From positions 620,001 to 684,000 of the forward strand of contig NZ_AUHO01000006.1 of NCBI RefSeq assembly GCF_000423225.1: 64,000 nucleotides of DNA, given 5' to 3'. The DNA is from Kaistia adipata DSM 17808 (GTDB lineage: Bacteria > Pseudomonadota > Alphaproteobacteria > Rhizobiales > Kaistiaceae). This document shows positions 1-64,000 of this stretch, piece by piece. How positions within the stretch are numbered: the stretch's first letter is position 1; each line of letters opens with the position of its first letter. The notes below the pieces were generated by a model, which saw nothing but the letters and a program-made list of their open reading frames with translations, had not been told where the DNA came from and made no database searches. Both the position numbers and the translations under genes were made by a program.

Positions 1-437
1 GGACCCGAGAGGTCGAAGGCGAGCACGACTTCGCCGGCGTCGCCCTTCTCGGCCACGGTGGCGGCGAGGCCGGCGATCAGGCAGGCGCGATCTTCCGTCT
101 CGCCGAACTGGATGCGGTCGCCGAGCTGCAGCTTCTTCGCCGGGCGCACGAAGGCGCGCCAGCGGTCGCCCGCCTCGCGCATGTGCAGCGTCACGGCGAT
201 GCGGGCCGAAACGCCGTCGCGCACGCGCTCGCCGAAGAGCTGGGCCGGGATCACCTTGGTGTCGTTGAAGACGAGCGCGTCGCCGGGCCGCAGCAGGTCC
301 GGCAGCTCGCGCACGATGCGGTCCTCGAGGGGCTCGCCCTGCCGGACGACGAGCAGGCGCGCGCTATCGCGCGGCCGGGCCGGACGCAGGGCGATGTTCT
401 CCTCGGGGAGATCGAAATCGAAAAGGTCGACGCGCAT
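1..437 (-). CDS. queA: S-adenosylmethionine:tRNA ribosyltransferase-isomerase QueA (N-terminal part)
   Basis: QueA transfers and isomerises the ribosyl moiety of S-adenosylmethionine onto 7-aminomethyl-7-deazaguanine in tRNA, giving epoxyqueuosine at the wobble position. About 145 N-terminal residues are visible before the gene leaves the window on the left. The N-terminus ([19 protein letters not shown]) matches the family's usual beginning, and the next residues follow the pattern RDSARLL then [15 protein letters not shown] typical of QueA. The ATG at 437 is the natural start. It is the last visible gene of a minus-strand series after two cyclophilins, an order common in Rhizobiales. A strong hairpin at 451-481 separates it from the upstream isomerase, so it may have its own promoter. 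The family call is secure; the C-terminus cannot be judged. Confidence 0.93.
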
Positions 438-450
438 GATGCTCAAACAA

Positions 451-481
451 AGAGGGACGCCGTCATGGACGGCGTCCCTCT
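451..481 (-). terminator. Perfect 14-bp hairpin between ppiB and queA
   Basis: The arms agagggacgccgtc (451-464) and its exact complement (468-481) enclose a 3-nt loop. On the minus strand the hairpin is followed by TTGTTTGAG. It lies 60 nt after the stop of the cyclophilin gene and 14 nt before the queA start, so it looks like an intrinsic terminator or attenuating structure. Confidence 0.65.
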
Positions 482-541
482 CCTAATCAGCCGGGCCCGG
501 CATTGCAAACGGCTTGGCGCCGCAGCCTGCCGGACGGGTCG

Positions 542-1015
542 TCACGCCGCGTCGGCGGCGACCTTCATCGAGACGATCTTGTCCGGGTTCTGGACCGGCT
601 CGCCGCGCTTGATCTTGTCGATGTTGTCCATGCCCTCGATGACCTGGCCCCAGACGGTGTACTGGCCGTCGAGGAAGCGGGCGTCGCCGAAGCAGAGGAA
701 GAACTGGCTGTCGCCCGAATCCGGGTTCTGGGCGCGGGCCATCGACGCGGTGCCGCGGACGTGCGGCTCGCGCGAGAACTCGGCCTTCAGCTTCTTGCCC
801 GAACCGCCCATGCCGGTGCCGGTCGGATCGCCCGTCTGGGCCATGAAGCCGTCGATCACGCGATGGAAGACGATGCCGTCATAAAAGCCCTCTCGGGCCA
901 GTTCCTTGATGCGCGCGACGTGGTTCGGCGCGAGGTCCGGACGCAGCGCGATGATCGCCGTGCCCTGGGTGGTCTCGAGGATGAGGGTGTTCTCCGGGTC
1001 CTTGATGTCGGCCAC
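542..1015 (-). CDS. ppiB: Cytoplasmic cyclophilin-type peptidyl-prolyl cis-trans isomerase
   Basis: This is a 157-residue cyclophilin that catalyses cis-trans isomerisation of Xaa-Pro bonds during protein folding. The core active-site stretch FHRVIDGFMAQTGDP, with the conserved Arg and Gln, is present, followed by SQFF and FLDGQYTVWG. There is no signal peptide, so it should act in the cytoplasm. I start it at the GTG at 1015 because AAGGAG lies just upstream and the product then begins MADIKDPENTL, aligned with the neighbour. A longer reading exists to 1060 but its first 15 residues are arginine-rich and unconvincing. It lies directly downstream of a paralogue that differs mainly in carrying a signal peptide: a tandem pair serving cytoplasm and periplasm. 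Confidence 0.93.
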   Translation of the reverse strand: MADIKDPENTLILETTQGTAIIALRPDLAPNHVARIKELAREGFYDGIVFHRVIDGFMAQTGDPTGTGMGGSGKKLKAEFSREPHVRGTASMARAQNPDSGDSQFFLCFGDARFLDGQYTVWGQVIEGMDNIDKIKRGEPVQNPDKIVSMKVAADAA

Positions 1016-1103
1016 GGGTCGTCTCCTTCTGAGGAGCCGCGCCTTGGGGCGGCGCGGCAAAGTGCCGACGGCGCTGCGTCGGCGGCGATGATCGCGCCGG
1101 CGC

Positions 1104-1652
<549 letters not shown>

Positions 1653-1695
1653 GAGGTTCTCCGGTGTGGGAACGCTGCCGCCGGTCGCGGCGGCA

Positions 1696-2190
1696 TCAGG
1701 AACTGAATTTTTGTGTCAGCTTTCGGGCAACGCAAGGTGGTACGAACGGCGCGACATCGCCACCCATTTTCGCGATCTGCCGCACCAATGTCGCGGTGAT
1801 GTGACGGGTTGCGGGCGTGGCGGGAAGGAAAACCGTCCGGATCGCCGGCGCCATCGCGCCGTTCATGCCGGTGAGTTGCATCTCGTAGTCGAGATCGGTG
1901 CCGTCGCGCAGGCCGCGGATCATCAGCGACGCGCCGGCGTCGCGCGCCGCGTCGACCGTCAGCCCGTCAAAGGCGATGACCTCGACCCGACCCGCGTCCT
2001 CGCCGATTTCGCCGACGATCTCGCGGATCAGCGCGACCCGCTCGTCGAAGGAGAACAGCGGTGTCTTGCCCGGATGGACGCCGATCGCGACCACCAGCCG
2101 GTCGGCCAGCGCGAGGCCGGCCTCCAGCATGTCGCGATGGCCGTTGGTCGGCGGGTCGAACGACCCCGGATAGAAGGCTATGCGCGCCAT
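1696..2190 (-). CDS. coaD: Phosphopantetheine adenylyltransferase
   Basis: CoaD joins 4'-phosphopantetheine and ATP to give dephospho-CoA, the penultimate step of coenzyme A synthesis in the cytoplasm. The 164-residue length is typical. The nucleotidyltransferase motif appears as [12 protein letters not shown] near the N-terminus, and the second motif as [12 protein letters not shown] in place of the more usual ISSxxVR. The ATG at 2190 gives [13 protein letters not shown], the expected beginning; an upstream in-frame reading to 2232 adds 14 residues without support. The stop codon is followed at once by a small hairpin (1676-1695) without a T-run, then the exported cyclophilin, so the genes may be cotranscribed. 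Confidence 0.96.
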
Positions 2191-2394
2191 GATCACAACT
2201 TGCTCCCGGACCGGTCTCGGATTCTCACGCAAGGTTTACAAAAGGGAAGCGAACAAGTTCGGGGAACCAACTTCCCAAACCGGCATTGCCTCCCCAGATG
2301 AACAGCAAATGAACCGCGCCTTGTGATGCCGTTCATAGGCAGTAGGGCATGTTGCGTTCAAGTTCCGGCGCAACAAGACAGAGGGAGCCGATCC

Positions 2395-2622
2395 ATGACG
2401 ACGTGGTTCCACACCACCATTCTCGCGACCTGCGCCGCTGCCACCATCGCGGTCGGCTTCGCCAGCGCCGCCGTCTACACGGACAGGGATATCCCGGCTG
2501 CGAAGAAGACAGACCGCCTGGTCACGGCGCCGGCGACCCCGGATGCCCGCACCATCACTGTCGTCGACAGCCAGCAGGGCATGTCCGTCATCACCCGCGT
2601 TCCCGTCTCGGACGCGAACTGA
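2395..2622 (+). CDS. Small exported protein of unknown function
   Basis: This 75-residue reading frame starts at the ATG at 2395, preceded by GAGGGAG, a good ribosome-binding site. The first 25 or so residues form a signal peptide or membrane anchor (MTTWFHTTILATCAAATIAVG then FASAAV). The remaining 50 residues are polar and contain no motif I recognise. It is the only plus-strand gene between coaD and gyrA and has its own terminator. A 99-residue version starting at 2323 is possible but lacks a comparable ribosome-binding site. Expression is plausible; function unknown. Confidence 0.6.
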   Translation: MTTWFHTTILATCAAATIAVGFASAAVYTDRDIPAAKKTDRLVTAPATPDARTITVVDSQQGMSVITRVPVSDAN

Positions 2623-2664
2623 GGGTTTCCCCTCACCCCTGACCTTCCAAACCCTTCTCGTGAA

Positions 2665-2694
2665 AACGCCGGCCTTTACCCCGAGGCCGGCGTT
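2665..2694. terminator. Bidirectional terminator between the small exported gene and gyrA
   Basis: An 11-bp perfect stem (aacgccggcct at 2665-2675 with aggccggcgtt at 2684-2694) encloses an 8-nt loop. The plus side continues CTCGTTTT and the minus side begins with TTCACGAG. It lies between two convergent stop codons (2622 on plus, 2709 on minus) and can serve both. Confidence 0.8.
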
Positions 2695-2708
2695 CTCGTT
2701 TTCCGTGC

Positions 2709-5462
2709 TCAGGCCGCCGGCGGCGCCTCTTCCTCGTCTTCCTCGACATCGGACAGGCGATCGACCGAGACGACCTTCTCGCTCTCGTTCGTGTTGAACA
2801 CGATGACGCCCTGCGAGCCGCGGCCGACGATGCGGATCGGCTTGTCGCCGCCGACCGGCATGCGGATCATCTGGCCACCATCGGTCACCAGCATGATCTG
2901 GTCGCTGTCCTCGACCGGGAACGAGGCGATCAGCTTGCCGTTGCGCTCGTTCACCGCCATGGCGACGATTCCCTTACCGCCGCGGCCGGTGATGCGGTAC
3001 TCGAAGGACGACGTCCGCTTGCCATAGCCGTTCTCGGAAATGGTGAGGACGAACTGCTCGGCCGCGCTCATTTCGGCGTAGCGCGTCTGCGGCAGCGTAT
3101 CGCTGCCAACGACTTCGTCCGCATCGTGCTCGATGACCGTCGCATCCTCGACCTCGCCGCGCACCGCGCGGCTCATCTTCAGATAGGCGGCGCGCTCGTC
3201 GCCATTGGCGTCGAAGTGATGCAGGATCGCCATCGAGATGATGCGGTCGCCCTCGGCCAGCGCGATGCCGCGCACGCCGGTCGAGTCACGGCCCTTGAAG
3301 ACGCGGACGTCGGTGACCGCGAAGCGGATGCACTGGCCGTCGGCGGTCGTCAGCAGCACGTCGTCATGCTCGGAGCAGAGCTGGACATCGACGATCGCAT
3401 CGTCCTCGTCGTCGAACTTCATGGCGATCTTGCCATTGCGGTTCACCTGGACGAAGTCGGACAGCTTGTTGCGGCGAACCGTGCCGCGCGTCGTCGCGAA
3501 CATGACGTCGAGCGTCGACCAGCTCTCCTCGTCCTCCGGCAAAAGCAGGATCGAGGTGATGCGCTCGCCGTCCTGCAGCGGCAGGAGGTTGTTCAGGAAC
3601 TTGCCGCGAGCCTGCGGAGCGGCCAGCGGCAGGCGCCAGACCTTCATCTTGTAGGCGATGCCGCGCGACGAGAAGAACACCACCGGCGTGTGGGTATTGG
3701 TCACGAACAGGCGGGTGACGAAATCCTCGTCCTTGGTCGCCATGCCCGAACGGCCCTTGCCGCCGCGATGCTGGGCCCGGTAGGTCACCAGCGGCACGCG
3801 CTTGATGTAGCCCTCGTGGCTGACCGTGACGACCATGTCCTCGCGCTGGATGAGGTCCTCGTCCTCGAAATCGGCGCCACCCTCGACGATCTCGGTCTTG
3901 CGCGGCGTGGCGAATTCGTCGCGGACCGCGATGAGCTCGTCGCGGACGATGCCGATGATGCGGGCGCGCGAACGCAGGATGTCGAGGTAGTCGGCGATCT
4001 CGGCGCCGAGCTTGGCCAGCTCGTCGGCGATCTCGTCGCGGCCGAGCGCGGTCAGGCGCTGCAGGCGCAGATCGAGGATGGCGCGGGCCTGCGCCTCGGA
4101 CAGCTGGTAGGTGCCGTCCTCGGACAGGTTGTAGCGCGGGTCGGCGATCAGCGCGATCAGCGGCGCGATATCGCCCGCCGGCCAGTGGCGCGCCATCAAC
4201 TGCTCGCGCGCCGTCGACGGATCGGGCGCGGTGCGGATCAGGTGGATGACTTCGTCGATATTGGCGACGGCGATGCCGAGGCCGAGCAAGATGTGCGCCC
4301 GGTCACGCGCCTTGGCGAGCAGGAAGCGCGTGCGGCGAGTGACGACCTCTTCGCGGAACGACACGAAGGCCTGGATCAGGTCCTTCAGGTTCATCAACTG
4401 CGGCTTGCCGCCGGTCAGCGCCACCATGTTGACGCCGAACGACGTCTGCAGCGGCGAATAGCGATAGACCTGGTTCAGCACGACGTCGGCGACGGCGTCA
4501 CGCTTCAGCTCGATCACCACCCGCATACCCAGGCGGTCGGACTCGTCACGGATGTCGGAGATGCCCTCGATGCGCTTGTCGCGCACGAGCTCGGCGATCT
4601 TCTCGATCATCGACGCCTTGTTCACCTGGTACGGGATCTCGTGGATGACGAGAGCCTCGCGCTCCTTGCGAACCGTCTCGGTGGTCACGCGGCCGCGCAT
4701 CAGGATCGAGCCACGGCCCTCGTGATAGGCGGCGCGGATGCCGGCGCGGCCCATGATCAGGCCGGCGGTGGGGAAATCCGGACCCGGCATGATCTCCATC
4801 ATCTCGTCGATGGTGATGGCCGGGTTCTCGAGATAGGCGATGCAGGTGTCGATCACCTCGCCGAGATTGTGCGAGGGGATGTTGGTCGCCATGCCGACGG
4901 CGATGCCGCCGGCGCCGTTGACGAGCAGGTTCGGGAAGCGCGCCGGCAGGACGACGGGCTCGCGCTCCGAATTATCGTAGTTGTCCTGGAAGTCGACCGT
5001 GTCCTTGTCGAGATCCTCGAGCAGGGAATGGGCCGGCTTGGCGAGGCGGACCTCGGTGTAACGCATGGCCGCCGGGCTATCGCCGTCGACCGAGCCGAAA
5101 TTGCCCTGACCGTCGGCCAGCATGACGCGCATGGAGAAATCCTGCGCCATGCGGACCAGCGCCATGTAGACCGACTGGTCGCCATGCGGATGGTACTTAC
5201 CGATCACGTCACCGACGACGCGGGCCGACTTGCGGTACGACTTGTTCCAGTCGTAGCCGTTCTCGTTCATCGAATAGAGGATGCGGCGGTGCACCGGCTT
5301 CAGGCCGTCACGCGCGTCCGGAAGCGCGCGGCTCACGATCACGCTCATCGCGTAATCGAGATAGCTCCGCTTCATCTCATCGGTGATCGAGATCGTTTCA
5401 AAGTCGGAAGGCCGGCCATCACCCGGCTCGTCGGGGCGCGGCGGCTCATTGATATCGGACAA
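2709..5462 (-). CDS. gyrA: DNA gyrase subunit A
   Basis: GyrA is the DNA-cleaving subunit of gyrase, forming an A2B2 complex with GyrB to introduce negative supercoils. The 917-residue product has the breakage-reunion domain (catalytic Tyr about 135 in AAMRYTEVR) and the C-terminal DNA-wrapping domain with a GyrA box (QHRGGKG). The start is a TTG at 5462 giving MSDINEPP; the nearest in-frame ATG would remove the region before [11 protein letters not shown] convincing promoter lies just upstream (5495-5523), leaving a leader of about 25 nt. In the quinolone-resistance-determining region the sequence is [10 protein letters not shown]: the positions of E. coli Ser83 and Asp87 are Gln96 and Met100 here. 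The tail is acidic (VEEDEEE), as is common in the family. Confidence 0.97.
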
Positions 5463-5494
5463 GTTATTTTCCGGAATCAGTTTCGATTGCCGAC

Positions 5495-5523
5495 ATCATA
5501 GAGCCCGCGTGTGGCGGCATCAA
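5495..5523 (-). promoter_or_regulatory. Sigma-70-type promoter for gyrA
   Basis: Read on the minus strand, TTGATG (5523-5518) and TATGAT (5500-5495) are separated by 17 nt. The predicted transcription start is near 5488, about 26 nt before the TTG start codon of gyrA. Confidence 0.6.
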
Positions 5524-5627
5524 GGAATCGCGCCGAAATGCCGGATTCCCCTGCATTTCGACGCAGCCTCGATCCGTTACCCGGCAACGGTTCCAATCTG
5601 ACGCGCGGAACGGACCGGCGGCGCCGG

Positions 5628-6497
5628 CTAGAACTTCACCGAAGCGCCGAGCACGGGCCCGTGCTGAGTGACGTCCCAGGCGAAGCCGCCCGAGCTGTAG
5701 TCCTGGTAGAGCGCCCGGTAGCCGAGGCGAAGAATGGTCTCGTGGCCGAGGAAATGGGTCCGGTAGCCGAGATAGGCCTGGCCGTTCAGGGCGATCTTGG
5801 AACCGACGTCGAAGCCGCCGACGTCACCCTCGATCAAGAGATTCCAGCGCGACGAGAGGTCGATGTCGGCGCGCGCGCCGACGAACGGGTCGAGCCACTC
5901 CTGGCTGTCGGAAACGTTGCGGCTCATATTGCCGTCCGTTGCCTTCAGATCGCCCTCGAGCCGGGTCCAGCGCACACCGGCCAGGGGCGAGATGCTGAAG
6001 ACGCGCGGCGCGCCAAAGGCGGTATCGCCGCCGAGCGCGGTCTCAAAGACCTTGTAGTAGGCGCCGGCGCCGATGATCGTCGTCGTCATGCTGGCGCCGA
6101 CCGTCACCTCTCCCACCGAGGGGTGCTGGAGCTGCAGCACGTCGCTGTTGGAGACATCGACATATTCCGCGTTGAAGAAGGCGCCGAACGTGCCGTTGGT
6201 GATCTCGACGGCGCCCATCAGGCCGAGGTCGAGATCCTTGACGATGTCGCTGAACGGCGCCTCGACATTGACCGAACGGCCGCGCAGCGCGCCCTCGCCG
6301 CTGAGCGACGCCGCCCAGAGATACGGGCTGACGATGACCGACCACTCGCTCCGGGCGGGCTCCGGCGGGGATTCGGCTGGTGGCGCGCCGAGATCGGCGG
6401 CGACGGCGGGAGCGGCGGTCGCCGCGGAAAGCACGAAGGCCGCGGCCGCGGCCACGCCCCGAACGCCAGGCGCCTTGATCCTGCGCGACTGCTGCAT
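5628..6497 (-). CDS. Outer-membrane beta-barrel protein (porin-like), function unknown
   Basis: This 289-residue protein starts at 6497, where GGGGGAAT lies upstream. It has a signal peptide ending near APAVAA, a short proline-rich linker (GAPPAESPPEPA), then alternating polar/aromatic stretches typical of beta strands (SVIVSPYLWAASLSG, AYLGYRTHFLG, LRLGYRALYQDY), and it ends in Phe, the usual terminal residue recognised by the Bam complex. I infer an outer-membrane barrel of perhaps 10-12 strands. No substrate can be assigned. It follows the amidase gene on the same strand after 114 nt, so the two may be cotranscribed. It belongs to the accessory block between gyrA and ssb. Confidence 0.7.
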   Translation of the reverse strand: MQQSRRIKAPGVRGVAAAAAFVLSAATAAPAVAADLGAPPAESPPEPARSEWSVIVSPYLWAASLSGEGALRGRSVNVEAPFSDIVKDLDLGLMGAVEITNGTFGAFFNAEYVDVSNSDVLQLQHPSVGEVTVGASMTTTIIGAGAYYKVFETALGGDTAFGAPRVFSISPLAGVRWTRLEGDLKATDGNMSRNVSDSQEWLDPFVGARADIDLSSRWNLLIEGDVGGFDVGSKIALNGQAYLGYRTHFLGHETILRLGYRALYQDYSSGGFAWDVTQHGPVLGASVKF

Positions 6498-6611
6498 CGC
6501 TCGATTCCCCCGAATGGTGCCGATTTCGTACAAGCTGCTCTCGACTGGAACCGGCGTCAACGCCGGGGCCTCGCCGGGACACAGAAGATGCCCCGGCGAA
6601 CCAGCTCTGCC

Positions 6612-7742
6612 TCAGGGCTTCGGGAACTCCAGCGCCGGCGGCGTGACGGGCGCATGCATGGGCGCCGCCATGATCGTCTTCGCGTCGAGGTCGAAATCCC
6701 CAAGGCTGACGGAGCGCAGCGTCGGATCCTCATAGGTCTTGACGTAGTACTGGCCGTTCCCGAGGTCGGCGATGGTGCTCCACTGGGTATAGTCCAGCAT
6801 GTCCGGCCGACCCTTGTCCTCCTCGCGGATATAGCCCTTCGGCAGGTCGAAATTGTTGAGGATATGCTCGGCCAGGCGGACGCTCTCGATGCCGTCCGCC
6901 ACGGGGGCGGCCGACTTCAGATAGGCGAAGGCGCGGACGAAGCGCGAGGGCGCCGTCGGGTCACCCGGAACGCCGAGCATGCCGGCGCCCACTCCGGCGG
7001 GCGGCTTGATCGTCATGCCGCGCACCTTCAGCGGATCCGGCTCATGCACGGACAGCTTCACATAGTTGCGCAAATTGGTCAGGTGCCAGTCGAACGGCGG
7101 CGAGTTGGTCATCACCGTGGTCGGATTGTCGTAGACCTTGAGCACGCCGTCGATCGGTTCGATGACGATCGACGCGCCGGTGGCATCGTGCAGCGTGTAG
7201 TGCACCGGCGGGGTGATCTTCATCTGCTCCTGCACGAGGTCGATGACGACGACATCGCCGAGCGCCGCCTTGACCTCCTCGACCGTCGCGAAGCTGGTCA
7301 GCGCCCAGGTCAGGAAGTCCCACGGCGCCAGCGCCTTCGCCGGATCCGCCTTGGCCGGATCGGCATAGGCGGCGTTCTCCGGGAAATAGAGGATGCCGCC
7401 GGCGAGGCCCTTCTCGTTCAGCCCGTCGATCAGCACGCCGATGCCCAGCGCATTCATGCCGACGGCGGCATATTTGCTGTTCCACGTCTTGCCGGGCTTG
7501 TTGTCGGGCCCGCTCGCCGCCAGCGCGAAGTTGCGCGGAATGACGATCGCCTGGGATTCGAGATCGAAGGCGAACTCCATCGTGCGGCCATAGACGCTGC
7601 CGCCATCCTTCGTCGGCAGCAGGAAGCTCGTGCAGGCCTCCGCCACGTGCGGCGCGACGAGCGTCGTCGTCACCAGCAGGGCGAGCGTGGCCCGCGTCAG
7701 CGCGCGCCAGGACGGCTTGGCCACGGATGGAATGCGTCTCAT
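6612..7742 (-). CDS. Exported linear amide C-N hydrolase, choloylglycine hydrolase / penicillin V acylase family
   Basis: This 376-residue Ntn-hydrolase-family protein starts at 7742 (MRRIPSV) with AGAAGG upstream. A signal peptide ends in VAEA and the next residue is Cys (CTSFLLPTKDGG); in this family an N-terminal Cys exposed by processing is the catalytic nucleophile. YGRTMEF supplies the conserved Arg, and the conserved Asn-containing regions (GMNALG, NSPPFDWHLTNLRNY) follow. Family members cleave amide bonds in bile salts, penicillin V or long-chain N-acyl-homoserine lactones; the sequence alone does not choose among these. Periplasmic location is inferred from the signal peptide. In a presumably soil or water organism, acyl-homoserine lactone or other N-acyl amide turnover is more plausible than bile-salt hydrolysis, but that is inference. 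Confidence 0.85.
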   Translation of the reverse strand: MRRIPSVAKPSWRALTRATLALLVTTTLVAPHVAEACTSFLLPTKDGGSVYGRTMEFAFDLESQAIVIPRNFALAASGPDNKPGKTWNSKYAAVGMNALGIGVLIDGLNEKGLAGGILYFPENAAYADPAKADPAKALAPWDFLTWALTSFATVEEVKAALGDVVVIDLVQEQMKITPPVHYTLHDATGASIVIEPIDGVLKVYDNPTTVMTNSPPFDWHLTNLRNYVKLSVHEPDPLKVRGMTIKPPAGVGAGMLGVPGDPTAPSRFVRAFAYLKSAAPVADGIESVRLAEHILNNFDLPKGYIREEDKGRPDMLDYTQWSTIADLGNGQYYVKTYEDPTLRSVSLGDFDLDAKTIMAAPMHAPVTPPALEFPKP

Positions 7743-7942
7743 CGGTTCGTGCCTTCTCTGAAAGTTGGCTTCACTCAGGAAAACGGCGGCACACTGACAC
7801 CTCGCCCCTGGCAAGACAAGCCAGGTTGAAACCGGCCACCCGTGCAATCATGGGGATGGCAAACCGGGTACGGACCACCGCCCGAGATGACAACGACCCG
7901 TGCGCGCTGCTATGACCGGCTGGATCCACCGGATGGGACGAC

Positions 7943-8590
7943 GTGCTCGACTATTTCCTCAACGCCCTGGTCACGCTCTTCGTCACGATCGACCCGCTCG
8001 GTCTCGCGCCGATCTTCGTCGGCCTGACGCGTGGCCTGTCGCGCGCGCAGCGCCGCCAGACGGCGCTCCGCGCCACGATCACGGCCGCGATCATCCTCTA
8101 CGCCTTCGCGCTGGTCGGCGAGGGCCTGCTCGGCTTCCTCGGCATCTCGCTCGCCGCCTTCCGCATCGCCGGCGGCCTGATGCTGTTCTGGATCGGCTTC
8201 GAGATGGTGTTCGAGCGGCGCGACCAGCGCAAGCTCGCGAGCGCCACCAAGGCGATCGAGGAAGATCGCACGCACGATCCCGCCGACATCCACCACCTCG
8301 CCATCTTTCCGCTCGCCATCCCGCTGATGGCCGGGCCGGGCGCCATTTCCGCGACCATCCTGATCGCCGCCTCGGCGCCGAGCACGCTGGGCATGATCGG
8401 CCTCTTGATCATCATCGCCGCGCTGCTCGGATCCTGCCTGGCGGTGTTCCTGCTCGCCGACCCGCTCGACCGGATGCTCGGCAATACCGGCCGCATCGTG
8501 CTGACGCGACTGCTCGGCGTGCTGCTCGCCGCCCTCGCCGTCCAGTTCGTGGCCGACGGCATCACCGAAATCGTCCGCGGCATCGGGTGA
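7943..8590 (+). CDS. MarC family integral membrane protein
   Basis: This 215-residue protein has six hydrophobic segments in the arrangement of the MarC/UPF0056 family. The diagnostic stretches are FVTIDPLGLAPIFVGLT near the N-terminus, FRIAGGLMLFWIGFEM, and PLAIPLMAGPGAISATI in the second half. It begins with GTG at 7943 (GTGCTCGACTAT), with GATGGGAC upstream. The family was once linked to multiple antibiotic resistance but has no proven transport substrate. It lies divergent to the amidase and points toward a CHAD gene. A marC-like gene near gyrA and ssb is, from memory, seen in other Rhizobiales. Confidence 0.9.
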   Translation: MLDYFLNALVTLFVTIDPLGLAPIFVGLTRGLSRAQRRQTALRATITAAIILYAFALVGEGLLGFLGISLAAFRIAGGLMLFWIGFEMVFERRDQRKLASATKAIEEDRTHDPADIHHLAIFPLAIPLMAGPGAISATILIAASAPSTLGMIGLLIIIAALLGSCLAVFLLADPLDRMLGNTGRIVLTRLLGVLLAALAVQFVADGITEIVRGIG

Positions 8591-8641
8591 GGCCCCTCGT
8601 CCGCGCCGCACGCCGCCCGGCGCAATCCGCCGCGCCGGATG

Positions 8642-8647
8642 TATAAT
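8642..8647 (+). promoter_or_regulatory. Candidate -10 element upstream of the CHAD gene
   Basis: A perfect TATAAT lies 35 nt before the ATG at 8682. The hexamer 17 nt upstream (GGCGCA at 8619-8624) is a poor -35, so this is only a candidate. Confidence 0.35.
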
Positions 8648-8681
8648 GCCCGCCTCGTATGCCGCCGCTTGAGGGACCGAC

Positions 8682-9602
8682 ATGCTAGACCAGAGCCCAT
8701 CCCGCACCCCGATGCCCCTCGCGACCCACCCGTCCACCGACGCGGCGATCCTCGCGCTCCTGTCCGCCAGCCAGACCGAGCTGGTCGCGACCGTCCGCGC
8801 CACGCTCGACCGGCCGGGGCCGGACGAGATCCACGCGCTCCGCGTCACCCTGCGCCGGCTGCGGACGGCGCTCGATCTCTGCCGCGACTGGAGCGGCAGC
8901 GACTGCTTCGGCACCGCCGAGGCGGATGCCCGCGAGCTGGCCGACACGCTCGGCGAGGCGCGCAACTGGGACGTGTTCGTCGCCGAGACGCTGCCGCGCC
9001 ACGCGGAGACCCTCGCCGGCCTCGTCGATCTTTCGCCGCTGGCGGAGGCGGCGCAGTCGGCTCGCGACGCGCAGGGCCGGCAGATGCTGGCGCGGCTCGA
9101 CGGGCCGCTGCCGCAGAAGCTGCTGCTCGGCCTGGCGCTGCTGGTCTCGGACACGCCCTGGCGTGGCCCGCACGGCGACCTGCGCAAGCGCCTCGCGGGT
9201 CCCGTCAAACCGCGCGCGGCCAAGGCGCTCGCCCGCATGCAGCGGCGGCAGCTGCGGCGCGGCAAGCGCCTGCTCCAGCTTTCCGATCGCGAACGCCACC
9301 GGCTGCGCATCAGCGTCAAGCGCCACAGCTACGCGATGGACATGCTGGCGCCGCTCTGGAGCAAGCCCCGCAAGCAGACCCTGTACCGCGGCAGGGTGAA
9401 GGCGCTGCAACAGGCACTCGGCGCCCTGAACGACATCGAGACCACCCGCGCCCTGCTGGAACGGTTCAGCTCGATGCCCGCGCCCGGCCTGCAGCGGGCG
9501 ATCGGCGCGGTGCTGGGCGCGGCGGCGCATGAAAAGCGCGAGCAACTCGCCGCCCTCGCGCCGATCTGGCGCGAGGTCCGCTCCGCCAAGCCGTTCTGGT
9601 AA
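8682..9602 (+). CDS. CHAD domain-containing protein
   Basis: This 306-residue protein contains the conserved histidine alpha-helical domain, with the two characteristic repeats HALRVTLRRLRTAL (about residue 50) and HRLRISVKRHSYAMDML (about residue 205). The helices are rich in Arg and Lys. CHAD domains bind inorganic polyphosphate and often accompany CYTH triphosphatases or polyphosphate enzymes; here the domain stands alone with no such partner nearby. The start at 8682 is supported by GAGGGA six nucleotides upstream. It is probably a cytosolic or granule-associated polyphosphate-binding protein, inferred from the family. Confidence 0.87.
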   Translation: MLDQSPSRTPMPLATHPSTDAAILALLSASQTELVATVRATLDRPGPDEIHALRVTLRRLRTALDLCRDWSGSDCFGTAEADARELADTLGEARNWDVFVAETLPRHAETLAGLVDLSPLAEAAQSARDAQGRQMLARLDGPLPQKLLLGLALLVSDTPWRGPHGDLRKRLAGPVKPRAAKALARMQRRQLRRGKRLLQLSDRERHRLRISVKRHSYAMDMLAPLWSKPRKQTLYRGRVKALQQALGALNDIETTRALLERFSSMPAPGLQRAIGAVLGAAAHEKREQLAALAPIWREVRSAKPFW

Positions 9603-9721
9603 CACGCGCCCGGCCGGCTGCCACCAAGACGTGAAGTCCGCGCGGGCCGGCCCATGCTAGGATTTTGCCCAGGGCGCCGCACCCCGGACGGGAGGGTTTC
9701 CGGCGTCCGGGAGAACAGGCC

Positions 9722-10042
9722 ATGTTCATCGCACGCTGGCAGATCGACGCGCGTTTCGGGCACAAGCAGGCTGCCCTCGACCTGATGCGGGAATGGGAGA
9801 AGGAGATCGGCCGGAAAGCCGGGCTGGACCCGAGCCGGACGTCGATCCTCACCGGCTCGATCGGCCTCAAGGAGGCGACGATCGAGAACAACATGACGGT
9901 CGACAGCCTCGCCGAGCTCGAACGCTTCTTCGAGACCATCGCCACCATCCCGGAGCACATGGCCTGGGGCAAGAAGCTCGAGCCCTTCGTCGTCTCCGGG
10001 ACTTCGCGCTGGAGCATCCTGCGCGTCGTGCCGATGGAATAG
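9722..10042 (+). CDS. Small protein of unknown function, possible dimeric alpha/beta-barrel fold
   Basis: This 106-residue protein has no signal peptide or membrane segment. The order of a beta strand (MFIARWQIDARF), a long helix (HKQAALDLMREWEKEIGRKAG), more strands, a helix (LAELERFFETIATIPEH) and a final strand resembles ferredoxin-like dimeric barrels such as the ABM or NIPSNAP superfamily. That is a fold impression, not a match to a named family. It follows the CHAD gene by 119 nt on the same strand and is convergent with the MOSC gene. Coding character is good; function not assigned. Confidence 0.65.
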   Translation: MFIARWQIDARFGHKQAALDLMREWEKEIGRKAGLDPSRTSILTGSIGLKEATIENNMTVDSLAELERFFETIATIPEHMAWGKKLEPFVVSGTSRWSILRVVPME

Positions 10043-10066
10043 CGGGCCCGGCCGCGCGCGGCGCCC

Positions 10067-10822
10067 CTAGCCTTCCAGCTTCAATCCGTCGCCGACGCGA
10101 ATGCCGCCGCCTTCGATCACGTCGGCATAGATGCCGCAATCCATGTGGTCGAGCTCGCGCAGCAGCGTCTTCGGAATGTCGAGGTCGCGGGTCGCCGTGG
10201 CGAGATCGACATTGGTCGCCGCGCAGCGCTGAATGCGCTTGGTGAAGCGGACCCGCGCACTCCCGATCCGCGCCTCGCGGCCGACGAGCTCCAGCTCCCG
10301 CCAGGCCTCCAGGCCCGAAAGGTTGATGTTGCCGCGAAAGCGCAGGGGATCGATCGACTTGCCGACCATGCCGCCGATCGCCTCGACGGAGGCGAGATTG
10401 ATGAACGACACATAGGGCTTGCCGACATCAGTGAAGGCATGCCCCGGCGCCGACAGCACCTTGAGCGGCCCGCGCCGCTCCTCGCCCATGAAGTCGGCAA
10501 GAAACTCGGCCGTCGCGGCGCGGCCGGCCGGATCCGACAGATCGGCGGAGAAGCGGTCGCCATGGCCGTCGATCGTCCAGACATGGGTGGCATGGTCGAA
10601 ACGGGTATCCAGCGCGGCGAGACGCTCGTTCTTCATCAGGCAGAGGAACTTCGCCTTGGGCAGATAGCCCGGCGCATCCGGATCGAAGCCCGAGGGACCG
10701 TTCTCGATCGCATAGACGCGGTCGCCGTCGAAACGGTGAAAGGGACGCAGCTCCGCCGCGTCCAGCGCCTCTGGCGAAAAGCCCTTCACGGGGTAGCGGT
10801 AGAGCGAAGCGATCTCGGGCAT
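10067..10822 (-). CDS. MOSC domain-containing protein with MOSC N-terminal beta-barrel
   Basis: This 251-residue protein begins MPEIASLYRYPVKGFSPEAL, the usual opening of the MOSC N-terminal domain, and has the C-terminal MOSC domain with the conserved Cys in QRCAATNVD (about residue 205) expected to bind sulphur or the molybdenum cofactor. Relatives include the C-terminal part of Moco sulphurases and the mARC/YcbX amidoxime reductases. YcbX-type enzymes usually carry an additional ferredoxin domain, absent here. It reads on the same strand downstream of mug, with 75 nt between, and may form an operon with it. The biochemical role is not determined from sequence. Confidence 0.87.
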   Translation of the reverse strand: MPEIASLYRYPVKGFSPEALDAAELRPFHRFDGDRVYAIENGPSGFDPDAPGYLPKAKFLCLMKNERLAALDTRFDHATHVWTIDGHGDRFSADLSDPAGRAATAEFLADFMGEERRGPLKVLSAPGHAFTDVGKPYVSFINLASVEAIGGMVGKSIDPLRFRGNINLSGLEAWRELELVGREARIGSARVRFTKRIQRCAATNVDLATATRDLDIPKTLLRELDHMDCGIYADVIEGGGIRVGDGLKLEG

Positions 10823-10897
10823 CCGGCCTCCTGTCCCGGCCGCGTCACCGGCGGCTCATCGGTTCCTTGATCGAACAGACGAGGCCGTCTTGTCCAG

Positions 10898-11395
10898 CTA
10901 TCCCGATAGCGCGCGCGCAAGATCCCGCCACGGCTCGATCGACCAGTGCGGTCCCGCCTGGCCGGAGGGCGAGGTCAGGACATGGATGCGCGTCGGGCCG
11001 ATCGACACGTCCTGCGGTCCGTAGGGAATCGCGGCCGTTGGGTGGTCGAGATAGAGGCTCGCCGCCCGCTTCGAGGTGAAGGCCAGGATGGCGGGGCGAT
11101 GGAGCGCAATCTTGGCGCCGAGCGCGCCCGCGTCGACGAGCGCGAGATCGATCACCGTATCCTGGCCGACATGCTCCTTGGCGACGTCCGTCAGGCCGAT
11201 GCCGTGATCGAGGACCTGGCGGAAATCCGCCGGCGCGATGCGATGAGGGGTCAGGCCGATGGCGTGAAGGGTCGGCCAGAACTTGTTGCCGGGATTGGCA
11301 TAATAAGCGCCGGCCCGTGCCGAGTAGGTGCCCGCGCCGGTGCCGCAGAACACGACGCGCAGGCCCGGCTGCAGGACATCCGGCAGGATCGGCAT
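10898..11395 (-). CDS. mug: Mismatch-specific G:T/U DNA glycosylase
   Basis: This 165-residue protein belongs to the uracil-DNA glycosylase superfamily, Mug/TDG branch. It has [13 protein letters not shown] at the first motif, the signature [13 protein letters not shown], and GLTDV further on, as in E. coli Mug (which has HPANRFWK). Such enzymes remove uracil, ethenocytosine and related bases from mismatched duplex DNA. The classical catalytic Asn of GINPG is not at the expected place (the first motif reads CGTGAG), a feature to note. The ATG at 11395 (MPILPDVL) follows AGAGGGA; longer upstream readings are not supported. It is followed by the MOSC gene. Confidence 0.85.
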
Positions 11396-11556
11396 CGATC
11401 GAATATCCCTCTCGTTCCGCCACGACGACAGCTTCGGCCCGTCGCGGGGAATCGCTAATGCACAGAGCCGGCAAAAACCATCTGTCGCTCGCCGGCCAGA
11501 CCTGCCACTCTCCCGCCCGGCCACCGGCCCGCGCGACCATACGGGAAGAGAGACGG

Positions 11557-12684
11557 ATGAGTACGATAAACTACCTGACGCAGATCGAGTTCGGAGCCGG
11601 CGTCGTTTCGGAACTGCCGAACGCCCTCGCCGCGCTCGGCGTGACGAAGCCGCTCATCGTCAGCGATCGCGGGCTGCAGGCTTCCGGGCTGCTCGGCCGC
11701 GTCGCCGCCCTTATTCCCGCCGGCGCACCGGTGTTTCTCGAGATCCCGACCAATCCGACCGAGGCGGCCGTCCTCGCGGCGCTGGAGATCTACAAGGCCG
11801 AAGGCTGCGACGGCGTCGTCGCGGTCGGCGGCGGCTCGCCGATCGACCTCGCCAAGGGCGTCGCCCTGCTCGCCACCCATGAGGGGCCGCTGGAGCCCTA
11901 TGCGGCGATCTTCGGCGGCGTCGCCCGCATCAGCGCCAAGGTGGCGCCGATCCTCGCCGTGCCGACCACCGCCGGCACCGGCGCCGAGGTCGGCCGCGCC
12001 GCGCTGCTGACGCTGAACGACGGCCGCAAGCTCGGCTTCATCAGCCCGCATCTGATCCCGAAGCGCGCCATCTGCGACCCCGAGCTGACGCTCGGCCTGC
12101 CGCGCGGGCTCACCGCCGCGACCGGCCTCGACGGTCTGTCGCACTGCATCGAGACCTTCCTGTCGCCCCGCGTGAATCCGGTCGCCGACGCCATCGGCCT
12201 CGACGGCGCGCGGCGGATCTGGGACCACCTCGAGCGCGCCTTCAACGACGGCAGCGATCTCGAGGCGCGCAGCGAGATGATGATGGGCGCACTGCAGGGC
12301 GGCCTCGCCTTCCAGAAGGGCCTCGGCGCCGTGCATGCTCTCAGCCACGCGCTCGGCGGCTTGAAGAGCCCGAGCCTGCATCACGGCACGCTGAACGCCA
12401 TCCTGATGCCTCCGATCCTGCGCTTCAACCAGGAGACCGTTCCGGACAAGATCCGCCGGCTCTCGGCCGCCATGGGCCTTCCCGAGACGGCCGACCTCGC
12501 CGACGAGCTTGACGCGCTCAACCGCCGGCTCGGCATCCCCGCCGGCCTGCGGACGCTCGGCGTCACCGACGACCAGCTGCCCTGGGTGGTGGAGCGGGCG
12601 CTCGCAGACCACTCCTACGCCACCAACCCGCGCGCCGCGACGGCGGAGGAGTTCCGCGCCATCCTCGACGGCGTGATGGTCTGA
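11557..12684 (+). CDS. Iron-containing alcohol dehydrogenase
   Basis: This 375-residue group III (iron-dependent) alcohol dehydrogenase has the NAD-binding [24 protein letters not shown], and the metal ligands expected from FucO: Asp and His in [13 protein letters not shown], His in [10 protein letters not shown], and His in [11 protein letters not shown]. Substrates in the family range from short-chain alcohols to lactaldehyde, butanol and maleylacetate; none can be picked here. The ATG at 11557 ([12 protein letters not shown]) follows GGGAAGAG. It is divergent from mug, with 161 nt between, and is followed by an intergenic repeat element. Confidence 0.93.
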
Positions 12685-12700
12685 CAGCAGAACTCTCGAG

Positions 12701-12845
12701 CTCGGCCATCATCCCGAGTTGCCCGGCGACGCCGGGCCTAGAAGGAGGGTCCAGGGAACACCCTTTCCGGATCGCGGGCCTGGGTACCTGCTGGATCCTC
12801 CTTCGAGGCTTCGCTGACGCGAAGCACCTCAGGATGATGGCGGAG
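12701..12845. repeat. Intergenic palindromic repeat with 18-bp terminal inverted repeats (copy A)
   Basis: The 145-bp segment begins with ctcggccatcatcccgag (12701-12718) and ends with ctcaggatgatggcggag (12828-12845), which are inverted repeats matching at 16 of 18 positions. Inside are a hairpin cccggcgacgccggg (12722-12736), a second hairpin around agggt/accct, and a third, gcttcgc/gcgaagc. The left half resembles a segment after uvrA (16743-16794). No open reading frame and no clear target-site duplication. It occupies most of the 327-bp space between the alcohol dehydrogenase and ssb. Confidence 0.6.
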
Positions 12846-12897
12846 TGGGTCGATGGGCCTGAAAGGGTGGTCATCGCGGAACAAACGACAAACGAAA

Positions 12898-12923
12898 ACC
12901 CGGGAAGCGGCCGCTTCCCGGGT
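12898..12923 (-). terminator. Intrinsic terminator of ssb
   Basis: A perfect 26-nt palindrome, acccgggaagcgg followed by its complement, lies 89 nt after the ssb stop codon. On the minus strand it is followed by TTTTCGTTTGTCGTTTG. The plus side is less T-rich (CTTTCC), so it mainly serves ssb. Confidence 0.75.
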
Positions 12924-13011
12924 CTTTCCATGTTCCATGCGAGGGGTCTTGCGAGCGGGCTTCCTCATCTCTCCCGAGGGAGGCGAAGGATACCCTGCCT
13001 CGCGCCCGATC

Positions 13012-13515
13012 CTAGAACGGGATGTCGTCGTCGAGATCCGCCGCGTAGGACGAGGACGCGGCCGGCTGGCGCGACTGGCCGCCGCCGCGCGGCGCCTCGA
13101 GCGGGCTGGAGCGGCCGAAGTCGCTGCCGCCGCCCTGGTAATCCGACTGCTCGCCGCCGCCCGAACGACCGTCGAGCAGCGTCAGCTCGCCGCGGAAACG
13201 CTGCAGCACGATCTCGGTGGTGAACTTCTCGGCGCCCTGCTGGTCGGTCCACTTGCGGGTCTGCAACTGACCCTCGACATAGACCTTCGAGCCCTTCTTC
13301 AGGTACTGCTCGGCGATCTTGGCGAGGTTCTCGTTGAAGATCACCACGCGATGCCACTCGGTCTTTTCCTTGCGCTCGCCGCTCTGCTTGTCGCGCCAGC
13401 TCTCCGACGTCGCGATGTTCAGATTGACGACCGACTCGCCCGAATTCATCCGCCGCACCTCGGGGTCGCGCCCGAGATTGCCGACCAGAATGACCTTGTT
13501 GACGCTACCGGCCAT
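13012..13515 (-). CDS. ssb: Single-stranded DNA-binding protein
   Basis: SSB coats single-stranded DNA as a tetramer and recruits replication and repair proteins. The 167-residue product has the OB fold ([21 protein letters not shown], then residues to about 110), a Gly/Ser/Gln-rich linker, and the acidic tip DLDDDIPF that docks partner proteins. It is divergent from uvrA, with 261 nt between the starts. A perfect alphaproteobacterial LexA box lies in between, so SOS control of both genes is likely. The ATG at 13515 is preceded by AAGGAACGG. Confidence 0.97.
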
Positions 13516-13611
13516 GATCCGTTCCTTCTTGTCTCATTGCTGGCCCCAAACTATCCCGAAATGACACGGCCCGCCCGCGACAATCGGGCCTTGTCCACAT
13601 CAGACCGGCCT

Positions 13612-13626
13612 GTTCTCTTTTTGTTC
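13612..13626. promoter_or_regulatory. LexA (SOS) box GTTC-N7-GTTC between ssb and uvrA
   Basis: The sequence GTTC-TCTTTTT-GTTC exactly fits the alphaproteobacterial LexA operator, a direct repeat spaced by seven nucleotides. It lies 96 nt upstream of the ssb start and 150 nt upstream of the uvrA start. Known SOS regulons of Alphaproteobacteria include uvrA and ssb. Confidence 0.85.
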
Positions 13627-13776
13627 TAGACAATTCCGGCCGAGCTGGCAAGATCTCGTCAGGTGAATCACCCTGATGCCGCGACAATCCGGCCCCGATC
13701 CTTGTATGGAAAGGCCGAAAGCCTAAATTTGGGCCTTGGTGCTCCGCACCCGCCCCTCCACTTGGACAGACGACAC

Positions 13777-16704
<2,928 letters not shown>

Positions 16705-16742
16705 GCGGACACGCCGCCCCGGCATTCGCGAGATGCGCCCCT

Positions 16743-16794
16743 CCCTCGGGCCCGGCGAAACCGGGCCTCGAGGGTGGGTTCAGGACAAACCCAC
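16743..16794 (+). repeat. Double-hairpin intergenic repeat after uvrA (copy B), possible terminator
   Basis: Two hairpins follow the uvrA stop: ccctcgggcccgg/ccgggcctcgaggg (16743-16774, one bulged base) and gtgggtt/aacccac (16774-16794). The sequence and hairpin order resemble the left half of the repeat at 12701-12845 (shared GCCCGGCGA..CCGGGCCT and GGGT.CAGG..A.ACCC), with changes on both sides of the second stem that keep pairing. It may also terminate uvrA transcription. Confidence 0.55.
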
Positions 16795-16846
16795 GGCGGA
16801 TCGCGCCGCGGGCGGGGAGACTGGCAGGCCAGTCCCCTCGGCGCTC

Positions 16847-17164
16847 CTACACGCAGCGCCAGGTCACGCGACCATAGGCATCGACCACCCGAACGCAGCC
16901 GGCGCGCGGCGCTGCCACATAGGGAGCCGCGACATAGGGCGCCGCGTAGGCGCCATAGTCCCGGCGCGTCGTCCGGCGGGCGACGCCGGCATAGCTCAAC
17001 GGCGTCAGAGGACGGCCGATGATGGCCTCGGCCCGGCTGACCAGGCTCGGCCATGCCGGGCCCTGCGTCGGCGCGTCGGACACGAACAGGGCGGCCAGAC
17101 CGATCCCGATGGCGACCAGGCGCAGCCCGTGACGAGCCCGCAGACGGAATGTGAAGCGGTTCAT
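16847..17164 (-). CDS. Small exported protein, coupled to the DUF2092 gene
   Basis: This 105-residue protein has an N-terminal hydrophobic segment (LRLVAIGIGLAALFV) after basic residues, so it is exported or anchored. The C-terminal part contains Tyr/Ala/Pro-rich repeats (YAAPYVAAPYVAAP) and two Cys in GCVRVVDAYGRVTWRCV, a style common among small cell-envelope proteins of Rhizobiales. Its ATG overlaps the stop of the upstream gene (ATGA at 17161-17164), so it should be translated together with the DUF2092 protein. Function is not known; a shared envelope role is inferred only from the overlap. Confidence 0.7.
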   Translation of the reverse strand: MNRFTFRLRARHGLRLVAIGIGLAALFVSDAPTQGPAWPSLVSRAEAIIGRPLTPLSYAGVARRTTRRDYGAYAAPYVAAPYVAAPRAGCVRVVDAYGRVTWRCV

Positions 17165-18354
17165 GGCCTATCTCCCTGGCCTTGCGCGGGCGCTTCCCCC
17201 TGCGACCTGTCCCGCATCATCCGCATGCCGCCGGGTCCCATGCGACGCGCCCCCATGCCATCGGAGTCCATGCCACCGGAGTCCATGCCGCCGGGGGACA
17301 TCATCTCCGGCGACATCATCTCGGGCGACATCATGTTAGGCATCATCATGTTGGGCGACATCATCATCATGCCGGGCGGCATCCGTCCGCCATGCATCGG
17401 ACCGCCCGGCATCTGGTCGGACGGCGTGGCGCTGCTCGCCGGAACCTCGTCCAGGCCGGCCAGACCGGCGAAATCGACCTTCCGCGCCCCGCGCGGCGGA
17501 ACGAAGGTGAAGGCGTCCGGCGCAAAGGCGACGCCATCCTCCCAGTCATGGAACTCCAGCGTGTATTGCGGGGCCATGCCGACGGTCTTGCTGGTGATCA
17601 CCATCCGGCACGGAACGGGCTGATCGCCGACCCGGACCCAGAGCTGCCAGTCGGTATCGTGATTGCGGAAGGCGAGATGGTCGCATTCGACGCCGCCGAC
17701 GACGCCGCGGCCGATATGCTTGGCCTCGATGACTCCGTCCATCAGCGCGGCGAAGGCGTCGCCGCCCAGCAGGTCGGCGGCGGGAATGTCGAGCTGGAAC
17801 TCGTTGCGCAGCCGATCGACCACCACCTCGAGCGACCCGCGCGCCTCGGCCTGCCCGTAAAGCTGCAGGTTCTTGCCATAGACGGTGAGGTTGCTGCCGT
17901 CCGCGAGCAGTTCGACATCGGAATAGCCGCCGGTGCGCGTGACGCGGAACTTGTCGGGCCGGCTGATCGACGCCGTGCCGGAACTGGTGAACTGCACCTT
18001 CTCCATGTCCGGGGTGACGATCTCGATATCGCTGTCATAGGCGAAGCGGATGTTCTGCTGCTGGCCCACATAGTCCGCCATCTCGCGGACGATCGCGACC
18101 GCGTCATGGGCCGAGTCGGGCGGCATGACGAACCGCATGCCGCGCGGCATCGGCTGGCCGGCTCCGGGAGGAAGCGGGCCAGCTCCGGCGTCCGGGCGCG
18201 GCGTCGCATCCTGCCCCGGCGGCGGGGCATCCCCCGTTCCGTCCTGCGCCCGGGCGGCGCCCGCGCCGAACCCGGCGACGAGCACGGCGGCTACCAGCAC
18301 CGCGCGAGCGGAGCGGCGCGAGACGCCGGCCCTTCCTCCTGCATGCCTGGACAT
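17161..18354 (-). CDS. DUF2092 periplasmic protein with methionine-rich C-terminal tail
   Basis: This 397-residue exported protein starts at 18354 with a strong GAGGAGGT ribosome-binding site. The signal peptide ends near GAARAQ. The middle (about residues 75-310) matches the DUF2092 pattern: GTASISRPDKFRVTRTGG, DHLAFRNHDTDWQLWV, PCRMVITSKTVGMAPQYTLEFHDW, and FTFVPPRGARKVDF. The fold is expected to be LolA/LppX-like, but no function is established. The last 70 or so residues form a low-complexity tail with about 23 Met (MMMM, then repeated MMSPE, then GGMDS-type units), unusual for the family as I know it. Met-rich periplasmic segments often bind Cu(I); that is a suggestion only. The next gene overlaps by 4 nt. 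Confidence 0.82.
   Translation of the reverse strand: MSRHAGGRAGVSRRSARAVLVAAVLVAGFGAGAARAQDGTGDAPPPGQDATPRPDAGAGPLPPGAGQPMPRGMRFVMPPDSAHDAVAIVREMADYVGQQQNIRFAYDSDIEIVTPDMEKVQFTSSGTASISRPDKFRVTRTGGYSDVELLADGSNLTVYGKNLQLYGQAEARGSLEVVVDRLRNEFQLDIPAADLLGGDAFAALMDGVIEAKHIGRGVVGGVECDHLAFRNHDTDWQLWVRVGDQPVPCRMVITSKTVGMAPQYTLEFHDWEDGVAFAPDAFTFVPPRGARKVDFAGLAGLDEVPASSATPSDQMPGGPMHGGRMPPGMMMMSPNMMMPNMMSPEMMSPEMMSPGGMDSGGMDSDGMGARRMGPGGMRMMRDRSQGEAPAQGQGDRP
17254..17373 (-). repeat. Tandem codon-level repeats encoding the Met-rich tail
   Basis: Near-repeats of about 15 bp (units around tccatgcc.ccggag and gacatcatctc.ggc) encode the MMSPE and GGMDS units in the DUF2092 C-terminus. The units are imperfect, suggesting slippage followed by divergence. 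Copy number may vary between strains. Confidence 0.6.
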
Positions 18355-18505
18355 CGCTACCTCCTCTATGACGACAACCGGCCTTCCCCCTGCTCCGGCG
18401 CGATCCCTGGATCGGCCGAGGCCGCACGCTATCACGCCCGTTCGCAACCCGACGTTCGCGATGCCGTGAGCGGAGCGTCATCGGCCAGGACGGCGCCCCA
18501 AACGA

Positions 18506-18532
18506 AAATGGCCGCGCAAGGCGCGGCCATTT
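18506..18532 (-). terminator. Terminator of the sugar ABC transporter operon
   Basis: A perfect 12-bp stem, aaatggccgcgc (18506-18517) with gcgcggccattt (18521-18532), has a 3-nt loop. Read on the minus strand it follows the permease stop by 23 nt and continues TTTTCGTTTGG. Confidence 0.8.
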
Positions 18533-18555
18533 CCAAGGCGGAAGCGACGGTCTCG

Positions 18556-19575
18556 TCAGGCCTTGCGGCGACGCGACTTGGCGAAGGTGTCGAAGGCGAC
18601 CGCCAGCACGATGATCACGCCGATGATGATCTGCTGGATGTAGGACGACACGTTCATCAGCACGAGGCCGTTCAGCAGCACGCCGATCAGGATCGAGCCG
18701 ATCACCGTGCCGAAGATCGTGCCGACGCCGCCAAACAGCGACGTGCCGCCGATGACGACCGAGGCGATCACGGTCAGCTCATAGCCCGTGCCGGCGACGG
18801 CCTCGGCCGAGTTCAGGCGGGCCGACAGCACGAAGGCGCCGAGCCCCGCGAAGAAGCCCATGATCACGTAGACGCTGCAGATCACCCAGTTGACGTTGAG
18901 GCCGGACAATCGCGCCGCCTCCGGATTGCCGCCGACCGCGTAGACCTGCCTCCCGTAGCGCATGTAGCGGAGCGCGATATGGGCGAGCAGCGCCGCGACC
19001 AGGAAGATGATGACCGGAACCGGCACCGGGCCGATCTTGCCCTGGCCCCACCAGGTGAAATCGGGCTGGAAGCCGGAGATCGGGCCGCCGGCGGCGAACA
19101 GCAGCGCCGCGCCGCGGAAGACCGACATGCCGCCCAGCGTCACCACGAAGGGCGGAACCTTCAGGCGGGTGATGGCGAGGCCCTGCAGCAGGCCGCCGCA
19201 GACGCCGACCGCGATGGCGGCGAGCGCCGCCAGTTCCCAGCCCCAGCCGACGACGCCCTCGCCCACCGTGAAGCGGTCCTGCATGCCGCCCTTGGCGACG
19301 GCGGCGGCGACGAGGCCGGCGAAGGCCAGCAGCGAGCCGATCGACAGATCGATGCCGGCGGTCAGGATGACGAAGGTCATGCCGATCGCCAGCAGACCGG
19401 TGATCGACACCTGCCGCATCACGTTGAACAGGTTGATCGACGACATGAAGCGCGGCTCGAGCACCGCGAAAATGATCATCAGCGCGATCAGGAAGATCAG
19501 CGGCGCGAACCGCGCCAGCACTCCGAACAGATCGAAGCCCGCGCTTTCCGCCGTTTCTCGTTTGACGTCCGTCAT
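18556..19575 (-). CDS. CUT2-family sugar ABC transporter permease (RbsC-like)
   Basis: This 339-residue integral membrane protein has about eight to ten hydrophobic helices. It shows the ribose-type permease stretches GMTFVILTAGIDLSIGS, GGMSVFRGAALLF, and AVGGNPEAARLSGLNV, followed by VIGGTSLFGGVGTIFGTVIG. It would form the transmembrane channel of an importer, paired with the ATPase 19 nt upstream and the binding protein before that. It is the last gene of the three-gene operon and is followed by a strong terminator. The substrate is a monosaccharide or related polyol by family; which one cannot be told. Confidence 0.93.
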   Translation of the reverse strand: MTDVKRETAESAGFDLFGVLARFAPLIFLIALMIIFAVLEPRFMSSINLFNVMRQVSITGLLAIGMTFVILTAGIDLSIGSLLAFAGLVAAAVAKGGMQDRFTVGEGVVGWGWELAALAAIAVGVCGGLLQGLAITRLKVPPFVVTLGGMSVFRGAALLFAAGGPISGFQPDFTWWGQGKIGPVPVPVIIFLVAALLAHIALRYMRYGRQVYAVGGNPEAARLSGLNVNWVICSVYVIMGFFAGLGAFVLSARLNSAEAVAGTGYELTVIASVVIGGTSLFGGVGTIFGTVIGSILIGVLLNGLVLMNVSSYIQQIIIGVIIVLAVAFDTFAKSRRRKA

Positions 19576-19594
19576 TCCCGTATTCCTTGTCTTG

Positions 19595-21133
19595 TCACGC
19601 AGCTCGGCCGGCGGCGCTGAGCGTCATCATGGTCATCAGCTTTTCTTGGGTCGCGTCGGCGCGCATGACCTCGCCCGTCACGCGCCCCTCGCGCATGGTG
19701 ACGATCCGGTCGGACACCGCGAGAACCTCGGGGAGTTCGGAGGAGATGGCGATCACGGCGATGCCCTTGCGCGCCATCTCGAAGAGAAGATTGTGCACCT
19801 CGACCTTGGCGCCGATATCGATGCCGCGGGTCGGCTCGTCGACGATCAGCACCTTCGGCCGCAGCGCCAGCCAGCGCGCCAGCACGACCTTCTGCTGGTT
19901 GCCGCCGGAGAGATTGCCGACGGCCTGGTCCGGGCTCGCCATGCGGATGTTGAGCAGCTTGCGGTATTCCTCGACCAGGTCGCGCTCCTTGCGCTCGTCG
20001 ACGAAGACGCCGAAGCGGTCGATCCGGTCGAGCGCGGCGATGGAGAGGTTGGTGCGGATCGCCTGGCTCAGGAACAGCGCCTGCTGCTTGCGATCCTCCG
20101 GCACCAGGCCGACGCCATGCTTGATCGCGTCGCGCGGCGAGCGGATGTCGACGGGCTGGCCGTCGATCAGAACGCGGCCGGAATCGAAGGGGTCGGCGCC
20201 GAAGATCGCCCGCGCCGTCTCGGTGCGGCCGGCGCCGACGAGACCGGCGATTCCGAGGATCTCGCCGCGCCGCACGCTGAGCGACACGTCCTGCAGCTCG
20301 GTCGCGTGCGGGTCGTGCGCGCTGCGGCGGCGGGTCAGCCCCTCGACCGCCAGCGCCACTTCGCCGGCGCCGCTATCCTCGCGATGGGCGAAAAGCGCGT
20401 TGACCTCGCGCCCGACCATCAGGCGGATGATGCCCTCGATCGTGGTCTCGCTGACCTTGCCGGCGCCGACATTGCGGCCGTCGCGCAGCACCGTGTAGCG
20501 ATCGCAGATCTCCATCACCTCCTCCAGGCGGTGCGTCACGAAGATGATCGCGATGCCCTCGGACTTGAGCTGGCGGACGATGCGGAACAGCTTTTCCACC
20601 TCGGCCAGGCTGAGCGCGGAGGTCGGCTCGTCCATGATGATGACGCGCGACTGCATCGACAGCGCCCGGGCGATCTCGACCATCTGCTGCTCGGCGACGG
20701 AAAGGTCGCGCACCAGCGTCATCGGACTGCGCTCGAGGCCGATGCGGCGCGTCAGCTTCTGCGTCTCGGCCGCCATCTTCGCCCAGTTCATGAAGAAGCG
20801 GTTGCCCGGCTCGCGGCCGATGAAGACGTTCTCGGCGATCGTCATGTCGGGCGCGAGAGTGAATTCCTGGTAGATCGTGACGATGCCGAGCTTCTGCGCG
20901 TCCTGCGGGTTCGACAGCACCACGTTCTGGCCGTCGAAGGCGATGGTGCCGCGATCGGGCGATTGCGCGCCGGCGAGGATCTTCAGGAGCGTCGACTTGC
21001 CGGCGCCGTTTTCGCCGAGCAGGGCGTGGATCTCGGCCGGCGCGACCTCGAGGTCGACGCCATCGAGCGCCTTGACGCCGGGAAAGCTCTTGGCGATGCC
21101 GGTCATCTTCAGAAGGGGTTGCGGATCGGTCAT
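19595..21133 (-). CDS. CUT2-family sugar ABC transporter ATP-binding protein (RbsA-like)
   Basis: This 512-residue protein carries two fused nucleotide-binding domains, the hallmark of the CUT2 family. The first has Walker A GENGAGKSTLLKIL and DEPTSALS; the second has the typical degenerate loop GLVGAGRTETARAIFG and a full signature LSGGNQQKVVLARWL with DEPTRGIDIG. The start at 21133 (MTDPQPLLKM) gives the expected N-terminus; the longer reading to 21205 is unlikely. It energises uptake through the adjacent permease. The binding-protein gene lies 219 nt upstream on the same strand, separated by a hairpin that may reduce distal expression relative to the binding protein. Confidence 0.95.
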   Translation of the reverse strand: MTDPQPLLKMTGIAKSFPGVKALDGVDLEVAPAEIHALLGENGAGKSTLLKILAGAQSPDRGTIAFDGQNVVLSNPQDAQKLGIVTIYQEFTLAPDMTIAENVFIGREPGNRFFMNWAKMAAETQKLTRRIGLERSPMTLVRDLSVAEQQMVEIARALSMQSRVIIMDEPTSALSLAEVEKLFRIVRQLKSEGIAIIFVTHRLEEVMEICDRYTVLRDGRNVGAGKVSETTIEGIIRLMVGREVNALFAHREDSGAGEVALAVEGLTRRRSAHDPHATELQDVSLSVRRGEILGIAGLVGAGRTETARAIFGADPFDSGRVLIDGQPVDIRSPRDAIKHGVGLVPEDRKQQALFLSQAIRTNLSIAALDRIDRFGVFVDERKERDLVEEYRKLLNIRMASPDQAVGNLSGGNQQKVVLARWLALRPKVLIVDEPTRGIDIGAKVEVHNLLFEMARKGIAVIAISSELPEVLAVSDRIVTMREGRVTGEVMRADATQEKLMTMMTLSAAGRAA

Positions 21134-21305
21134 CGGACTTCGCTTACGATGGAGCACGGGGGCGCCCTGCCGCGCCGCTGGCGGCGGGGCGAGACGACAA
21201 TTCATATCAAGTTGGGAACCGGCGACGCATCTGGCCCGGTCGGCACGGTTCGATCCTGCGGGCGTCGCAACGCCAGACGGGCGAGCCCGCCCGCCGGAGA
21301 CGGCA

Positions 21306-21334
21306 GGGGCGTCCCGCGCCGCGCGCGAAACGCC
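21306..21334 (-). other. Intercistronic hairpin between the binding-protein and ATPase genes
   Basis: The arms ggggcgt (21306-21312) and acgcccc (21328-21334) pair around a GC-rich loop, 19 nt after the binding-protein stop. It has no T-run. Hairpins here are common in binding-protein operons, where they stabilise the promoter-proximal message. Confidence 0.4.
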
Positions 21335-21352
21335 CCCTTGCTCCGTATGGAC

Positions 21353-22312
21353 TTACTTCAGCTCGCCGAGACGTTCGGCGATGTTGAGGTTGTCCTTGGT
21401 GATCGCGACCGGCGTCAGCAGGGTCACGGCCTCGGCCGGCTTCTTGCCGTCCTTGATGAAGGCGACCAGCGTGTCGACGCCCATCGCGCTCTGCTTGCCC
21501 GGGAACTGCTCGATCGTGGCGGTCAGGCCGCCGTCACGAACCTGGCCGAGGGCCTCCGGCAGCGCGTCGAAGCCGATGATGGCGATGCCCGACAGGTTGC
21601 GGGCCTTGACCGCTTCCATCGCGCCGAGCGCCATGTCGTCATTGGCGGCGACGATGACCTTGGGCGCTTCCGGCAGGGCGGCGAGCGCCGCTTCCGTGAC
21701 CGACAGGCCCTTGGCGCGGTCGAAGCCGGCCGTCTGCTCGAACACGATCTTGTACTTGTCGGCGGCCTTGTCGAGGACGTTGTGCAGGCCCTTGTTGCGG
21801 TCGATCGCCGGCGAGGCGCCCGACTGGCCCTGCAGGTTCACGATGGTGGCGCCATCGGGATAGAGCTTCATGATCAGCTCGGCCTGAGCCTCGCCGCCCT
21901 TGACGTTGTCGGCGCCGATATGGGCGAGGATGCCCTCGACCTGGGCGACGCGACGGTCAACGGTGACGACCGGGATGCCGGCCTCGACGGCCTGGGCCAG
22001 CGCCGGCGCCATGGCGTCGACTTCGTTCGGGCTGATGACGATGCCCTTCACGCCGCGGGCGATCGCCGCCTCGACGTCGGCCGTCTGCTTCGGCGAGGAA
22101 ACCTGGCCGTCGCTCTCGATCGCGGTGACGCCCTGCTTCTCGGCCTCGGCCTTGAAGGCGTTCATCATGTGCACGAAGAACGGAAAGGTCAGGCCGGGAA
22201 CCGAGGTCAGGATCTCGATCTTGTCCTGGGCGACGGCAGGCGCCGGCGCCGTCGACATGGCCGCGAGCGCGATCGCGCCGGCAGCAAGGACCGACCTTGC
22301 AATATTCGACAT
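21353..22312 (-). CDS. Periplasmic sugar-binding protein of the CUT2 ABC transporter
   Basis: This 319-residue substrate-binding protein of the RbsB/LacI-like fold begins at 22312 with an excellent GGAGGAAG ribosome-binding site. The signal peptide ends in PAPAVAQ. The first strand IEILTSVPGLTFPFFVHMMNAFKAEAEKQG, GIVISPNEVDAM, and the hinge-proximal VVTVDRRV and ANDDMALGAMEAVK all fit type I sugar-binding proteins. It delivers the sugar to the permease and ATPase encoded downstream. A palindrome 86 nt upstream may be the operator of the operon. No dedicated regulator or catabolic gene is adjacent, so the substrate remains open. Confidence 0.93.
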   Translation of the reverse strand: MSNIARSVLAAGAIALAAMSTAPAPAVAQDKIEILTSVPGLTFPFFVHMMNAFKAEAEKQGVTAIESDGQVSSPKQTADVEAAIARGVKGIVISPNEVDAMAPALAQAVEAGIPVVTVDRRVAQVEGILAHIGADNVKGGEAQAELIMKLYPDGATIVNLQGQSGASPAIDRNKGLHNVLDKAADKYKIVFEQTAGFDRAKGLSVTEAALAALPEAPKVIVAANDDMALGAMEAVKARNLSGIAIIGFDALPEALGQVRDGGLTATIEQFPGKQSAMGVDTLVAFIKDGKKPAEAVTLLTPVAITKDNLNIAERLGELK

Positions 22313-22397
22313 TTTACTTCCTCCCATGCCCTCTCTTATCCGGGGCTGAAGAAGAGAATGCCGCAGGTCGAGCCATCATTCAAACGGAATTCTGAAC

Positions 22398-22416
22398 TTT
22401 GCACGCGCTGTGCAAA
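22398..22416. promoter_or_regulatory. Inverted repeat TTTGCAC-N5-GTGCAAA upstream of the sugar transporter operon
   Basis: A perfect 7-bp inverted repeat with a 5-nt centre lies in the 295-bp gap between the binding protein (minus) and the DUF3626 gene (plus). Its size and symmetry fit an operator for a dimeric regulator, for example of the LacI or GntR type. The assignment is by position only. Confidence 0.45.
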
Positions 22417-22607
22417 ATCAGGGCAGAAACATCTCGCACTGCACAAGTAAACGCCGCTCCACCCGCCGGCTCACCCTGCCCGGCCACTCGGGCGCCTCTA
22501 CGGCAGATGCGAGCCGGCATTGGGTCGAAGCGGCGCATCCGTCCCCGTCGGTGATGGGCGGCGTGTCAGTGGATCTTCCATCTCGCCCTTGCTATGCACG
22601 CAGGGCC

Positions 22608-23435
22608 ATGAACGCCTTCGTCGAACGCGCTCTCACCCATCTCCGCCAGTTCTCCGCACCGGCGCGGGACGGCGCGGCGCATCCGATCACGCTGAACTTC
22701 CACCCGGACATCGGCGTTGCAGGCAGCACGGTCATCCAGCTGCTCGCCCGGCATGGCACCTATCGCTCCCAGTTCGAGACCGGCACCAGCAGCGGCGGCC
22801 TGACAGCCTATCGGGGCGGCGATCGCTGGAATTGGGAGAGCCGGATCTTCGGAGGCGCCTATGACGACGGCGATCCCTCGCTGCGACCGAAATATGGCGC
22901 GCTGAACTATCGGGACGACCCTGTCGGCGGATCACGCCGCTTCGGCTCTTCCCACTTTCGCCTCGCGTCACACGTCCGTTCCCGCGCGTCGTTCTGCTAT
23001 CCGGACAGCCATTGGCAGCCGAGCGATTTCGCCGTCGGCGATGCCGGCCCGCTCATCGCCATGGCCAAGGCGAATAGCAGAGACCTCGACCCGTGGCTCG
23101 ACAACTACATCGAGGCCCACGTCCACGGCCCCCTGCATATCGGCGAGGATGTCGACGCTCTCGTCCTCGATCCCTCGTTTCGCGGAACGATGATCGAGGA
23201 CGTCGCGAGTTCGCTCGGCTGCCGGGTGGAATGGCATGACGGCTTCCGCCTGCCGCTCGAGCGGGTCGATGACTGCGAACAGTTTCGGGGACCGGACGCC
23301 GCCAGCGCCATCGCGCGGATCGCAGAGAACGAGATCGTGACGCCGGAGATCCTATGGCGCGCCCGCGATCGCCGGCTCGACTACCAGACGGCGAAATGGG
23401 TCTGGCATTGCATGGCGCGATACGGGCATCCCTGA
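22608..23435 (+). CDS. DUF3626 domain-containing protein
   Basis: This 275-residue protein has the features I recall for DUF3626: YRSQFETGTSSGGLTAYRGGDRWNWESRIFGGAYD (about residues 51-86, split here into its conserved parts YRSQFETG, GGLTAY and FGGAYD), then PKYGALNYRDD and GGSRRFGSSHFRL. No signal peptide or membrane helix is visible. The family has no established activity. I start at the ATG at 22608 because similarity begins soon after (MNAFVERALTHLRQF); the frame is open further upstream to 22410. It stands alone between a sugar transporter operon and a kinase-like gene. Confidence 0.75.
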   Translation: MNAFVERALTHLRQFSAPARDGAAHPITLNFHPDIGVAGSTVIQLLARHGTYRSQFETGTSSGGLTAYRGGDRWNWESRIFGGAYDDGDPSLRPKYGALNYRDDPVGGSRRFGSSHFRLASHVRSRASFCYPDSHWQPSDFAVGDAGPLIAMAKANSRDLDPWLDNYIEAHVHGPLHIGEDVDALVLDPSFRGTMIEDVASSLGCRVEWHDGFRLPLERVDDCEQFRGPDAASAIARIAENEIVTPEILWRARDRRLDYQTAKWVWHCMARYGHP

Positions 23436-23457
23436 ACCGCGCAACCGTTCTGTGCGT

Positions 23458-24266
23458 TCATCGGTCCAGCTCCGCCTGCGCCAGCGCGCCGACGGCAAGC
23501 GTGAGCGCCGGATCGCCGCCATCCTCGACGTGCCAGGCAGCCGACAGGCCGGCATAGGCCACGATCCATTGCAGCAATCGGCGCGGCTCGAGGTTGGCCG
23601 CTTCGCTCACGACGCGGAGCTGGCGGGCGAGGCGGCCGGGCGCCAGCGCCACGCCGGCATCGGGGTTGCAGAAGAGGTTGGCGAAGTCGAAACCGCGCTC
23701 GCCATGGAGCCGCTTCGGATCGATCGCCAGGAACCCGCGCGGGCCGGCGTCGAGAACGTTGCCGTGGTGCAGATCGCCATGCAGCACGCGCACGTCGCGT
23801 GGATCGTCGAGCAGGATTCTCGCCAGCGCGGCGGCATCGGCGAAATGGCCGCCCTGCCCCGCCGCGACGATGAGCGATCGGAACCGGCGCTCCAGCGGGA
23901 TGAGCTCGGGCGGCGGCGTGGCGCGCGGCGCATGCAGCCGGGCCGCGACCTCGCAGAGGATGCGGCTTGCCGTATCGTCCGCGCCGCTCCGCGCCATCCC
24001 GGCCAGCGAGCGCGGCCCTTCGGCGCGCTCCATCAGCAGCGCGTCGCCATCATGGTCGATGACCCGCACGGCGCCGTCGCCATCCCACCAGACGAGCAGC
24101 AGGCCGCCGAAGCGCTCCTCCTCGGCATGGGAGAGCTTCAGCATCATGGCCTCGCCGTCGCGCCGCACCGGCAACAGGCGACTCCATAGGTGTCAATCGG
24201 CGCGCCGTCAGGCACGAGCCGCCAGCGTCGCAGATAGGGTTCGAATGGCTGACCGACCTGCGGCAT
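23458..24266 (-). pseudogene. Frameshifted streptomycin 6-kinase / APH(6)-family gene
   Basis: The main frame (23458-24174) encodes the kinase core: LLLVWWDGDGAVRVIDHDGDALLMERA, the catalytic loop VLHGDLHHGNVL, and AIDPKRLHGERGFDF, all typical of the aminoglycoside/hydroxyurea 6-phosphotransferase family. It has no convincing start of its own. The missing N-terminus (MPQVGQPFEPYLRRW...DGAPIDTYG) is present in a different frame from 24266 and breaks off near 24184. One extra base after TATGG there would join IDTYG to SRLLPVRRDG as in intact homologues. So the gene carries a 1-nt deletion, or the sequence has an error. As written, no full-length kinase can be made. Confidence 0.8.
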
Positions 24267-24369
24267 GCGGTCCCTTTCCTGGCTCCCGGGCTGCATCGGC
24301 GCCTCCCGCGCTATCTCGCGCGGAACCGGCGCGGCATACTCCAAGAACGATTCATGATGCGAAAATGAG

Positions 24370-25149
24370 ATGACTGAAAACAAACCCAATACACCCCAGA
24401 TGGATTCGCCATCCTACCGCCTGCCGGCGCTCGACGCCGACTTCCTGCTCGGCGACTCGATGCGCGGCGTGCGCTTCCTGCTCGAATACGCCAAGGCCGA
24501 GGAGATCCTGCGCCGCTGGGGCGTGCGCTCGACCATCGTCGTGTTCGGCAGCGCCCGCATCCACGAGGACGGCGTCGGCCAGCACGCCCGCTGGTACGAG
24601 GAGGCGCGCGCCGTCGGCCGCATCGTCTCGGAACGCGGCGGCGCGCTCGTCTCGAACGGCACGTTCCGCGACAACGTCATCGCCACGGGCGGCGGCCCGG
24701 GCATCATGGCGGCCGCCAATCGCGGCGCGGCCGACGCCGGCGCGCCTTCGATCGGCTTCAACATCACGCTGCCGCACGAGCAGGCGCCGAACTCCTTCTC
24801 GACGCCGGAGCTCACCTTCCGCTTCCACTATTTCGCGATGCGCAAGATGCATCTCGCCATGCGCGCCAACGCGCTGGTCGTGTTTCCCGGCGGCTTCGGC
24901 ACGTTCGACGAGCTGTTCGAGCTGCTGACGCTGCGCCAGACCGGCAAGGCGCCGGCGATCCCGATCGTGCTGTTCGATCGCGCCTACTGGACCAAGGTCG
25001 TCAATTTCGACGCCCTGGTCGAGGAAGGCATGATCGCCCGGAAGGATCTCGAGCTGTTCGACTTCGCCGAGACGGCGGAGGAAGTCTGGCAAAAGCTCTC
25101 GGCGGCCGGCATCGGCCTGCACGAGGGCGAGCAGGCCGGCGACGCCTGA
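24370..25149 (+). CDS. LOG family protein (TIGR00730-type, putative lysine-decarboxylase-like fold)
   Basis: This 259-residue Rossmann-fold protein has the family motifs GGGPGIMAAANRGA and PGGFGTFDELFELLT. LOG-type enzymes release free cytokinin bases from cytokinin nucleotides or hydrolyse related nucleoside monophosphates; the older name lysine decarboxylase is a misannotation. The N-terminal extension (about 50 residues before STIVVFGSARI) marks the longer bacterial type, for which a nucleotide 5'-monophosphate nucleosidase role is likely but unproven. It is divergent from the broken kinase gene, with a hairpin terminator behind it. Confidence 0.88.
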   Translation: MTENKPNTPQMDSPSYRLPALDADFLLGDSMRGVRFLLEYAKAEEILRRWGVRSTIVVFGSARIHEDGVGQHARWYEEARAVGRIVSERGGALVSNGTFRDNVIATGGGPGIMAAANRGAADAGAPSIGFNITLPHEQAPNSFSTPELTFRFHYFAMRKMHLAMRANALVVFPGGFGTFDELFELLTLRQTGKAPAIPIVLFDRAYWTKVVNFDALVEEGMIARKDLELFDFAETAEEVWQKLSAAGIGLHEGEQAGDA

Positions 25150-25157
25150 CCGCCGCC

Positions 25158-25186
25158 GCTAGCCGCAGCCTCGCGCCGCGGCTAGC
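25158..25186 (+). terminator. Hairpin terminator after the LOG gene
   Basis: Perfect 9-bp stem gctagccgc/gcggctagc with an 11-nt loop, 8 nt after the stop codon, followed by TTCTTG. The T-run is weak. Confidence 0.5.
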
Positions 25187-25223
25187 TTCTTGAAACCGCC
25201 GTCCGCGCCGCCCGAGGCCCCTG

Positions 25224-25865
25224 ATGATATCAACGATCACGCCCTTCGCCGCGCTCCTCGCCATCCTGGGAGCGCTGCTGATCGGCGCGATCAGCCCCGG
25301 CCCCAGCTTCGTCTTCGTCGTCCGCACCGCCGTGGCGCAATCGCGCGCCGAGGGCATCGCCTCGGCGTTCGGCATGGGCGTCGGCGCCATGATCTTCGGC
25401 CTGCTCGCTCTGCTCGGCCTGCGCACGCTGATGACCGAGGCCGCCGGCCTCTACATGGTCCTGAAGATCGTCGGCGGGCTCTACCTGGTCTATCTCGCGA
25501 TCCGGATCTGGCGCGGCGCCAGGGAGCCGATCTCGGTCGCGCAGGGCGGCGCGACCGGCGTGTCCAGCCTCGGCCGCGCCTTCGGGATGGCGCTCGCCAC
25601 CCAGATGAGCAATCCCAAGATCATCGCCGTGTTCGGCGCCGTCTTCGCCGCCCTGCTGCCGGCCTCGCGCCCGCTCTGGCTCGACCTGTCGCTGCCGGCG
25701 CTGATCTTCGTGCAGGAGACGGCCTGGTACGCGCTGGTGGCGCTCGCCTTCTCGGCGACGCGTCCCCGCGCGCTCTATCTCGGCGCCAAGACCTGGCTCG
25801 ACCGCACGGCGGGCGCCGTGATCGGCGCGCTCGGCATCCGCCTCATCCTCGAAGCACGCGGATGA
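25224..25865 (+). CDS. LysE family translocator
   Basis: This 213-residue protein has six predicted membrane helices and the LysE/RhtB hallmark AISPGPSFVFVVRTAVAQSRAEG near the N-terminus, then ALATQMSNPKIIAVFGAVF. Members export amino acids or derivatives (lysine, homoserine, threonine, cysteine metabolites). The substrate cannot be inferred. The stop TGA overlaps the ATG of the next gene (ATGA at 25862-25865), so the transporter and the DNA-glycosylase-like protein are translationally coupled, a surprising pairing. Confidence 0.92.
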   Translation: MISTITPFAALLAILGALLIGAISPGPSFVFVVRTAVAQSRAEGIASAFGMGVGAMIFGLLALLGLRTLMTEAAGLYMVLKIVGGLYLVYLAIRIWRGAREPISVAQGGATGVSSLGRAFGMALATQMSNPKIIAVFGAVFAALLPASRPLWLDLSLPALIFVQETAWYALVALAFSATRPRALYLGAKTWLDRTAGAVIGALGIRLILEARG

Positions 25866-26977
25866 CAAGGGCGCCGGAAACCCTCACCCGGCGCGCCCTG
25901 AACCGGGCCCTGCTGGCGCGCCAGATGCTGCTTCGGCGGACATCGCTGGATGCCGAGCAGGCCGTCGAGCACCTGCTCGGGCTTCAGTCGCAGATCCCCG
26001 ACAATCCCTATGTCGCGCTCTGGTCGCGGCTGGACGGCTTCGACCCGCACGCGCTTTCGGCCCTGACCGAACAGAGAAAGCTCGTCCGGATCGCGCTGAT
26101 GCGCGGCACGCTGCATCTCGTCAGCGTGCGGGACGCGGTAGCGCTGCGCCCCGTGATGCAGAAGGTGTTCGAGCGCAACATGACGGCGGGCAGCGTCTAC
26201 GGGAAGGCACTGACCGACATCGACATGGAGGCGCTGATACGCGCCGGACGACAGGCGATTGAAGAAAAACCGCGATCCAACAAGGCGTTGGAAGCGATCC
26301 TTGAACCCATGTTTCCGGATCGCGACGGCCATGCGCTGTCGCAGGCGGTGCGCGCCGCGCTGCCGCTCGTCCAGGTCACGCCGCGCGGGCTCTGGCGACG
26401 CGGCGGCCTCGCCATCTCGACCACGCTGGAAAGCTGGACCGGCGTAGGGCTCGCGGAAAACGACACGCCGGACGCGACGCTGCTGCGCTATCTCGCGGCG
26501 TTCGGCCCCGCCTCGGTCGCCGACATGCAGGCCTGGTCGGGGCTGACGCGGCTCGCCGGCGCCGTCGCTCGCCTGCGGCCGCAGCTGGTCGAGTTCCGCG
26601 ACGAGGACGGCCACGTGCTCTACGACCTACCGGATGCGCCGCGGCCCGACGCGGAGACCGCGGCGCCGCCACGCTTCCTGCCGGACTACGACAACGCGCT
26701 GCTCGGACATGATGATCGCCGCCGCGTCATCGACGACGCACACCGGCTGCATTTCAAGAAGGTGAATGGCCTGCTGCCGGCCTTCCTGGTCGACGGCAGG
26801 GTCGCAGGCTGCTGGCTGCTCGATCGCGACAAGAGCGGCGCGCGGCTCGCGATCACGCCGCTGGTCGCGCTTCAGCGGCGCGAGCGCGAGGCGCTGGCGG
26901 AGGAAGCGGAGGCCCTCCTCGCCTTCCACGAGCCGGACGCGCCAGCACGCGACATCCATTTCGTCGACGCGCGCTAG
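25862..26977 (+). CDS. AlkZ-like winged-helix DNA glycosylase (HTH_42 family)
   Basis: This 371-residue protein belongs to the winged-helix DNA-binding HTH_42 family that includes AlkZ and YcaQ. The sequence GLQSQIPDNPYVALWSRL places Gln42 and Gln44 in the QxQ motif that distinguishes AlkZ-like glycosylases from the QxD YcaQ type. Other family stretches are LVRIALMRGTLHLVS, LVQVTPRGLWRRGG and LPDYDNALLGHDDR. AlkZ excises interstrand crosslinks and bulky adducts formed by natural products, and homologues often give self-protection. Here the ATG at 25862 overlaps the LysE-type exporter stop, with no biosynthetic cluster in sight. Enzymatic activity is inferred from the motif. Confidence 0.82.
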   Translation: MTRAPETLTRRALNRALLARQMLLRRTSLDAEQAVEHLLGLQSQIPDNPYVALWSRLDGFDPHALSALTEQRKLVRIALMRGTLHLVSVRDAVALRPVMQKVFERNMTAGSVYGKALTDIDMEALIRAGRQAIEEKPRSNKALEAILEPMFPDRDGHALSQAVRAALPLVQVTPRGLWRRGGLAISTTLESWTGVGLAENDTPDATLLRYLAAFGPASVADMQAWSGLTRLAGAVARLRPQLVEFRDEDGHVLYDLPDAPRPDAETAAPPRFLPDYDNALLGHDDRRRVIDDAHRLHFKKVNGLLPAFLVDGRVAGCWLLDRDKSGARLAITPLVALQRREREALAEEAEALLAFHEPDAPARDIHFVDAR

Positions 26978-27012
26978 GCGCGTCGACGTTCATGTCTTCC
27001 CGAGGGGCTGGA

Positions 27013-27345
27013 TCAGTAGCCGGCCATGCGGCGATATTCGGCCGCGCGGGCGGCCGCCTGCGACGCCGGCACCAGCGCGTAGCCGCGCTGGCCCATGCAG
27101 GCCTCGGCGGCGCGCAGCGCGGCGTTGTCGCCCGGCGCCTGGACGCAGGTGGCGCGGTCGGCCGCGAACTGGTCGGCGAGGGCCGGATTGGCGCGGCCGC
27201 TCTGGCCGTCCTTGCGTACCCAGGTGAGGGCCTCGGAAACCGGCGCGACATTGGACGGCGCAACCGGAGCCGGGCGCGACGAAACGCAGCCAGCCAAGGT
27301 GATGGCAGCGAGCACTGCGACCACTGCGGAGTTCAAATGATTCAT
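27013..27345 (-). CDS. Small lipoprotein of unknown function
   Basis: This 110-residue protein begins MNHLNSAVVAVLAAITLAGC, a signal peptide with lipobox LAGC, so Cys20 should be lipidated. The mature part contains WVRKDGQSGRANPALADQFAADRATC and EACMGQRGYALVP, a pattern with two Cys that occurs in many small alphaproteobacterial envelope lipoproteins. I know of no defined role. It is convergent with the AlkZ-like gene and lies downstream of the SulP gene on the same strand, but 137 nt apart and probably separately transcribed. Confidence 0.75.
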   Translation of the reverse strand: MNHLNSAVVAVLAAITLAGCVSSRPAPVAPSNVAPVSEALTWVRKDGQSGRANPALADQFAADRATCVQAPGDNAALRAAEACMGQRGYALVPASQAAARAAEYRRMAGY

Positions 27346-27482
27346 CGGGGAGATTTCTCTGTTCAAGACGTTTCGTTCGGGGGCACGCACCGGACGCGAC
27401 GGATACACGGACGCAATAGCGTAACAGAGTTGTGACGGGTTTGCGACCGATTGGCGCGGCCCTTCCGGGTTCCCCCGCTGCC

Positions 27483-28964
27483 TCAATGACTTGGCGCCGC
27501 GGCCGTTCCGTCCTTGTCGTGCGTGCCGAAGCGCTCGACCATGGTGGCGCTCGCCGCGTTGAGGCCGACCACCTCCACCGTCAGGCCGCGGGCCCGCGCC
27601 TTCAGCACCACCTTGTCGAGCGCGGCGATCGCCGAAATGTCCCAGAAATGCGCCGCGCCGACGTCGAAGACGACGCGCTCGACCGGCTCCTGCAGGTCGA
27701 CGGACTCCGACAGCGTTCCGGCGGAGGCGAAGAAGACCTGGCCCTCGACGCGATAGGTCCGGGTCTTGCCGTCCGCCGACAGCACCGAGGTCACGCGGCT
27801 CAGGCGCGCCACCTTGCCGGCAAAGAACACGCCCGAGAGGAGGACACCGACCAGAACGCCCTTGGCGAGGTCGTGCGTCGCGACCACCGTGCCGACCGTC
27901 GCCAGCATGACGATGGAGCTGGGCACCGGGTTGCTGCGGAGCCGCGCGATCGAGCGCCACTGGAAGGTGTTGATCGAGACCATGACCATCACCGCCGTCA
28001 GGGCGGCGACGGGCACCACCGCCAGCAGATCCTGCAACGCCACCAGCAGCACCAGCAGGAAGACGCCGGCGGTCAGCGTCGAGAGCCGCCCACGCGCGCC
28101 GGAGGAGACGTTGATCACCGACTGACCAATCATGGCGCAGCCGCCCATGCCACCGAACAGCGCCGAGGCGATGTTGGCGGCGCCCTGCCCCGCGCATTCG
28201 CGGTTCTTGTTGCTCGGCGTGTCGGTCATGTCGTCGAGGATCTGCGCGGTCAGGAGCGACTCGAGCAGGCCGACGGCGGCGAGCGTCAGCGCGACCGGCG
28301 CGATGATGCGCAGCGTGTCGAGATTGAACGGCACGTCCGGCAGCGCGAAGCTCGGCAGCGCCGAGGGAAGTTCGCCGAGATGGGCGACAGTGCGGACGTC
28401 GAGGCCGAGCGAGACGGCGACGATCGTGACGACGATGATCGCCACCAGCGGCGACGGCACGGCACGGGTGAAGCGCGGCAGGCCGTAGATAATGGCGAGG
28501 CCGAGCGCGATCAGCCCGTAGGTGGCCGGCGGCACGTTCACCAGTTCCGGCAGTTGCGCCATGAAGATCAGGATGGCCAGCGCATTGACGAAGCCGGTCA
28601 TCACCGACTGCGAGACGAAGCGCATCAGCCGCCCGAGTTTCAGCAGCGCCGCGACGATCTGGAACACGCCCATCAGGATGGTCGCGGCGAAGAGATACTG
28701 GATGCCGTGGTCGCGGACGAGACCGCTCATCAGCACGGCGGTCGCGGCGGTGGCGGCCGAGATCATCGCCGGACGGCCACCGGTGAAGGCGATGACGATG
28801 GCGATCACCACCGAGGCATAGAGGCCGATCTTGGGATCGACGCCGGCGATGACCGAGAAGCCGATCGCCTCGGGGATGAGCGCGAGGGCGACGACGAGGC
28901 CGGCGAGGAAATCGCGGCGCATGTTGGAAAACCAGTCGCGCTGGACGGTGGCAAGCCTGTTCAT
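27483..28964 (-). CDS. SulP family inorganic anion transporter with STAS domain
   Basis: This 493-residue protein has the SulP membrane domain: [50 protein letters not shown], and [25 protein letters not shown], over about 12-14 helices. A C-terminal STAS domain follows ([26 protein letters not shown]). SulP proteins move sulphate, bicarbonate or other anions, usually with H+ or Na+. The start at 28964 ([11 protein letters not shown]) gives the correct beginning; a longer reading to 29039 overlaps a structured leader and is rejected. The gene has an apparent promoter at 29110-29138 and an untranslated leader of about 140 nt with two stable hairpins, so cis-regulation by RNA is likely. Confidence 0.93.
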
Positions 28965-29103
28965 GGGATTTCTGACTGAGCAGCAGACGGGACATGTCGA
29001 CACGGCCTTTGCGGCGGTGCGGAGTTCCATCGCTGTCATCTGCGTGGTCCGGCGGATCGGCGGCCGGAAGAGCCACCCGGATTCGCACCGGGTCCTGTCG
29101 AAT
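28965..29103 (-). ncRNA. Structured 5' leader of the SulP gene, candidate cis-regulatory RNA (sul1-like)
   Basis: Between the predicted transcription start and the SulP ATG the minus strand folds into hairpin P1, ACCCGG/CCGGGT with a 7-nt loop (29075-29093), and hairpin P2, TCCGGC/GCCGGA with a 9-nt loop (29048-29068), followed by further pairing potential. A conserved RNA motif named sul1 has been described upstream of SulP genes in Alphaproteobacteria; I recall the association but cannot test the sequence against its model. The P1 loop contains TGCGAAT, which resembles a tRNA T-loop, but the rest is not a tRNA. Confidence 0.5.
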
Positions 29104-29109
29104 AAGCTT

Positions 29110-29138
29110 CCATAGACTTACCAAGCGGCAGGATGCAA
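29110..29138 (-). promoter_or_regulatory. Sigma-70-type promoter for the SulP transcript
   Basis: On the minus strand TTGCAT (29138-29133) and CTATGG (29115-29110) are 17 nt apart, placing the transcription start near 29103 and leaving a long leader before the ATG at 28964. Confidence 0.5.
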
Positions 29139-29240
29139 CAGCCGCAAGGCCACCGGTCGTCCTTCGATCGTTCTACTCTCGCGATACCACCGCCGCGCCA
29201 TCTCGTGTATGAAGATATTCCCTAGCGGAAGGAGGCCGGA

Positions 29241-30026
29241 ATGACCGAGGATGCAAGCCGTTTCGTCTGGTACGAGCTCATGACCACCAGCACCGACGCC
29301 GCCCGCCAGTTCTACGGCTCGGTCGTCGGCTGGGGCACGCGCGACGCCTCCCAGCCGGGAATGGCCTATACGCTGTTCACCGTCGGCGACGTTCCGGTCG
29401 CCGGGCTGATGGACCTGCCGGAGCAGGCCCGGCAGATGGGCGCGCCGCCGAGCTGGATCGGCTATGTGTCGGTGCCGGACGTCGACGCCGCGACGGCCAA
29501 GGTGGCAAGCCTCGGTGGCGCCACGCATGTCCCGCCGACCGACATTCCCGATGTCGGCCGCTTCGCCGTCGTCTCGGATCCGCAGAAGGCGGCGTTCATC
29601 CTGTTCAAGCCGCTGCCGATGCAGGGCGTGCAGCCGGACCGGCCGCCGATGGGCACGCCGGGCCATATCGGCTGGCACGAACTCTATGCCGACGACTGGG
29701 AGAAGGCCCTCGCCTTCTATGGCGCGATGTTCGGCTGGCAGAAGGCCGACGCGATCGACATGGGCGAGATGGGCACCTACCAGCTGTTCTCCACCGCCGG
29801 CGGCGGCGATCCGATCGGCGGCATGTTCAACCGTCCGGCCGAGGTACCCGTCACCTTCTGGCTCTACTATTTCAACGTCGACGACATCGACGCCGCGGTG
29901 CGGCGGGTCGAGGCCGGCGGCGGCAAGGTGCTGAACGGGCCGATGGAGGTGCCGGGCGGCGCCTGGATCGTGCAGGGCCAGGATCCGCAGGGCGCCATGT
30001 TCGCGCTGGTCGGGCCCAGGGCCTGA
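29241..30026 (+). CDS. VOC (glyoxalase/bleomycin-resistance fold) protein with two VOC domains
   Basis: This 261-residue protein consists of two tandem VOC domains, the first from WYELMTTSTDAARQFYGSVVGW and the second from WHELYADDWEKALAFYGAMFGWQ. Each ends in a strand such as AFILFKP or AMFALVGP. The ribosome-binding site GGAAGGAGG is strong. Two-domain proteins of this type (for example the CFP32/27-kDa antigen-like group) have no uniform activity; metal-dependent lyase, dioxygenase or binding roles occur in the superfamily. It is divergent from SulP and convergent with another single-domain VOC gene. Confidence 0.88.
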   Translation: MTEDASRFVWYELMTTSTDAARQFYGSVVGWGTRDASQPGMAYTLFTVGDVPVAGLMDLPEQARQMGAPPSWIGYVSVPDVDAATAKVASLGGATHVPPTDIPDVGRFAVVSDPQKAAFILFKPLPMQGVQPDRPPMGTPGHIGWHELYADDWEKALAFYGAMFGWQKADAIDMGEMGTYQLFSTAGGGDPIGGMFNRPAEVPVTFWLYYFNVDDIDAAVRRVEAGGGKVLNGPMEVPGGAWIVQGQDPQGAMFALVGPRA

Positions 30027-30044
30027 ACGGCCGACCCGCCCGCC

Positions 30045-30449
30045 TCAGCCGGTCGCGCCCTCGCCGCGGCCGGCATTGGCGATCTCCACGAGATTGCCGT
30101 CGGGATCCCGGAGATAGACCGAGAGCAGCGGCCCCTCGGCGCCGATGCGCGGCACCGGGCCGAGCTCGACGGGGACGCCCTGCGCGGCGAGATGGGCCGC
30201 AACGGCCTCGACGGGCGTCGCCGTGACGAAGCAGAAATCGGCGGAACCCGCGACGGCGAACCGCGCCCTCGGCTCGAACTCCTGCCCGACCTTGTGCAGG
30301 TTGATCTTCTGTCGGCCGAAACGCAGCGCCACCCTGTCCTCGGCGAAGGCCTCGACGCTCATGCCAAGGGCCCGCGAGTAGAAGTCGCAGGTCCTCTCGA
30401 TGCTGGCGACGGTCAGAACCAGATGATCCAGATGGTCGATCGCGATCAT
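30045..30449 (-). CDS. Single-domain VOC family protein
   Basis: This 134-residue protein has one VOC domain: IDHLDHLVLTVASIERTCDFYSRALGM at the start, DRVALRFGRQKINLH in the middle, and VYLRDPDGNLVEIAN at the end. His, His and Glu positions fit a metal-binding glyoxalase fold. It resembles the YaeR/glyoxalase-like group often annotated as virulence protein in error. Reaction unknown. It is convergent with the two-domain VOC gene but only distantly related to it. It lies 36 nt after the slipin stop codon region on the same strand and could be cotranscribed with the NfeD-slipin pair. Confidence 0.88.
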   Translation of the reverse strand: MIAIDHLDHLVLTVASIERTCDFYSRALGMSVEAFAEDRVALRFGRQKINLHKVGQEFEPRARFAVAGSADFCFVTATPVEAVAAHLAAQGVPVELGPVPRIGAEGPLLSVYLRDPDGNLVEIANAGRGEGATG

Positions 30450-30484
30450 GCTGCACTCCCTCCCACGATGACCGGCAATCTAGA

Positions 30485-31258
30485 TCAACCCGACGTTTCA
30501 GGCACGGGGGTCGCACGCTGGAGATGCGACAGCAGATCGGTCGGCAGCGGAAAGACGATGGTGGAGCTGCGTTCGCCGGCAATGTCATGCAGCGCGGCGA
30601 AGTAACGAAGCTGCATCGCCTGCGGTTCCAGCGCCAGGATTCGCCCCGCCTCGACCAGCTTCTCCGCCGCCTGGTGCTCGCCCTCGGCGTTGATCACCTT
30701 GGCGCGGCGCAGGCGCTCCGCCTCCGCCTGCTTGGCGATGGCGCGCACCATGTTGTCGTTCAGGTCGATGTCCTTGATCTCGATATTGGCGACCTTGATG
30801 CCCCAGGTGTCGGTCTGCCGGTCGAGGATCGACTGGATGTCCGCGTTGAGCCGGTCGCGCTCGACCAGCATCTCGTCGAGCTCATGCTTGCCCAGCACGG
30901 AGCGCAGCGTCGTCTGCGCCAGCTGGCTGGTGGCGGCCATGAAGTCCTCGACGCGGATGATCGCGCGCTCGGCGTCGACGACGCGGAAATAGAGCACCGC
31001 ATTGACCCGGACCGGCACGTTGTCGCGCGAGATGACGTCCTGCGGCGGCACGTTGTGGACGATGACGCGGAGATCGACGCGCACCATCTGCTGCGCGAAC
31101 GGGATGAGCAGGATCAGCCCCGGCCCCTTCACACCGGTGAATCGGCCGAGCGTGAAGACGACGCCACGCTCGTATTCCCGCAGGATCCGGATGGCCGCCA
31201 GCAGGACGATGACCAGCAGCACCAGGACGAAGAGATAAGGGACGAAGATCAGCGTCAT
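30485..31258 (-). CDS. Slipin / stomatin-like SPFH-domain membrane protein
   Basis: This 257-residue protein has an N-terminal membrane segment ([19 protein letters not shown]) and an SPFH domain from [23 protein letters not shown] to about residue 200, then a coiled coil ([28 protein letters not shown]). Slipins oligomerise in the membrane and pair with NfeD-type proteases. The partner gene lies immediately upstream and overlaps by 4 nt (ATGA at 31255-31258), as in the archaeal PH1511-PH1510 pair, where the protease cleaves the hydrophobic C-terminus of the slipin. A role in membrane quality control is inferred. Confidence 0.93.
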
Positions 31259-32652
31259 GGTCGTTCTCCATCGCGTTCGGCCCGGAGTCCGGCCCTGCGC
31301 CGGACCGACAGGCCCAGGCCGTCGACCGCCACCACCTCGACCAGCTCGCCGGGAGCGAGCGCGTCCGCTCCCTGCGCGCGCCAGCGCTCGCCCTGGGCGA
31401 AAACATGTCCTTCCGCCCCGCGCCAGTCGATCACCTCCGCCGTCGTGCCCGGCATCGCCTCGCCACCGACCAGCGCCGGGCGGGCGCGGATGCGCCAGAG
31501 CACGCGGGCGATCAGGAACGACAGGCCGAAGACGAGGATGGCGACGACGGCGAGGATCGGGCGCGACAGGGTGAAGCCCGGCGCGTCGACGCGGAGCAGC
31601 ATCGCCGTCCCGAGCAGGAAGGCGATCAGCCCGCCGAGCCCCAGCACGACGGTCGGGTTGAAGACCTCGATGGCGAGGAACAGCAGGCCGAGCAGCATCA
31701 GGGCGAGGCCGGCATAGTCGATCGGCAGCAGGTTGAGCCCGTAGAAGCCGAGCAGAAGGCAGGTCGCGCCGACGACGCCCGGCGCCAGCACGCCGGGGCT
31801 CATCAGCTCGAAGAGCAGGCCGTAGACGCCGGCCAGCATGAGCAGGATCGCGATGTTGGGATCGGTGATGATGGAAAGCAGACGGATCAGCCAGCCGGGA
31901 TCATAGGCTTCGACCGCGACGTCTCGGGTCGCGAGCGTGCGATGTCCCCCGCCGGCGACCTCGACCGTCCGGCCGTCAATCCGGGCCAGCAGCTCCGCCT
32001 CGTCCCGCGCCACGAGATCGATCGCGCCCGCGGCGAGCGCGGCATTGGCGGAGAGGCTGGCCGCCTCGCGCACGGCCTTCTCGCCCCAGTCGGCGTTGCG
32101 CCCGCGCAGCTCCGCCAGGCTGCGGATGAGCGCGACGGCGTCGTTCGTCGCCTTGGCCGCGTGGACATCGGCCTCGGTCTTCGCGCCGGCCTGCTTCTGC
32201 CCGTCCCCCGCTCCGTCGCCCGGCAGGCCCGGAACCGGCGCGCCGAGCTCGACCGGCGTCGCGGCGCCGATATTGGTGCCGGGCGCCATCGCCGCGACAT
32301 GGGTGCCGTAGAGGATATAGGTGCCGGCGCTGGCGGCATGCGCCCCCGATGGCGCGACATAGCCGATGACGGGAACCGGCGACGCCATCAGGTCGGCAAG
32401 GATCTCGCGCATGCTGGACTCGAGTCCGCCGGGCGTATCGAGGCGGAGGATCACCACCTCGTCCCGCCGCGCCGCCGCCGTCGCCAGCCCTTCCTTGACC
32501 GCCCGCGCGGCCGCCGGGCCGATGGCGCCGTCGATGTCGATCCGCAACGCGGTGCGAGCCGCCGCGCCCGCATCCGGCGACCATCCAGCCAGAAGCGGGA
32601 CCAGGAAGGCGGCGATGAGCGCCGCGAGCAAGGCGACTCGCACGGGTTTCAC
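31255..32652 (-). CDS. NfeD family ClpP-class membrane serine protease
   Basis: This 465-residue protein has a signal peptide, a ClpP-like serine protease domain, four to five membrane helices, and a C-terminal OB-type NfeD domain. The catalytic dyad by comparison with PH1510 would be Ser108 in AASAGTYI and Lys167 in [25 protein letters not shown] is the usual substrate-binding stretch. The membrane region starts near [21 protein letters not shown] and the OB part near [22 protein letters not shown]. It should cleave membrane-associated substrates such as the partner slipin, whose gene begins within the last four nucleotides. Start at 32652 gives a proper signal peptide. Confidence 0.92.
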
Positions 32653-32884
32653 GCTCGGAACTCCTGCACATCATATGGGTGGTGACGGCGGATCCTTCCA
32701 CTTTCACGTCACGCCGAAGCGCCGGCCGGGCCGGCTCGGGTCGGCGCCGAAAATCGTGATCGCATCCCGGCCGCATCCGCGCTAATCTGTCGCATATCGG
32801 GGATACGGCACGGCCGGCCCATCGGCGCGTCCGGGCCTGCACCGAAGTTCGCTCAACTGGGGGGCACATCAGGAGAGCACGCTC

Positions 32885-33700
32885 ATGGCCGCGCATATGA
32901 GTGAGTCTTTCACCCATTCGCACCTGATCACCGGGTCGGTCTCGCCAGACACCATGCCGGTGGTGCGAAAGATAACGGTTGCCGACATCAAGGACGCGCT
33001 GCGCGAAGGCTGGGACGATTTCTCCGCCTTCCCGACCCACGCGATCTTCCTCGTCGTGATCTATCCGATCGTCGGCTTGCTGATCGGCCGGGCAGTGCTC
33101 GGCTCCGACATCCTGCCGCTGCTCTTCCCGCTGATGGCGGGCTTCGCCCTGCTCGGCCCGTTCGCGGCGCTCGGCCTCTACGAATTGTCGCGGCGGCGCG
33201 AACAGGGGCTCGACGTGTCGCTGCCCAAGATCCTCGAGGCGCGGCATTCGCCCTCGATGGGCGCGATCCTGATGCTCGGCATCGGGCTGATGGTGATCTT
33301 CTTCGTCTGGATCGCCATCGCGCAGGCGATCTATGTCGCCAATTTCGGCTACGCGCCGGCGGCCTCGATCCCCGACTTCCTCGGCAAGGTGCTGACCACC
33401 CCGGCCGGATGGGCGCTGATCCTCGTCGGCAACGGCGTCGGCTTCCTGTTCGCCCTGCTGGTGCTGACGATCAGCGTCGTATCGTTCCCGCTGCTGCTCG
33501 ACCGCGATGTCGGCCTCGCCCCCGCGATCCTGACCTCGATCCGCGCCGTGCTGGCCAATCCCGGACCGATGGCGCTCTGGGGCCTGATCGTCGCCGTCAG
33601 CCTGGTGCTCGGCACGATCCCGTTGTTCTTCGGCCTCGCCGTCGTCCTGCCGGTGCTCGGCCACGCGACCTGGCATCTGTACCGCAAGGTCGTCGTCTAG
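32885..33700 (+). CDS. DUF2189 integral membrane protein
   Basis: This 271-residue protein has about six hydrophobic helices and the DUF2189 pattern: VRKITVADIKDALREGWDDFSAFPTH near the N-terminus, YPIVGLLIGR, PFAALGLYELSRRREQGLDVS in the middle, and SFPLLLDRDVGLAPAILTSIRAV later. The family is widespread in Alphaproteobacteria and often near cytochrome oxidase genes, but no activity is known. AGGAGAG lies 7 nt upstream of the ATG at 32885. A second Met at codon 5 is an alternative start. It is divergent from the NfeD gene, and no neighbour points to a function. Confidence 0.88.
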   Translation: MAAHMSESFTHSHLITGSVSPDTMPVVRKITVADIKDALREGWDDFSAFPTHAIFLVVIYPIVGLLIGRAVLGSDILPLLFPLMAGFALLGPFAALGLYELSRRREQGLDVSLPKILEARHSPSMGAILMLGIGLMVIFFVWIAIAQAIYVANFGYAPAASIPDFLGKVLTTPAGWALILVGNGVGFLFALLVLTISVVSFPLLLDRDVGLAPAILTSIRAVLANPGPMALWGLIVAVSLVLGTIPLFFGLAVVLPVLGHATWHLYRKVVV

Positions 33701-33745
33701 CGGCTTCTTCGGACGCGGCCCGACAATCCAGGGCGGACCGGCGCG

Positions 33746-34336
33746 CTACCCGCGCCGGCCGCCTTCGCGCTTCCAGACATCGAGCGGCTTGATATCGGGC
33801 GGCTGGGCATTGGCGCGCACCCAGCTGTCGACCACCCAGCGCTTGCCGCCCGCCTTCTCGATGATGGTGGCGGTGTTGTGCGGATAGCGGCCGTCGAGAA
33901 GGATGCCGCGGCTGGCCGAGGGGCCGACCGTGTGGTGGCTCAGCCAGCCCTCGCGCGCGATCAGCTTCAATAGCGTCGTCGTGTTGGTCATCTCGTCGAT
34001 GCAGTCGAGCTGCGACAGCGGCGTGTAGATCCCGAACTCCCCTTTGGCGCCGTCGCCCGTGGTTCCCGTCTGCGCGCCGGCCTTGCGCTCGTACCACTGG
34101 CTGGCGCGCGAGATGGCGGCGCGCTCCGCGGCGGGGCTGGCACGTCCGCCATCCATGATCCGCTTCAGCGCCATCAGGTCGCCGACGGAGAAGGTCACCG
34201 GCGACTTCATGCGGCAGCCATAGCCATGGCAGTAGCGGATCTTGACCGGCGACAGCGCCATCGCGGCGTCGAGCCCGGCCGACGCCAGGAGCAGCCCGGT
34301 GGCGGCGAGACCGCCGAGCCTGTGCTTCTTCAGCAT
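33746..34336 (-). CDS. Secreted protein of unknown function with a possible Cys-His-Asp triad
   Basis: This 196-residue protein has a signal peptide (MLKKHRLGGLAATGLLLASAG) and starts at 34336 with GGGGAAA upstream. After RYCHGYGCRMKS, with two close Cys, a helical stretch follows, then QLDCIDEMTNTTTLLKLI, YPHNTATIIEKAGG, and RWVVDSWVRANA. The order Cys112, His153 in a strand, Asp170 in the next strand is like that of papain or transglutaminase-like cysteine peptidases. I recognise similar hypothetical proteins in Rhizobiales but no named family. The gene is convergent with DUF2189 and divergent from the DUF1127 gene. Confidence 0.75.
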   Translation of the reverse strand: MLKKHRLGGLAATGLLLASAGLDAAMALSPVKIRYCHGYGCRMKSPVTFSVGDLMALKRIMDGGRASPAAERAAISRASQWYERKAGAQTGTTGDGAKGEFGIYTPLSQLDCIDEMTNTTTLLKLIAREGWLSHHTVGPSASRGILLDGRYPHNTATIIEKAGGKRWVVDSWVRANAQPPDIKPLDVWKREGGRRG

Positions 34337-34525
34337 TCCGATTTCCCCGTGCGGATCGTTGCGGATCAACCTGACCGCGAAGGCCCGATCGCCTCTGCAT
34401 CCTGACGGCATGCTGCCCGATTGGGCAATATTGCAGTGCAACAATTATGCAGAATCGATTGCTGCTCTGCATCATATGCAAGCCAGCCATGCGCTTTCTC
34501 GCAGTGCTCGTTTTCGGCGGCTTCC

Positions 34526-34532
34526 CCTATAT
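34526..34532 (+). promoter_or_regulatory. Candidate -10 element (CCTATAT) for the DUF1127/small-RNA transcript
   Basis: CCTATAT lies 81 nt upstream of the DUF1127 start. Its C-rich left side resembles RpoH-type -10 elements of Alphaproteobacteria, and the equivalent Rhodobacter transcripts are RpoH-dependent. The -35 region (GCTCG about 15 nt upstream) is weak, so this is tentative. Confidence 0.35.
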
Positions 34533-34612
34533 TCGGATCAACAAGGACGGCGCCACCCAAACAGATCGCCGTCGATGACGCAGTAGTCCGATTGTCCGAA
34601 GGGAAAAGAAAA

Positions 34613-34765
34613 ATGGCCATGAACGTCCTCGCCTCCTACAAGACCTGGCGCAAGTATCGCGAGACCTACGGTGAGTTGATGCGCTTGACCAATCGCGAGC
34701 TGAATGATCTCGGCATCAACCGCGCCGACATCTCGCAGATCGCCAAGCAGACCGCCGGTTACTGA
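34613..34765 (+). CDS. DUF1127 small protein (CcaF1-like)
   Basis: This 50-residue protein, [20 protein letters not shown] then [26 protein letters not shown], is a full-length DUF1127 (YjiS-like) protein: an aromatic/basic N-terminal helix and the conserved LxxLsdreLxDiGisRxdI core. Small DUF1127 proteins are Arg-rich RNA-associated factors; in Rhodobacter sphaeroides one of them (CcaF1) is encoded directly upstream of the CcsR small RNAs and affects their processing. Exactly that arrangement is seen here, because three CCTCCTCCC stem-loops follow within 20 nt. The start at 34613 is supported by AAGGGAAAAG upstream. Confidence 0.88.
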
Positions 34766-34784
34766 TCCAGAACGGAATTCGCAC

Positions 34785-34808
34785 GGGACGAACCTCCTCC
34801 CTCGTCCC
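34785..34808 (+). ncRNA. CCTCCTCCC stem-loop 1 (CcsR/cuckoo-type small RNA)
   Basis: The stem GGGACGA/TCGTCCC (7 bp) presents the 10-nt loop ACCTCCTCCC (34792-34801). It begins 20 nt after the DUF1127 stop. The loop is complementary to Shine-Dalgarno sequences. Confidence 0.75.
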
Positions 34809-34816
34809 CGCGATAC

Positions 34817-34849
34817 GGCGCCAGCGAACCTCCTCCCTCGCGAAGCGCC
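34817..34849 (+). ncRNA. CCTCCTCCC stem-loop 2 (CcsR/cuckoo-type small RNA)
   Basis: An interrupted stem GGCGC..GCGA/TCGC..GCGCC presents the same 10-nt loop ACCTCCTCCC (34828-34837). Stem sequence and length differ from hairpin 1, while the loop is identical. Confidence 0.75.
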
Positions 34850-34859
34850 ACCCAAAGAG

Positions 34860-34891
34860 AACGCCCGTCGACCTCCTCCCCGACGGGCGTT
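34860..34891 (+). ncRNA. CCTCCTCCC stem-loop 3, also the Rho-independent terminator
   Basis: The 11-bp stem AACGCCCGTCG/CGACGGGCGTT again presents ACCTCCTCCC as its loop (34871-34880) and runs directly into TTTCTTTT, so this hairpin ends the DUF1127 transcript as well as carrying the third motif copy. Confidence 0.8.
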
Positions 34892-34962
34892 TTTCTTTTG
34901 TCCGCTCGGCTTCGCCTTTTGCGCGGTTGTCGGAACGGCTGCGGCGCAATAATCTCCGCGCC

Positions 34963-36369
34963 ATGAAAACAGACCCCATTCACATCATCGGCGGCGGTCT
35001 CGCCGGATCCGAAGCCGCCTGGCAGATCGTCAATCGCGGCATTCCCGTCGTCCTGCACGAGATGCGCCCCGTCCGCGGCACGGACGCGCACAAGACGGAC
35101 GGCCTGGCCGAGCTCGTCTGCTCCAACTCGTTCCGTTCGGACGATGCCGAGACCAATGCCGTCGGCCTGCTGCACGCCGAACTGCGCATGGCGAATTCGC
35201 TGATCATGCGCATGGGCGACAGCAACCAGGTGCCCGCCGGCGGCGCGCTCGCCGTCGACCGCGAGGGCTTCTCGCAGGCCGTCACCAAGGCGCTCGAGGA
35301 TCACCCGCTCGTCACCATCGACCGTCGCGAGATCGACGGCCTGCCGCCGGCCGAGTGGGACAACGTCATCATCGCAACCGGCCCCCTCACCTCGCCCGGC
35401 CTTTCCGAGGCGATCCGCGGCCTGACCGGCGCCGATTCGCTCGCCTTCTTCGACGCCATTGCGCCGATCATCTATTTCGACTCTATCAACATGGACGTCG
35501 CCTGGTTCCAGTCGCGCTACGACAAGGTCGGCCCCGGCGGCAACGGCGCCGACTACATCAACTGCCCGATGGACGAGGCGCAGTACAACGCCTTCCTCGA
35601 CGCGCTGATCGCCGGCGACAAGACCGATTTCAAGGACTGGGAAGCCTCGACGCCCTATTTCGACGGCTGCCTGCCGATCGAGATCATGGCCGAGCGCGGC
35701 CGCGAGACGCTGCGCTTCGGCCCGATGAAGCCCGTCGGCCTGACCAATCCGCGCAATCCGACCGTCAAGCCGCACGCCATCGTCCAGCTCCGCCAGGACA
35801 ATGCGCTCGGCACGCTCTACAACATGGTCGGCTTCCAGACGAAGCTGAAATACGGCGCCCAGACCGACGTGCTCCGCATGATTCCGGGCCTGGAGAACGC
35901 CCAGTTCGCCCGCCTCGGCGGCCTGCACCGCAACACCTTCCTCAATTCACCGAAGCTGCTCGACCCGCTGCTCCGCCTGAAGGCGGAGTCGCGCCTGCGC
36001 TTCGCCGGCCAGATCACCGGCTGCGAGGGCTATGTCGAGTCGGCCTCGATCGGCTTGCTCGCCGGCCGCTTCGCCGCCGCCGAGCGCCTCGGCGAGGTGC
36101 CGGTGCCGCCGCCGGCCACGACCGCCTTCGGCGCCCTGCTCGGCCACATCACCGGCGGCCATCTCGTCGACGAGGAAGCCGGCAGCCGTTCGTTCCAGCC
36201 AATGAACGTCAATTTCGGCCTGTTCCCGCCGGTCGAGATCCCGAAGGAGCCGGGCGTCAAGCTGCGCGGCAACGACAAGGCGATCGCCAAGAAGAAGGCG
36301 CTCACCGCCCGCGCCCGCGCCGACGCTGCCGCCTGGCTGAACGGCCCGGCCTCGGTAGCGGCCGAATAG
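34963..36369 (+). CDS. trmFO: Methylenetetrahydrofolate--tRNA-(uracil-5-)-methyltransferase TrmFO
   Basis: TrmFO makes 5-methyluridine at position 54 of tRNA using methylenetetrahydrofolate and FADH2. The 468-residue flavoprotein starts with the FAD-binding motif [18 protein letters not shown] and contains the family stretches [18 protein letters not shown] (with a catalytic Cys), [10 protein letters not shown]-type sequence (here [11 protein letters not shown]), [11 protein letters not shown], and [14 protein letters not shown] (second conserved Cys). The start at 34963 leaves the dinucleotide-binding motif at residue 7, as expected; a longer frame to 34927 is not needed. TrmFO replaces TrmA in many Alphaproteobacteria. 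Confidence 0.96.
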
Positions 36370-36383
36370 GCCCTCAACCGGCA

Positions 36384-36414
36384 GGCGGCGCACGGCATTG
36401 CCGAACGCGCCGCC
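36384..36414 (+). terminator. Hairpin after trmFO
   Basis: Stem ggcggcgc/gcgccgcc (36384-36391 with 36407-36414) contains an inner cggc/gccg stem. It lies 15 nt after the stop. There is no T-run, so termination is uncertain. Confidence 0.35.
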
Positions 36415-36515
36415 ACTCCGTAAGGTAAGGCACATCCCGCATTCGGGGTTTCGCATGTGCCATGCCCGCAGGGGGAAGCCGCCATGCCGTCCGCAGAGCA
36501 TCCGGAGCGCCGCCC

Positions 36516-38270
36516 ATGACGCGGCGCTTCCTTCTCGTCCTGATCAAGCCGTCCCACTATGACGACGACGGCTATGTGATCCGCTGGCGCCGATCCATGA
36601 TCCCGTCCAACTCGCTCGCCAGCCTCTACGGCCTGGCGGCGGATTGCGACGCGCGCAATGTGCTCGGCGCCGACGTCACCCTCGACATCCGCGCCATCGA
36701 CGAGACCAATACGCGCGTCCGCGTCGGCGAGATCATCGAGGAATTCCGGCAGAACGGCCAGTTCGGGCTGGTCGGACTGGTCGGTGTACAGTCGAACCAG
36801 TATCCCCGCGCCCTCGACCTCGCCCGGCCGCTGCGCGCCGCAGGCGTCCCCGTCGCGATGGGCGGCTTCCACGTCTCCGGCTGCCTCGCCATGCTGCCCG
36901 ACCTGCAGGTCGACCTGCAGCTGGCGCTCGATCTCGGCATCAGCCTATTCGCCGGCGAGGCGGAGGAGCGACTCGACCGCGTCTTGCAGGACGCCGCCGC
37001 CGGAACGCTGCAGCCGCTCTACAACTACATGAACGAACTACCGAGCGTCGAAGGCACGCCGCCGCCCTTCCTGCCGGCCGGCTACGTCGCCCGCACGCTC
37101 GGCGGCAACACCTCTTTCGACGCTGGCCGCGGCTGTCCCTTCCAGTGCTCGTTCTGCACCATCATCAACGTGCAGGGCCGCAAGTCGCGCCGCCGCTCGC
37201 CGGACGATGTCGAGAAGCTGATCCGCGAAAACCTGGCGCAGGGGATCCACAACTACTTCATCACCGACGACAATTTCGCTCGCAACAAGGACTGGGAGGT
37301 CATCCTCGACCGGATCATCGCATTGCGGGAACGCGAAGGCTTGAAGATCGGCCTGATGATCCAGGTCGACACGCTCTGCCACAAGATCCCGAACTTCATT
37401 GCGAAGTGCAAGCGGGCCGGCGTCAGCCGCGTTTTCATCGGGCTTGAGAACATCAATCCCGACAACCTGATGGCCGCGAAGAAGCGGCAGAACAAGATCA
37501 CCGAGTACCGCAAGATGCTGCTCGACTGGAAGCACGAGGGCATCATCACCTATGCCGGCTACATCCTCGGCTTCCCGAACGACACGCCGGAGAGCATCCG
37601 CCGCGACATCGGCATCATCCAACGCGAGCTGCCGCTCGACATCCTCGAATTCTTCTTCCTGACGCCGCTGCCGGGCTCCGAGGACCACCAGACCCTGCAT
37701 CGCAAGGGCATCGCGATGGATGGCGACCTCAACAAGTACGACCTGGAACACGCCGTCACCGCGCACTCGCGCATGAGCCAGGCCGAGTGGGAAGGCATCT
37801 ATCGCGAAGCGTGGCGGCTGTTCTATTCGCCCGAGCACATGGTGACGATCCTGCGCCGCGCGGCGGCCACCGGCGTGAAGACCACCAGCATCATGAAGCT
37901 CCTGATGTGGTTCTCGACTTCCGTCGACGTCGAGCACGTGCACCCGCTGCAGGGCGGCGTCATCCGCTTCAAGGATCGCCTCGACCGCCGCCCGGGGCTG
38001 CCGATCGAGCCGGCCTGGCGCTTCTATCCCCGCCACGCCGCCGAGACGGTGGCGAAGAGCGCGAAGCTGCTCTGGCTGCTCGGCAAGCTTGAGTGGCAGC
38101 GCCGCCGCATCGAGAAGGACCCGGCCAGGAAGGCGTATATGGACGCGGCGCTGATGCCGGTAGCCGGCGACGAGACGGAGACGCTGGAGATCTTCAACCA
38201 GAGCGAAGCGGCGCGCGGCGCCGTCCGCCACGCCCAGCACATCGACGTGCTGACGCACGGCACGGCGTGA
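36516..38270 (+). CDS. B12-binding-domain radical SAM protein of unknown function
   Basis: This 584-residue protein has an N-terminal Rossmann-like cobalamin-binding-type domain (about residues 1-160, with GLVGVQSNQYP and VAMGGFHVSG) and a radical SAM domain beginning at GRGCPFQCSFCTI, where Cys207, Cys211 and Cys214 bind the 4Fe-4S cluster. Further stretches are YFITDDNFARNKDWEVIL and GYILGFPNDTPESI. The architecture is that of class B methylases and BchE-like enzymes, but it is not obviously HpnP or another named member. There is no DxHxxG motif, so base-off cobalamin is not indicated. The start at 36516 (MTRRFLLVLIKPSHYD) is clear. No neighbouring gene suggests a substrate. Confidence 0.88.
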   Translation: MTRRFLLVLIKPSHYDDDGYVIRWRRSMIPSNSLASLYGLAADCDARNVLGADVTLDIRAIDETNTRVRVGEIIEEFRQNGQFGLVGLVGVQSNQYPRALDLARPLRAAGVPVAMGGFHVSGCLAMLPDLQVDLQLALDLGISLFAGEAEERLDRVLQDAAAGTLQPLYNYMNELPSVEGTPPPFLPAGYVARTLGGNTSFDAGRGCPFQCSFCTIINVQGRKSRRRSPDDVEKLIRENLAQGIHNYFITDDNFARNKDWEVILDRIIALREREGLKIGLMIQVDTLCHKIPNFIAKCKRAGVSRVFIGLENINPDNLMAAKKRQNKITEYRKMLLDWKHEGIITYAGYILGFPNDTPESIRRDIGIIQRELPLDILEFFFLTPLPGSEDHQTLHRKGIAMDGDLNKYDLEHAVTAHSRMSQAEWEGIYREAWRLFYSPEHMVTILRRAAATGVKTTSIMKLLMWFSTSVDVEHVHPLQGGVIRFKDRLDRRPGLPIEPAWRFYPRHAAETVAKSAKLLWLLGKLEWQRRRIEKDPARKAYMDAALMPVAGDETETLEIFNQSEAARGAVRHAQHIDVLTHGTA

Positions 38271-38300
38271 GGTCGGCGCTCTCGCCACCCGCTCGCCGCC

Positions 38301-38338
38301 GGAGGCATGGATCCCTGCTTCCGCAGGGATGACGGCGG
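38301..38338. repeat. Short intergenic repeat, copy 1 (38 bp)
   Basis: The segment from ggaggcatggatccctg to gatgacggcgg contains the hairpin atccctg/cagggat. It recurs with one substitution at 38583-38620. It lies 31 nt after the radical SAM stop and may also act as its terminator. Confidence 0.65.
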
Positions 38339-38582
38339 TGGCTGTGGCAGCCTATTGAGCCTCGACAAGCGCCCTATTCACTTTTCGCTCCGGGAGGATC
38401 CGGTGGGCCACCTCATGAGGCACTGCCTCCTCGCCATCCGCTCGCCGTCATCCCGGACGCAGCGAAGCGGAGATCCGGGATCCACCCATCCGCAGCGCGG
38501 GACGGTCGTGAGCTGACGCGGTGTCGAGCACCGATGGACGCGGAATTGGCACGCAGCAACGGACGCCCGGCTCCTGAGGCGC

Positions 38583-38620
38583 GGAGGCATGGATCCCTGC
38601 TTTCGCAGGGATGACGGCGG
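38583..38620. repeat. Short intergenic repeat, copy 2 (38 bp)
   Basis: Second copy of the element at 38301-38338, in the same orientation, differing by one base (tgctttcgca instead of tgcttccgca, in the loop). It lies 33 nt after the stop of the minus-strand gene. Confidence 0.65.
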
Positions 38621-38653
38621 AGGGTGTGGTAGCCGCGGAGCTGCGCGCGGAGC

Positions 38654-39496
38654 CTAAAACGCGCCCTTTCGCGCGGCGCGCCACAGCCACCATTGCCGCT
38701 TCCATTGTGGCGGGTCGACCGGGGTCTTGAAGGGGTCGTAGTCGGGACGGTCCATGAGGGCCAGCACCGGCTCGACGAGCGCGACCGGCAGGAACGCCGG
38801 CAGGACGGCGCGATCGGCGCCCGCGAGCGCCGCGCGAGCGGCCCCGAGATGGCGGCGCGCGGTGGCGCGAAGATCCGCCAGCATGCGCAGCAGTTCGGGC
38901 GTCGTGCGGCCGGCGAAGATGTCCTCGGCGCGGACGCCGTGGCGCTCCATCAGGTCGGCCGGCATGAAGAGCTGCTGGCGGCTGGCATGCTGCGGCAGTG
39001 CGCGCATGAGCCCGGTCAGGGCCTGCGCGACGCCGGCATGGCCGGCCGCATCGGCCGTGCCGGGATCCTTTCCTTCCGAAAGGATGAGCGCCGCGAGTTG
39101 CAGCAACGCCGAAGCCGTCTCGCCGGCATAGCCTTCGAGGTCGGTCAGGCTCGGCATCGGATCGTTGTAGAGGTCGAAGATGCGCGCGGCGATGAGATTG
39201 TCGAAGGCGGCGCGCGGCAGGTCGTGCAGGCCGATGGTCTCGAGCAGCGCCGCGGCGACCGGGTGGCCCGCCACCTCGCCCCGCGCCTCGCCCGAGAGCA
39301 CGTCGCGCCACCACTGCAGGCGGATCTCGCCCGGCATGGGTCCGCTGATCGCCTCGCGCACCCGCGCGATCTCGATGTTGAAGGCGTGCAGCGCGAACAG
39401 ATAGCGCCGCTTGGCCTCCGGCGCGAAGAGATCGGCCAGAAAGCGATCGCGGTCATGCGCGCGCACTTCATCGGCGCAAAGGGCGAACACATCCAT
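38654..39496 (-). CDS. Squalene/phytoene-synthase-like protein, NDUFAF6-type complex I assembly factor
   Basis: This 280-residue protein has the phytoene/squalene synthase fold but lacks the first Asp-rich catalytic motif: where enzymes read like DDxxD it has ALHAFNIEIARVREAISGP and then EIRLQWWRDVL. This is very like human NDUFAF6 (AFNVELAQVKDSV, then MRMQFWKK, from memory), a complex I assembly factor. DLEGYAGETASALLQLAALIL matches the second conserved region. It starts 11 nt after the stop of the NDUFAF3-like gene in the secDF neighbourhood, supporting an assembly role rather than isoprenoid synthesis. Start at 39496 (MDVFALCADEV); a longer reading to 39667 overlaps the upstream gene. Confidence 0.85.
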   Translation of the reverse strand: MDVFALCADEVRAHDRDRFLADLFAPEAKRRYLFALHAFNIEIARVREAISGPMPGEIRLQWWRDVLSGEARGEVAGHPVAAALLETIGLHDLPRAAFDNLIAARIFDLYNDPMPSLTDLEGYAGETASALLQLAALILSEGKDPGTADAAGHAGVAQALTGLMRALPQHASRQQLFMPADLMERHGVRAEDIFAGRTTPELLRMLADLRATARRHLGAARAALAGADRAVLPAFLPVALVEPVLALMDRPDYDPFKTPVDPPQWKRQWWLWRAARKGAF

Positions 39497-39507
39497 GACA
39501 GAGCCGA

Positions 39508-39906
39508 TCAGAGAACGATGAGCGCCGCCGCCACCGGGCGGCCCTCGGACAGAAGGATATTGTAGGTCCGGACCGCCGGTCCGGTCGCCATCACCTCGAG
39601 CGCGATGCCGACCTCGCGGAGACGCTCGCGCAGCCCCTTCGGCACGGCCGCGATATCGCGGCCGCAACCGAGCACCAGGATGTCGATGTCGGCCGCCTCG
39701 GCGAAGACCTCGGCGAGCAGATCCTCGGTGATCTCCGAGACCTGGGTCACAGGCCAGCCATAGACGCCGCTCGGCACGCAGAGCAGCGAGCCATCATGCG
39801 ACATCTCCGCGAAGCGGAAGACCCCGTCGCCATAGACGTCGATCGGGGCCTGGCCGGGAAAGTGCTGCGGCCGCAGCGACTTCGAGGGCCGCGTGAAAAG
39901 CGCCAT
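39508..39906 (-). CDS. Mth938-like (DUF498) protein, NDUFAF3-type complex I assembly factor
   Basis: This 132-residue protein has the Mth938 domain: IDVYGDGVFRF, then GSLLCVPSGVYGWPV, DILVLGCGRDI, GIALEVMATGPAVRTYNILLSEGRPVAAALI. Human NDUFAF3, a mitochondrial complex I assembly factor, belongs to the same family and has the equivalent VVVGTGDRTE and FNFLCHEGRVTGAALI. The gene starts 5 nt after the secF stop and ends 11 nt before the NDUFAF6-like gene, so all are likely one transcription unit. A role in respiratory complex I biogenesis at the membrane is inferred from homology and context. Confidence 0.88.
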   Translation of the reverse strand: MALFTRPSKSLRPQHFPGQAPIDVYGDGVFRFAEMSHDGSLLCVPSGVYGWPVTQVSEITEDLLAEVFAEAADIDILVLGCGRDIAAVPKGLRERLREVGIALEVMATGPAVRTYNILLSEGRPVAAALIVL

Positions 39907-39911
39907 GCCGC

Positions 39912-40850
39912 TCAGGCCTTTCCGGCCGCCTCCGTTTGCGGCTTCTTGGTCAGGCTGTCCGGACGCAGGCCGAAATAGATCAGGATCGGCGCCGCGACGC
40001 AGACCGATGAGAAGATCGCCGCCAGCACGCCGAAGATCATGGCCGCCGTGAACGACTGGATGACCTCGCCGCCGAAGAAGTAGAGCGAGAACAGCGCGAT
40101 CAGGGTCGTCACCGTGGTGATCACAGTACGGCCGAGCATGTCGTTGATGGCGCGGTCGATCAGGTCGCCGATCGCGATCTTCTTGTACTTGCGGAGCGTC
40201 TCTCGAATACGGTCATAGACCACGACCGTGTCGTTCAGAGAGTAGCCGATGGTGGTCAGCACCGCGGCGAGCGAGGTCAGGTTGAACTCGTGCTGCGTGA
40301 CCACGTAGAAGCCGAAGGTCATCACCACGACGTTCGCGGCCGAGATGAACGATCCGACGGCGAACTGCCACTCGAAGCGGAACCACACATAGACGGCGAT
40401 CGCCGCGAATGTCGCGAGCAGCGCCATGGAGCCGTTGAAGGCGAGCTCGCCCGAGACGCGCGGGCCGACGATCTCGGTGCGCCGGAACTCGGCCTCGTCG
40501 GCGAGCGCCGTGCGGATCTTGCCGATCGCCGCCTGCTGCGCCTCTTCGCCACCGTCCTGCTGGCCGATGCGGATGAGGATCGAGTCTTCGGCGCCGATGG
40601 TCTGCACCTGCACGTCGCCAAGGCCGAGGCCGTTCAGCTTCGAGCGCAGGGCCCCCATGTCGGGATGCTCTTCCTTGGTCTGGATCTCGATGACGGTGCC
40701 ACCGAGGAAGTCGATGCCGTAGTTCGGGCCGACCGCGAAGAACAGCACCACCGACATGATCGACAGGAACGCGGCGAGCGGGAACGTCCACTTCCGCATC
40801 CGCATGAACGGGATGTTGGTCTGGTCCGGGACGATACGAAAATGTGCCAT
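39912..40850 (-). CDS. secF: Protein translocase subunit SecF
   Basis: SecF works with SecD to use the proton-motive force to complete protein export through SecYEG. The 312-residue protein has six membrane helices, the start IPFMRMRKWTFPLAAFLSIMSV, the first periplasmic domain with YGIDFLGGTVIEI, and the conserved ATIGYSLNDTVVVYDRIRE (here TTIGYSLNDTVVVYDRIRE). The ATG at 40850 (MAHFRIVP) is chosen; a longer reading to 40901 overlaps secD and is rejected. It lies 11 nt after the secD stop and is followed within 5 nt by the NDUFAF3-like gene. Confidence 0.96.
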   Translation of the reverse strand: MAHFRIVPDQTNIPFMRMRKWTFPLAAFLSIMSVVLFFAVGPNYGIDFLGGTVIEIQTKEEHPDMGALRSKLNGLGLGDVQVQTIGAEDSILIRIGQQDGGEEAQQAAIGKIRTALADEAEFRRTEIVGPRVSGELAFNGSMALLATFAAIAVYVWFRFEWQFAVGSFISAANVVVMTFGFYVVTQHEFNLTSLAAVLTTIGYSLNDTVVVYDRIRETLRKYKKIAIGDLIDRAINDMLGRTVITTVTTLIALFSLYFFGGEVIQSFTAAMIFGVLAAIFSSVCVAAPILIYFGLRPDSLTKKPQTEAAGKA

Positions 40851-40861
40851 GGGATTCGTCC

Positions 40862-42460
40862 TCAGAGCGTGATCTTGGTCGGACGCTGCCAGCGCACCCA
40901 CAGCGCAACCATCAGGCGCGTGAAGGTGAACGCCGTGAAGATGGTCGTCGCGACGCCGATGGCGTGGGTAACGGCGAAGCCGCGGATCGGGCCGGAGCCG
41001 AGATAGAACAGCACAAGTGCCGCGATCAGGGTCGTCACGTTCGCGTCAAGAATGGTGCCGAGCGCCTTCTGGAAGCCGGCATCGATCGACGCGATCGCCG
41101 ATCTCCCCGCCTTGAACTCCTCGCGTATGCGCTCGTAGATCAGCACGTTGGCGTCCACCGCCGTGCCCACCGTGATGATGACGCCCGCGATGCCGGGCAG
41201 AGACAGGGTCGCCCCGAGCAGCGTCATGACCGCGAAGATCAGGACGATGTTCACGATCACCGCGATGTTGGCGATCCATCCCAGGAAGCCATAGGTCAGC
41301 ACCATGAAGGCGCAGACGGCGACGGTGGCGATGATCGAGGCGAGCTTGCCGGCGGCGATCGAGTCGGCGCCGAGGCCGGGACCGATATTGCGCTCCTCGA
41401 CGATGGTCAGCTTCGCCGGCAGCGAGCCGGCGCGCAGCAGGATCGCAAGGTCGTTGGCGGACTGGATCGAGAAATTGCCGCTGATCTGGCCGGAACCGCC
41501 GAGAATGGGCTCGCGGATGACCGGCGCGGAGATCACCTTGTCGTCGAGGACGATGGCGAAGGGCCGGTTGACGTTCTTCTGCGTGACCTCGCCGAAGATG
41601 CGGGCGCCGGTGCTCGACAGGCGGAACGAGACGACGGGCTCGTTGGTACGCGAGTCGAAGGTCGCCTGCGCGTCGGCCAGGTCCTCGCCCGTCAGAAGCG
41701 GCGCTTCCTCGAGCACATAGGGGACCGGCGGCGTGTCGGTCGAATTGAGCACGACGGTGCCGGGCTTGCGGGCGCCTTCGGGCGAGGCGCCCGTGTCGAC
41801 GAGGTGGAAGGTCAGCTGGGCGGTCTGGCCGACCAGGGACTTCAGCCGCTCGGGATCGCCGAGGCCCGGGGCCTCGACGAGGATGCGGTCGGAGCCCTGG
41901 CGCTGGATCGACGGCTCGACCGTGCCGAGCTGGTCGATACGACGGCCGATGACCTCGATCGACTGGTCGACGATCTGGCGCACGCGCTGGTCGAGGCCGG
42001 CCTCGGAATAGCTCATCCGCACCACGCCGTCGCTGCCGACGTCGAGGTTGAATTCGTTGACGCCCGGGCCGCCCAGCGCCGAGGTGCCGAGCGGATTCTG
42101 GAGCGGTTCAAGCCGCTTCCGGACCTCCGGCAGCTGCGACAGGTCGCGGACGCGGAACTGCACGCCCTGACCCTGCACGCCGAGACCCGAATAGCCGATG
42201 CGCGGCTCGTCGAGCATCGCCTTGCGGATATCGCCGACAAGCGTGCGCAGGCGCTTCTGCACATAGTCCTGCTTGTCGACCTGGTAGAGCAGATAGGCGC
42301 CCCCCTGAAGGTCGAGGCCGAGCACCAGCTGCCGCTTCGGCACCCAGCTCGGCCAGGATTCGACGGTTTCCTTGGAGAACAGATTGGGAAGAGCGATCAG
42401 GAACCCGACGATGACTACCGTCAGGATCGAAATCATCTTCCAGCGTGTGAAATGCAGCAT
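40862..42460 (-). CDS. secD: Protein translocase subunit SecD
   Basis: SecD is the larger partner of SecF in the Sec translocon accessory complex. The 532-residue protein has an N-terminal helix (ISILTVVIVGFLIALPNLF), LGLDLQGGAYLLYQVD, a long periplasmic domain with the ISAPVIREPI stretch and GSGQISGNF, and the membrane domain with GTAVDANVLIYERIREE. It starts at 42460 (MLHFTRWK). YajC is encoded 63 nt upstream. The unit yajC-secD-secF is standard; here two complex I assembly-like genes are appended. Confidence 0.97.
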   Translation of the reverse strand: MLHFTRWKMISILTVVIVGFLIALPNLFSKETVESWPSWVPKRQLVLGLDLQGGAYLLYQVDKQDYVQKRLRTLVGDIRKAMLDEPRIGYSGLGVQGQGVQFRVRDLSQLPEVRKRLEPLQNPLGTSALGGPGVNEFNLDVGSDGVVRMSYSEAGLDQRVRQIVDQSIEVIGRRIDQLGTVEPSIQRQGSDRILVEAPGLGDPERLKSLVGQTAQLTFHLVDTGASPEGARKPGTVVLNSTDTPPVPYVLEEAPLLTGEDLADAQATFDSRTNEPVVSFRLSSTGARIFGEVTQKNVNRPFAIVLDDKVISAPVIREPILGGSGQISGNFSIQSANDLAILLRAGSLPAKLTIVEERNIGPGLGADSIAAGKLASIIATVAVCAFMVLTYGFLGWIANIAVIVNIVLIFAVMTLLGATLSLPGIAGVIITVGTAVDANVLIYERIREEFKAGRSAIASIDAGFQKALGTILDANVTTLIAALVLFYLGSGPIRGFAVTHAIGVATTIFTAFTFTRLMVALWVRWQRPTKITL

Positions 42461-42523
42461 GGAAACCGTTCCAGTCGAGTGCGGCCCTCAGGCGAGCCGT
42501 TACATCAGGGGAGCGCGGAAGGC

Positions 42524-42862
42524 TTACTCGCCGTCCTTGGCCGGCTCGCCCTTGGCGCGCACGTCGGCGATCGCGGCGCGCGAAACGCGGACGCGGACGC
42601 CCTCGGCGATCTCCAGCAGGATTTCGGAGTCATCCACCACCTTGTTGATCTTGCCGATCAGACCGCCCGACAGAACGACGGTATCGCCCCGGCGCGCGTT
42701 CTTGATCATCTCCTGGTGCGCCTTCTGCTTCTGCCGCTGCGGGCGAATCATCAGGAACCACATGATCGCGAAGACGAAGATGAACGGGACGAACTGGATC
42801 AGCAGATCGGCGCCACCGGGCGCGGCACCGGCTGCCTGGGCGAAGGCGGGGGTGATGAACAT
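42524..42862 (-). CDS. yajC: Preprotein translocase subunit YajC
   Basis: YajC is a small membrane protein associated with SecDF. The 112-residue product has the expected single membrane helix (LLIQFVPFIFVFAIMWFLMI) followed by RPQRQKQKAHQEMIKNARRGDTVVLSGGLIGKI, the family hallmark. It opens the secDF operon; a good promoter lies at 42979-43006. Confidence 0.96.
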   Translation of the reverse strand: MFITPAFAQAAGAAPGGADLLIQFVPFIFVFAIMWFLMIRPQRQKQKAHQEMIKNARRGDTVVLSGGLIGKINKVVDDSEILLEIAEGVRVRVSRAAIADVRAKGEPAKDGE

Positions 42863-42978
42863 GAAAAAGGATTCTCCCTTTGGGCTTTGGCGGGTCCGCT
42901 GATGGCCCGTCAGGTCTGGATGCGTCGTTTGCTCCGACCATCACTTAGGGAGGGACAGCGGTTCGCGAAACGGCGCGG

Positions 42979-43006
42979 AATATAACGACGCGGCAAGCCT
43001 TTGCAA
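42979..43006 (-). promoter_or_regulatory. Sigma-70-type promoter for the yajC-secDF operon
   Basis: On the minus strand TTGCAA (43006-43001) and TATATT (42984-42979) are spaced by 16 nt, with a transcription start expected near 42972, about 110 nt before the yajC ATG. This is the main feature in the 328-bp gap between yajC and the divergent DUF815 gene; I see no other gene there. Confidence 0.5.
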
Positions 43007-43190
43007 ATGGCCGCGCCCGCATGATAGTGGCGAATGTCGCCCGAAGCCTCCGCCCGAGGGCAGGAAGCGATCATCCGGACGGCCGAACGGGGCCCTTGCC
43101 ATCGTTCGTACGCTTCCACCCCAAGCTGCCGGCGCCGCCCGCAGGCCTCGCGACCCGCGTGAGGTAAGGTGCGGCGCGAGGAAATGCACT

Positions 43191-44075
43191 GTGACAGAAG
43201 ATCCCTTGAAGTCCGTCGCCGATCGTCTCGACCGGCTCATCGCGCTGATCGAGCGGGCCGTGCCGCCGGCACGCCCGAAATTCGATCCCGACACCGCCGA
43301 CGCCTTCGTCTGGCAGGCCTCGACCGGCACGCTGCAGCCGGTGCCGAGGGTCAACCGCGTCGAGATGGTGCTGCTGAAGGGCGTCGACCGCGTTCGCGAC
43401 ATCCTGGTCGACAACACCGACCGCTTCGCGCGCGGCCTGCCGGCCAACAACGTCCTGCTCTGGGGCGCCCGCGGCATGGGCAAGAGCTCGCTGGTCAAGG
43501 CGGCCCACGCCACGATCAACAGCGACCTCGCCAAGCTGCCCGGCGGCCACCCGATGAAGCTGATCGAGATCCATCGCGAGGATATCGACAGCCTGCCCGA
43601 GCTGATGACGCTGGTGCGCGGCCTCGATCGCCGTTTCATCCTGTTCTGCGACGACCTTTCCTTCGACAATGACGACACGTCCTACAAGTCGCTCAAGGCG
43701 GCGCTGGACGGCGGCGTCGAGGGTCGCCCTGAGAACGTCGTGTTCTACGCGACGTCGAACCGCCGCCACCTGCTGCCGCGCGACATGATGGAGAATGAGC
43801 GCTCGACGGCGATCAATCCCGGCGAGGCGGTCGAGGAGAAGGTGTCGCTGTCGGATCGGTTCGGCCTGTGGCTCGGCTTCCACAAGTGCAGCCAGGACGA
43901 CTATCTCGCCATGGTCAACGGCTATGCCGAGCACTACGGGCTGAAGGTGGAGCCGGAGGTCCTGCGCGCCGAGGCGCTGGAGTGGGCGACGACGCGCGGG
44001 GCGCGTTCCGGTCGCGTGGCCTGGCAGTATGTGCAGGATCTGGCGGGGCGACTTGGGGTCGCTCTGAAGGGCTGA
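43191..44075 (+). CDS. DUF815 AAA-type ATP-binding protein
   Basis: This 294-residue protein has Walker A in LLWGARGMGKSSLVKA, Walker B in RFILFCDDLSFD, sensor-like FYATSNRRHLLPRDMM, and DRFGLWLGFHKCSQDDYL, the DUF815 pattern. It begins with GTG at 43191, preceded by GAGGAAA. The family is conserved in this genomic position in Rhizobiales, next to the nlpD and yajC genes. No molecular role is established beyond AAA-type ATP binding. It is divergent from yajC and convergent with nlpD. Confidence 0.92.
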   Translation: MTEDPLKSVADRLDRLIALIERAVPPARPKFDPDTADAFVWQASTGTLQPVPRVNRVEMVLLKGVDRVRDILVDNTDRFARGLPANNVLLWGARGMGKSSLVKAAHATINSDLAKLPGGHPMKLIEIHREDIDSLPELMTLVRGLDRRFILFCDDLSFDNDDTSYKSLKAALDGGVEGRPENVVFYATSNRRHLLPRDMMENERSTAINPGEAVEEKVSLSDRFGLWLGFHKCSQDDYLAMVNGYAEHYGLKVEPEVLRAEALEWATTRGARSGRVAWQYVQDLAGRLGVALKG

Positions 44076-44097
44076 AGCCGCCCCACCAGCTTAGTGA

Positions 44098-44129
44098 CCG
44101 ACCGACCCTCACGAGACGAGGTCGGTCGG
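44098..44129. terminator. Hairpin between convergent DUF815 and nlpD genes
   Basis: A 10-bp perfect stem ccgaccgacc/ggtcggtcgg with a 12-nt loop lies between the two stop codons. Neither side has a T-run. Confidence 0.45.
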
Positions 44130-44144
44130 CCAAGGATCAGTCGG

Positions 44145-45632
44145 TCAGCTCTGGAGGTAATCCAGCGGGTTGACCGGCTTCGAGCCGCGGCGAAGCTCGA
44201 AATGCAGCTGCGGCGCATTGACCGAGCCCGACGAGCCGGCCTGCGAGATGATCTGGCCGCGACGCACGGTATCGCCGCGCTTGACCAGGATCTTGCTGTT
44301 GTGGGCGTAGGCGGAGACCCAGCCGTCGGCATGGCGCACCAGCACCAGGTTGCCGTAGCCTTCCAGTTCGCTGCCGGCATAGATCACGGTGCCGGCCTCG
44401 GCCGCCTTGACCGACGTTCCTTCCGGCACGGCGAGATTGATGCCGTCGTTCTTCTCGCCCGTCGCCGAGGCACCGAAGCCCGTGATGATCCGCCCGCGCA
44501 CCGGCCAGCGGAAGGTCGTGCCATTGGCCGAGCCCGGATCCAGGCTCGCATTGGTGGCGTCGGCCTTGTCGGACGACGGCGGCGCATAGGCGACCGGCGC
44601 GTTCGCGGCCGGCTTGGTGATCGAGGCCGCCTCGGCGAGACCCGAGTCGGGCTTGGCGACAGCGGCCGTCGTCGCCGGATCGACCGCCTTCTGCGGCGCG
44701 TTGGCGGCAACCGGCTTGGCGTTCGGATCGTCGCCGCGCGGCTTCTCCTCGCGACGGGCCGGATCGGAACGCAGCGCCACCGCCTGCGGATTCTCGCCCT
44801 TGCCCGGAATGCGGAGCGTCTGGCCCGACCTGAGCTGGTTGGTCGAGGTCAGGTTGTTGGCGCTCGCGATATCCTTGGCGCTGATGCCGTAGAGCCGCGC
44901 GATCGAGGACAGCGTCTGGCCCGGCGAAACCGTGTGCAGGCCATTGAGCGAGCCGCTCTCGGGCGAGACGGCGGGCTTGCGCTCGGCCGCCGGGGCGCTG
45001 GCGACGAGCTGGGCGTTCTGCGCTGCCGGCGCCGGAGCGGCGCCACCCGCCAAGCCGTAAGTCGGAATGGTCAGGCGCGTGCCCGCCCCGACCTGCGAGG
45101 GATTGGCGATGTTGTTGACGCGGGCGAGTTCCTTGATCGGAACGCCATAGCGGCGCGACACCGACGACATCGTCTCGCCGGGGCCGAGCGTCACCACGGT
45201 AGCGTTTTCCGTCGACCAGCCGGCGCTGCTGCGCGGCGGCTGGGCGGCGGAGGCGACCTGGGTGGGCGCGACGGACTGGGCCGGCGGCGTATAGGCGCCC
45301 GGCTGGCCGTAGGTCTGCGGCGCGCCATAGGACGGCGCGGCGGCGACGGGCGCCTGCTGCACGCCCGGGAGCATCGGCGGCAGATCGGAACGCGCCACCG
45401 AGCGCGACGGTGCCGGCGCCGTGACGACGTCGTTGCTGTAGCTGTAGTCGACCGGCGCGGGCATCGGCTGATTGCCGCCGATGATCTGCTTCTGGTTGGC
45501 CGTGCTGCCGGTGAAGATCGAACCGTAGCGCGAGCCGTCTGAGCTACAGGCCGCCGTCAGGCCAGCGAGCAGCGCGACGAACGCAACCTGGGAGAGAGTC
45601 CGAGACCGAAAAGAGGAGACATTTCTGCACAT
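44145..45632 (-). CDS. nlpD: NlpD-type LysM/M23 lipoprotein, amidase activator
   Basis: This 495-residue lipoprotein (signal peptide with GLTAAC) has a long Pro/Ala/Gln-rich spacer, two LysM domains (VTLGPGETMSSVSRRYGVPIKELARVNNI and HTVSPGQTLSSIARLYGISAKDIASANNL), another linker, and a C-terminal M23 (LytM) domain. In that domain the usual first zinc-ligand His and the Asp are replaced: the site reads NDGINLAVPEG, while the later YAHNSKI and LHFELR remain. E. coli NlpD is degenerate at the same place and activates the amidase AmiC. So a regulatory, non-hydrolytic role at the division septum is likely. It follows pcm and surE on the same strand. Start at 45632 (MCRNVSSF); a 10-residue longer start is possible. 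Confidence 0.88.
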   Translation of the reverse strand: MCRNVSSFRSRTLSQVAFVALLAGLTAACSSDGSRYGSIFTGSTANQKQIIGGNQPMPAPVDYSYSNDVVTAPAPSRSVARSDLPPMLPGVQQAPVAAAPSYGAPQTYGQPGAYTPPAQSVAPTQVASAAQPPRSSAGWSTENATVVTLGPGETMSSVSRRYGVPIKELARVNNIANPSQVGAGTRLTIPTYGLAGGAAPAPAAQNAQLVASAPAAERKPAVSPESGSLNGLHTVSPGQTLSSIARLYGISAKDIASANNLTSTNQLRSGQTLRIPGKGENPQAVALRSDPARREEKPRGDDPNAKPVAANAPQKAVDPATTAAVAKPDSGLAEAASITKPAANAPVAYAPPSSDKADATNASLDPGSANGTTFRWPVRGRIITGFGASATGEKNDGINLAVPEGTSVKAAEAGTVIYAGSELEGYGNLVLVRHADGWVSAYAHNSKILVKRGDTVRRGQIISQAGSSGSVNAPQLHFELRRGSKPVNPLDYLQS

Positions 45633-45889
45633 CGAGCCTACTCGCAACGCCACACCACACATGACGCCACTAAACGCCGGTAACGTTTATAAAGGCTTAA
45701 ACACGAAACCGAATTTGATCCGCCGGCGACGCAACCCGTGCCGCGTCGCCGCAATTCCGGCCGTTTTCAGGAAATCGCCACGACGGAACGCGCGCCGATA
45801 CGGTTAAGGCAGGCCCTCTCACGGCCGGCCATGAGAGACCGACGCGACCCGACGCCGAATCACGCCACCTTCGACAGGCTGGGGGATGA

Positions 45890-46582
45890 TCAGAGGGCAG
45901 CCGCCCTGCCCCGGATCAGCGGCACCATGCGCACCGGGCAGATCGGCGTCGCCACCAGCTGGCGATCGACCCGCATGAAGCGGGTCATGGTCTGGATGCC
46001 GTCGTCGGGGCCGATCGGCATCACCAGTGTGCCGCTGGTCGTCAGCGATTCGATGAAGGCCTGCGGCACCGCTGGCGCCGAGGCCGAGCAGATGATCCGG
46101 TCGAACGGCCCCTTGTCCGGCCAGCCGATCAGGCCATCGCCGAAGCTGGAGCTGATATTGCCGATCCGGAGCATCTCGAACCGGTTCTGCGCCGCCGCCA
46201 CCAGGGTGCGGAAACGGTCGATCGTGTAGACCCGGCGCGACAGGCGCGAGAGCACCGCCGTCAGGTAGCCGGTTCCCGTCCCGATCTCGAACACGCGGCA
46301 ACGCGTCGTCGGCGCCAGCGCCTCGATCATGCGGGCGGCGACAATGGGCGGGGTGTTGAGCTGGCCGCAATCGATCGGCTGCGGTCGCTCGGCGAAGAGC
46401 GGCGCTCGCCTGCCATCGGACGACATGAACTGCTCGCGCGGGACCGACTCGAACGCGTCGACCATTCGGCGATCCATGATGCCGAACTGCCGCATGCGCA
46501 AAAGAAAGGCCGCGATCGGGACGAACCCGTCGTCGACCGCTTCCTCGTCCACAGCATGGAACTGAACCGCCCCGAGTGCCAT
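45890..46582 (-). CDS. pcm: Protein-L-isoaspartate O-methyltransferase
   Basis: Pcm methylates L-isoaspartyl residues to begin repair of aged proteins. The 230-residue protein contains the methyltransferase motif I as FEIGTGTGYLTAVLSRL, the preceding PQPIDCGQLNTPPIVAARMIEAL typical of Pcm (usual GQTIS...A.M), and PFDRIICSASAPAVPQ. It is longer at the N-terminus than some homologues (LLRMRQFGIMDRRMVDAFESVPRE begins the conserved part). It lies between surE and nlpD, matching the surE-pcm-nlpD order of many Proteobacteria. The Gln-Leu-Asn version of the motif is slightly atypical. Confidence 0.92.
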   Translation of the reverse strand: MALGAVQFHAVDEEAVDDGFVPIAAFLLRMRQFGIMDRRMVDAFESVPREQFMSSDGRRAPLFAERPQPIDCGQLNTPPIVAARMIEALAPTTRCRVFEIGTGTGYLTAVLSRLSRRVYTIDRFRTLVAAAQNRFEMLRIGNISSSFGDGLIGWPDKGPFDRIICSASAPAVPQAFIESLTTSGTLVMPIGPDDGIQTMTRFMRVDRQLVATPICPVRMVPLIRGRAAAL

Positions 46583-46676
46583 ACGCTACGCGCCCTCGCC
46601 TACTTGACGCTAGTCATGCGGCAGAGGTGGTAAACGCCGTCTTATTGCAGCTCGAGCGATCGTCGATTTCGCGCGT

Positions 46677-47435
46677 TCAGTCGAACAGGGCGTTCAGCTC
46701 GTGCGCCTGGTCATAGGCCGTCATGTCGAGCCGGAGCGGCGTGACGGAAATGACGCCGCGCCGGAGCGCGTCGACGTCGGTGCCGGCGGCATGCTCCTCG
46801 TCGATGCGGCGATGCTTCAGCCAGAAATACGGATTGCCGCGGCCGTCATTGCGCTCGTCGACTGTGAGGCCGTGCGAGACGACGCCCTGCGAAGTTACCT
46901 CGACGCCGGCGATCAGGCCCGGCGCGCGGTTGGGGAAGTTCAGGTTGTAGAGCACGCCGCGCGGGCAGCCATGCGCGATCAGCTTCTTCAGGATGCGCGG
47001 CGCATGCGCCTCGACGGTCTCCCACGGAATCACCCGACGCCCATCGGCGAAATCGTAGGCCTGACTGAGCGCGATCGACGGAATGCCGAGCAGCGTGCCC
47101 TCGATGGCGCCGGCGACCGTGCCCGAATAGGTCACGTCGTCGGCGGCATTCTGCCCGGAATTGACGCCGGAGAGGACGAGGTCGGGCGCGCGGTCCATGA
47201 CCTTGCGCACGGCCATGATCACGCAGTCCGTCGGCGTGCCGCGCACCGCGTAGGTCTGCTCGGAGACCTGACGCAGGCGCAACGGATCGTTCAGCGTCAG
47301 CGAATGCGCCAGGCCCGACTGGTCGGTTTCCGGCGCGACCACCCAGACATCGTCCGACAGCGTCCGCGCGATGCGCTCCAGGACCGCAAGGCCGGGAGCA
47401 TGGATGCCGTCGTCATTGGTGATCAGGATGCGCAT
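46677..47435 (-). CDS. surE: 5'/3'-nucleotidase SurE
   Basis: SurE is a metal-dependent nucleotidase acting on nucleoside 5'- and 3'-monophosphates and short polyphosphate. The 252-residue length is typical. Metal ligands are visible in [12 protein letters not shown] (the Asp pair), QSGLAHSLT (Ser), and [20 protein letters not shown] (Asn). It lies 61 nt downstream of serS and 94 nt upstream of pcm, all on the minus strand, as in related genomes. Confidence 0.96.
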
Positions 47436-47496
47436 GTCGGATCCGCTTTCGCTTTTCGTCGGGTCGATATGTGGAATGGTCGCTGGGCCGGAACCG

Positions 47497-48810
47497 TCAG
47501 GACGCGGCGAGAGTCTCCAGCCCGCCCATATAGGGCTTGAGCGCTGACGGGACCGTGACGCTGCCGTCCTCGTTCTGATAGGTCTCCATCACGGCGATCA
47601 GCGCGCGGCCGACGGCCGTGCCCGAGCCGTTCAGCGTGTGCACGAAGCGCGTGCCCTTCTCGCCGCCCTGGCGATAGCGAGCATTCATCCGGCGCGCCTG
47701 GAAATCGTCGCAGACCGACACGGACGAGATCTCGCGATAGGTGTTCTGCCCTGGAAGCCAGACCTCGATGTCGTAGGTCTTGCGCGAGCCGAAGCCCATA
47801 TCGCCGGTGCAGAGCGTCACGACGCGATAGTGCAGGTCGAGCTTCTTCAGCACGGCCTCGGCGCAGGCGAGCATGCGCTCGTGCTCGTCGATCGACGTCT
47901 CGGGCGTGGTGATCGAGACCAGCTCGACCTTGTTGAACTGATGCTGGCGCAGCATGCCGCGCGTATCGCGGCCGGCGGAACCCGCCTCCGAGCGGAAGCA
48001 GGGCGTCAGCGCCGTGAAGCGGAGCGGCAGCTCCTTCTCGTCGAGAATGCTCTCGCGCACCAGGTTGGTCAGCGGCACCTCGGCGGTCGGGATCAGCCAA
48101 TGCTGCTCGCCGGCCTTGAACAGGTCCTCGGCGAATTTCGGCAGCTGGGCCGTGCCATAAAGCGCGTCATCCTTGACCAGCAGCGGCGGCTGCACCTCGG
48201 TATAGCCGTGCTCGGTCGTGTGCAGATCGAGCATGAACTGGCCGATGGCGCGCTCCAGCCGGGCCAGTTGGCCCTTCAGCACGACGAAGCGACTGCCCGA
48301 GATTCGCGCCGCGGCCTCGAAATCCATCTGGCCGAGCGCCTCGCCGATATCGAAATGCTCTTTCGATTCAAAGCTGTGCACGCGCTTCTTCGGGCGAGCG
48401 GCGGCGGCCTGCTCTTCGGTCAGGTTGCGACCGAAATACGGGACGTTGTCGGCCTCGTCCTTGCCGAGAGGCACATCCTCGAGCGGCGCGTTCGGGATCA
48501 CCGCCAGCGCGTCGTCGAGCTCCTTGTTGAGGCGTCGCTCCTCGTCCTCGGCATGGGCCAGGAATTCCTTCAGCGTCGCCACCTCGGCCATCAGCCGCTG
48601 GGCCGTCTCTTCGTCCTTGGCGCCCTTCGCCTTGCCGATCTCCTTGGAGGCAGCGTTGCGGCGCTCCTGCGCGGCCTGGACCTTGACGATGTGGGCGCGG
48701 CGCGCCTCATCCAGGGCGATCAGCGTCGACGAGATCGGCTCGGCCCCACGACTGGCAAGCGCGCGGTCCAGCGCCTCGGGGTTTTCGCGGATCCATTTGA
48801 TATCGAGCAT
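47497..48810 (-). CDS. serS: Seryl-tRNA synthetase
   Basis: SerS charges tRNA-Ser with serine. The 437-residue protein has the N-terminal coiled-coil arm (about residues 30-105) and the class II core with motif 2 [27 protein letters not shown] and motif 3 [16 protein letters not shown]. The ATG at 48810 gives [14 protein letters not shown] with GAGG upstream. It heads the serS-surE-pcm-nlpD series. Between it and tatC is a terminator for the tat operon. Confidence 0.97.
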
Positions 48811-48961
48811 GATCAAGCCTCGAGCAGAAGGCGGCCGTCATCCCGGCCGCAGAAGAGCGAAGATATCGCCGCATGACGGATAGTGTGAGTGGCGCGGCGG
48901 ATCAACCCGGGAGCGAGGCGCGGGAGCCAGAAAGCGCCGCCGCCACACGCCGCGCAGCAAA

Positions 48962-48990
48962 AAGCCGCGCCGCCCGGGGCGACGCGGCTT
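48962..48990 (-). terminator. Terminator of the tatABC operon
   Basis: Stem aagccgcg/cgcggctt with a GC-rich inner loop lies 27 nt after the tatC stop. On the minus strand it runs into TTTTTGC. Confidence 0.7.
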
Positions 48991-49016
48991 CGAGATGGGT
49001 CCAGTCAGGCGACGGC

Positions 49017-49838
49017 TCAGGCGCCGGCGCTTTCCTCGTCCGTGTCCTCCGACGCGGCCTCGGAACGCTTCCGCTCGACCATGCGCACGGAGAAGATCGA
49101 CGCCTCGTAGAGCAGCATGGCGGGGATCGCCAGCGAGATCTGGCTGATGATGTCCGGCGGCGTCAGGACCGCGGCGACGACGAAGGCGATGACGATCGCG
49201 TAGCGGCGCTTGTCCCGGAGCATCTGGCTCGAGACGACGCCGGCCCTACCCAGCAGCGTCAGCACCACCGGCAGCTGGAACACGATGCCGAAGGCCAGCG
49301 TCAGCGTCATGATTAGGCCGAGATACTCGTTGACCTTGAACAGCGCCTCGATCTGCGCCTTATGCTCGCCGCCGGTCTGCTGGAACGACAGGAAGAAGTG
49401 CAGCGCCATCGGCAGGACGAGGAAATAGACGAGCGCCGCGCCGATGATGAACAGCACCGGCGTCGCGATGAGATAGGGCACGAAGGCCTGCTTCTCATGC
49501 TTGTAGAGGCCGGGCGCCGCGAACTTGTAGATCTGCATGGCGATCACCGGGAAGGCGATGAACACCGCCCCGTACAGCGCCAGCTTCATCTGCGTCAGGA
49601 AATACTCCTGCGGCGCCGTGTAGATCAGCTTGACGTCCTGCGCCGGCCCCACCGCCCACTCATAGGGAAGCACGAGGATGTTGTAGATCGTGCCGGCGAA
49701 ATAGAAGCAGACCAGAAAGGCGAGCAGCACCGCCACCAGCGTCTTGATCAGCCGCGAGCGCAGCTCGATCAGATGCTCCATCAGCGGCATGCGGCTCGCT
49801 TCAATCTCGTCTTCTTCGGTCGTCGGTTTGTCGCTCAT
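49017..49838 (-). CDS. tatC: Sec-independent protein translocase TatC
   Basis: TatC is the twin-arginine signal-peptide receptor of the Tat pathway. The 273-residue protein has six membrane helices and the conserved N-terminal [18 protein letters not shown] and, later, [10 protein letters not shown] (here [11 protein letters not shown]). The C-terminus is acidic. Its start overlaps the tatB stop by 4 nt (ATGA at 49835-49838), so the two are translationally coupled. Confidence 0.97.
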
Positions 49839-50470
49839 GTCTTGGACTCTTCGGTCGCGGGCACGGCGACCGACTGCGCAGGCGCCACGGCCGGCGAGGC
49901 GTCTGCCTCAGCGGACTTCGTCGACTTGCGCGGCTTGCGGGCCGGCGCGGCCTCGCCTTCGGCGGCCTTGGTGCGCGGTGCCCGCGGCTTGGCCGGTGCG
50001 TCGCCATCCGTTGCCGCCGACGTGCGCGGCGGCGCCCGTGGCTTCGACGCCGGCTTATCGGCCGGTTCCGGAGCGGCCGCGACCGGCGCTGCTGCCACTG
50101 CGGCGGGACTCGGTGCCGCCGCAGACGGCTCGATATCGGCGGCCGTCGCGGGTTGTAGTGGCTGGTCGATCGGCGGCGGCACCGGGGCCGGAGCCGGCTT
50201 CGCGACAGGGCCCGAAAGCGGGTTCAGGCTGTCCTTGATGTCGTTGATGGGGTTCAGGCCACGCAACTCGTCGAACGACTTCTTGACGTCGTCGAGCTCC
50301 GCCTCCTTGAGCGCCTCGTTGAACTGCCCCTGAAACTCACCCGCCATCTTACGCATCTTCGAGAGCGTGCGCCCCAGCGCACGCATCATTGGTGGCAGAT
50401 CCTTCGGACCCACCACGACGATCGCAACGACAGCGATGACGAGCAGTTCGCTCCAGCCGATATCCAGCAT
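49835..50470 (-). CDS. tatB: Sec-independent protein translocase TatB
   Basis: TatB passes substrates from TatC to TatA. The 211-residue protein starts [26 protein letters not shown], a single helix with the Glu and Gly-Pro hinge, then the amphipathic helix [27 protein letters not shown], and a long Ala/Pro/Lys-rich C-terminal tail (about 110 residues), a usual feature of rhizobial TatB. It lies between tatA (76 nt upstream) and tatC (overlapping). Confidence 0.95.
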
Positions 50471-50546
50471 AGTCTCACACCGACCGGCCTACCTGGACCC
50501 GCACAGAGCGCGGATCCGGACGAGCGTCGCGGCCCTTCTTCAGGCC

Positions 50547-50771
50547 TTAGCTGGCGCGGGTCTTCTCGTCGGACTTCGGCGAGACGACGTCGGCGGGCTT
50601 ATGGTCGATCGTCGGCTTCTCGGCGCTGTCGTCGTCATCGGCGAGCCCCTTCTTGAAGCTCTTGACGCCCTTCGCCATGTCACCCATCACATCCGAAATC
50701 TTCCCCTTGCCGAACAGCAGGAGAACGATCACCAGCACGATCAGCCAGTGCCAGATGCTGAAAGAACCCAT
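50547..50771 (-). CDS. tatA: Sec-independent protein translocase TatA
   Basis: TatA forms the oligomeric pore of the Tat pathway. The 74-residue protein has the short membrane helix [15 protein letters not shown], the [24 protein letters not shown] hinge and amphipathic helix, and an acidic/polar tail. I start at the ATG at 50771 (MGSFSIWHW); the TTG before it would add one residue. It is first in tatABC. Confidence 0.95.
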
Positions 50772-50869
50772 CAACTCATCTCCACAAAAAGAACGCAGCG
50801 CGCGTATGGTGCGCGACTATCGCAGACGGACCCAGCGGCCGCAACCAACCTCTTGACCCGCATGTAGGG

Positions 50870-51985
50870 TTATTCCGACTCTTTGGCAAACACGAGAACG
50901 TCACGCGGATCCGCGGTCAGCCATACCGTGCTGCCAACCGTGAACGGCATGATGTTTTCCCGCGTCCGGATCCGGACCGGCCGGTCGGTGCCGTCAATCG
51001 CCACGCTGAGGAGATCGACCTCACCGAGGAATTGGTGGCCGACGATCCGGCCGGGCACGCCGTCGCCGGCGATGGCGAAGCCGACGCCCTGCGGACGGAC
51101 GCCCACCACGACGGCGGCGCCGTCGGCATGGCCATGCGCGCTGAACGTGCCCATCGCGGTCTCGGCGCGACCGTTCTTCACCGTCGCCTCGAACTCGTTG
51201 AGCTCGGAGAAGAAGCGCGCCGCGTAGAGATCGACAGGCTTTTCGTAGAGCTGCCGCGCCGTGCCGACCTGAAGCAGCCTTCCATGCCGCATCAGCGCGA
51301 TGCGGTCGCCCATCCGCATCGCCTCCTCCGGATCATGGGTGACGATGATGCAGGTGGCGCGCGTCTCGCGGATGATCGCCATGGTCTCTTCCCGCACATG
51401 ATCGCGCAGGCGTTTGTCGAGACCCGAGAAGGGCTCGTCCATCAGCAGCATGGAGGGACGCGGCGCTATGGCGCGCGCCAGCGCCACGCGCTGCTGCTCG
51501 CCGCCCGAAAGCGCATGCGGATGCGCCGCGGCATAGCCGTCGAGGCCGACGCGCTGGAGCACCAGGCGCCCCTGTCGCTCAGCCTCGGCGCGCGGCAAGT
51601 CGTCGAGGCCGTAGGTGACGTTCTTCAGGATCGTCATGTGCGGAAACAGCGCGTAGTCCTGGAACATCAGGCCGACGCCACGCTTTTCCGGCGGCACGAA
51701 GGTCGTGGGTCCGGCCATCTCTCGACCGTTCACCGTGATGCGCCCGCCCGACGGGCGCTCGAGCCCGGCGGTGACGCGCAACAGGGTCGTCTTGCCGCAG
51801 CCCGACCGGCCGAGCAGGCAGATCACCTCGCCCGGCTCGATGTCCAGCTTGATGCCGCGCAACGACGGCGCGTCGCCGTAGTGATGCGTGACGCCGTCAA
51901 AGCCGAGCTTGGCGGCGATGGCGACACCGGCGGTGCCGCGACGTCCCCAGGCGGTGCGTTCAATCCATTGGGTGCTTGCGCTCAT
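50870..51985 (-). CDS. Orphan ABC transporter ATP-binding protein, ferric/spermidine-type (FbpC/PotA-like)
   Basis: This 371-residue protein has a full ABC domain (Walker A LLGRSGCGKTTLLRV, signature LSGGEQQRVALARAI, Walker B LLMDEPFSGLD) and a C-terminal TOBE-type domain with VVGVRPQGVGFAI. It is typical of ATPases for Fe(III), spermidine/putrescine or thiamine import. No permease or binding-protein gene adjoins it: the neighbours are scpB and tatA. In related genomes as I recall them, scpB and tatA are adjacent, so this gene looks like an insertion or a relocated component. The substrate and its partners are unknown. Confidence 0.88.
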   Translation of the reverse strand: MSASTQWIERTAWGRRGTAGVAIAAKLGFDGVTHHYGDAPSLRGIKLDIEPGEVICLLGRSGCGKTTLLRVTAGLERPSGGRITVNGREMAGPTTFVPPEKRGVGLMFQDYALFPHMTILKNVTYGLDDLPRAEAERQGRLVLQRVGLDGYAAAHPHALSGGEQQRVALARAIAPRPSMLLMDEPFSGLDKRLRDHVREETMAIIRETRATCIIVTHDPEEAMRMGDRIALMRHGRLLQVGTARQLYEKPVDLYAARFFSELNEFEATVKNGRAETAMGTFSAHGHADGAAVVVGVRPQGVGFAIAGDGVPGRIVGHQFLGEVDLLSVAIDGTDRPVRIRTRENIMPFTVGSTVWLTADPRDVLVFAKESE

Positions 51986-52069
51986 GCCTGCGGTTTAGCG
52001 GGTGAACGCGCCGCCGTCGAGTTTGTCATCGCGCCGGGGGGCCATGCCGCGTCGTGGAGGCGGCAGAGC

Positions 52070-52759
52070 CTAGTCGTGATCGGTCAGGCCGGCGGCCAGA
52101 AGATCGGCCGGATCGAGCGGGTCCTCGTCGTCGGTCAGGGCGTCGCCGTCGCGCGGCTCCGGCACGGTGAACCCGGGCGGGATACGCCCGTCGAGCAGCC
52201 CTGCCCCCTTGAGCTCGTCGAGGCCCGGCAGGTCGCCGATCGCCTCGAGGCCGAAATGCACGAGGAAGGCCTCCGTGGTGCCATAGGTGACCGGGCGGCC
52301 CGGCGAGCGCCGGCGGCCGCGCATACGGATCCAACCCGCCTCCATCAGCACGTCGATCGTGCCCTTGGAGATGGAAACGCCGCGGATCTCCTCGATCTCG
52401 GCACGCGTGACCGGCTGGTGATAGGCGATGATCGCCAGCGTCTCCAGCGCCGCGCGCGACAGCTTCTTCTGCTCGTGCGCGTCGCGCTGCAGCAGGAAGG
52501 CGAGATCGCTCGCCGTGCGGAACATGTACTTGCCGGCCACCTTCACGAGGTTCACGCCGCGCCCCGAATAGGCGTGCTCGATCTCGCGCAGCAACGCGTC
52601 GACGTCGCTACCCTCCGGCAGACGTGCCGCAAGCTCCGCCTTCGACAGGGGCTGGGCACTGGCGAACAGCATGGCCTCGACCATGCGCAGCGCCATGCGC
52701 TGCTCGGCCGACGCGAGCAGCGTCAGGTTTCCGGCCTCGGTGTTCAATCGGTCAGTCAT
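52070..52759 (-). CDS. scpB: Segregation and condensation protein B
   Basis: ScpB forms the SMC-ScpAB condensin with ScpA and SMC. The 229-residue product has two winged-helix domains (EQRMALRMVEAMLFASAQPLSKAELAARL and RAALETLAIIAYHQPVTRAEIEEIRGV, then TIDVLMEAGWIRMRGRRRSPGRPVTYGTTEAFLVHFGL). An acidic tail of about 40 residues follows. It begins at 52759 (MTDRLNTE), overlapping the scpA stop by 8 nt. A longer frame to 52783 is not needed. Confidence 0.95.
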   Translation of the reverse strand: MTDRLNTEAGNLTLLASAEQRMALRMVEAMLFASAQPLSKAELAARLPEGSDVDALLREIEHAYSGRGVNLVKVAGKYMFRTASDLAFLLQRDAHEQKKLSRAALETLAIIAYHQPVTRAEIEEIRGVSISKGTIDVLMEAGWIRMRGRRRSPGRPVTYGTTEAFLVHFGLEAIGDLPGLDELKGAGLLDGRIPPGFTVPEPRDGDALTDDEDPLDPADLLAAGLTDHD

Positions 52760-53588
52760 GATCGGTCTCCGCGCGGCCGCCATCGCGATCGCGCATGTAG
52801 AGCGAGGCGAACGGCGCCGTCTGGCGCAGCTCCACCCTGCCCTCGCGCACCAGCTCGAGGCTGGCGCTGAACGAACTCGCCAGCACCGTCGCCCGCATTT
52901 CCGGCGTCAGCACATAGGGCGACAGGAAGACGTCGACCGGCGTCCAGTCCGCGATGCTGCCGATCATCCGCGTCAGCACCTCGCGCGCCTCCGCCAGCGA
53001 CCACACCTGCCGGCGGCGCACATGTACGACCGAGACCATCTGGCGCTGCCGCTGGCCGGCATAGGCGCTCAGCAGGTCGTAGAGCGTGGCGCCATAGACG
53101 CTGTGGTCGATGACCTCGATCGGTTCCGGCATGCCGCGGGCGAACACCTCGCGGCCCAGCCTGTCGCGATTGACGAGCTTGGCCGACGCGTCACGCATCG
53201 CCTCGAGGCGCCGCAGCCGGAAGGCCAGCGCAGCGGCCATCTCCTCGCCGCTCGGCTCCTCGTCCGGGGCCGGCGCCGGCAGCAGCAGGCGCGATTTCAG
53301 ATAGGCGAGCCACGCCGCCATGACGAGATAGTCCGCCGCGAGCTCCAGCCGCAGCTGCCGCAGATGCTCGATATAGGCGAGATACTGCTCGGCCAGCGCC
53401 AGGATCGAGACCTTGGCGAGATCGACCTTCTGGGTGCGCGCGAGGGCCAGCAGCAGGTCGAGCGGGCCTTCGAAGCCGTCGACATCGACGACAAGCGCCG
53501 CCCCGGCCTCGGCGCGGTCGCCGCGCCCCTCCATCTCCCAGAGATCGCTCTGGCCGTTCTGGTCACTGGTCCCGGCCATTCCCGTCAC
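52752..53588 (-). CDS. scpA: Segregation and condensation protein A
   Basis: ScpA is the kleisin that bridges the SMC heads. The 278-residue protein has the kleisin N-terminal stretch VDGFEGPLDLLLALARTQKVDLAKVSI, then LAEQYLAYIEHLRQLRLELAADYLVMAAWLAYLKSRLLLP, and a C-terminal winged helix (VLASSFSASLELVREGRVELRQTAPFASLYMRD). The start is a GTG at 53588 (MTGMAGTSD) or the ATG at 53579; I use the GTG because it leaves 6 nt after the nagZ stop. It overlaps scpB. Confidence 0.94.
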   Translation of the reverse strand: MTGMAGTSDQNGQSDLWEMEGRGDRAEAGAALVVDVDGFEGPLDLLLALARTQKVDLAKVSILALAEQYLAYIEHLRQLRLELAADYLVMAAWLAYLKSRLLLPAPAPDEEPSGEEMAAALAFRLRRLEAMRDASAKLVNRDRLGREVFARGMPEPIEVIDHSVYGATLYDLLSAYAGQRQRQMVSVVHVRRRQVWSLAEAREVLTRMIGSIADWTPVDVFLSPYVLTPEMRATVLASSFSASLELVREGRVELRQTAPFASLYMRDRDGGRAETDHD

Positions 53589-53594
53589 GTCCGC

Positions 53595-54629
53595 TCAGGC
53601 TACCGCCGGCGGCCAGCCGGCACGCTCGGCGAGGGTGGCATATTCGGCCTCCGCCGCCTCGCGGTCGAGCGTGTGCGGCGGCTTGCGCGCGGCGCGGGCC
53701 GCCTCCGCTCGCTCCGCCGCTCTGCCGGACAGTTCGGGCACGGCGCGGGCAACGTCCCGCATCTCGTCCATCACGCCGTTGCAGTGCAGGACCATGTCGC
53801 AACCGGCCCCGAGCACCGCGGCGGCGCGGCTGGCGAAATCGCCGCCCAGCGCGTTCATCGACAGATCGTCGCTCATCAGGAGACCGTCGAAACCGATCGC
53901 GCCGCGAATGACCTCCTCGACGACGACGGGCGAGGTCGTCGCCGGCCGGTCCGGATCGACGGCGGTGAAGACGATATGCGCCGTCATCGCCATTGGCAGA
54001 TCGTTGAGCGCCCGGAACGGCACGAAATCCGACGCCTTCAGCGTAGACAGGCTGGCGTCCACGACCGGCAGGCTCAAATGGCTGTCGACGGTGGCCCTGC
54101 CATGGCCGGGCATGTGCTTCATCACCGGCAGCACGCCACCAGCGGCGAGGCCTTCCGTGGTCGCCCGACCGAGGACTGAAACCACGTCCGCAGCCTCCGC
54201 ATAGGCGCGATTGCCGATCGCCGCATGCGTCTGCGGCGTGCCGACGTCGAGCACGGGAAGGCAATCGACGGTGATGCCGAGATCGATCAGGTCGGAGGCG
54301 ATCAGCCGGCCATGCAGCCAGGCCATCCGGCGACCGGCGGCCTGATCCTCGGCATAGAGATCGCCGGCGAAGCGGGCCGCCGGGCGATTGCGCCAATGTG
54401 GCGGCGCGATGCGCTGGACGCGCCCCCCCTCCTGGTCGATCAGAACCGGGCGGTCCGGATCGCCGAGGACATCGCGGAAGGTCGCGACGAGGTCGCAGAC
54501 TTCTTCCGGCGAGCCGATGTTGCGCTTGAACAGGATCAGCGCCCAGGGCCGCTCGTCGCGGAAGAACGCGATCTCGTCGTCGGTGAGGCTGCGACCGGCG
54601 CAGCCCGAAATGAATGCTTTGGCGGTCAT
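53595..54629 (-). CDS. nagZ: Beta-N-acetylhexosaminidase (cytosolic muropeptide recycling)
   Basis: NagZ removes N-acetylglucosamine from recycled cell-wall muropeptides. The 344-residue GH3 protein has LIDQEGGRVQRI, the family motif KHMPGHGRATVDSHLSLP containing the catalytic His, and the nucleophile Asp in LLMSDDLSM. It lacks a signal peptide, as expected. It lies 6 nt upstream of scpA and 70 nt downstream of the SPOR gene. Its role fits the cell-wall context of the SPOR and NlpD neighbours. Confidence 0.96.
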   Translation of the reverse strand: MTAKAFISGCAGRSLTDDEIAFFRDERPWALILFKRNIGSPEEVCDLVATFRDVLGDPDRPVLIDQEGGRVQRIAPPHWRNRPAARFAGDLYAEDQAAGRRMAWLHGRLIASDLIDLGITVDCLPVLDVGTPQTHAAIGNRAYAEAADVVSVLGRATTEGLAAGGVLPVMKHMPGHGRATVDSHLSLPVVDASLSTLKASDFVPFRALNDLPMAMTAHIVFTAVDPDRPATTSPVVVEEVIRGAIGFDGLLMSDDLSMNALGGDFASRAAAVLGAGCDMVLHCNGVMDEMRDVARAVPELSGRAAERAEAARAARKPPHTLDREAAEAEYATLAERAGWPPAVA

Positions 54630-54699
54630 TCTTCGGCCTTAGCCGCTTGCCGTCAGGACCGCAAGCGGCGGCGATCCCGCCGCCTGCGTTCCGTCGCGG

Positions 54700-56400
54700 T
54701 CAGTTCTTCTGGACGATGCAGTCACCGCCGGCGGCACGCAGGCTTTCGCAGAGCGACACGGCTTGGTCGCGCGTCGCCATCGGCCCCACGCGAGTTCGGT
54801 AGTAGACGCCCTTGGCGCCGAGATCGGCGCGCACGATGTTGGGCTCCTGGCCACCGAGGATGCCGGGGAACTTGCGCTGCATGGCGCGATAGGCGGCCAC
54901 GGCCTGCTCTTCCGAGCGCTGCGACGACACCTGGACGACGAAACCATCGGATGCCGGCGCGCTGGCGCGCGGCGCCGCCGCGGCGGGCTCGGGAGCCGAT
55001 GCGGTCTGCTGCGGACGCGGCTTGGCAGGCGCCGGGGCAGGTTCCGGGGCGCGAGCGACCGGCGGGGCCTCCGGCTCCGGCGCTGCGGCGACGGGGTCCG
55101 GCTGGGCCGGTGCGCTGGCGGCGGGAGCGGCCGGCTGCGACGGCGCGTTGTCGGCGGACGCCGCGCCACCGCGCGGCTGCGCCTCGCTGGAAATGATCGT
55201 CCCGTCCGGCTTCACCACCACGGTGCGGACCTTGCGCGGACCCGAATCGAGATCGGTGGCCGGCGCGGCCGGAGCCGAACCGGCGAGATCGTCGATCGAC
55301 TGCGGCGTGCCGCCCTCGCCCGGCGCGCCGGGGAGAATGATGCGCGAGATCTCGCGGCTCGCTTCGGATTCGCTGCTCGCGGGGCGCTCGTCGATCGGAC
55401 CATCGTCGGGCAGCACGAGCTGTTCGTCGCCGGCAAGCTCCGGGCTGGCGCGGTCATAGATGAGCTTGTTCTGCGCCACCTCGGTCTCGGCCGGCTGGGC
55501 CGCCGGCTGGACCTTGGTCGGGCCCTCCTCGGCCGCGATCACGCGCGGCGCGCCGCTGTCGGTAGTGTCGCCGCCGCCCTTCAACGCCAGGGCGCCAAGG
55601 CCTCCGGCGAGGATGACCGCCAGGGCGCCTGCCGCGATCACCAGTCCCTTGCGGGAGCGGCGCGGCTCGTCATAGTCGCCGCCGCGGCCATAGACCTGCT
55701 GGTCGTCATAGCCGTCATCGTCGTAGCCGACGTTCGGATCGTCGCCATACGCGTCGCCATATCCGGTCGAACGATCGTCGGCGCCGTTTTCCTGCCCGGA
55801 ATAGTAGCTGTCGGCATATTGGGGCTGCTGCCCCCCGCGTCCCTGGTCCGGCGCGGCCGCATAGGCGGTTCCGGCATAGGGATCCTCGTCCTCATAGGCA
55901 GGCTGAGCGAAGGCTGCCTGCTGCGGGCGGGCCGCCGCCGGCTGGCGCGGCTCGGACTGATATCGGGGCTCCGCCTGCCGTGGCGGCTGCACCGGCTGCC
56001 ATTGCGGCGGCGTGACGGGACCGCCGGGACGCAGCCCGATATGATCGAAGCCGGAATCCCGCGGCGGCACGGCGCGCGGCGGCTGCGGCTCGACCTGGGC
56101 CGGCCGCCCGGACGACGCCCGGACCGACGGATCAAACGACGACTGCAGGTCGTTCATCAACTCGGACTCGAGATCGAACGACATATCGCCGGCATGGCCG
56201 GCCTGGCTCGGCCGCACGGTCGGCGCGGCCATGGGGGCGCGGCTGCCGACGATGTCATCAAAACTCGACTTGCCCGACACGATCCGCGCCAACTCGACCA
56301 GGGGGTCGTCTTCCGCGGCGGACGACTGCTCGTTGCGTCGCCCCGTATTCCCGTCGGCGGGGGCCCGACTCGAGAACGAGTTATCGTAGCGATCTGCCAT
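54700..56400 (-). CDS. SPOR domain-containing membrane protein
   Basis: This 566-residue protein has a long disordered N-terminal region rich in Pro, Gln, Tyr and Asp, one membrane helix (KGLVIAAGALAVILAGGLGALAL, about residue 250), a Pro/Ala-rich spacer, and a C-terminal SPOR domain (GFVVQVSSQRSEEQAVAAYRAMQRKF to CESLRAAGGDCIVQ). SPOR domains bind denuded peptidoglycan at the septum. The cytoplasmic N-terminus and periplasmic C-terminus resemble those of FtsN-like proteins, but orthology is not claimed. It lies between argS and nagZ, the usual place in Rhizobiales. Confidence 0.92.
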   Translation of the reverse strand: MADRYDNSFSSRAPADGNTGRRNEQSSAAEDDPLVELARIVSGKSSFDDIVGSRAPMAAPTVRPSQAGHAGDMSFDLESELMNDLQSSFDPSVRASSGRPAQVEPQPPRAVPPRDSGFDHIGLRPGGPVTPPQWQPVQPPRQAEPRYQSEPRQPAAARPQQAAFAQPAYEDEDPYAGTAYAAAPDQGRGGQQPQYADSYYSGQENGADDRSTGYGDAYGDDPNVGYDDDGYDDQQVYGRGGDYDEPRRSRKGLVIAAGALAVILAGGLGALALKGGGDTTDSGAPRVIAAEEGPTKVQPAAQPAETEVAQNKLIYDRASPELAGDEQLVLPDDGPIDERPASSESEASREISRIILPGAPGEGGTPQSIDDLAGSAPAAPATDLDSGPRKVRTVVVKPDGTIISSEAQPRGGAASADNAPSQPAAPAASAPAQPDPVAAAPEPEAPPVARAPEPAPAPAKPRPQQTASAPEPAAAAPRASAPASDGFVVQVSSQRSEEQAVAAYRAMQRKFPGILGGQEPNIVRADLGAKGVYYRTRVGPMATRDQAVSLCESLRAAGGDCIVQKN

Positions 56401-56465
56401 CGCGCTCCACTTTCCGTCTTACCCGATGCGGTTCGTCTTTCGGATGCCAAGCTCCGAGAGAGCCG

Positions 56466-58223
56466 TCACCGCATCTCTTCGGGCGCATTCACGCCGAGAA
56501 CCAGCAAACCGGATGACAGCACCAGCTTTGTGGCGTGAACAAGGGCAAGCCGAGCCGCAGTCAACTGTGGTTCTTCAGAGTTAATAAAGCGTAATTGCGG
56601 CAGATCCTTACCCCGGTTCCACTGTTGATGGAACTCTGCTGCAAGTTCATGGAGGTAGAAGGCGATGCGATGCGGTTCGTGCGCATCCGCCGCCGATTCG
56701 ATGATTCGCGGGAACTCCGCCAGGCGCCGCTGCAGGCCCAATTCACCCTGATCCTCGAGCAGCGTCAGGTCCGCGGCGGCCAGCGCCGAGGCCGACAGAT
56801 CGAGCGCGGGCAGCTCCTGCGCGGCATTGCGCAGGATCGAAGCCGCGCGGGCGTGGCCGTACTGGACGTAGAAGACCGGGTTGTCCTTCGACTGCTCCGT
56901 CACCTTCTGGAAATCGAAGTCGAGCGGCGCATCGCTCTTGCGATAGAGCATCATGAAGCGGACGGCGTCGCGACCGACTTCCTCGACCACTTCGCGCAGG
57001 GTGATGAAGTCACCAGAGCGCTTCGACATGCGGACCGGCTCGCCGGCGCGGAACAGCTTCACCAGCTGGCAGAGCAGGACATCGACCGAAGCCGTGCCGC
57101 CCGAGATCGCGCGACCGACCGCCTGGAGGCGCTTCACATAGCCACCATGGTCCGCGCCCAGCACGTAGATCATCTGCTGGAAGCCGCGGTCGAACTTGTC
57201 CTTGAAGTAGGCGACGTCGCCGGCGAAGTAGGTGTAGCTGCCATCCGACTTCATCAGCGGCCGATCGATGTCGTCGCCGACATCGGTGGCGCGGAACAGC
57301 AGCTGCTCGCGATCTTCCCAATCCTCGGGAAGCTGGCCCTTCGGCGGCGGCAGCGTGCCGCGATAGACGAAGCCCTTCCTTTCCATGTCGGCGATCGTCG
57401 CGGCGATCTTGTCGCCATCCGGCCCGTTCAGCGAGCGCTCGGAGAAGAAGACGTCGTGATGCACGTTGAGCAGCGCCAGGTCGTCGCGGATCATCACCAT
57501 CATGGCGCTGATCGCGGCGTCGCGGACGATCGGCAGCCACTCCGACTCCGGCATGTCGAGAAGCTTGCGACCATGCACGTCGGCCAGCGCGGCGCCGACC
57601 GGCATCAAGTAGTCGCCGGGATAGAGCCCTTCCGGGATCGCGCCGATCGTCTCCCCGAGCGCCTCGCGATAGCGCAGGAAGGCGGAACGGGCGAGGACGT
57701 CGACCTGACCGCCGGCATCGTTGATGTAGTATTCCTTGGTGACGGAATAGCCGGCCCAGTCGAGCAGGTTGGCGAGCGCGTCGCCGACCACGGCGCCACG
57801 GCAATGGCCGACATGCATCGGGCCGGTCGGATTGGCCGAAACATACTCGACATTGACCTTGCGGCCGCCGCCGTGCCGGCTGCGGCCATAATCCTGGCCC
57901 GCTTCCACCAGCGCCTTCAGCGCGTGGGCGCGATAGGGCGCGGCGAGCGTGAGATTGATGAAGCCGGGACCGGCGACGTCCACCGAGGCGACGTCCTCGT
58001 CGTCGCGCAGCCGGCCGGCAATCGCCTCGGCGAGATCGCGCGGCTTCAGGCCGAGCGGCTTGGCGAGGACCATGGCGGCGTTGGTGGCGAGATCGCCGTG
58101 GGTGGCGTCGCGCGGGGGCTCGACGACGATGCGCGAGAGATCGACCGGGGCGCTCTCGCGCGCGGCCAGGATGACCTCGACGGCGGATGTGACGCGTGCG
58201 GTGAAGTCGCGGAAAATATTCAT
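56466..58223 (-). CDS. argS: Arginyl-tRNA synthetase
   Basis: ArgS charges tRNA-Arg with arginine. The 585-residue class I enzyme has [15 protein letters not shown] (HIGH motif as HVGH), [17 protein letters not shown], and [12 protein letters not shown] (a KMSKS-like loop). The C-terminal anticodon-binding domain ends in the expected short tail ...APEEMR. The ATG at 58223 ([11 protein letters not shown]) is used; a longer reading to 58322 overlaps dgt and is rejected. It is 46 nt downstream of dgt. Confidence 0.97.
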
Positions 58224-58269
58224 GACGGGATGGCGCCCTTCGGGCTGATTAGAAAACTCTTGTGCGCGC

Positions 58270-59487
58270 CTAACCCAAATCGGGCGAAGCGTCAAACAGG
58301 CGGCGGTGCTCGCGCAGTGCATAGCGGTCCGTCATCCCCGCCAGAAAATCGGCGATGCGACGGGCCCGGCGGTGGGAATCGGAGAAATCGAGCCCACGCC
58401 GCCATTCCGTAGGCAGCGCGTCGGGATCCCGCCAGTATCGTTCGAACAGGCGCTCCACCACACCCTCGGCCGCCGTCATCACCTGCATCACGCGGGGATG
58501 CCTGTAGACGTTGTACCAGAGATGCGTCTTGATCGCCTTGTCGGCGACGGCGAGTTCCTCGGAAAAGGCGATCATCGGCTCGCCGGCATGACGGAGCGCG
58601 TCGGCCGAAGCGGGCCGCGCGGCGTCGAGCCGCCTCAGAGCCTCGCCGATGACGTCCTCGATCATCCGCGTGATCACGCGCCGGACCACCTCGTTGACGA
58701 GGCGCGGCTTTTCCAGGCCCGGATGGCGCGCGTCGATCTCGTCGATGATCTCCTTCAGGAAATCAACCTCGCGCAGGCCGTCGACATGCAGCAGCCCGGC
58801 CCGCAGGCCGTCGTCGATGTCGTGCGCGTCATAGGCGATATCGTCGGCAATCGCGGCCGCCTGGGCCTCGGCCGAGGCGTATGTCGCGAGTTGCAGGTCC
58901 TGCTCCGCGACATAGTCGAGGATCGCAGCCGGCAATGTCTTGCCCGCATAGGAACCGACGCCCCTGCCCTCGTCGTTGAGCAGCGGTCCATTGTGCTTGA
59001 CCAGACCTTCCAGCGCTTCCCAGGAGAGATTGAGACCATCGAACTGCGGATAGCGCCGCTCGAGCTTGGTAACGACCCGCAGGCTCTGCGCGTTGTGGTC
59101 GAAACCGCCATGGTCGCGCATGACACGGTCGAGCGCCCTCTCGCCGGCATGGCCGAAGGGCGTGTGGCCGAGATCGTGCGAGAGCGCGATCGCTTCGGCG
59201 AGGTCCTCGTCGAGACGGAGGGCGCGCGCCAGGGCGCGGGCGATCTGCGCCACCTCGATCGTGTGGGTCAGGCGGGTGCGGTAGTGGTCGCCCTCGTCGA
59301 ACAGGAAGACCTGCGTCTTGTCCTTCAGCCTGCGAAAAGCCGTCGAATGGACGATGCGGTCGCGGTCTCGCTGATAGGGCGTGCGGGTCGGGCTTTCCGG
59401 CTCTGGATAGAGCCGTCCGCGGCTCGTCGCAGGATCGACCGCGAAGACGGCATGCGGCCCGATTCCGAACCCGATCTCGCCCTTCAT
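58270..59487 (-). CDS. dgt: Deoxyguanosinetriphosphate triphosphohydrolase-like protein
   Basis: This 405-residue HD-domain protein has the metal-binding [19 protein letters not shown] and [16 protein letters not shown] (HD motif), with [21 protein letters not shown] before them, all typical of bacterial dGTPase-like dNTP triphosphohydrolases. It begins at 59487 ([15 protein letters not shown]) with GGGGGAG upstream; the start 15 nt earlier is unlikely. The preferred dNTP is not known for alphaproteobacterial members. It is divergent from erpA and upstream of argS. Confidence 0.95.
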
Positions 59488-59523
59488 GCGCCGCTCCCCC
59501 ACTCACCCGCCTCGCCGCGGCGA

Positions 59524-59551
59524 TTGACACCGCCGATCGCATTCCTAACTA
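59524..59551 (+). promoter_or_regulatory. Sigma-70-type promoter for erpA
   Basis: TTGACA (59524-59529) and TAACTA (59546-59551) are separated by 16 nt. The predicted start near 59558 leaves a 40-nt leader before the erpA ATG. Confidence 0.6.
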
Positions 59552-59597
59552 TCGGTAGCGGCCGTCCGCAAGGCGCCCTTCTTACCGAAAGCTGCCC

Positions 59598-59936
59598 ATG
59601 ACCACCGAGACCCTCCAAGTAACCCTGTCCGACCGCGCCGCCAAGCGCATCGCCCGCATCCTGTCCAAGGAGCCGAGCGGCACGGCGCTGCGCGTCAGCG
59701 TTTCGGGCGGCGGCTGCTCGGGCTTCCAGTACGGCTTCGATCTCGATGCGACCCGCGCCGAGGACGACCTCGTGATCCAGAAGGACGGGGCGCTCGTGCT
59801 GATCGACCAGATCTCCCTGCCCTACATGGACGGTTCCGAGATCGACTTCGTCGACGACCTGATCGGCCAGTCGTTCCAGATCCGGAACCCGCACGCCACC
59901 GCGTCCTGCGGCTGCGGCACCAGCTTCGCGATGTAG
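59598..59936 (+). CDS. erpA: Iron-sulfur cluster insertion protein ErpA
   Basis: This A-type carrier delivers iron-sulphur clusters to apoproteins. The 112-residue product has VTLSDRAAKRIARILSKEP, GGGCSGFQYGFDL (first Cys) and the C-terminal ASCGCGTSF with two Cys. It is divergent from dgt and has a clear promoter. Position next to dgt and argS is common in Rhizobiales. Confidence 0.95.
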   Translation: MTTETLQVTLSDRAAKRIARILSKEPSGTALRVSVSGGGCSGFQYGFDLDATRAEDDLVIQKDGALVLIDQISLPYMDGSEIDFVDDLIGQSFQIRNPHATASCGCGTSFAM

Positions 59937-59983
59937 CCGACGCGGCTTCCACACGGAAGCCGCCTGCGCCAACCGATCCGCCT

Positions 59984-61471
59984 TTACTGGAACGCGGTTT
60001 CCGTGAAGCTCCTGAGCTTGCGGGAATGCAGGCGCTCGGGCGCCATGTCGCGCAGCATCTCCATCGCGCGGATGCCGATCTCGAGATGCTGGCCAACCTG
60101 GCGGCGGTAGAAGTCCGAGGCCATGCCAGGCAGCTTCAGTTCGCCGTGCAGCGGCTTGTCGGAGACGCAGAGCAGCGTTCCATAGGGCACGCGGAAGCGG
60201 AAGCCGTTGGCGGCGATCGTCGCCGATTCCATGTCGAGCGCGATGGCACGCGACTGCGAGAAGCGCTGCACCGGCTCGCGGTGGTCGCGCAGCTCCCAGT
60301 TGCGGTTGTCGATCGTCGCCACCGTGCCCGTGCGCATGATCCGCTTCAGGTCATAGCCTTCGAGGCCGGTGACGGCCTCGACGGCGTCCTCGAGCGCCAC
60401 CTGCACCTCGGCGAGCGGCGGGATCGGGATCCAGCTCGGCAGGTCGGCGTCGAGCACGTGGTCCTCGCGGACATAGCCATGCGCCAGCACATAGTCGCCG
60501 AGCGCCTGCGTGTTGCGCAGGCCGGCGCAGTGGCCGAGCATCAGCCAGGCATGCGGCCGCAGCACGGCGATGTGGTCGGTGATCGTCTTGGCGTTGGACG
60601 GGCCGACGCCGATATTGACCATCGTCAGGCCGGCATTGCCGGCGAATTTCAGGTGATAGGCCGGCATCTGCGGCAGGCGCGGCGGCGCTGTGCCCGCGAC
60701 CGGCTCGGTGGCGCCCGCCGGAGTGATGACATTGCCGGGCTCGACGAACGCCTCGTAGCCACCGCCGCCCTCGGCCATCAGCTTGCGGGCGCGGACGCAG
60801 AACTCGTCGATGTAGAATTGGTAGTTGGTGAACAGCACGAAATTCTGGAAGTGCTCGGCATGCGTCGCCGTGTAATGCGCCAGGCGGAACAGCGAATAAT
60901 CGATGCGCGGCGCCGTGAAGGGCGCCAGCGGCAGCGGCACGTCGGGCTGCGGCTCGTAGGTGCCGTTGACGATCGCGTCGTCGGTGACAGCCAGGTCCGG
61001 CACGTCGAACATGTCGCGCAGCGGCCGCTCGATCCGCTCGGCCAGCTGCCCCTCGACATGGACGCCGTTCGGAAAGGCGAAATGCAGCGGGATCGGCAGG
61101 TTCGACGGCCCCACCGTGACCGGCAGGCCGTGATTGCGAACGAGCAGCTTGATCTGTTCCTTCAGATAATTCCGGAACAGGCCCGGCTGCGTCACCGTCG
61201 TCGCGTAGACGCCGGGGCCCGATACATGACCATAGGCCAGGCGCGAATCGATCTTCGCGTAGCTCGTGGTGGTGAAGCGGATCTCGGGATAGGTGGCGCG
61301 GACGCGGCCGACGGGCGGATGGCCCTTCAGGAGCGCGTCGAAGCGTTCGCGCAGATGCGCCGTGTGGAGGTCATAGATCTCCTCGAGCCGCGCGATCGCC
61401 AGATCGGGATCGGTGAACGTCTCGCTGGCAATGGGCTTCGGGAGGTCGAACGGAACGGCATCGATCGGCAT
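59984..61471 (-). CDS. amn: AMP nucleosidase
   Basis: Amn splits AMP to adenine and ribose 5-phosphate. The 495-residue protein has the N-terminal AMP nucleosidase domain (YPEIRFTTTSYAKIDSRLAYGHVSGPGVYATTVTQP) and a nucleoside-phosphorylase-like catalytic domain with GVGPSNAKTITDHIAVLRPHAWLMLGHCAGL and ALDMESATIAANGFRFRVPYGTLLCVSDKPLHGE. The start at 61471 (MPIDAVPFDLPKP) gives the normal N-terminus. It is convergent with erpA and follows the OsmC gene on the same strand. Confidence 0.96.
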   Translation of the reverse strand: MPIDAVPFDLPKPIASETFTDPDLAIARLEEIYDLHTAHLRERFDALLKGHPPVGRVRATYPEIRFTTTSYAKIDSRLAYGHVSGPGVYATTVTQPGLFRNYLKEQIKLLVRNHGLPVTVGPSNLPIPLHFAFPNGVHVEGQLAERIERPLRDMFDVPDLAVTDDAIVNGTYEPQPDVPLPLAPFTAPRIDYSLFRLAHYTATHAEHFQNFVLFTNYQFYIDEFCVRARKLMAEGGGGYEAFVEPGNVITPAGATEPVAGTAPPRLPQMPAYHLKFAGNAGLTMVNIGVGPSNAKTITDHIAVLRPHAWLMLGHCAGLRNTQALGDYVLAHGYVREDHVLDADLPSWIPIPPLAEVQVALEDAVEAVTGLEGYDLKRIMRTGTVATIDNRNWELRDHREPVQRFSQSRAIALDMESATIAANGFRFRVPYGTLLCVSDKPLHGELKLPGMASDFYRRQVGQHLEIGIRAMEMLRDMAPERLHSRKLRSFTETAFQ

Positions 61472-61559
61472 GGCACCCCACTTTCGGGCGCGACTGTCGA
61501 CCAGCCGGCGCATGCGGTCAAGCCGTGCGCCGGCCGATTGCGAAGCGGTCTCGGTGCGA

Positions 61560-61985
61560 TCAGACGAGCTTGGCCTCGAGCGCGATCGGAACGGCCTTCA
61601 GCGCCTTGGAGACGGGGCAGCCTTCCTTGGTGGCGGCGGCGATCTTGTCGAAGGTCGCTTTGTCGATGCCGGGCACCTTCGCCTCGGTAATGAGATCGAT
61701 CTTCGTGATCCCGAAACCACCCTCGACGGGCTCGACCTTGACCTTGGCGGTGGTCGAGACGGATTCGACCGTGAAGCCGGCGCCAGAGAGACTTCCGGAC
61801 AGCGCCATGGAGTAGCAGGCGGCGTGCGCCGCGGCGATCAGCTCCTCCGGATTGGTGCCCTTGCCCTCCTCGAAGCGCGACGAGAAATTGTATTGCCCTT
61901 CCCAGACTCCGTTGCCGACGTGAAGGGTTCCCTTGCCGCTCTTGAGATCCCCTTCCCACTTCGCGTCCGATGTCCTGACCGGCAT
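61560..61985 (-). CDS. OsmC/Ohr family peroxiredoxin-like protein
   Basis: This 141-residue protein has the two conserved Cys of the OsmC/Ohr family: in AHAACYSMALS (about residue 57) and in GCPVSKALKAV near the C-terminus. Such proteins reduce organic hydroperoxides using a lipoyl or thiol donor. NPEELIAAAHAAC is the standard helix lead-in. The EEGKGTNPEEL variant places it with the OsmC-like rather than Ohr subfamily. It may be cotranscribed with amn, 88 nt downstream. Confidence 0.93.
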   Translation of the reverse strand: MPVRTSDAKWEGDLKSGKGTLHVGNGVWEGQYNFSSRFEEGKGTNPEELIAAAHAACYSMALSGSLSGAGFTVESVSTTAKVKVEPVEGGFGITKIDLITEAKVPGIDKATFDKIAAATKEGCPVSKALKAVPIALEAKLV

Positions 61986-62178
61986 TCGAGCCTCCTTGTA
62001 AGGGTTGATGCTCCGGCGGCGCCGGAGACCCTAGAGTTAGGCCGCGCAGGGTCGATCTCCAAGGGGCAGCGGGCGCCGCACGCGCCGTGTGACCGAAGTC
62101 GCGCACCAGATGTGCAAGACGCTCGCGCGCCGAGCCTTGGCGCTGGCAACGCGATGCGGATCGGCTAGTCTGCTCCGC

Positions 62179-62961
62179 ATGAAGATCGCGACCTGGAACA
62201 TCAACGGCGTCAAAGCCCGCATCGACACCGCCCTCGCCTGGCTCAAGGAAGCCTCGCCCGACATCGCCTGCCTGCAGGAGATCAAGTCGGTCGACGAGGG
62301 CTTCCCGACCTCGGCCTTCGAGGATCTCGGCTACAACGTCGCCACCCATGGACAGAAGGGCTTCAACGGCGTCGCCCTGCTCTCCAAGCTGCCGTTCGAC
62401 GAGGTCAATCGCGGCCTGCCCGGCGACGACAACGACGCCCACGCCCGCTTCATCGAGGGCGTGTTCTCGGTGCCGAGCGGCGTGCTGCGCGTGGTGTCGC
62501 TCTACCTGCCGAACGGCAACCCGATCGGCACGGAGAAATTCTCCTACAAGCTGGCCTGGATGGAGCGGCTTCGGAACTGGGCTTCCGAACGGCTGACCTA
62601 TGAAGAGCCGCTCGTGCTCGCCGGCGACTACAACGTCATCGCCGAGCCGCGCGACGCCAGGAACCCGTCGCTCTGGGTGGAGGACGCGCTGTTCCAGCCG
62701 GAGACGCGCCGCGCCTTCCGCGCCATCGAAACGCTCGGCCTGACCGACGCGGTGCGGGCCAGCAGCGACGACGACGACCTCTACACCTTCTGGGATTATC
62801 AGGCCGGCGCCTTCCAGAAGAACAACGGCATCCGCATCGACCACCTGCTGCTGTCGCCGCAGGCGGCCGACCGGCTCGTCTCCGCCGGCATCGACAAGCA
62901 TGTCCGGGGCTGGGACAAGCCTTCGGATCACGTGCCGGTCCATGTGGAGCTTTCGATTTGA
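62179..62961 (+). CDS. xthA: Exodeoxyribonuclease III
   Basis: This 260-residue AP endonuclease/3'-exonuclease acts in base-excision repair. It starts at 62179 (MKIATWNINGVKARI) and has DIACLQEIK (metal-binding Glu), LVLAGDYNVIAEPRDA, FWDYQAGAFQKNNGIRIDHLLLSP (Asp), and the C-terminal KPSDHVPVHVEL (catalytic His). It is longer in the open frame upstream but the family begins here. The last codon overlaps the possible TTG start of the next gene. Confidence 0.96.
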   Translation: MKIATWNINGVKARIDTALAWLKEASPDIACLQEIKSVDEGFPTSAFEDLGYNVATHGQKGFNGVALLSKLPFDEVNRGLPGDDNDAHARFIEGVFSVPSGVLRVVSLYLPNGNPIGTEKFSYKLAWMERLRNWASERLTYEEPLVLAGDYNVIAEPRDARNPSLWVEDALFQPETRRAFRAIETLGLTDAVRASSDDDDLYTFWDYQAGAFQKNNGIRIDHLLLSPQAADRLVSAGIDKHVRGWDKPSDHVPVHVELSI

Positions 62962-62969
62962 GCCAGGTG

Positions 62970-63380
62970 ATGAGCGCGGCGCCGATCACGGGCGGATGCC
63001 TGTGCGGCCGCATCCACTACACGATCGACCGGCCGCCGCAGATCGTCTGCCACTGCCATTGCCGGCTATGCCAGCTGGCGAGCGGCGCGCTGTTCCTGAC
63101 ATGGGCGACCTTCGACGCGGCCGCGTTCACCCTGACCGCGGGCACGCCGACGATCCACGAATCCTCGGCGACCGGCCGGCGGCACTTCTGCGCCGATTGC
63201 GGCACACCACTGATGATGACGACCACGGACGAGCCGCAGAAGATCGACGTGACGCTGGCCTCGCTCGACGAGCCCGACCGCTTTGCCGTCCAGCACAACA
63301 TCTGGGTCGGCAGTCGCCGTGCCGCGAGCAAGGGCTTCGACGCCACGCTGCCCTCGCATCTGGACGAACCGACCGGCTGA
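62970..63380 (+). CDS. GFA family protein (glutathione-dependent formaldehyde-activating / CENP-V fold)
   Basis: This 136-residue zinc protein has the GFA Cys pattern: GGCLCGRIHY, CHCHCRLCQLASGAL, and FCADCGTPLMM. These ligate zinc and are shared with Gfa and CENP-V; glutathione-dependent formaldehyde activity is proven for few members. I prefer the ATG at 62970 (MSAAPITGGCLC); a TTG at 62958, overlapping the xthA stop, would add four residues. It reads on the same strand between xthA and the DUF2332 gene, so the three may be cotranscribed. Confidence 0.9.
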   Translation: MSAAPITGGCLCGRIHYTIDRPPQIVCHCHCRLCQLASGALFLTWATFDAAAFTLTAGTPTIHESSATGRRHFCADCGTPLMMTTTDEPQKIDVTLASLDEPDRFAVQHNIWVGSRRAASKGFDATLPSHLDEPTG

Positions 63381-63390
63381 GGATCGCGGC

Positions 63391-64000
63391 ATGACCGGGA
63401 TGAGCGCCACGCTTCTGAATGCGTTCCGGTTCCAGGCCACCGCGTGCCGCGAACTCGGCTCGCCGTTCACGGCCGAAGTCTGCGCGATCCTCGCCGAACG
63501 GCTCGACGGCACGAGCCGCTTCGGCCGTCGCATTCTCGACTGGCCGGGCGATCCCTTCGCCGACGCGCTGGCGCTTCGCGCCGCCTCCGGGTTCCACGCC
63601 CTGAAACGCGCCGGCCGCGTGCCGGCCCTGCTCGCCGTCTATCCGCCCGTCTCGAACGACACCGACGCGCTCGGCGACGCCATCGCAGCAGCCATCGCGG
63701 CCGAAGATGATTTCCTGCACGACTGGCTCGACAGCCCGCCCCAGACGAATGAGGTCGCCCGCTCGTCGGTGATGCTCGGCGGCGCGCTGCGGCTCGGCGA
63801 GCAGTTCGGGCTACCCTTGGACTGGCACGAGATCGGCGCCAGCATGGGCCTCAATCTCGGCTTCGATCGCTATCGCTACGATCTCGGCGCCGGCCGCTGG
63901 GGCGATCCGAACTCCAGCGTCCCGATCCGCTCGGAATGGCACGGCAAAGGCCCGAACCTCGCCGCGCCGGTCCAGGTCGACCGCCGCGCCGGATGCGACA
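63391..64000 (+). CDS. DUF2332 domain-containing protein (N-terminal part, runs off the right edge)
   Basis: About 203 residues are visible from the ATG at 63391 (or at 63400) to the end of the window without a stop. The stretches FRFQATACRELGSPFTAEVC, DWLDSPPQTNEVARSSVMLGG, and EIGASMGLNLGFDRYRYDLG (the ELGASAGLNLxxDRY hallmark) identify DUF2332. The fold is presumed SAM-methyltransferase-like or nuclease-like in some annotations; I know of no proven activity. It lies 10 nt after the GFA gene. Confidence 0.85.
   Translation, partial: MTGMSATLLNAFRFQATACRELGSPFTAEVCAILAERLDGTSRFGRRILDWPGDPFADALALRAASGFHALKRAGRVPALLAVYPPVSNDTDALGDAIAAAIAAEDDFLHDWLDSPPQTNEVARSSVMLGGALRLGEQFGLPLDWHEIGASMGLNLGFDRYRYDLGAGRWGDPNSSVPIRSEWHGKGPNLAAPVQVDRRAGCD

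Follow-up and report, generated by a model that had tools for sequence, protein, structure and literature searches.

A short DUF1127 gene and three anti-Shine-Dalgarno-type hairpins in Kaistia adipata: an αr14/CIN1-type locus with a putative LsrB/VtlR-like promoter box

What kind of small-RNA locus is formed by three consecutive hairpins behind a 50-codon DUF1127 gene in Kaistia adipata DSM 17808, and which regulator would switch it on? The hairpins carry an identical loop and lie in a window (the whole stretch of DNA analysed) of 64,000 nucleotides, and an initial annotation had taken them for an anti-Shine-Dalgarno RNA locus of the CcsR/cuckoo type, the usual anti-Shine-Dalgarno being ACCUCCU. 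The locus is, on sequence grounds, an αr14/CIN1 locus, that is, a known kind of small-RNA locus, in Kaistia, and it is highly probable that an LsrB-activated transcript gives from it both the small DUF1127 protein and an anti-Shine-Dalgarno RNA. Its elements are the following:

34432..34440, + strand: upstream dyad TGCR-N-YGCA (TGCAGTGCA), starting at -107 (genus promoter alignment)
34468..34490, + strand: LysR-type (LsrB/VtlR-like) box, TGCATCATATGCA (T-N11-A, starting at -71) running into AGCCAGCCAT (promoter alignment)
34504..34509, + strand: -35 element of non-TTG type, GTGCTC (43 aligned genus promoters)
34527..34532, + strand: -10 element CTATAT, 17 nt past the -35 (promoter alignment)
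34613..34765, + strand: short DUF1127 protein, 50 aa (PF06568, E 8.4e-13)
34774..34895, + strand: αr14 small RNA, full length 1-123 of RF02344 (66.1 bits, cut-off 58.8, E 1e-9)
34779..34813, + strand: hairpin 1, loop ACCTCCTCCC at 34792-34801 (predicted fold and covariation)
34817..34849, + strand: hairpin 2, loop ACCTCCTCCC at 34828-34837 (predicted fold and covariation)
34857..34894, + strand: hairpin 3, intrinsic terminator with U run, loop ACCTCCTCCC at 34871-34880 (predicted fold and covariation)
34963..36369, + strand: trmFO-like gene of the GIDA family (PF01134, E 4e-94; the name trmFO is our own reading)

The first part of the question is one of family membership, and here the initial annotation was largely borne out. 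Motif search and fold place the loop at exactly the three positions listed, with the third hairpin as terminator; the upstream gene is indeed a 50-codon DUF1127 gene according to PF06568, and the RNA scores above the curated cut-off over the full RF02344 model. In all three hairpins CCUCCUCCC is unpaired and the stems are variable, as in the description of αr14 as three hairpins with identical CCUCCUCCC and highly different stems (PMC10746234), with which a review agrees, where NfeR1 is placed under RpoD and has six copies in Sinorhizobium meliloti (PMC7143759). The short DUF1127 gene stands directly 5' of the hairpins, with the first CCTCCTCC motif 27 nt past its stop codon, which is the layout described for CIN1/cuckoo loci (PMC10253847). 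The fusion of the last of three units to the terminator had been suspected of being a variant arrangement, a reading that was rejected, the RF02344 consensus itself being made up of three hairpins that have one loop motif in common and end in the terminator hairpin. The Kaistia locus itself thus amounts to an added genus for the known αr14 family. In a scan returning 29 loci, the nearest one belongs to a Hyphomicrobiales metagenome bin (88% over the DUF1127 protein), followed by Kaistia granuli, K. defluvii and K. terrae. The trmFO-like gene lies outside the RNA locus and is a conserved neighbour, adjoining an αr14 match in 14/14 genus genomes and also in 12/13 of the remaining family genomes that have such a match.

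The second part of the question concerns the promoter, for which 43 genus loci were compared (42 linked to a DUF1127 gene, plus L133, discussed below). We infer a transcription start near 34539; the -35 reads [GC]TGCTC in 35 of the 39 genus promoters that could be placed and is followed by a CTANNT-like -10. Upstream, TGCR-N5-YGCA is present in 43/43 loci (1.7% of shuffled upstream regions have the box anywhere), a count that is only descriptive because the box was read off the same alignment on which it was counted. It starts at -71 in all 38 promoters whose core promoter was placed freely, and this spacing, when fixed, fits 39/43; among other genera of the family it is found in 8/10 DUF1127-linked loci, 7 of them with the core promoter at the same distance, plus or minus one base. 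As for published sites, LsrB activates NfeR1 via TGCA-N6-GCAT, a T-N11-A box at -72 to -60 (PMC10746234), to which TGCATCATATGCA at -71, with its perfect TGCA half-sites, corresponds; the site GCAT-N3-TG-N3-T, located at -61 to -49 in PabcR1 (PMC8844928), has a counterpart at the right place in the window, which departs from it at two positions, and is exact at locus L002 of the same genome. The places of both published sites are taken up here by one overlapping element.

How specific is this element? In the 4.84-Mb genome, its strict extended form (TGCR-N5-YGCA-N3-CWGSCAT) has 3 perfect matches, which are the three αr14 loci from which that form was drawn. Allowing one mismatch adds 10 places, compared with 6 for the reversed control when up to one mismatch is allowed. 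A looser form (TGCR-N5-YGCA-N4-WG-N-CAT) is present in 39/43 genus loci and missing in 4. Outside the genus (27 loci, i.e., the 29 fetched minus two genus loci), it stands at most 700 nt upstream of the αr14 RNA in 11/27 and is missing in 16/27, the controls giving 1 on the opposite strand, 1 and 0 on the two strands downstream and a shuffle mean of 0.003. Independent support for the box comes from its agreement with published sites, from the lack of any further exact match in the genome and from the 11/27 outside the genus. The dyad starting at -107, which sits 36 nt 5' of the LysR-type box in the window, is a possible second regulator site: it is at -107 or -106, and 35-36 nt from the box, in 37/38 genus promoters with a placed core promoter. 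An NtrC-like TGC-N11-GCA was also observed at 34411-34427 (-128) and in 3/43 genus promoters, that of the window included.

Should the locus nonetheless be regarded as a heat- and oxidative-stress operon of the CcsR type, read by RpoH as in R. sphaeroides? That was the control proposed initially, and the layout and loops are the same as in the R. sphaeroides operon, which has an RpoHI/RpoHII promoter (PMC10253847); moreover, the -10 reads CCTATAT in the window and some other promoters, as in the RpoH1 consensus of S. meliloti (PMC8844928). However, that consensus has CTTGAA at -35 (PMC8844928), whereas TTG was found there in 0/39 placed promoters of the 43 examined, and the LsrB/VtlR-type box present instead, conserved and of the activator type, is not accounted for by RpoH alone. 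RpoH control of this kind is thus improbable, although, given that some -10 boxes (CCTATAT) resemble that of S. meliloti RpoH1, RpoH may have a minor role.

A candidate for the alternative regulator is encoded in the genome, where a gene for a LysR-type protein lies directly 3' of trxB (TIGR01292, 406 bits). The match of its product to PDB 9HH1 spans all 296 residues (E 4e-127), and 9HH1 is the structure of LsrB from Agrobacterium tumefaciens (PMC11975290), so that both position and protein are those of an LsrB orthologue. The trxB-vtlR order is described as well conserved, and VtlR as a direct activator of abcR1, vrsA and atu1667 (PMC7486931); three DUF1127 genes are likewise positively regulated by VtlR (PMC12595884). 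The conserved switch points to the redox-linked LsrB rather than to a heat-shock factor. Of the cysteines, the one aligned with C273 is kept and the counterparts of C144, C236 and C244 are not, hence redox sensing may differ here.

Two other RNAs were observed along the way. AbcR (RF02345) gives only 24.3 and 23.0 bits in this genome, with a cut-off of 40; the match of 23.0 bits is a weak αr15/AbcR-like RNA (L186:3843-3983) just past the LsrB gene, which contains CTGTTCCCCTCT and, in a loop, a single CCTCCTCCC. As the position directly after the LsrB/VtlR gene is the published one for AbcR in A. tumefaciens (PMC7486931), this RNA is likely to be AbcR-like, also in view of CTGTTCCCCTCT. Within the window, a sul1 RNA (RF03058, 76.2 bits) lies at 29043-29098 on the - strand, just 5' of an ORF (27483-29039, - strand) that looks, from our own reading of its translation, like a SulP-type sulfate transporter.

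Regarding the hairpins themselves, CCTCCTCCC has 3 copies in the 64-kb window, counting both strands together, all of them in the three loops; shuffled windows hold 0.90 on average, and since 6/100 shuffles reach 3, it is the clustering in loops that is unusual and not the copy count. The 130 nt from 34766 to 34895 fold with -56.0 kcal/mol, versus -36.05 (sd 3.55) in 200 shuffles (z -5.6). The idea that different stems carry the same loop holds for the loops, but not for wholly different stems: around the loop, hairpins 1 and 2 have 16 identical bases in common (CGAACCTCCTCCCTCG), which makes the stems less unlike than claimed. Among the 42 DUF1127-linked genus loci, 99/126 predicted loops are exactly ACCTCCTCCC (29/42, 39/42 and 31/42 for hairpins 1, 2 and 3, respectively); 14/126 are one base off and 13/126 more than that, mostly long or short first loops. 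Covariation was assessed on 31 of these 42 loci (30 distinct), leaving out 7 that had under three motif hits and 4 whose first loop is long, and two-sided changes appeared in 13/26 pairs. Paired cells make up 99.2% of that alignment, compared with 39-58% in slid controls, for a structure predicted from the very alignment on which it was scored; cells with two-sided changes number 52, against 10.5 in shuffles, with 0/500 shuffles as high, while another measure, that of further pair types, was unremarkable (89/500 shuffles). Relatives keeping the stems and losing the loop would have spoken against selection on the loop, and the opposite was found across the genus loci, where loops stay and stems change by compensation, in line with the original claim.

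This array is not restricted to one locus or one species. K. adipata itself has three αr14 loci over the cut-off (of 5 matches at E<=1), each with a DUF1127 gene, and the DUF1127 proteins of the two others are 71% and 67% identical to that of the window. All 14 genus genomes have 2-5 αr14 matches, 47 in total at E<=0.001, and 46 of these could be fetched (the missing one, G215:C106, is at a contig end), a DUF1127 gene being directly 5' in 42/46; L098, L114 and L131, which score 31.9-36.3 bits, under the cut-off, and have no DUF1127, were set aside as too weak. Among family genomes, 27/28 have a match at E<=0.001 and 22/28 one over the cut-off; in the order, 63/199 genomes have a match, 29 of them over the cut-off. 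Outside the genus, L008, L009 and L011 show two or three tandem αr14 units behind two DUF1127 genes. As to the bare motif, CCTCCTCCC has 37 sites genome-wide, compared with 74 in the reversed control, and 7 of the 37 lie inside the three αr14 loci; stems were scored for 27 of the other 30, three being only folded. One of the scored sites is the loop of a hairpin with an 11-bp stem past amtB in the same genome (L004:1565-1595, - strand), which was dismissed, its loop being absent from the 13 other genus genomes (1/14); in the remaining 26, the motif is flanked by at most 5 contiguous pairs.

Would it suffice to regard the DUF1127 protein as the selected product, with hairpins acting only as terminator and RNA stabilisers? 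Short DUF1127 proteins of A. tumefaciens act via protein contacts (PMC12501420), and in Mesorhizobium the loci L044-L046 combine the gene with the box's second half but show no three-hairpin array (0-1 CCTCC in 330 nt). Against this stand the loops kept while stems vary, the αr14 loci of other families that have the box and no DUF1127 hit (4 of the 11 outside loci with the box, the other 7 having a hit nearby, one of them weak at E 6e-4) and L133 (970-1180, genome G130), where box, core promoter and three hairpins are present and the DUF1127 gene is absent. Compared with L106 of genome G212, L133 is 91% identical upstream and 82% downstream and lacks about 202 bp, a gap that by alignment opens just past the predicted start site and closes at the stop codon; G130 keeps 6 other DUF1127 matches elsewhere. 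A role for the protein alone is accordingly unlikely. With the gene cleanly missing and promoter and hairpins intact, L133 has the stand-alone layout of NfeR1, and this genus-mate shows the loss of some 202 bp, including the whole DUF1127 gene, between box and hairpins as a step in what could be the history of a cassette: there is about an even chance that one LsrB-controlled promoter cassette carries, across the order, two separable cargoes, the short DUF1127 gene and the αr14 RNA. The joint locus would then be the ancestral state, from which loss of one half gave rise to lone RNAs such as NfeR1 and to lone DUF1127 genes such as atu1667.

Alternatively, the loops might bind a protein (DUF1127 or another) as a sponge or maturation signal rather than mRNA. 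This is very unlikely: while CcaF1 is an RNA-binding protein that promotes the maturation of CcsR (PMC10253847), the silencing of a reporter by NfeR1 is lost once its three anti-Shine-Dalgarno motifs are mutated, and DUF1127 has 0 occurrences in the paper on NfeR1 (PMC10746234). Lastly, that such loops can arise by chance is apparent from the lone, non-conserved CCTCCTCCC hairpin past amtB, but hairpins of chance or repeat origin have a next to negligible probability here, contradicted by the orthologous positions kept across the genus with compensation.

With an LsrB-activated αr14/CIN1 locus as the preferred reading, the directly established elements are the sequence, the predicted structure with its covariation, the family membership, the promoter conservation and the presence of the regulator gene, while transcription, LsrB binding, processing, targets and a DUF1127 role in maturation are what we infer. 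Transcription would begin near 34539 at a sigma-70-type promoter whose -35 is poor and which is turned on by a LysR-type protein, most probably the LsrB/VtlR orthologue encoded beside trxB. The single transcript would encode the 50-aa DUF1127 protein and, behind it, contain the three hairpins, of which the last acts as terminator. Release of the hairpins from the mRNA is probable by analogy with Rhodobacter CcsR, whose co-transcript is processed by RNase E with the help of the DUF1127 protein CcaF1 (PMC10253847). Three interchangeable ACCUCCUCCC loops could then pair with G-rich ribosome-binding sites and block the translation of several mRNAs, in the way that the anti-Shine-Dalgarno motifs of NfeR1 have been shown to silence mRNAs (PMC10746234). 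The target prediction proposed for such sites, in which 33 of the 37 CCTCCTCCC sites were scanned for the perfect 9-nt complement (GGGAGGAGG) ahead of a start codon, gave six ORF lines at five sites, none judged a real gene start, and a pattern search of the draft genome for the 16S 3' end gave no match.

What does this add to the known systems? The most useful addition is the promoter comparison, which joins the work on NfeR1 and LsrB with that on VtlR and DUF1127 and that on CcsR and DUF1127; its prediction is that protein and RNA are both driven by LsrB. In a literature search of partial coverage, no paper containing both NfeR1 and DUF1127 was found and none joined NfeR1, DUF1127 loci and LsrB in one scheme, which is no proof of novelty; for Kaistia and small RNAs, titles and the starts of abstracts held nothing on an αr14-type locus. 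Whether short DUF1127 proteins have RNA or proteins as their partners has been called an intriguing puzzle (PMC12501420), and for atu1667 the choice between protein and RNA action is left open (PMC7486931). The puzzle becomes testable in loci that have both halves, or one, under the same promoter.

The three systems each share part of this locus. Like the present locus, CcsR1-4/CcaF1 of R. sphaeroides combines a DUF1127 gene and several hairpin RNAs of the same kind in one unit with a 3' terminator, and CcsR1-4 share the loop motif with this locus; the Kaistia locus differs in having three hairpins and not four RNAs, a protein of 50 aa and not 71 aa, and a LysR-type box instead of a TTG-type -35. 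The DUF1127 genes activated by VtlR/LsrB (atu1667 and three in Brucella) encode, as here, a short DUF1127-type protein, and CAAGCCAGCCATGCG of the window agrees by eye with the reported VtlR motif CAATGCAGCCATGCA (PMC12595884) at 12/15 positions; unlike the Kaistia gene, they are not tied to αr14 hairpins in the published passages that deal with them. NfeR1 of S. meliloti, the founder of αr14, has the same three hairpins with unpaired CCUCCUCCC and variable stems, the third being the terminator, and an LsrB box at -72 to -60 that is alike to the T-N11-A box starting at -71 in the window. The -35 differs (GTGCTC in the window versus CTTAGAC in NfeR1), and the NtrC-like TGC-N11-GCA is at -128 in the window versus -116 in NfeR1, the element shared genus-wide being the shorter dyad at -107. 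Finally, NfeR1 is a stand-alone RNA of 123 nt, whereas in the window a DUF1127 gene lies between the promoter and the hairpins.
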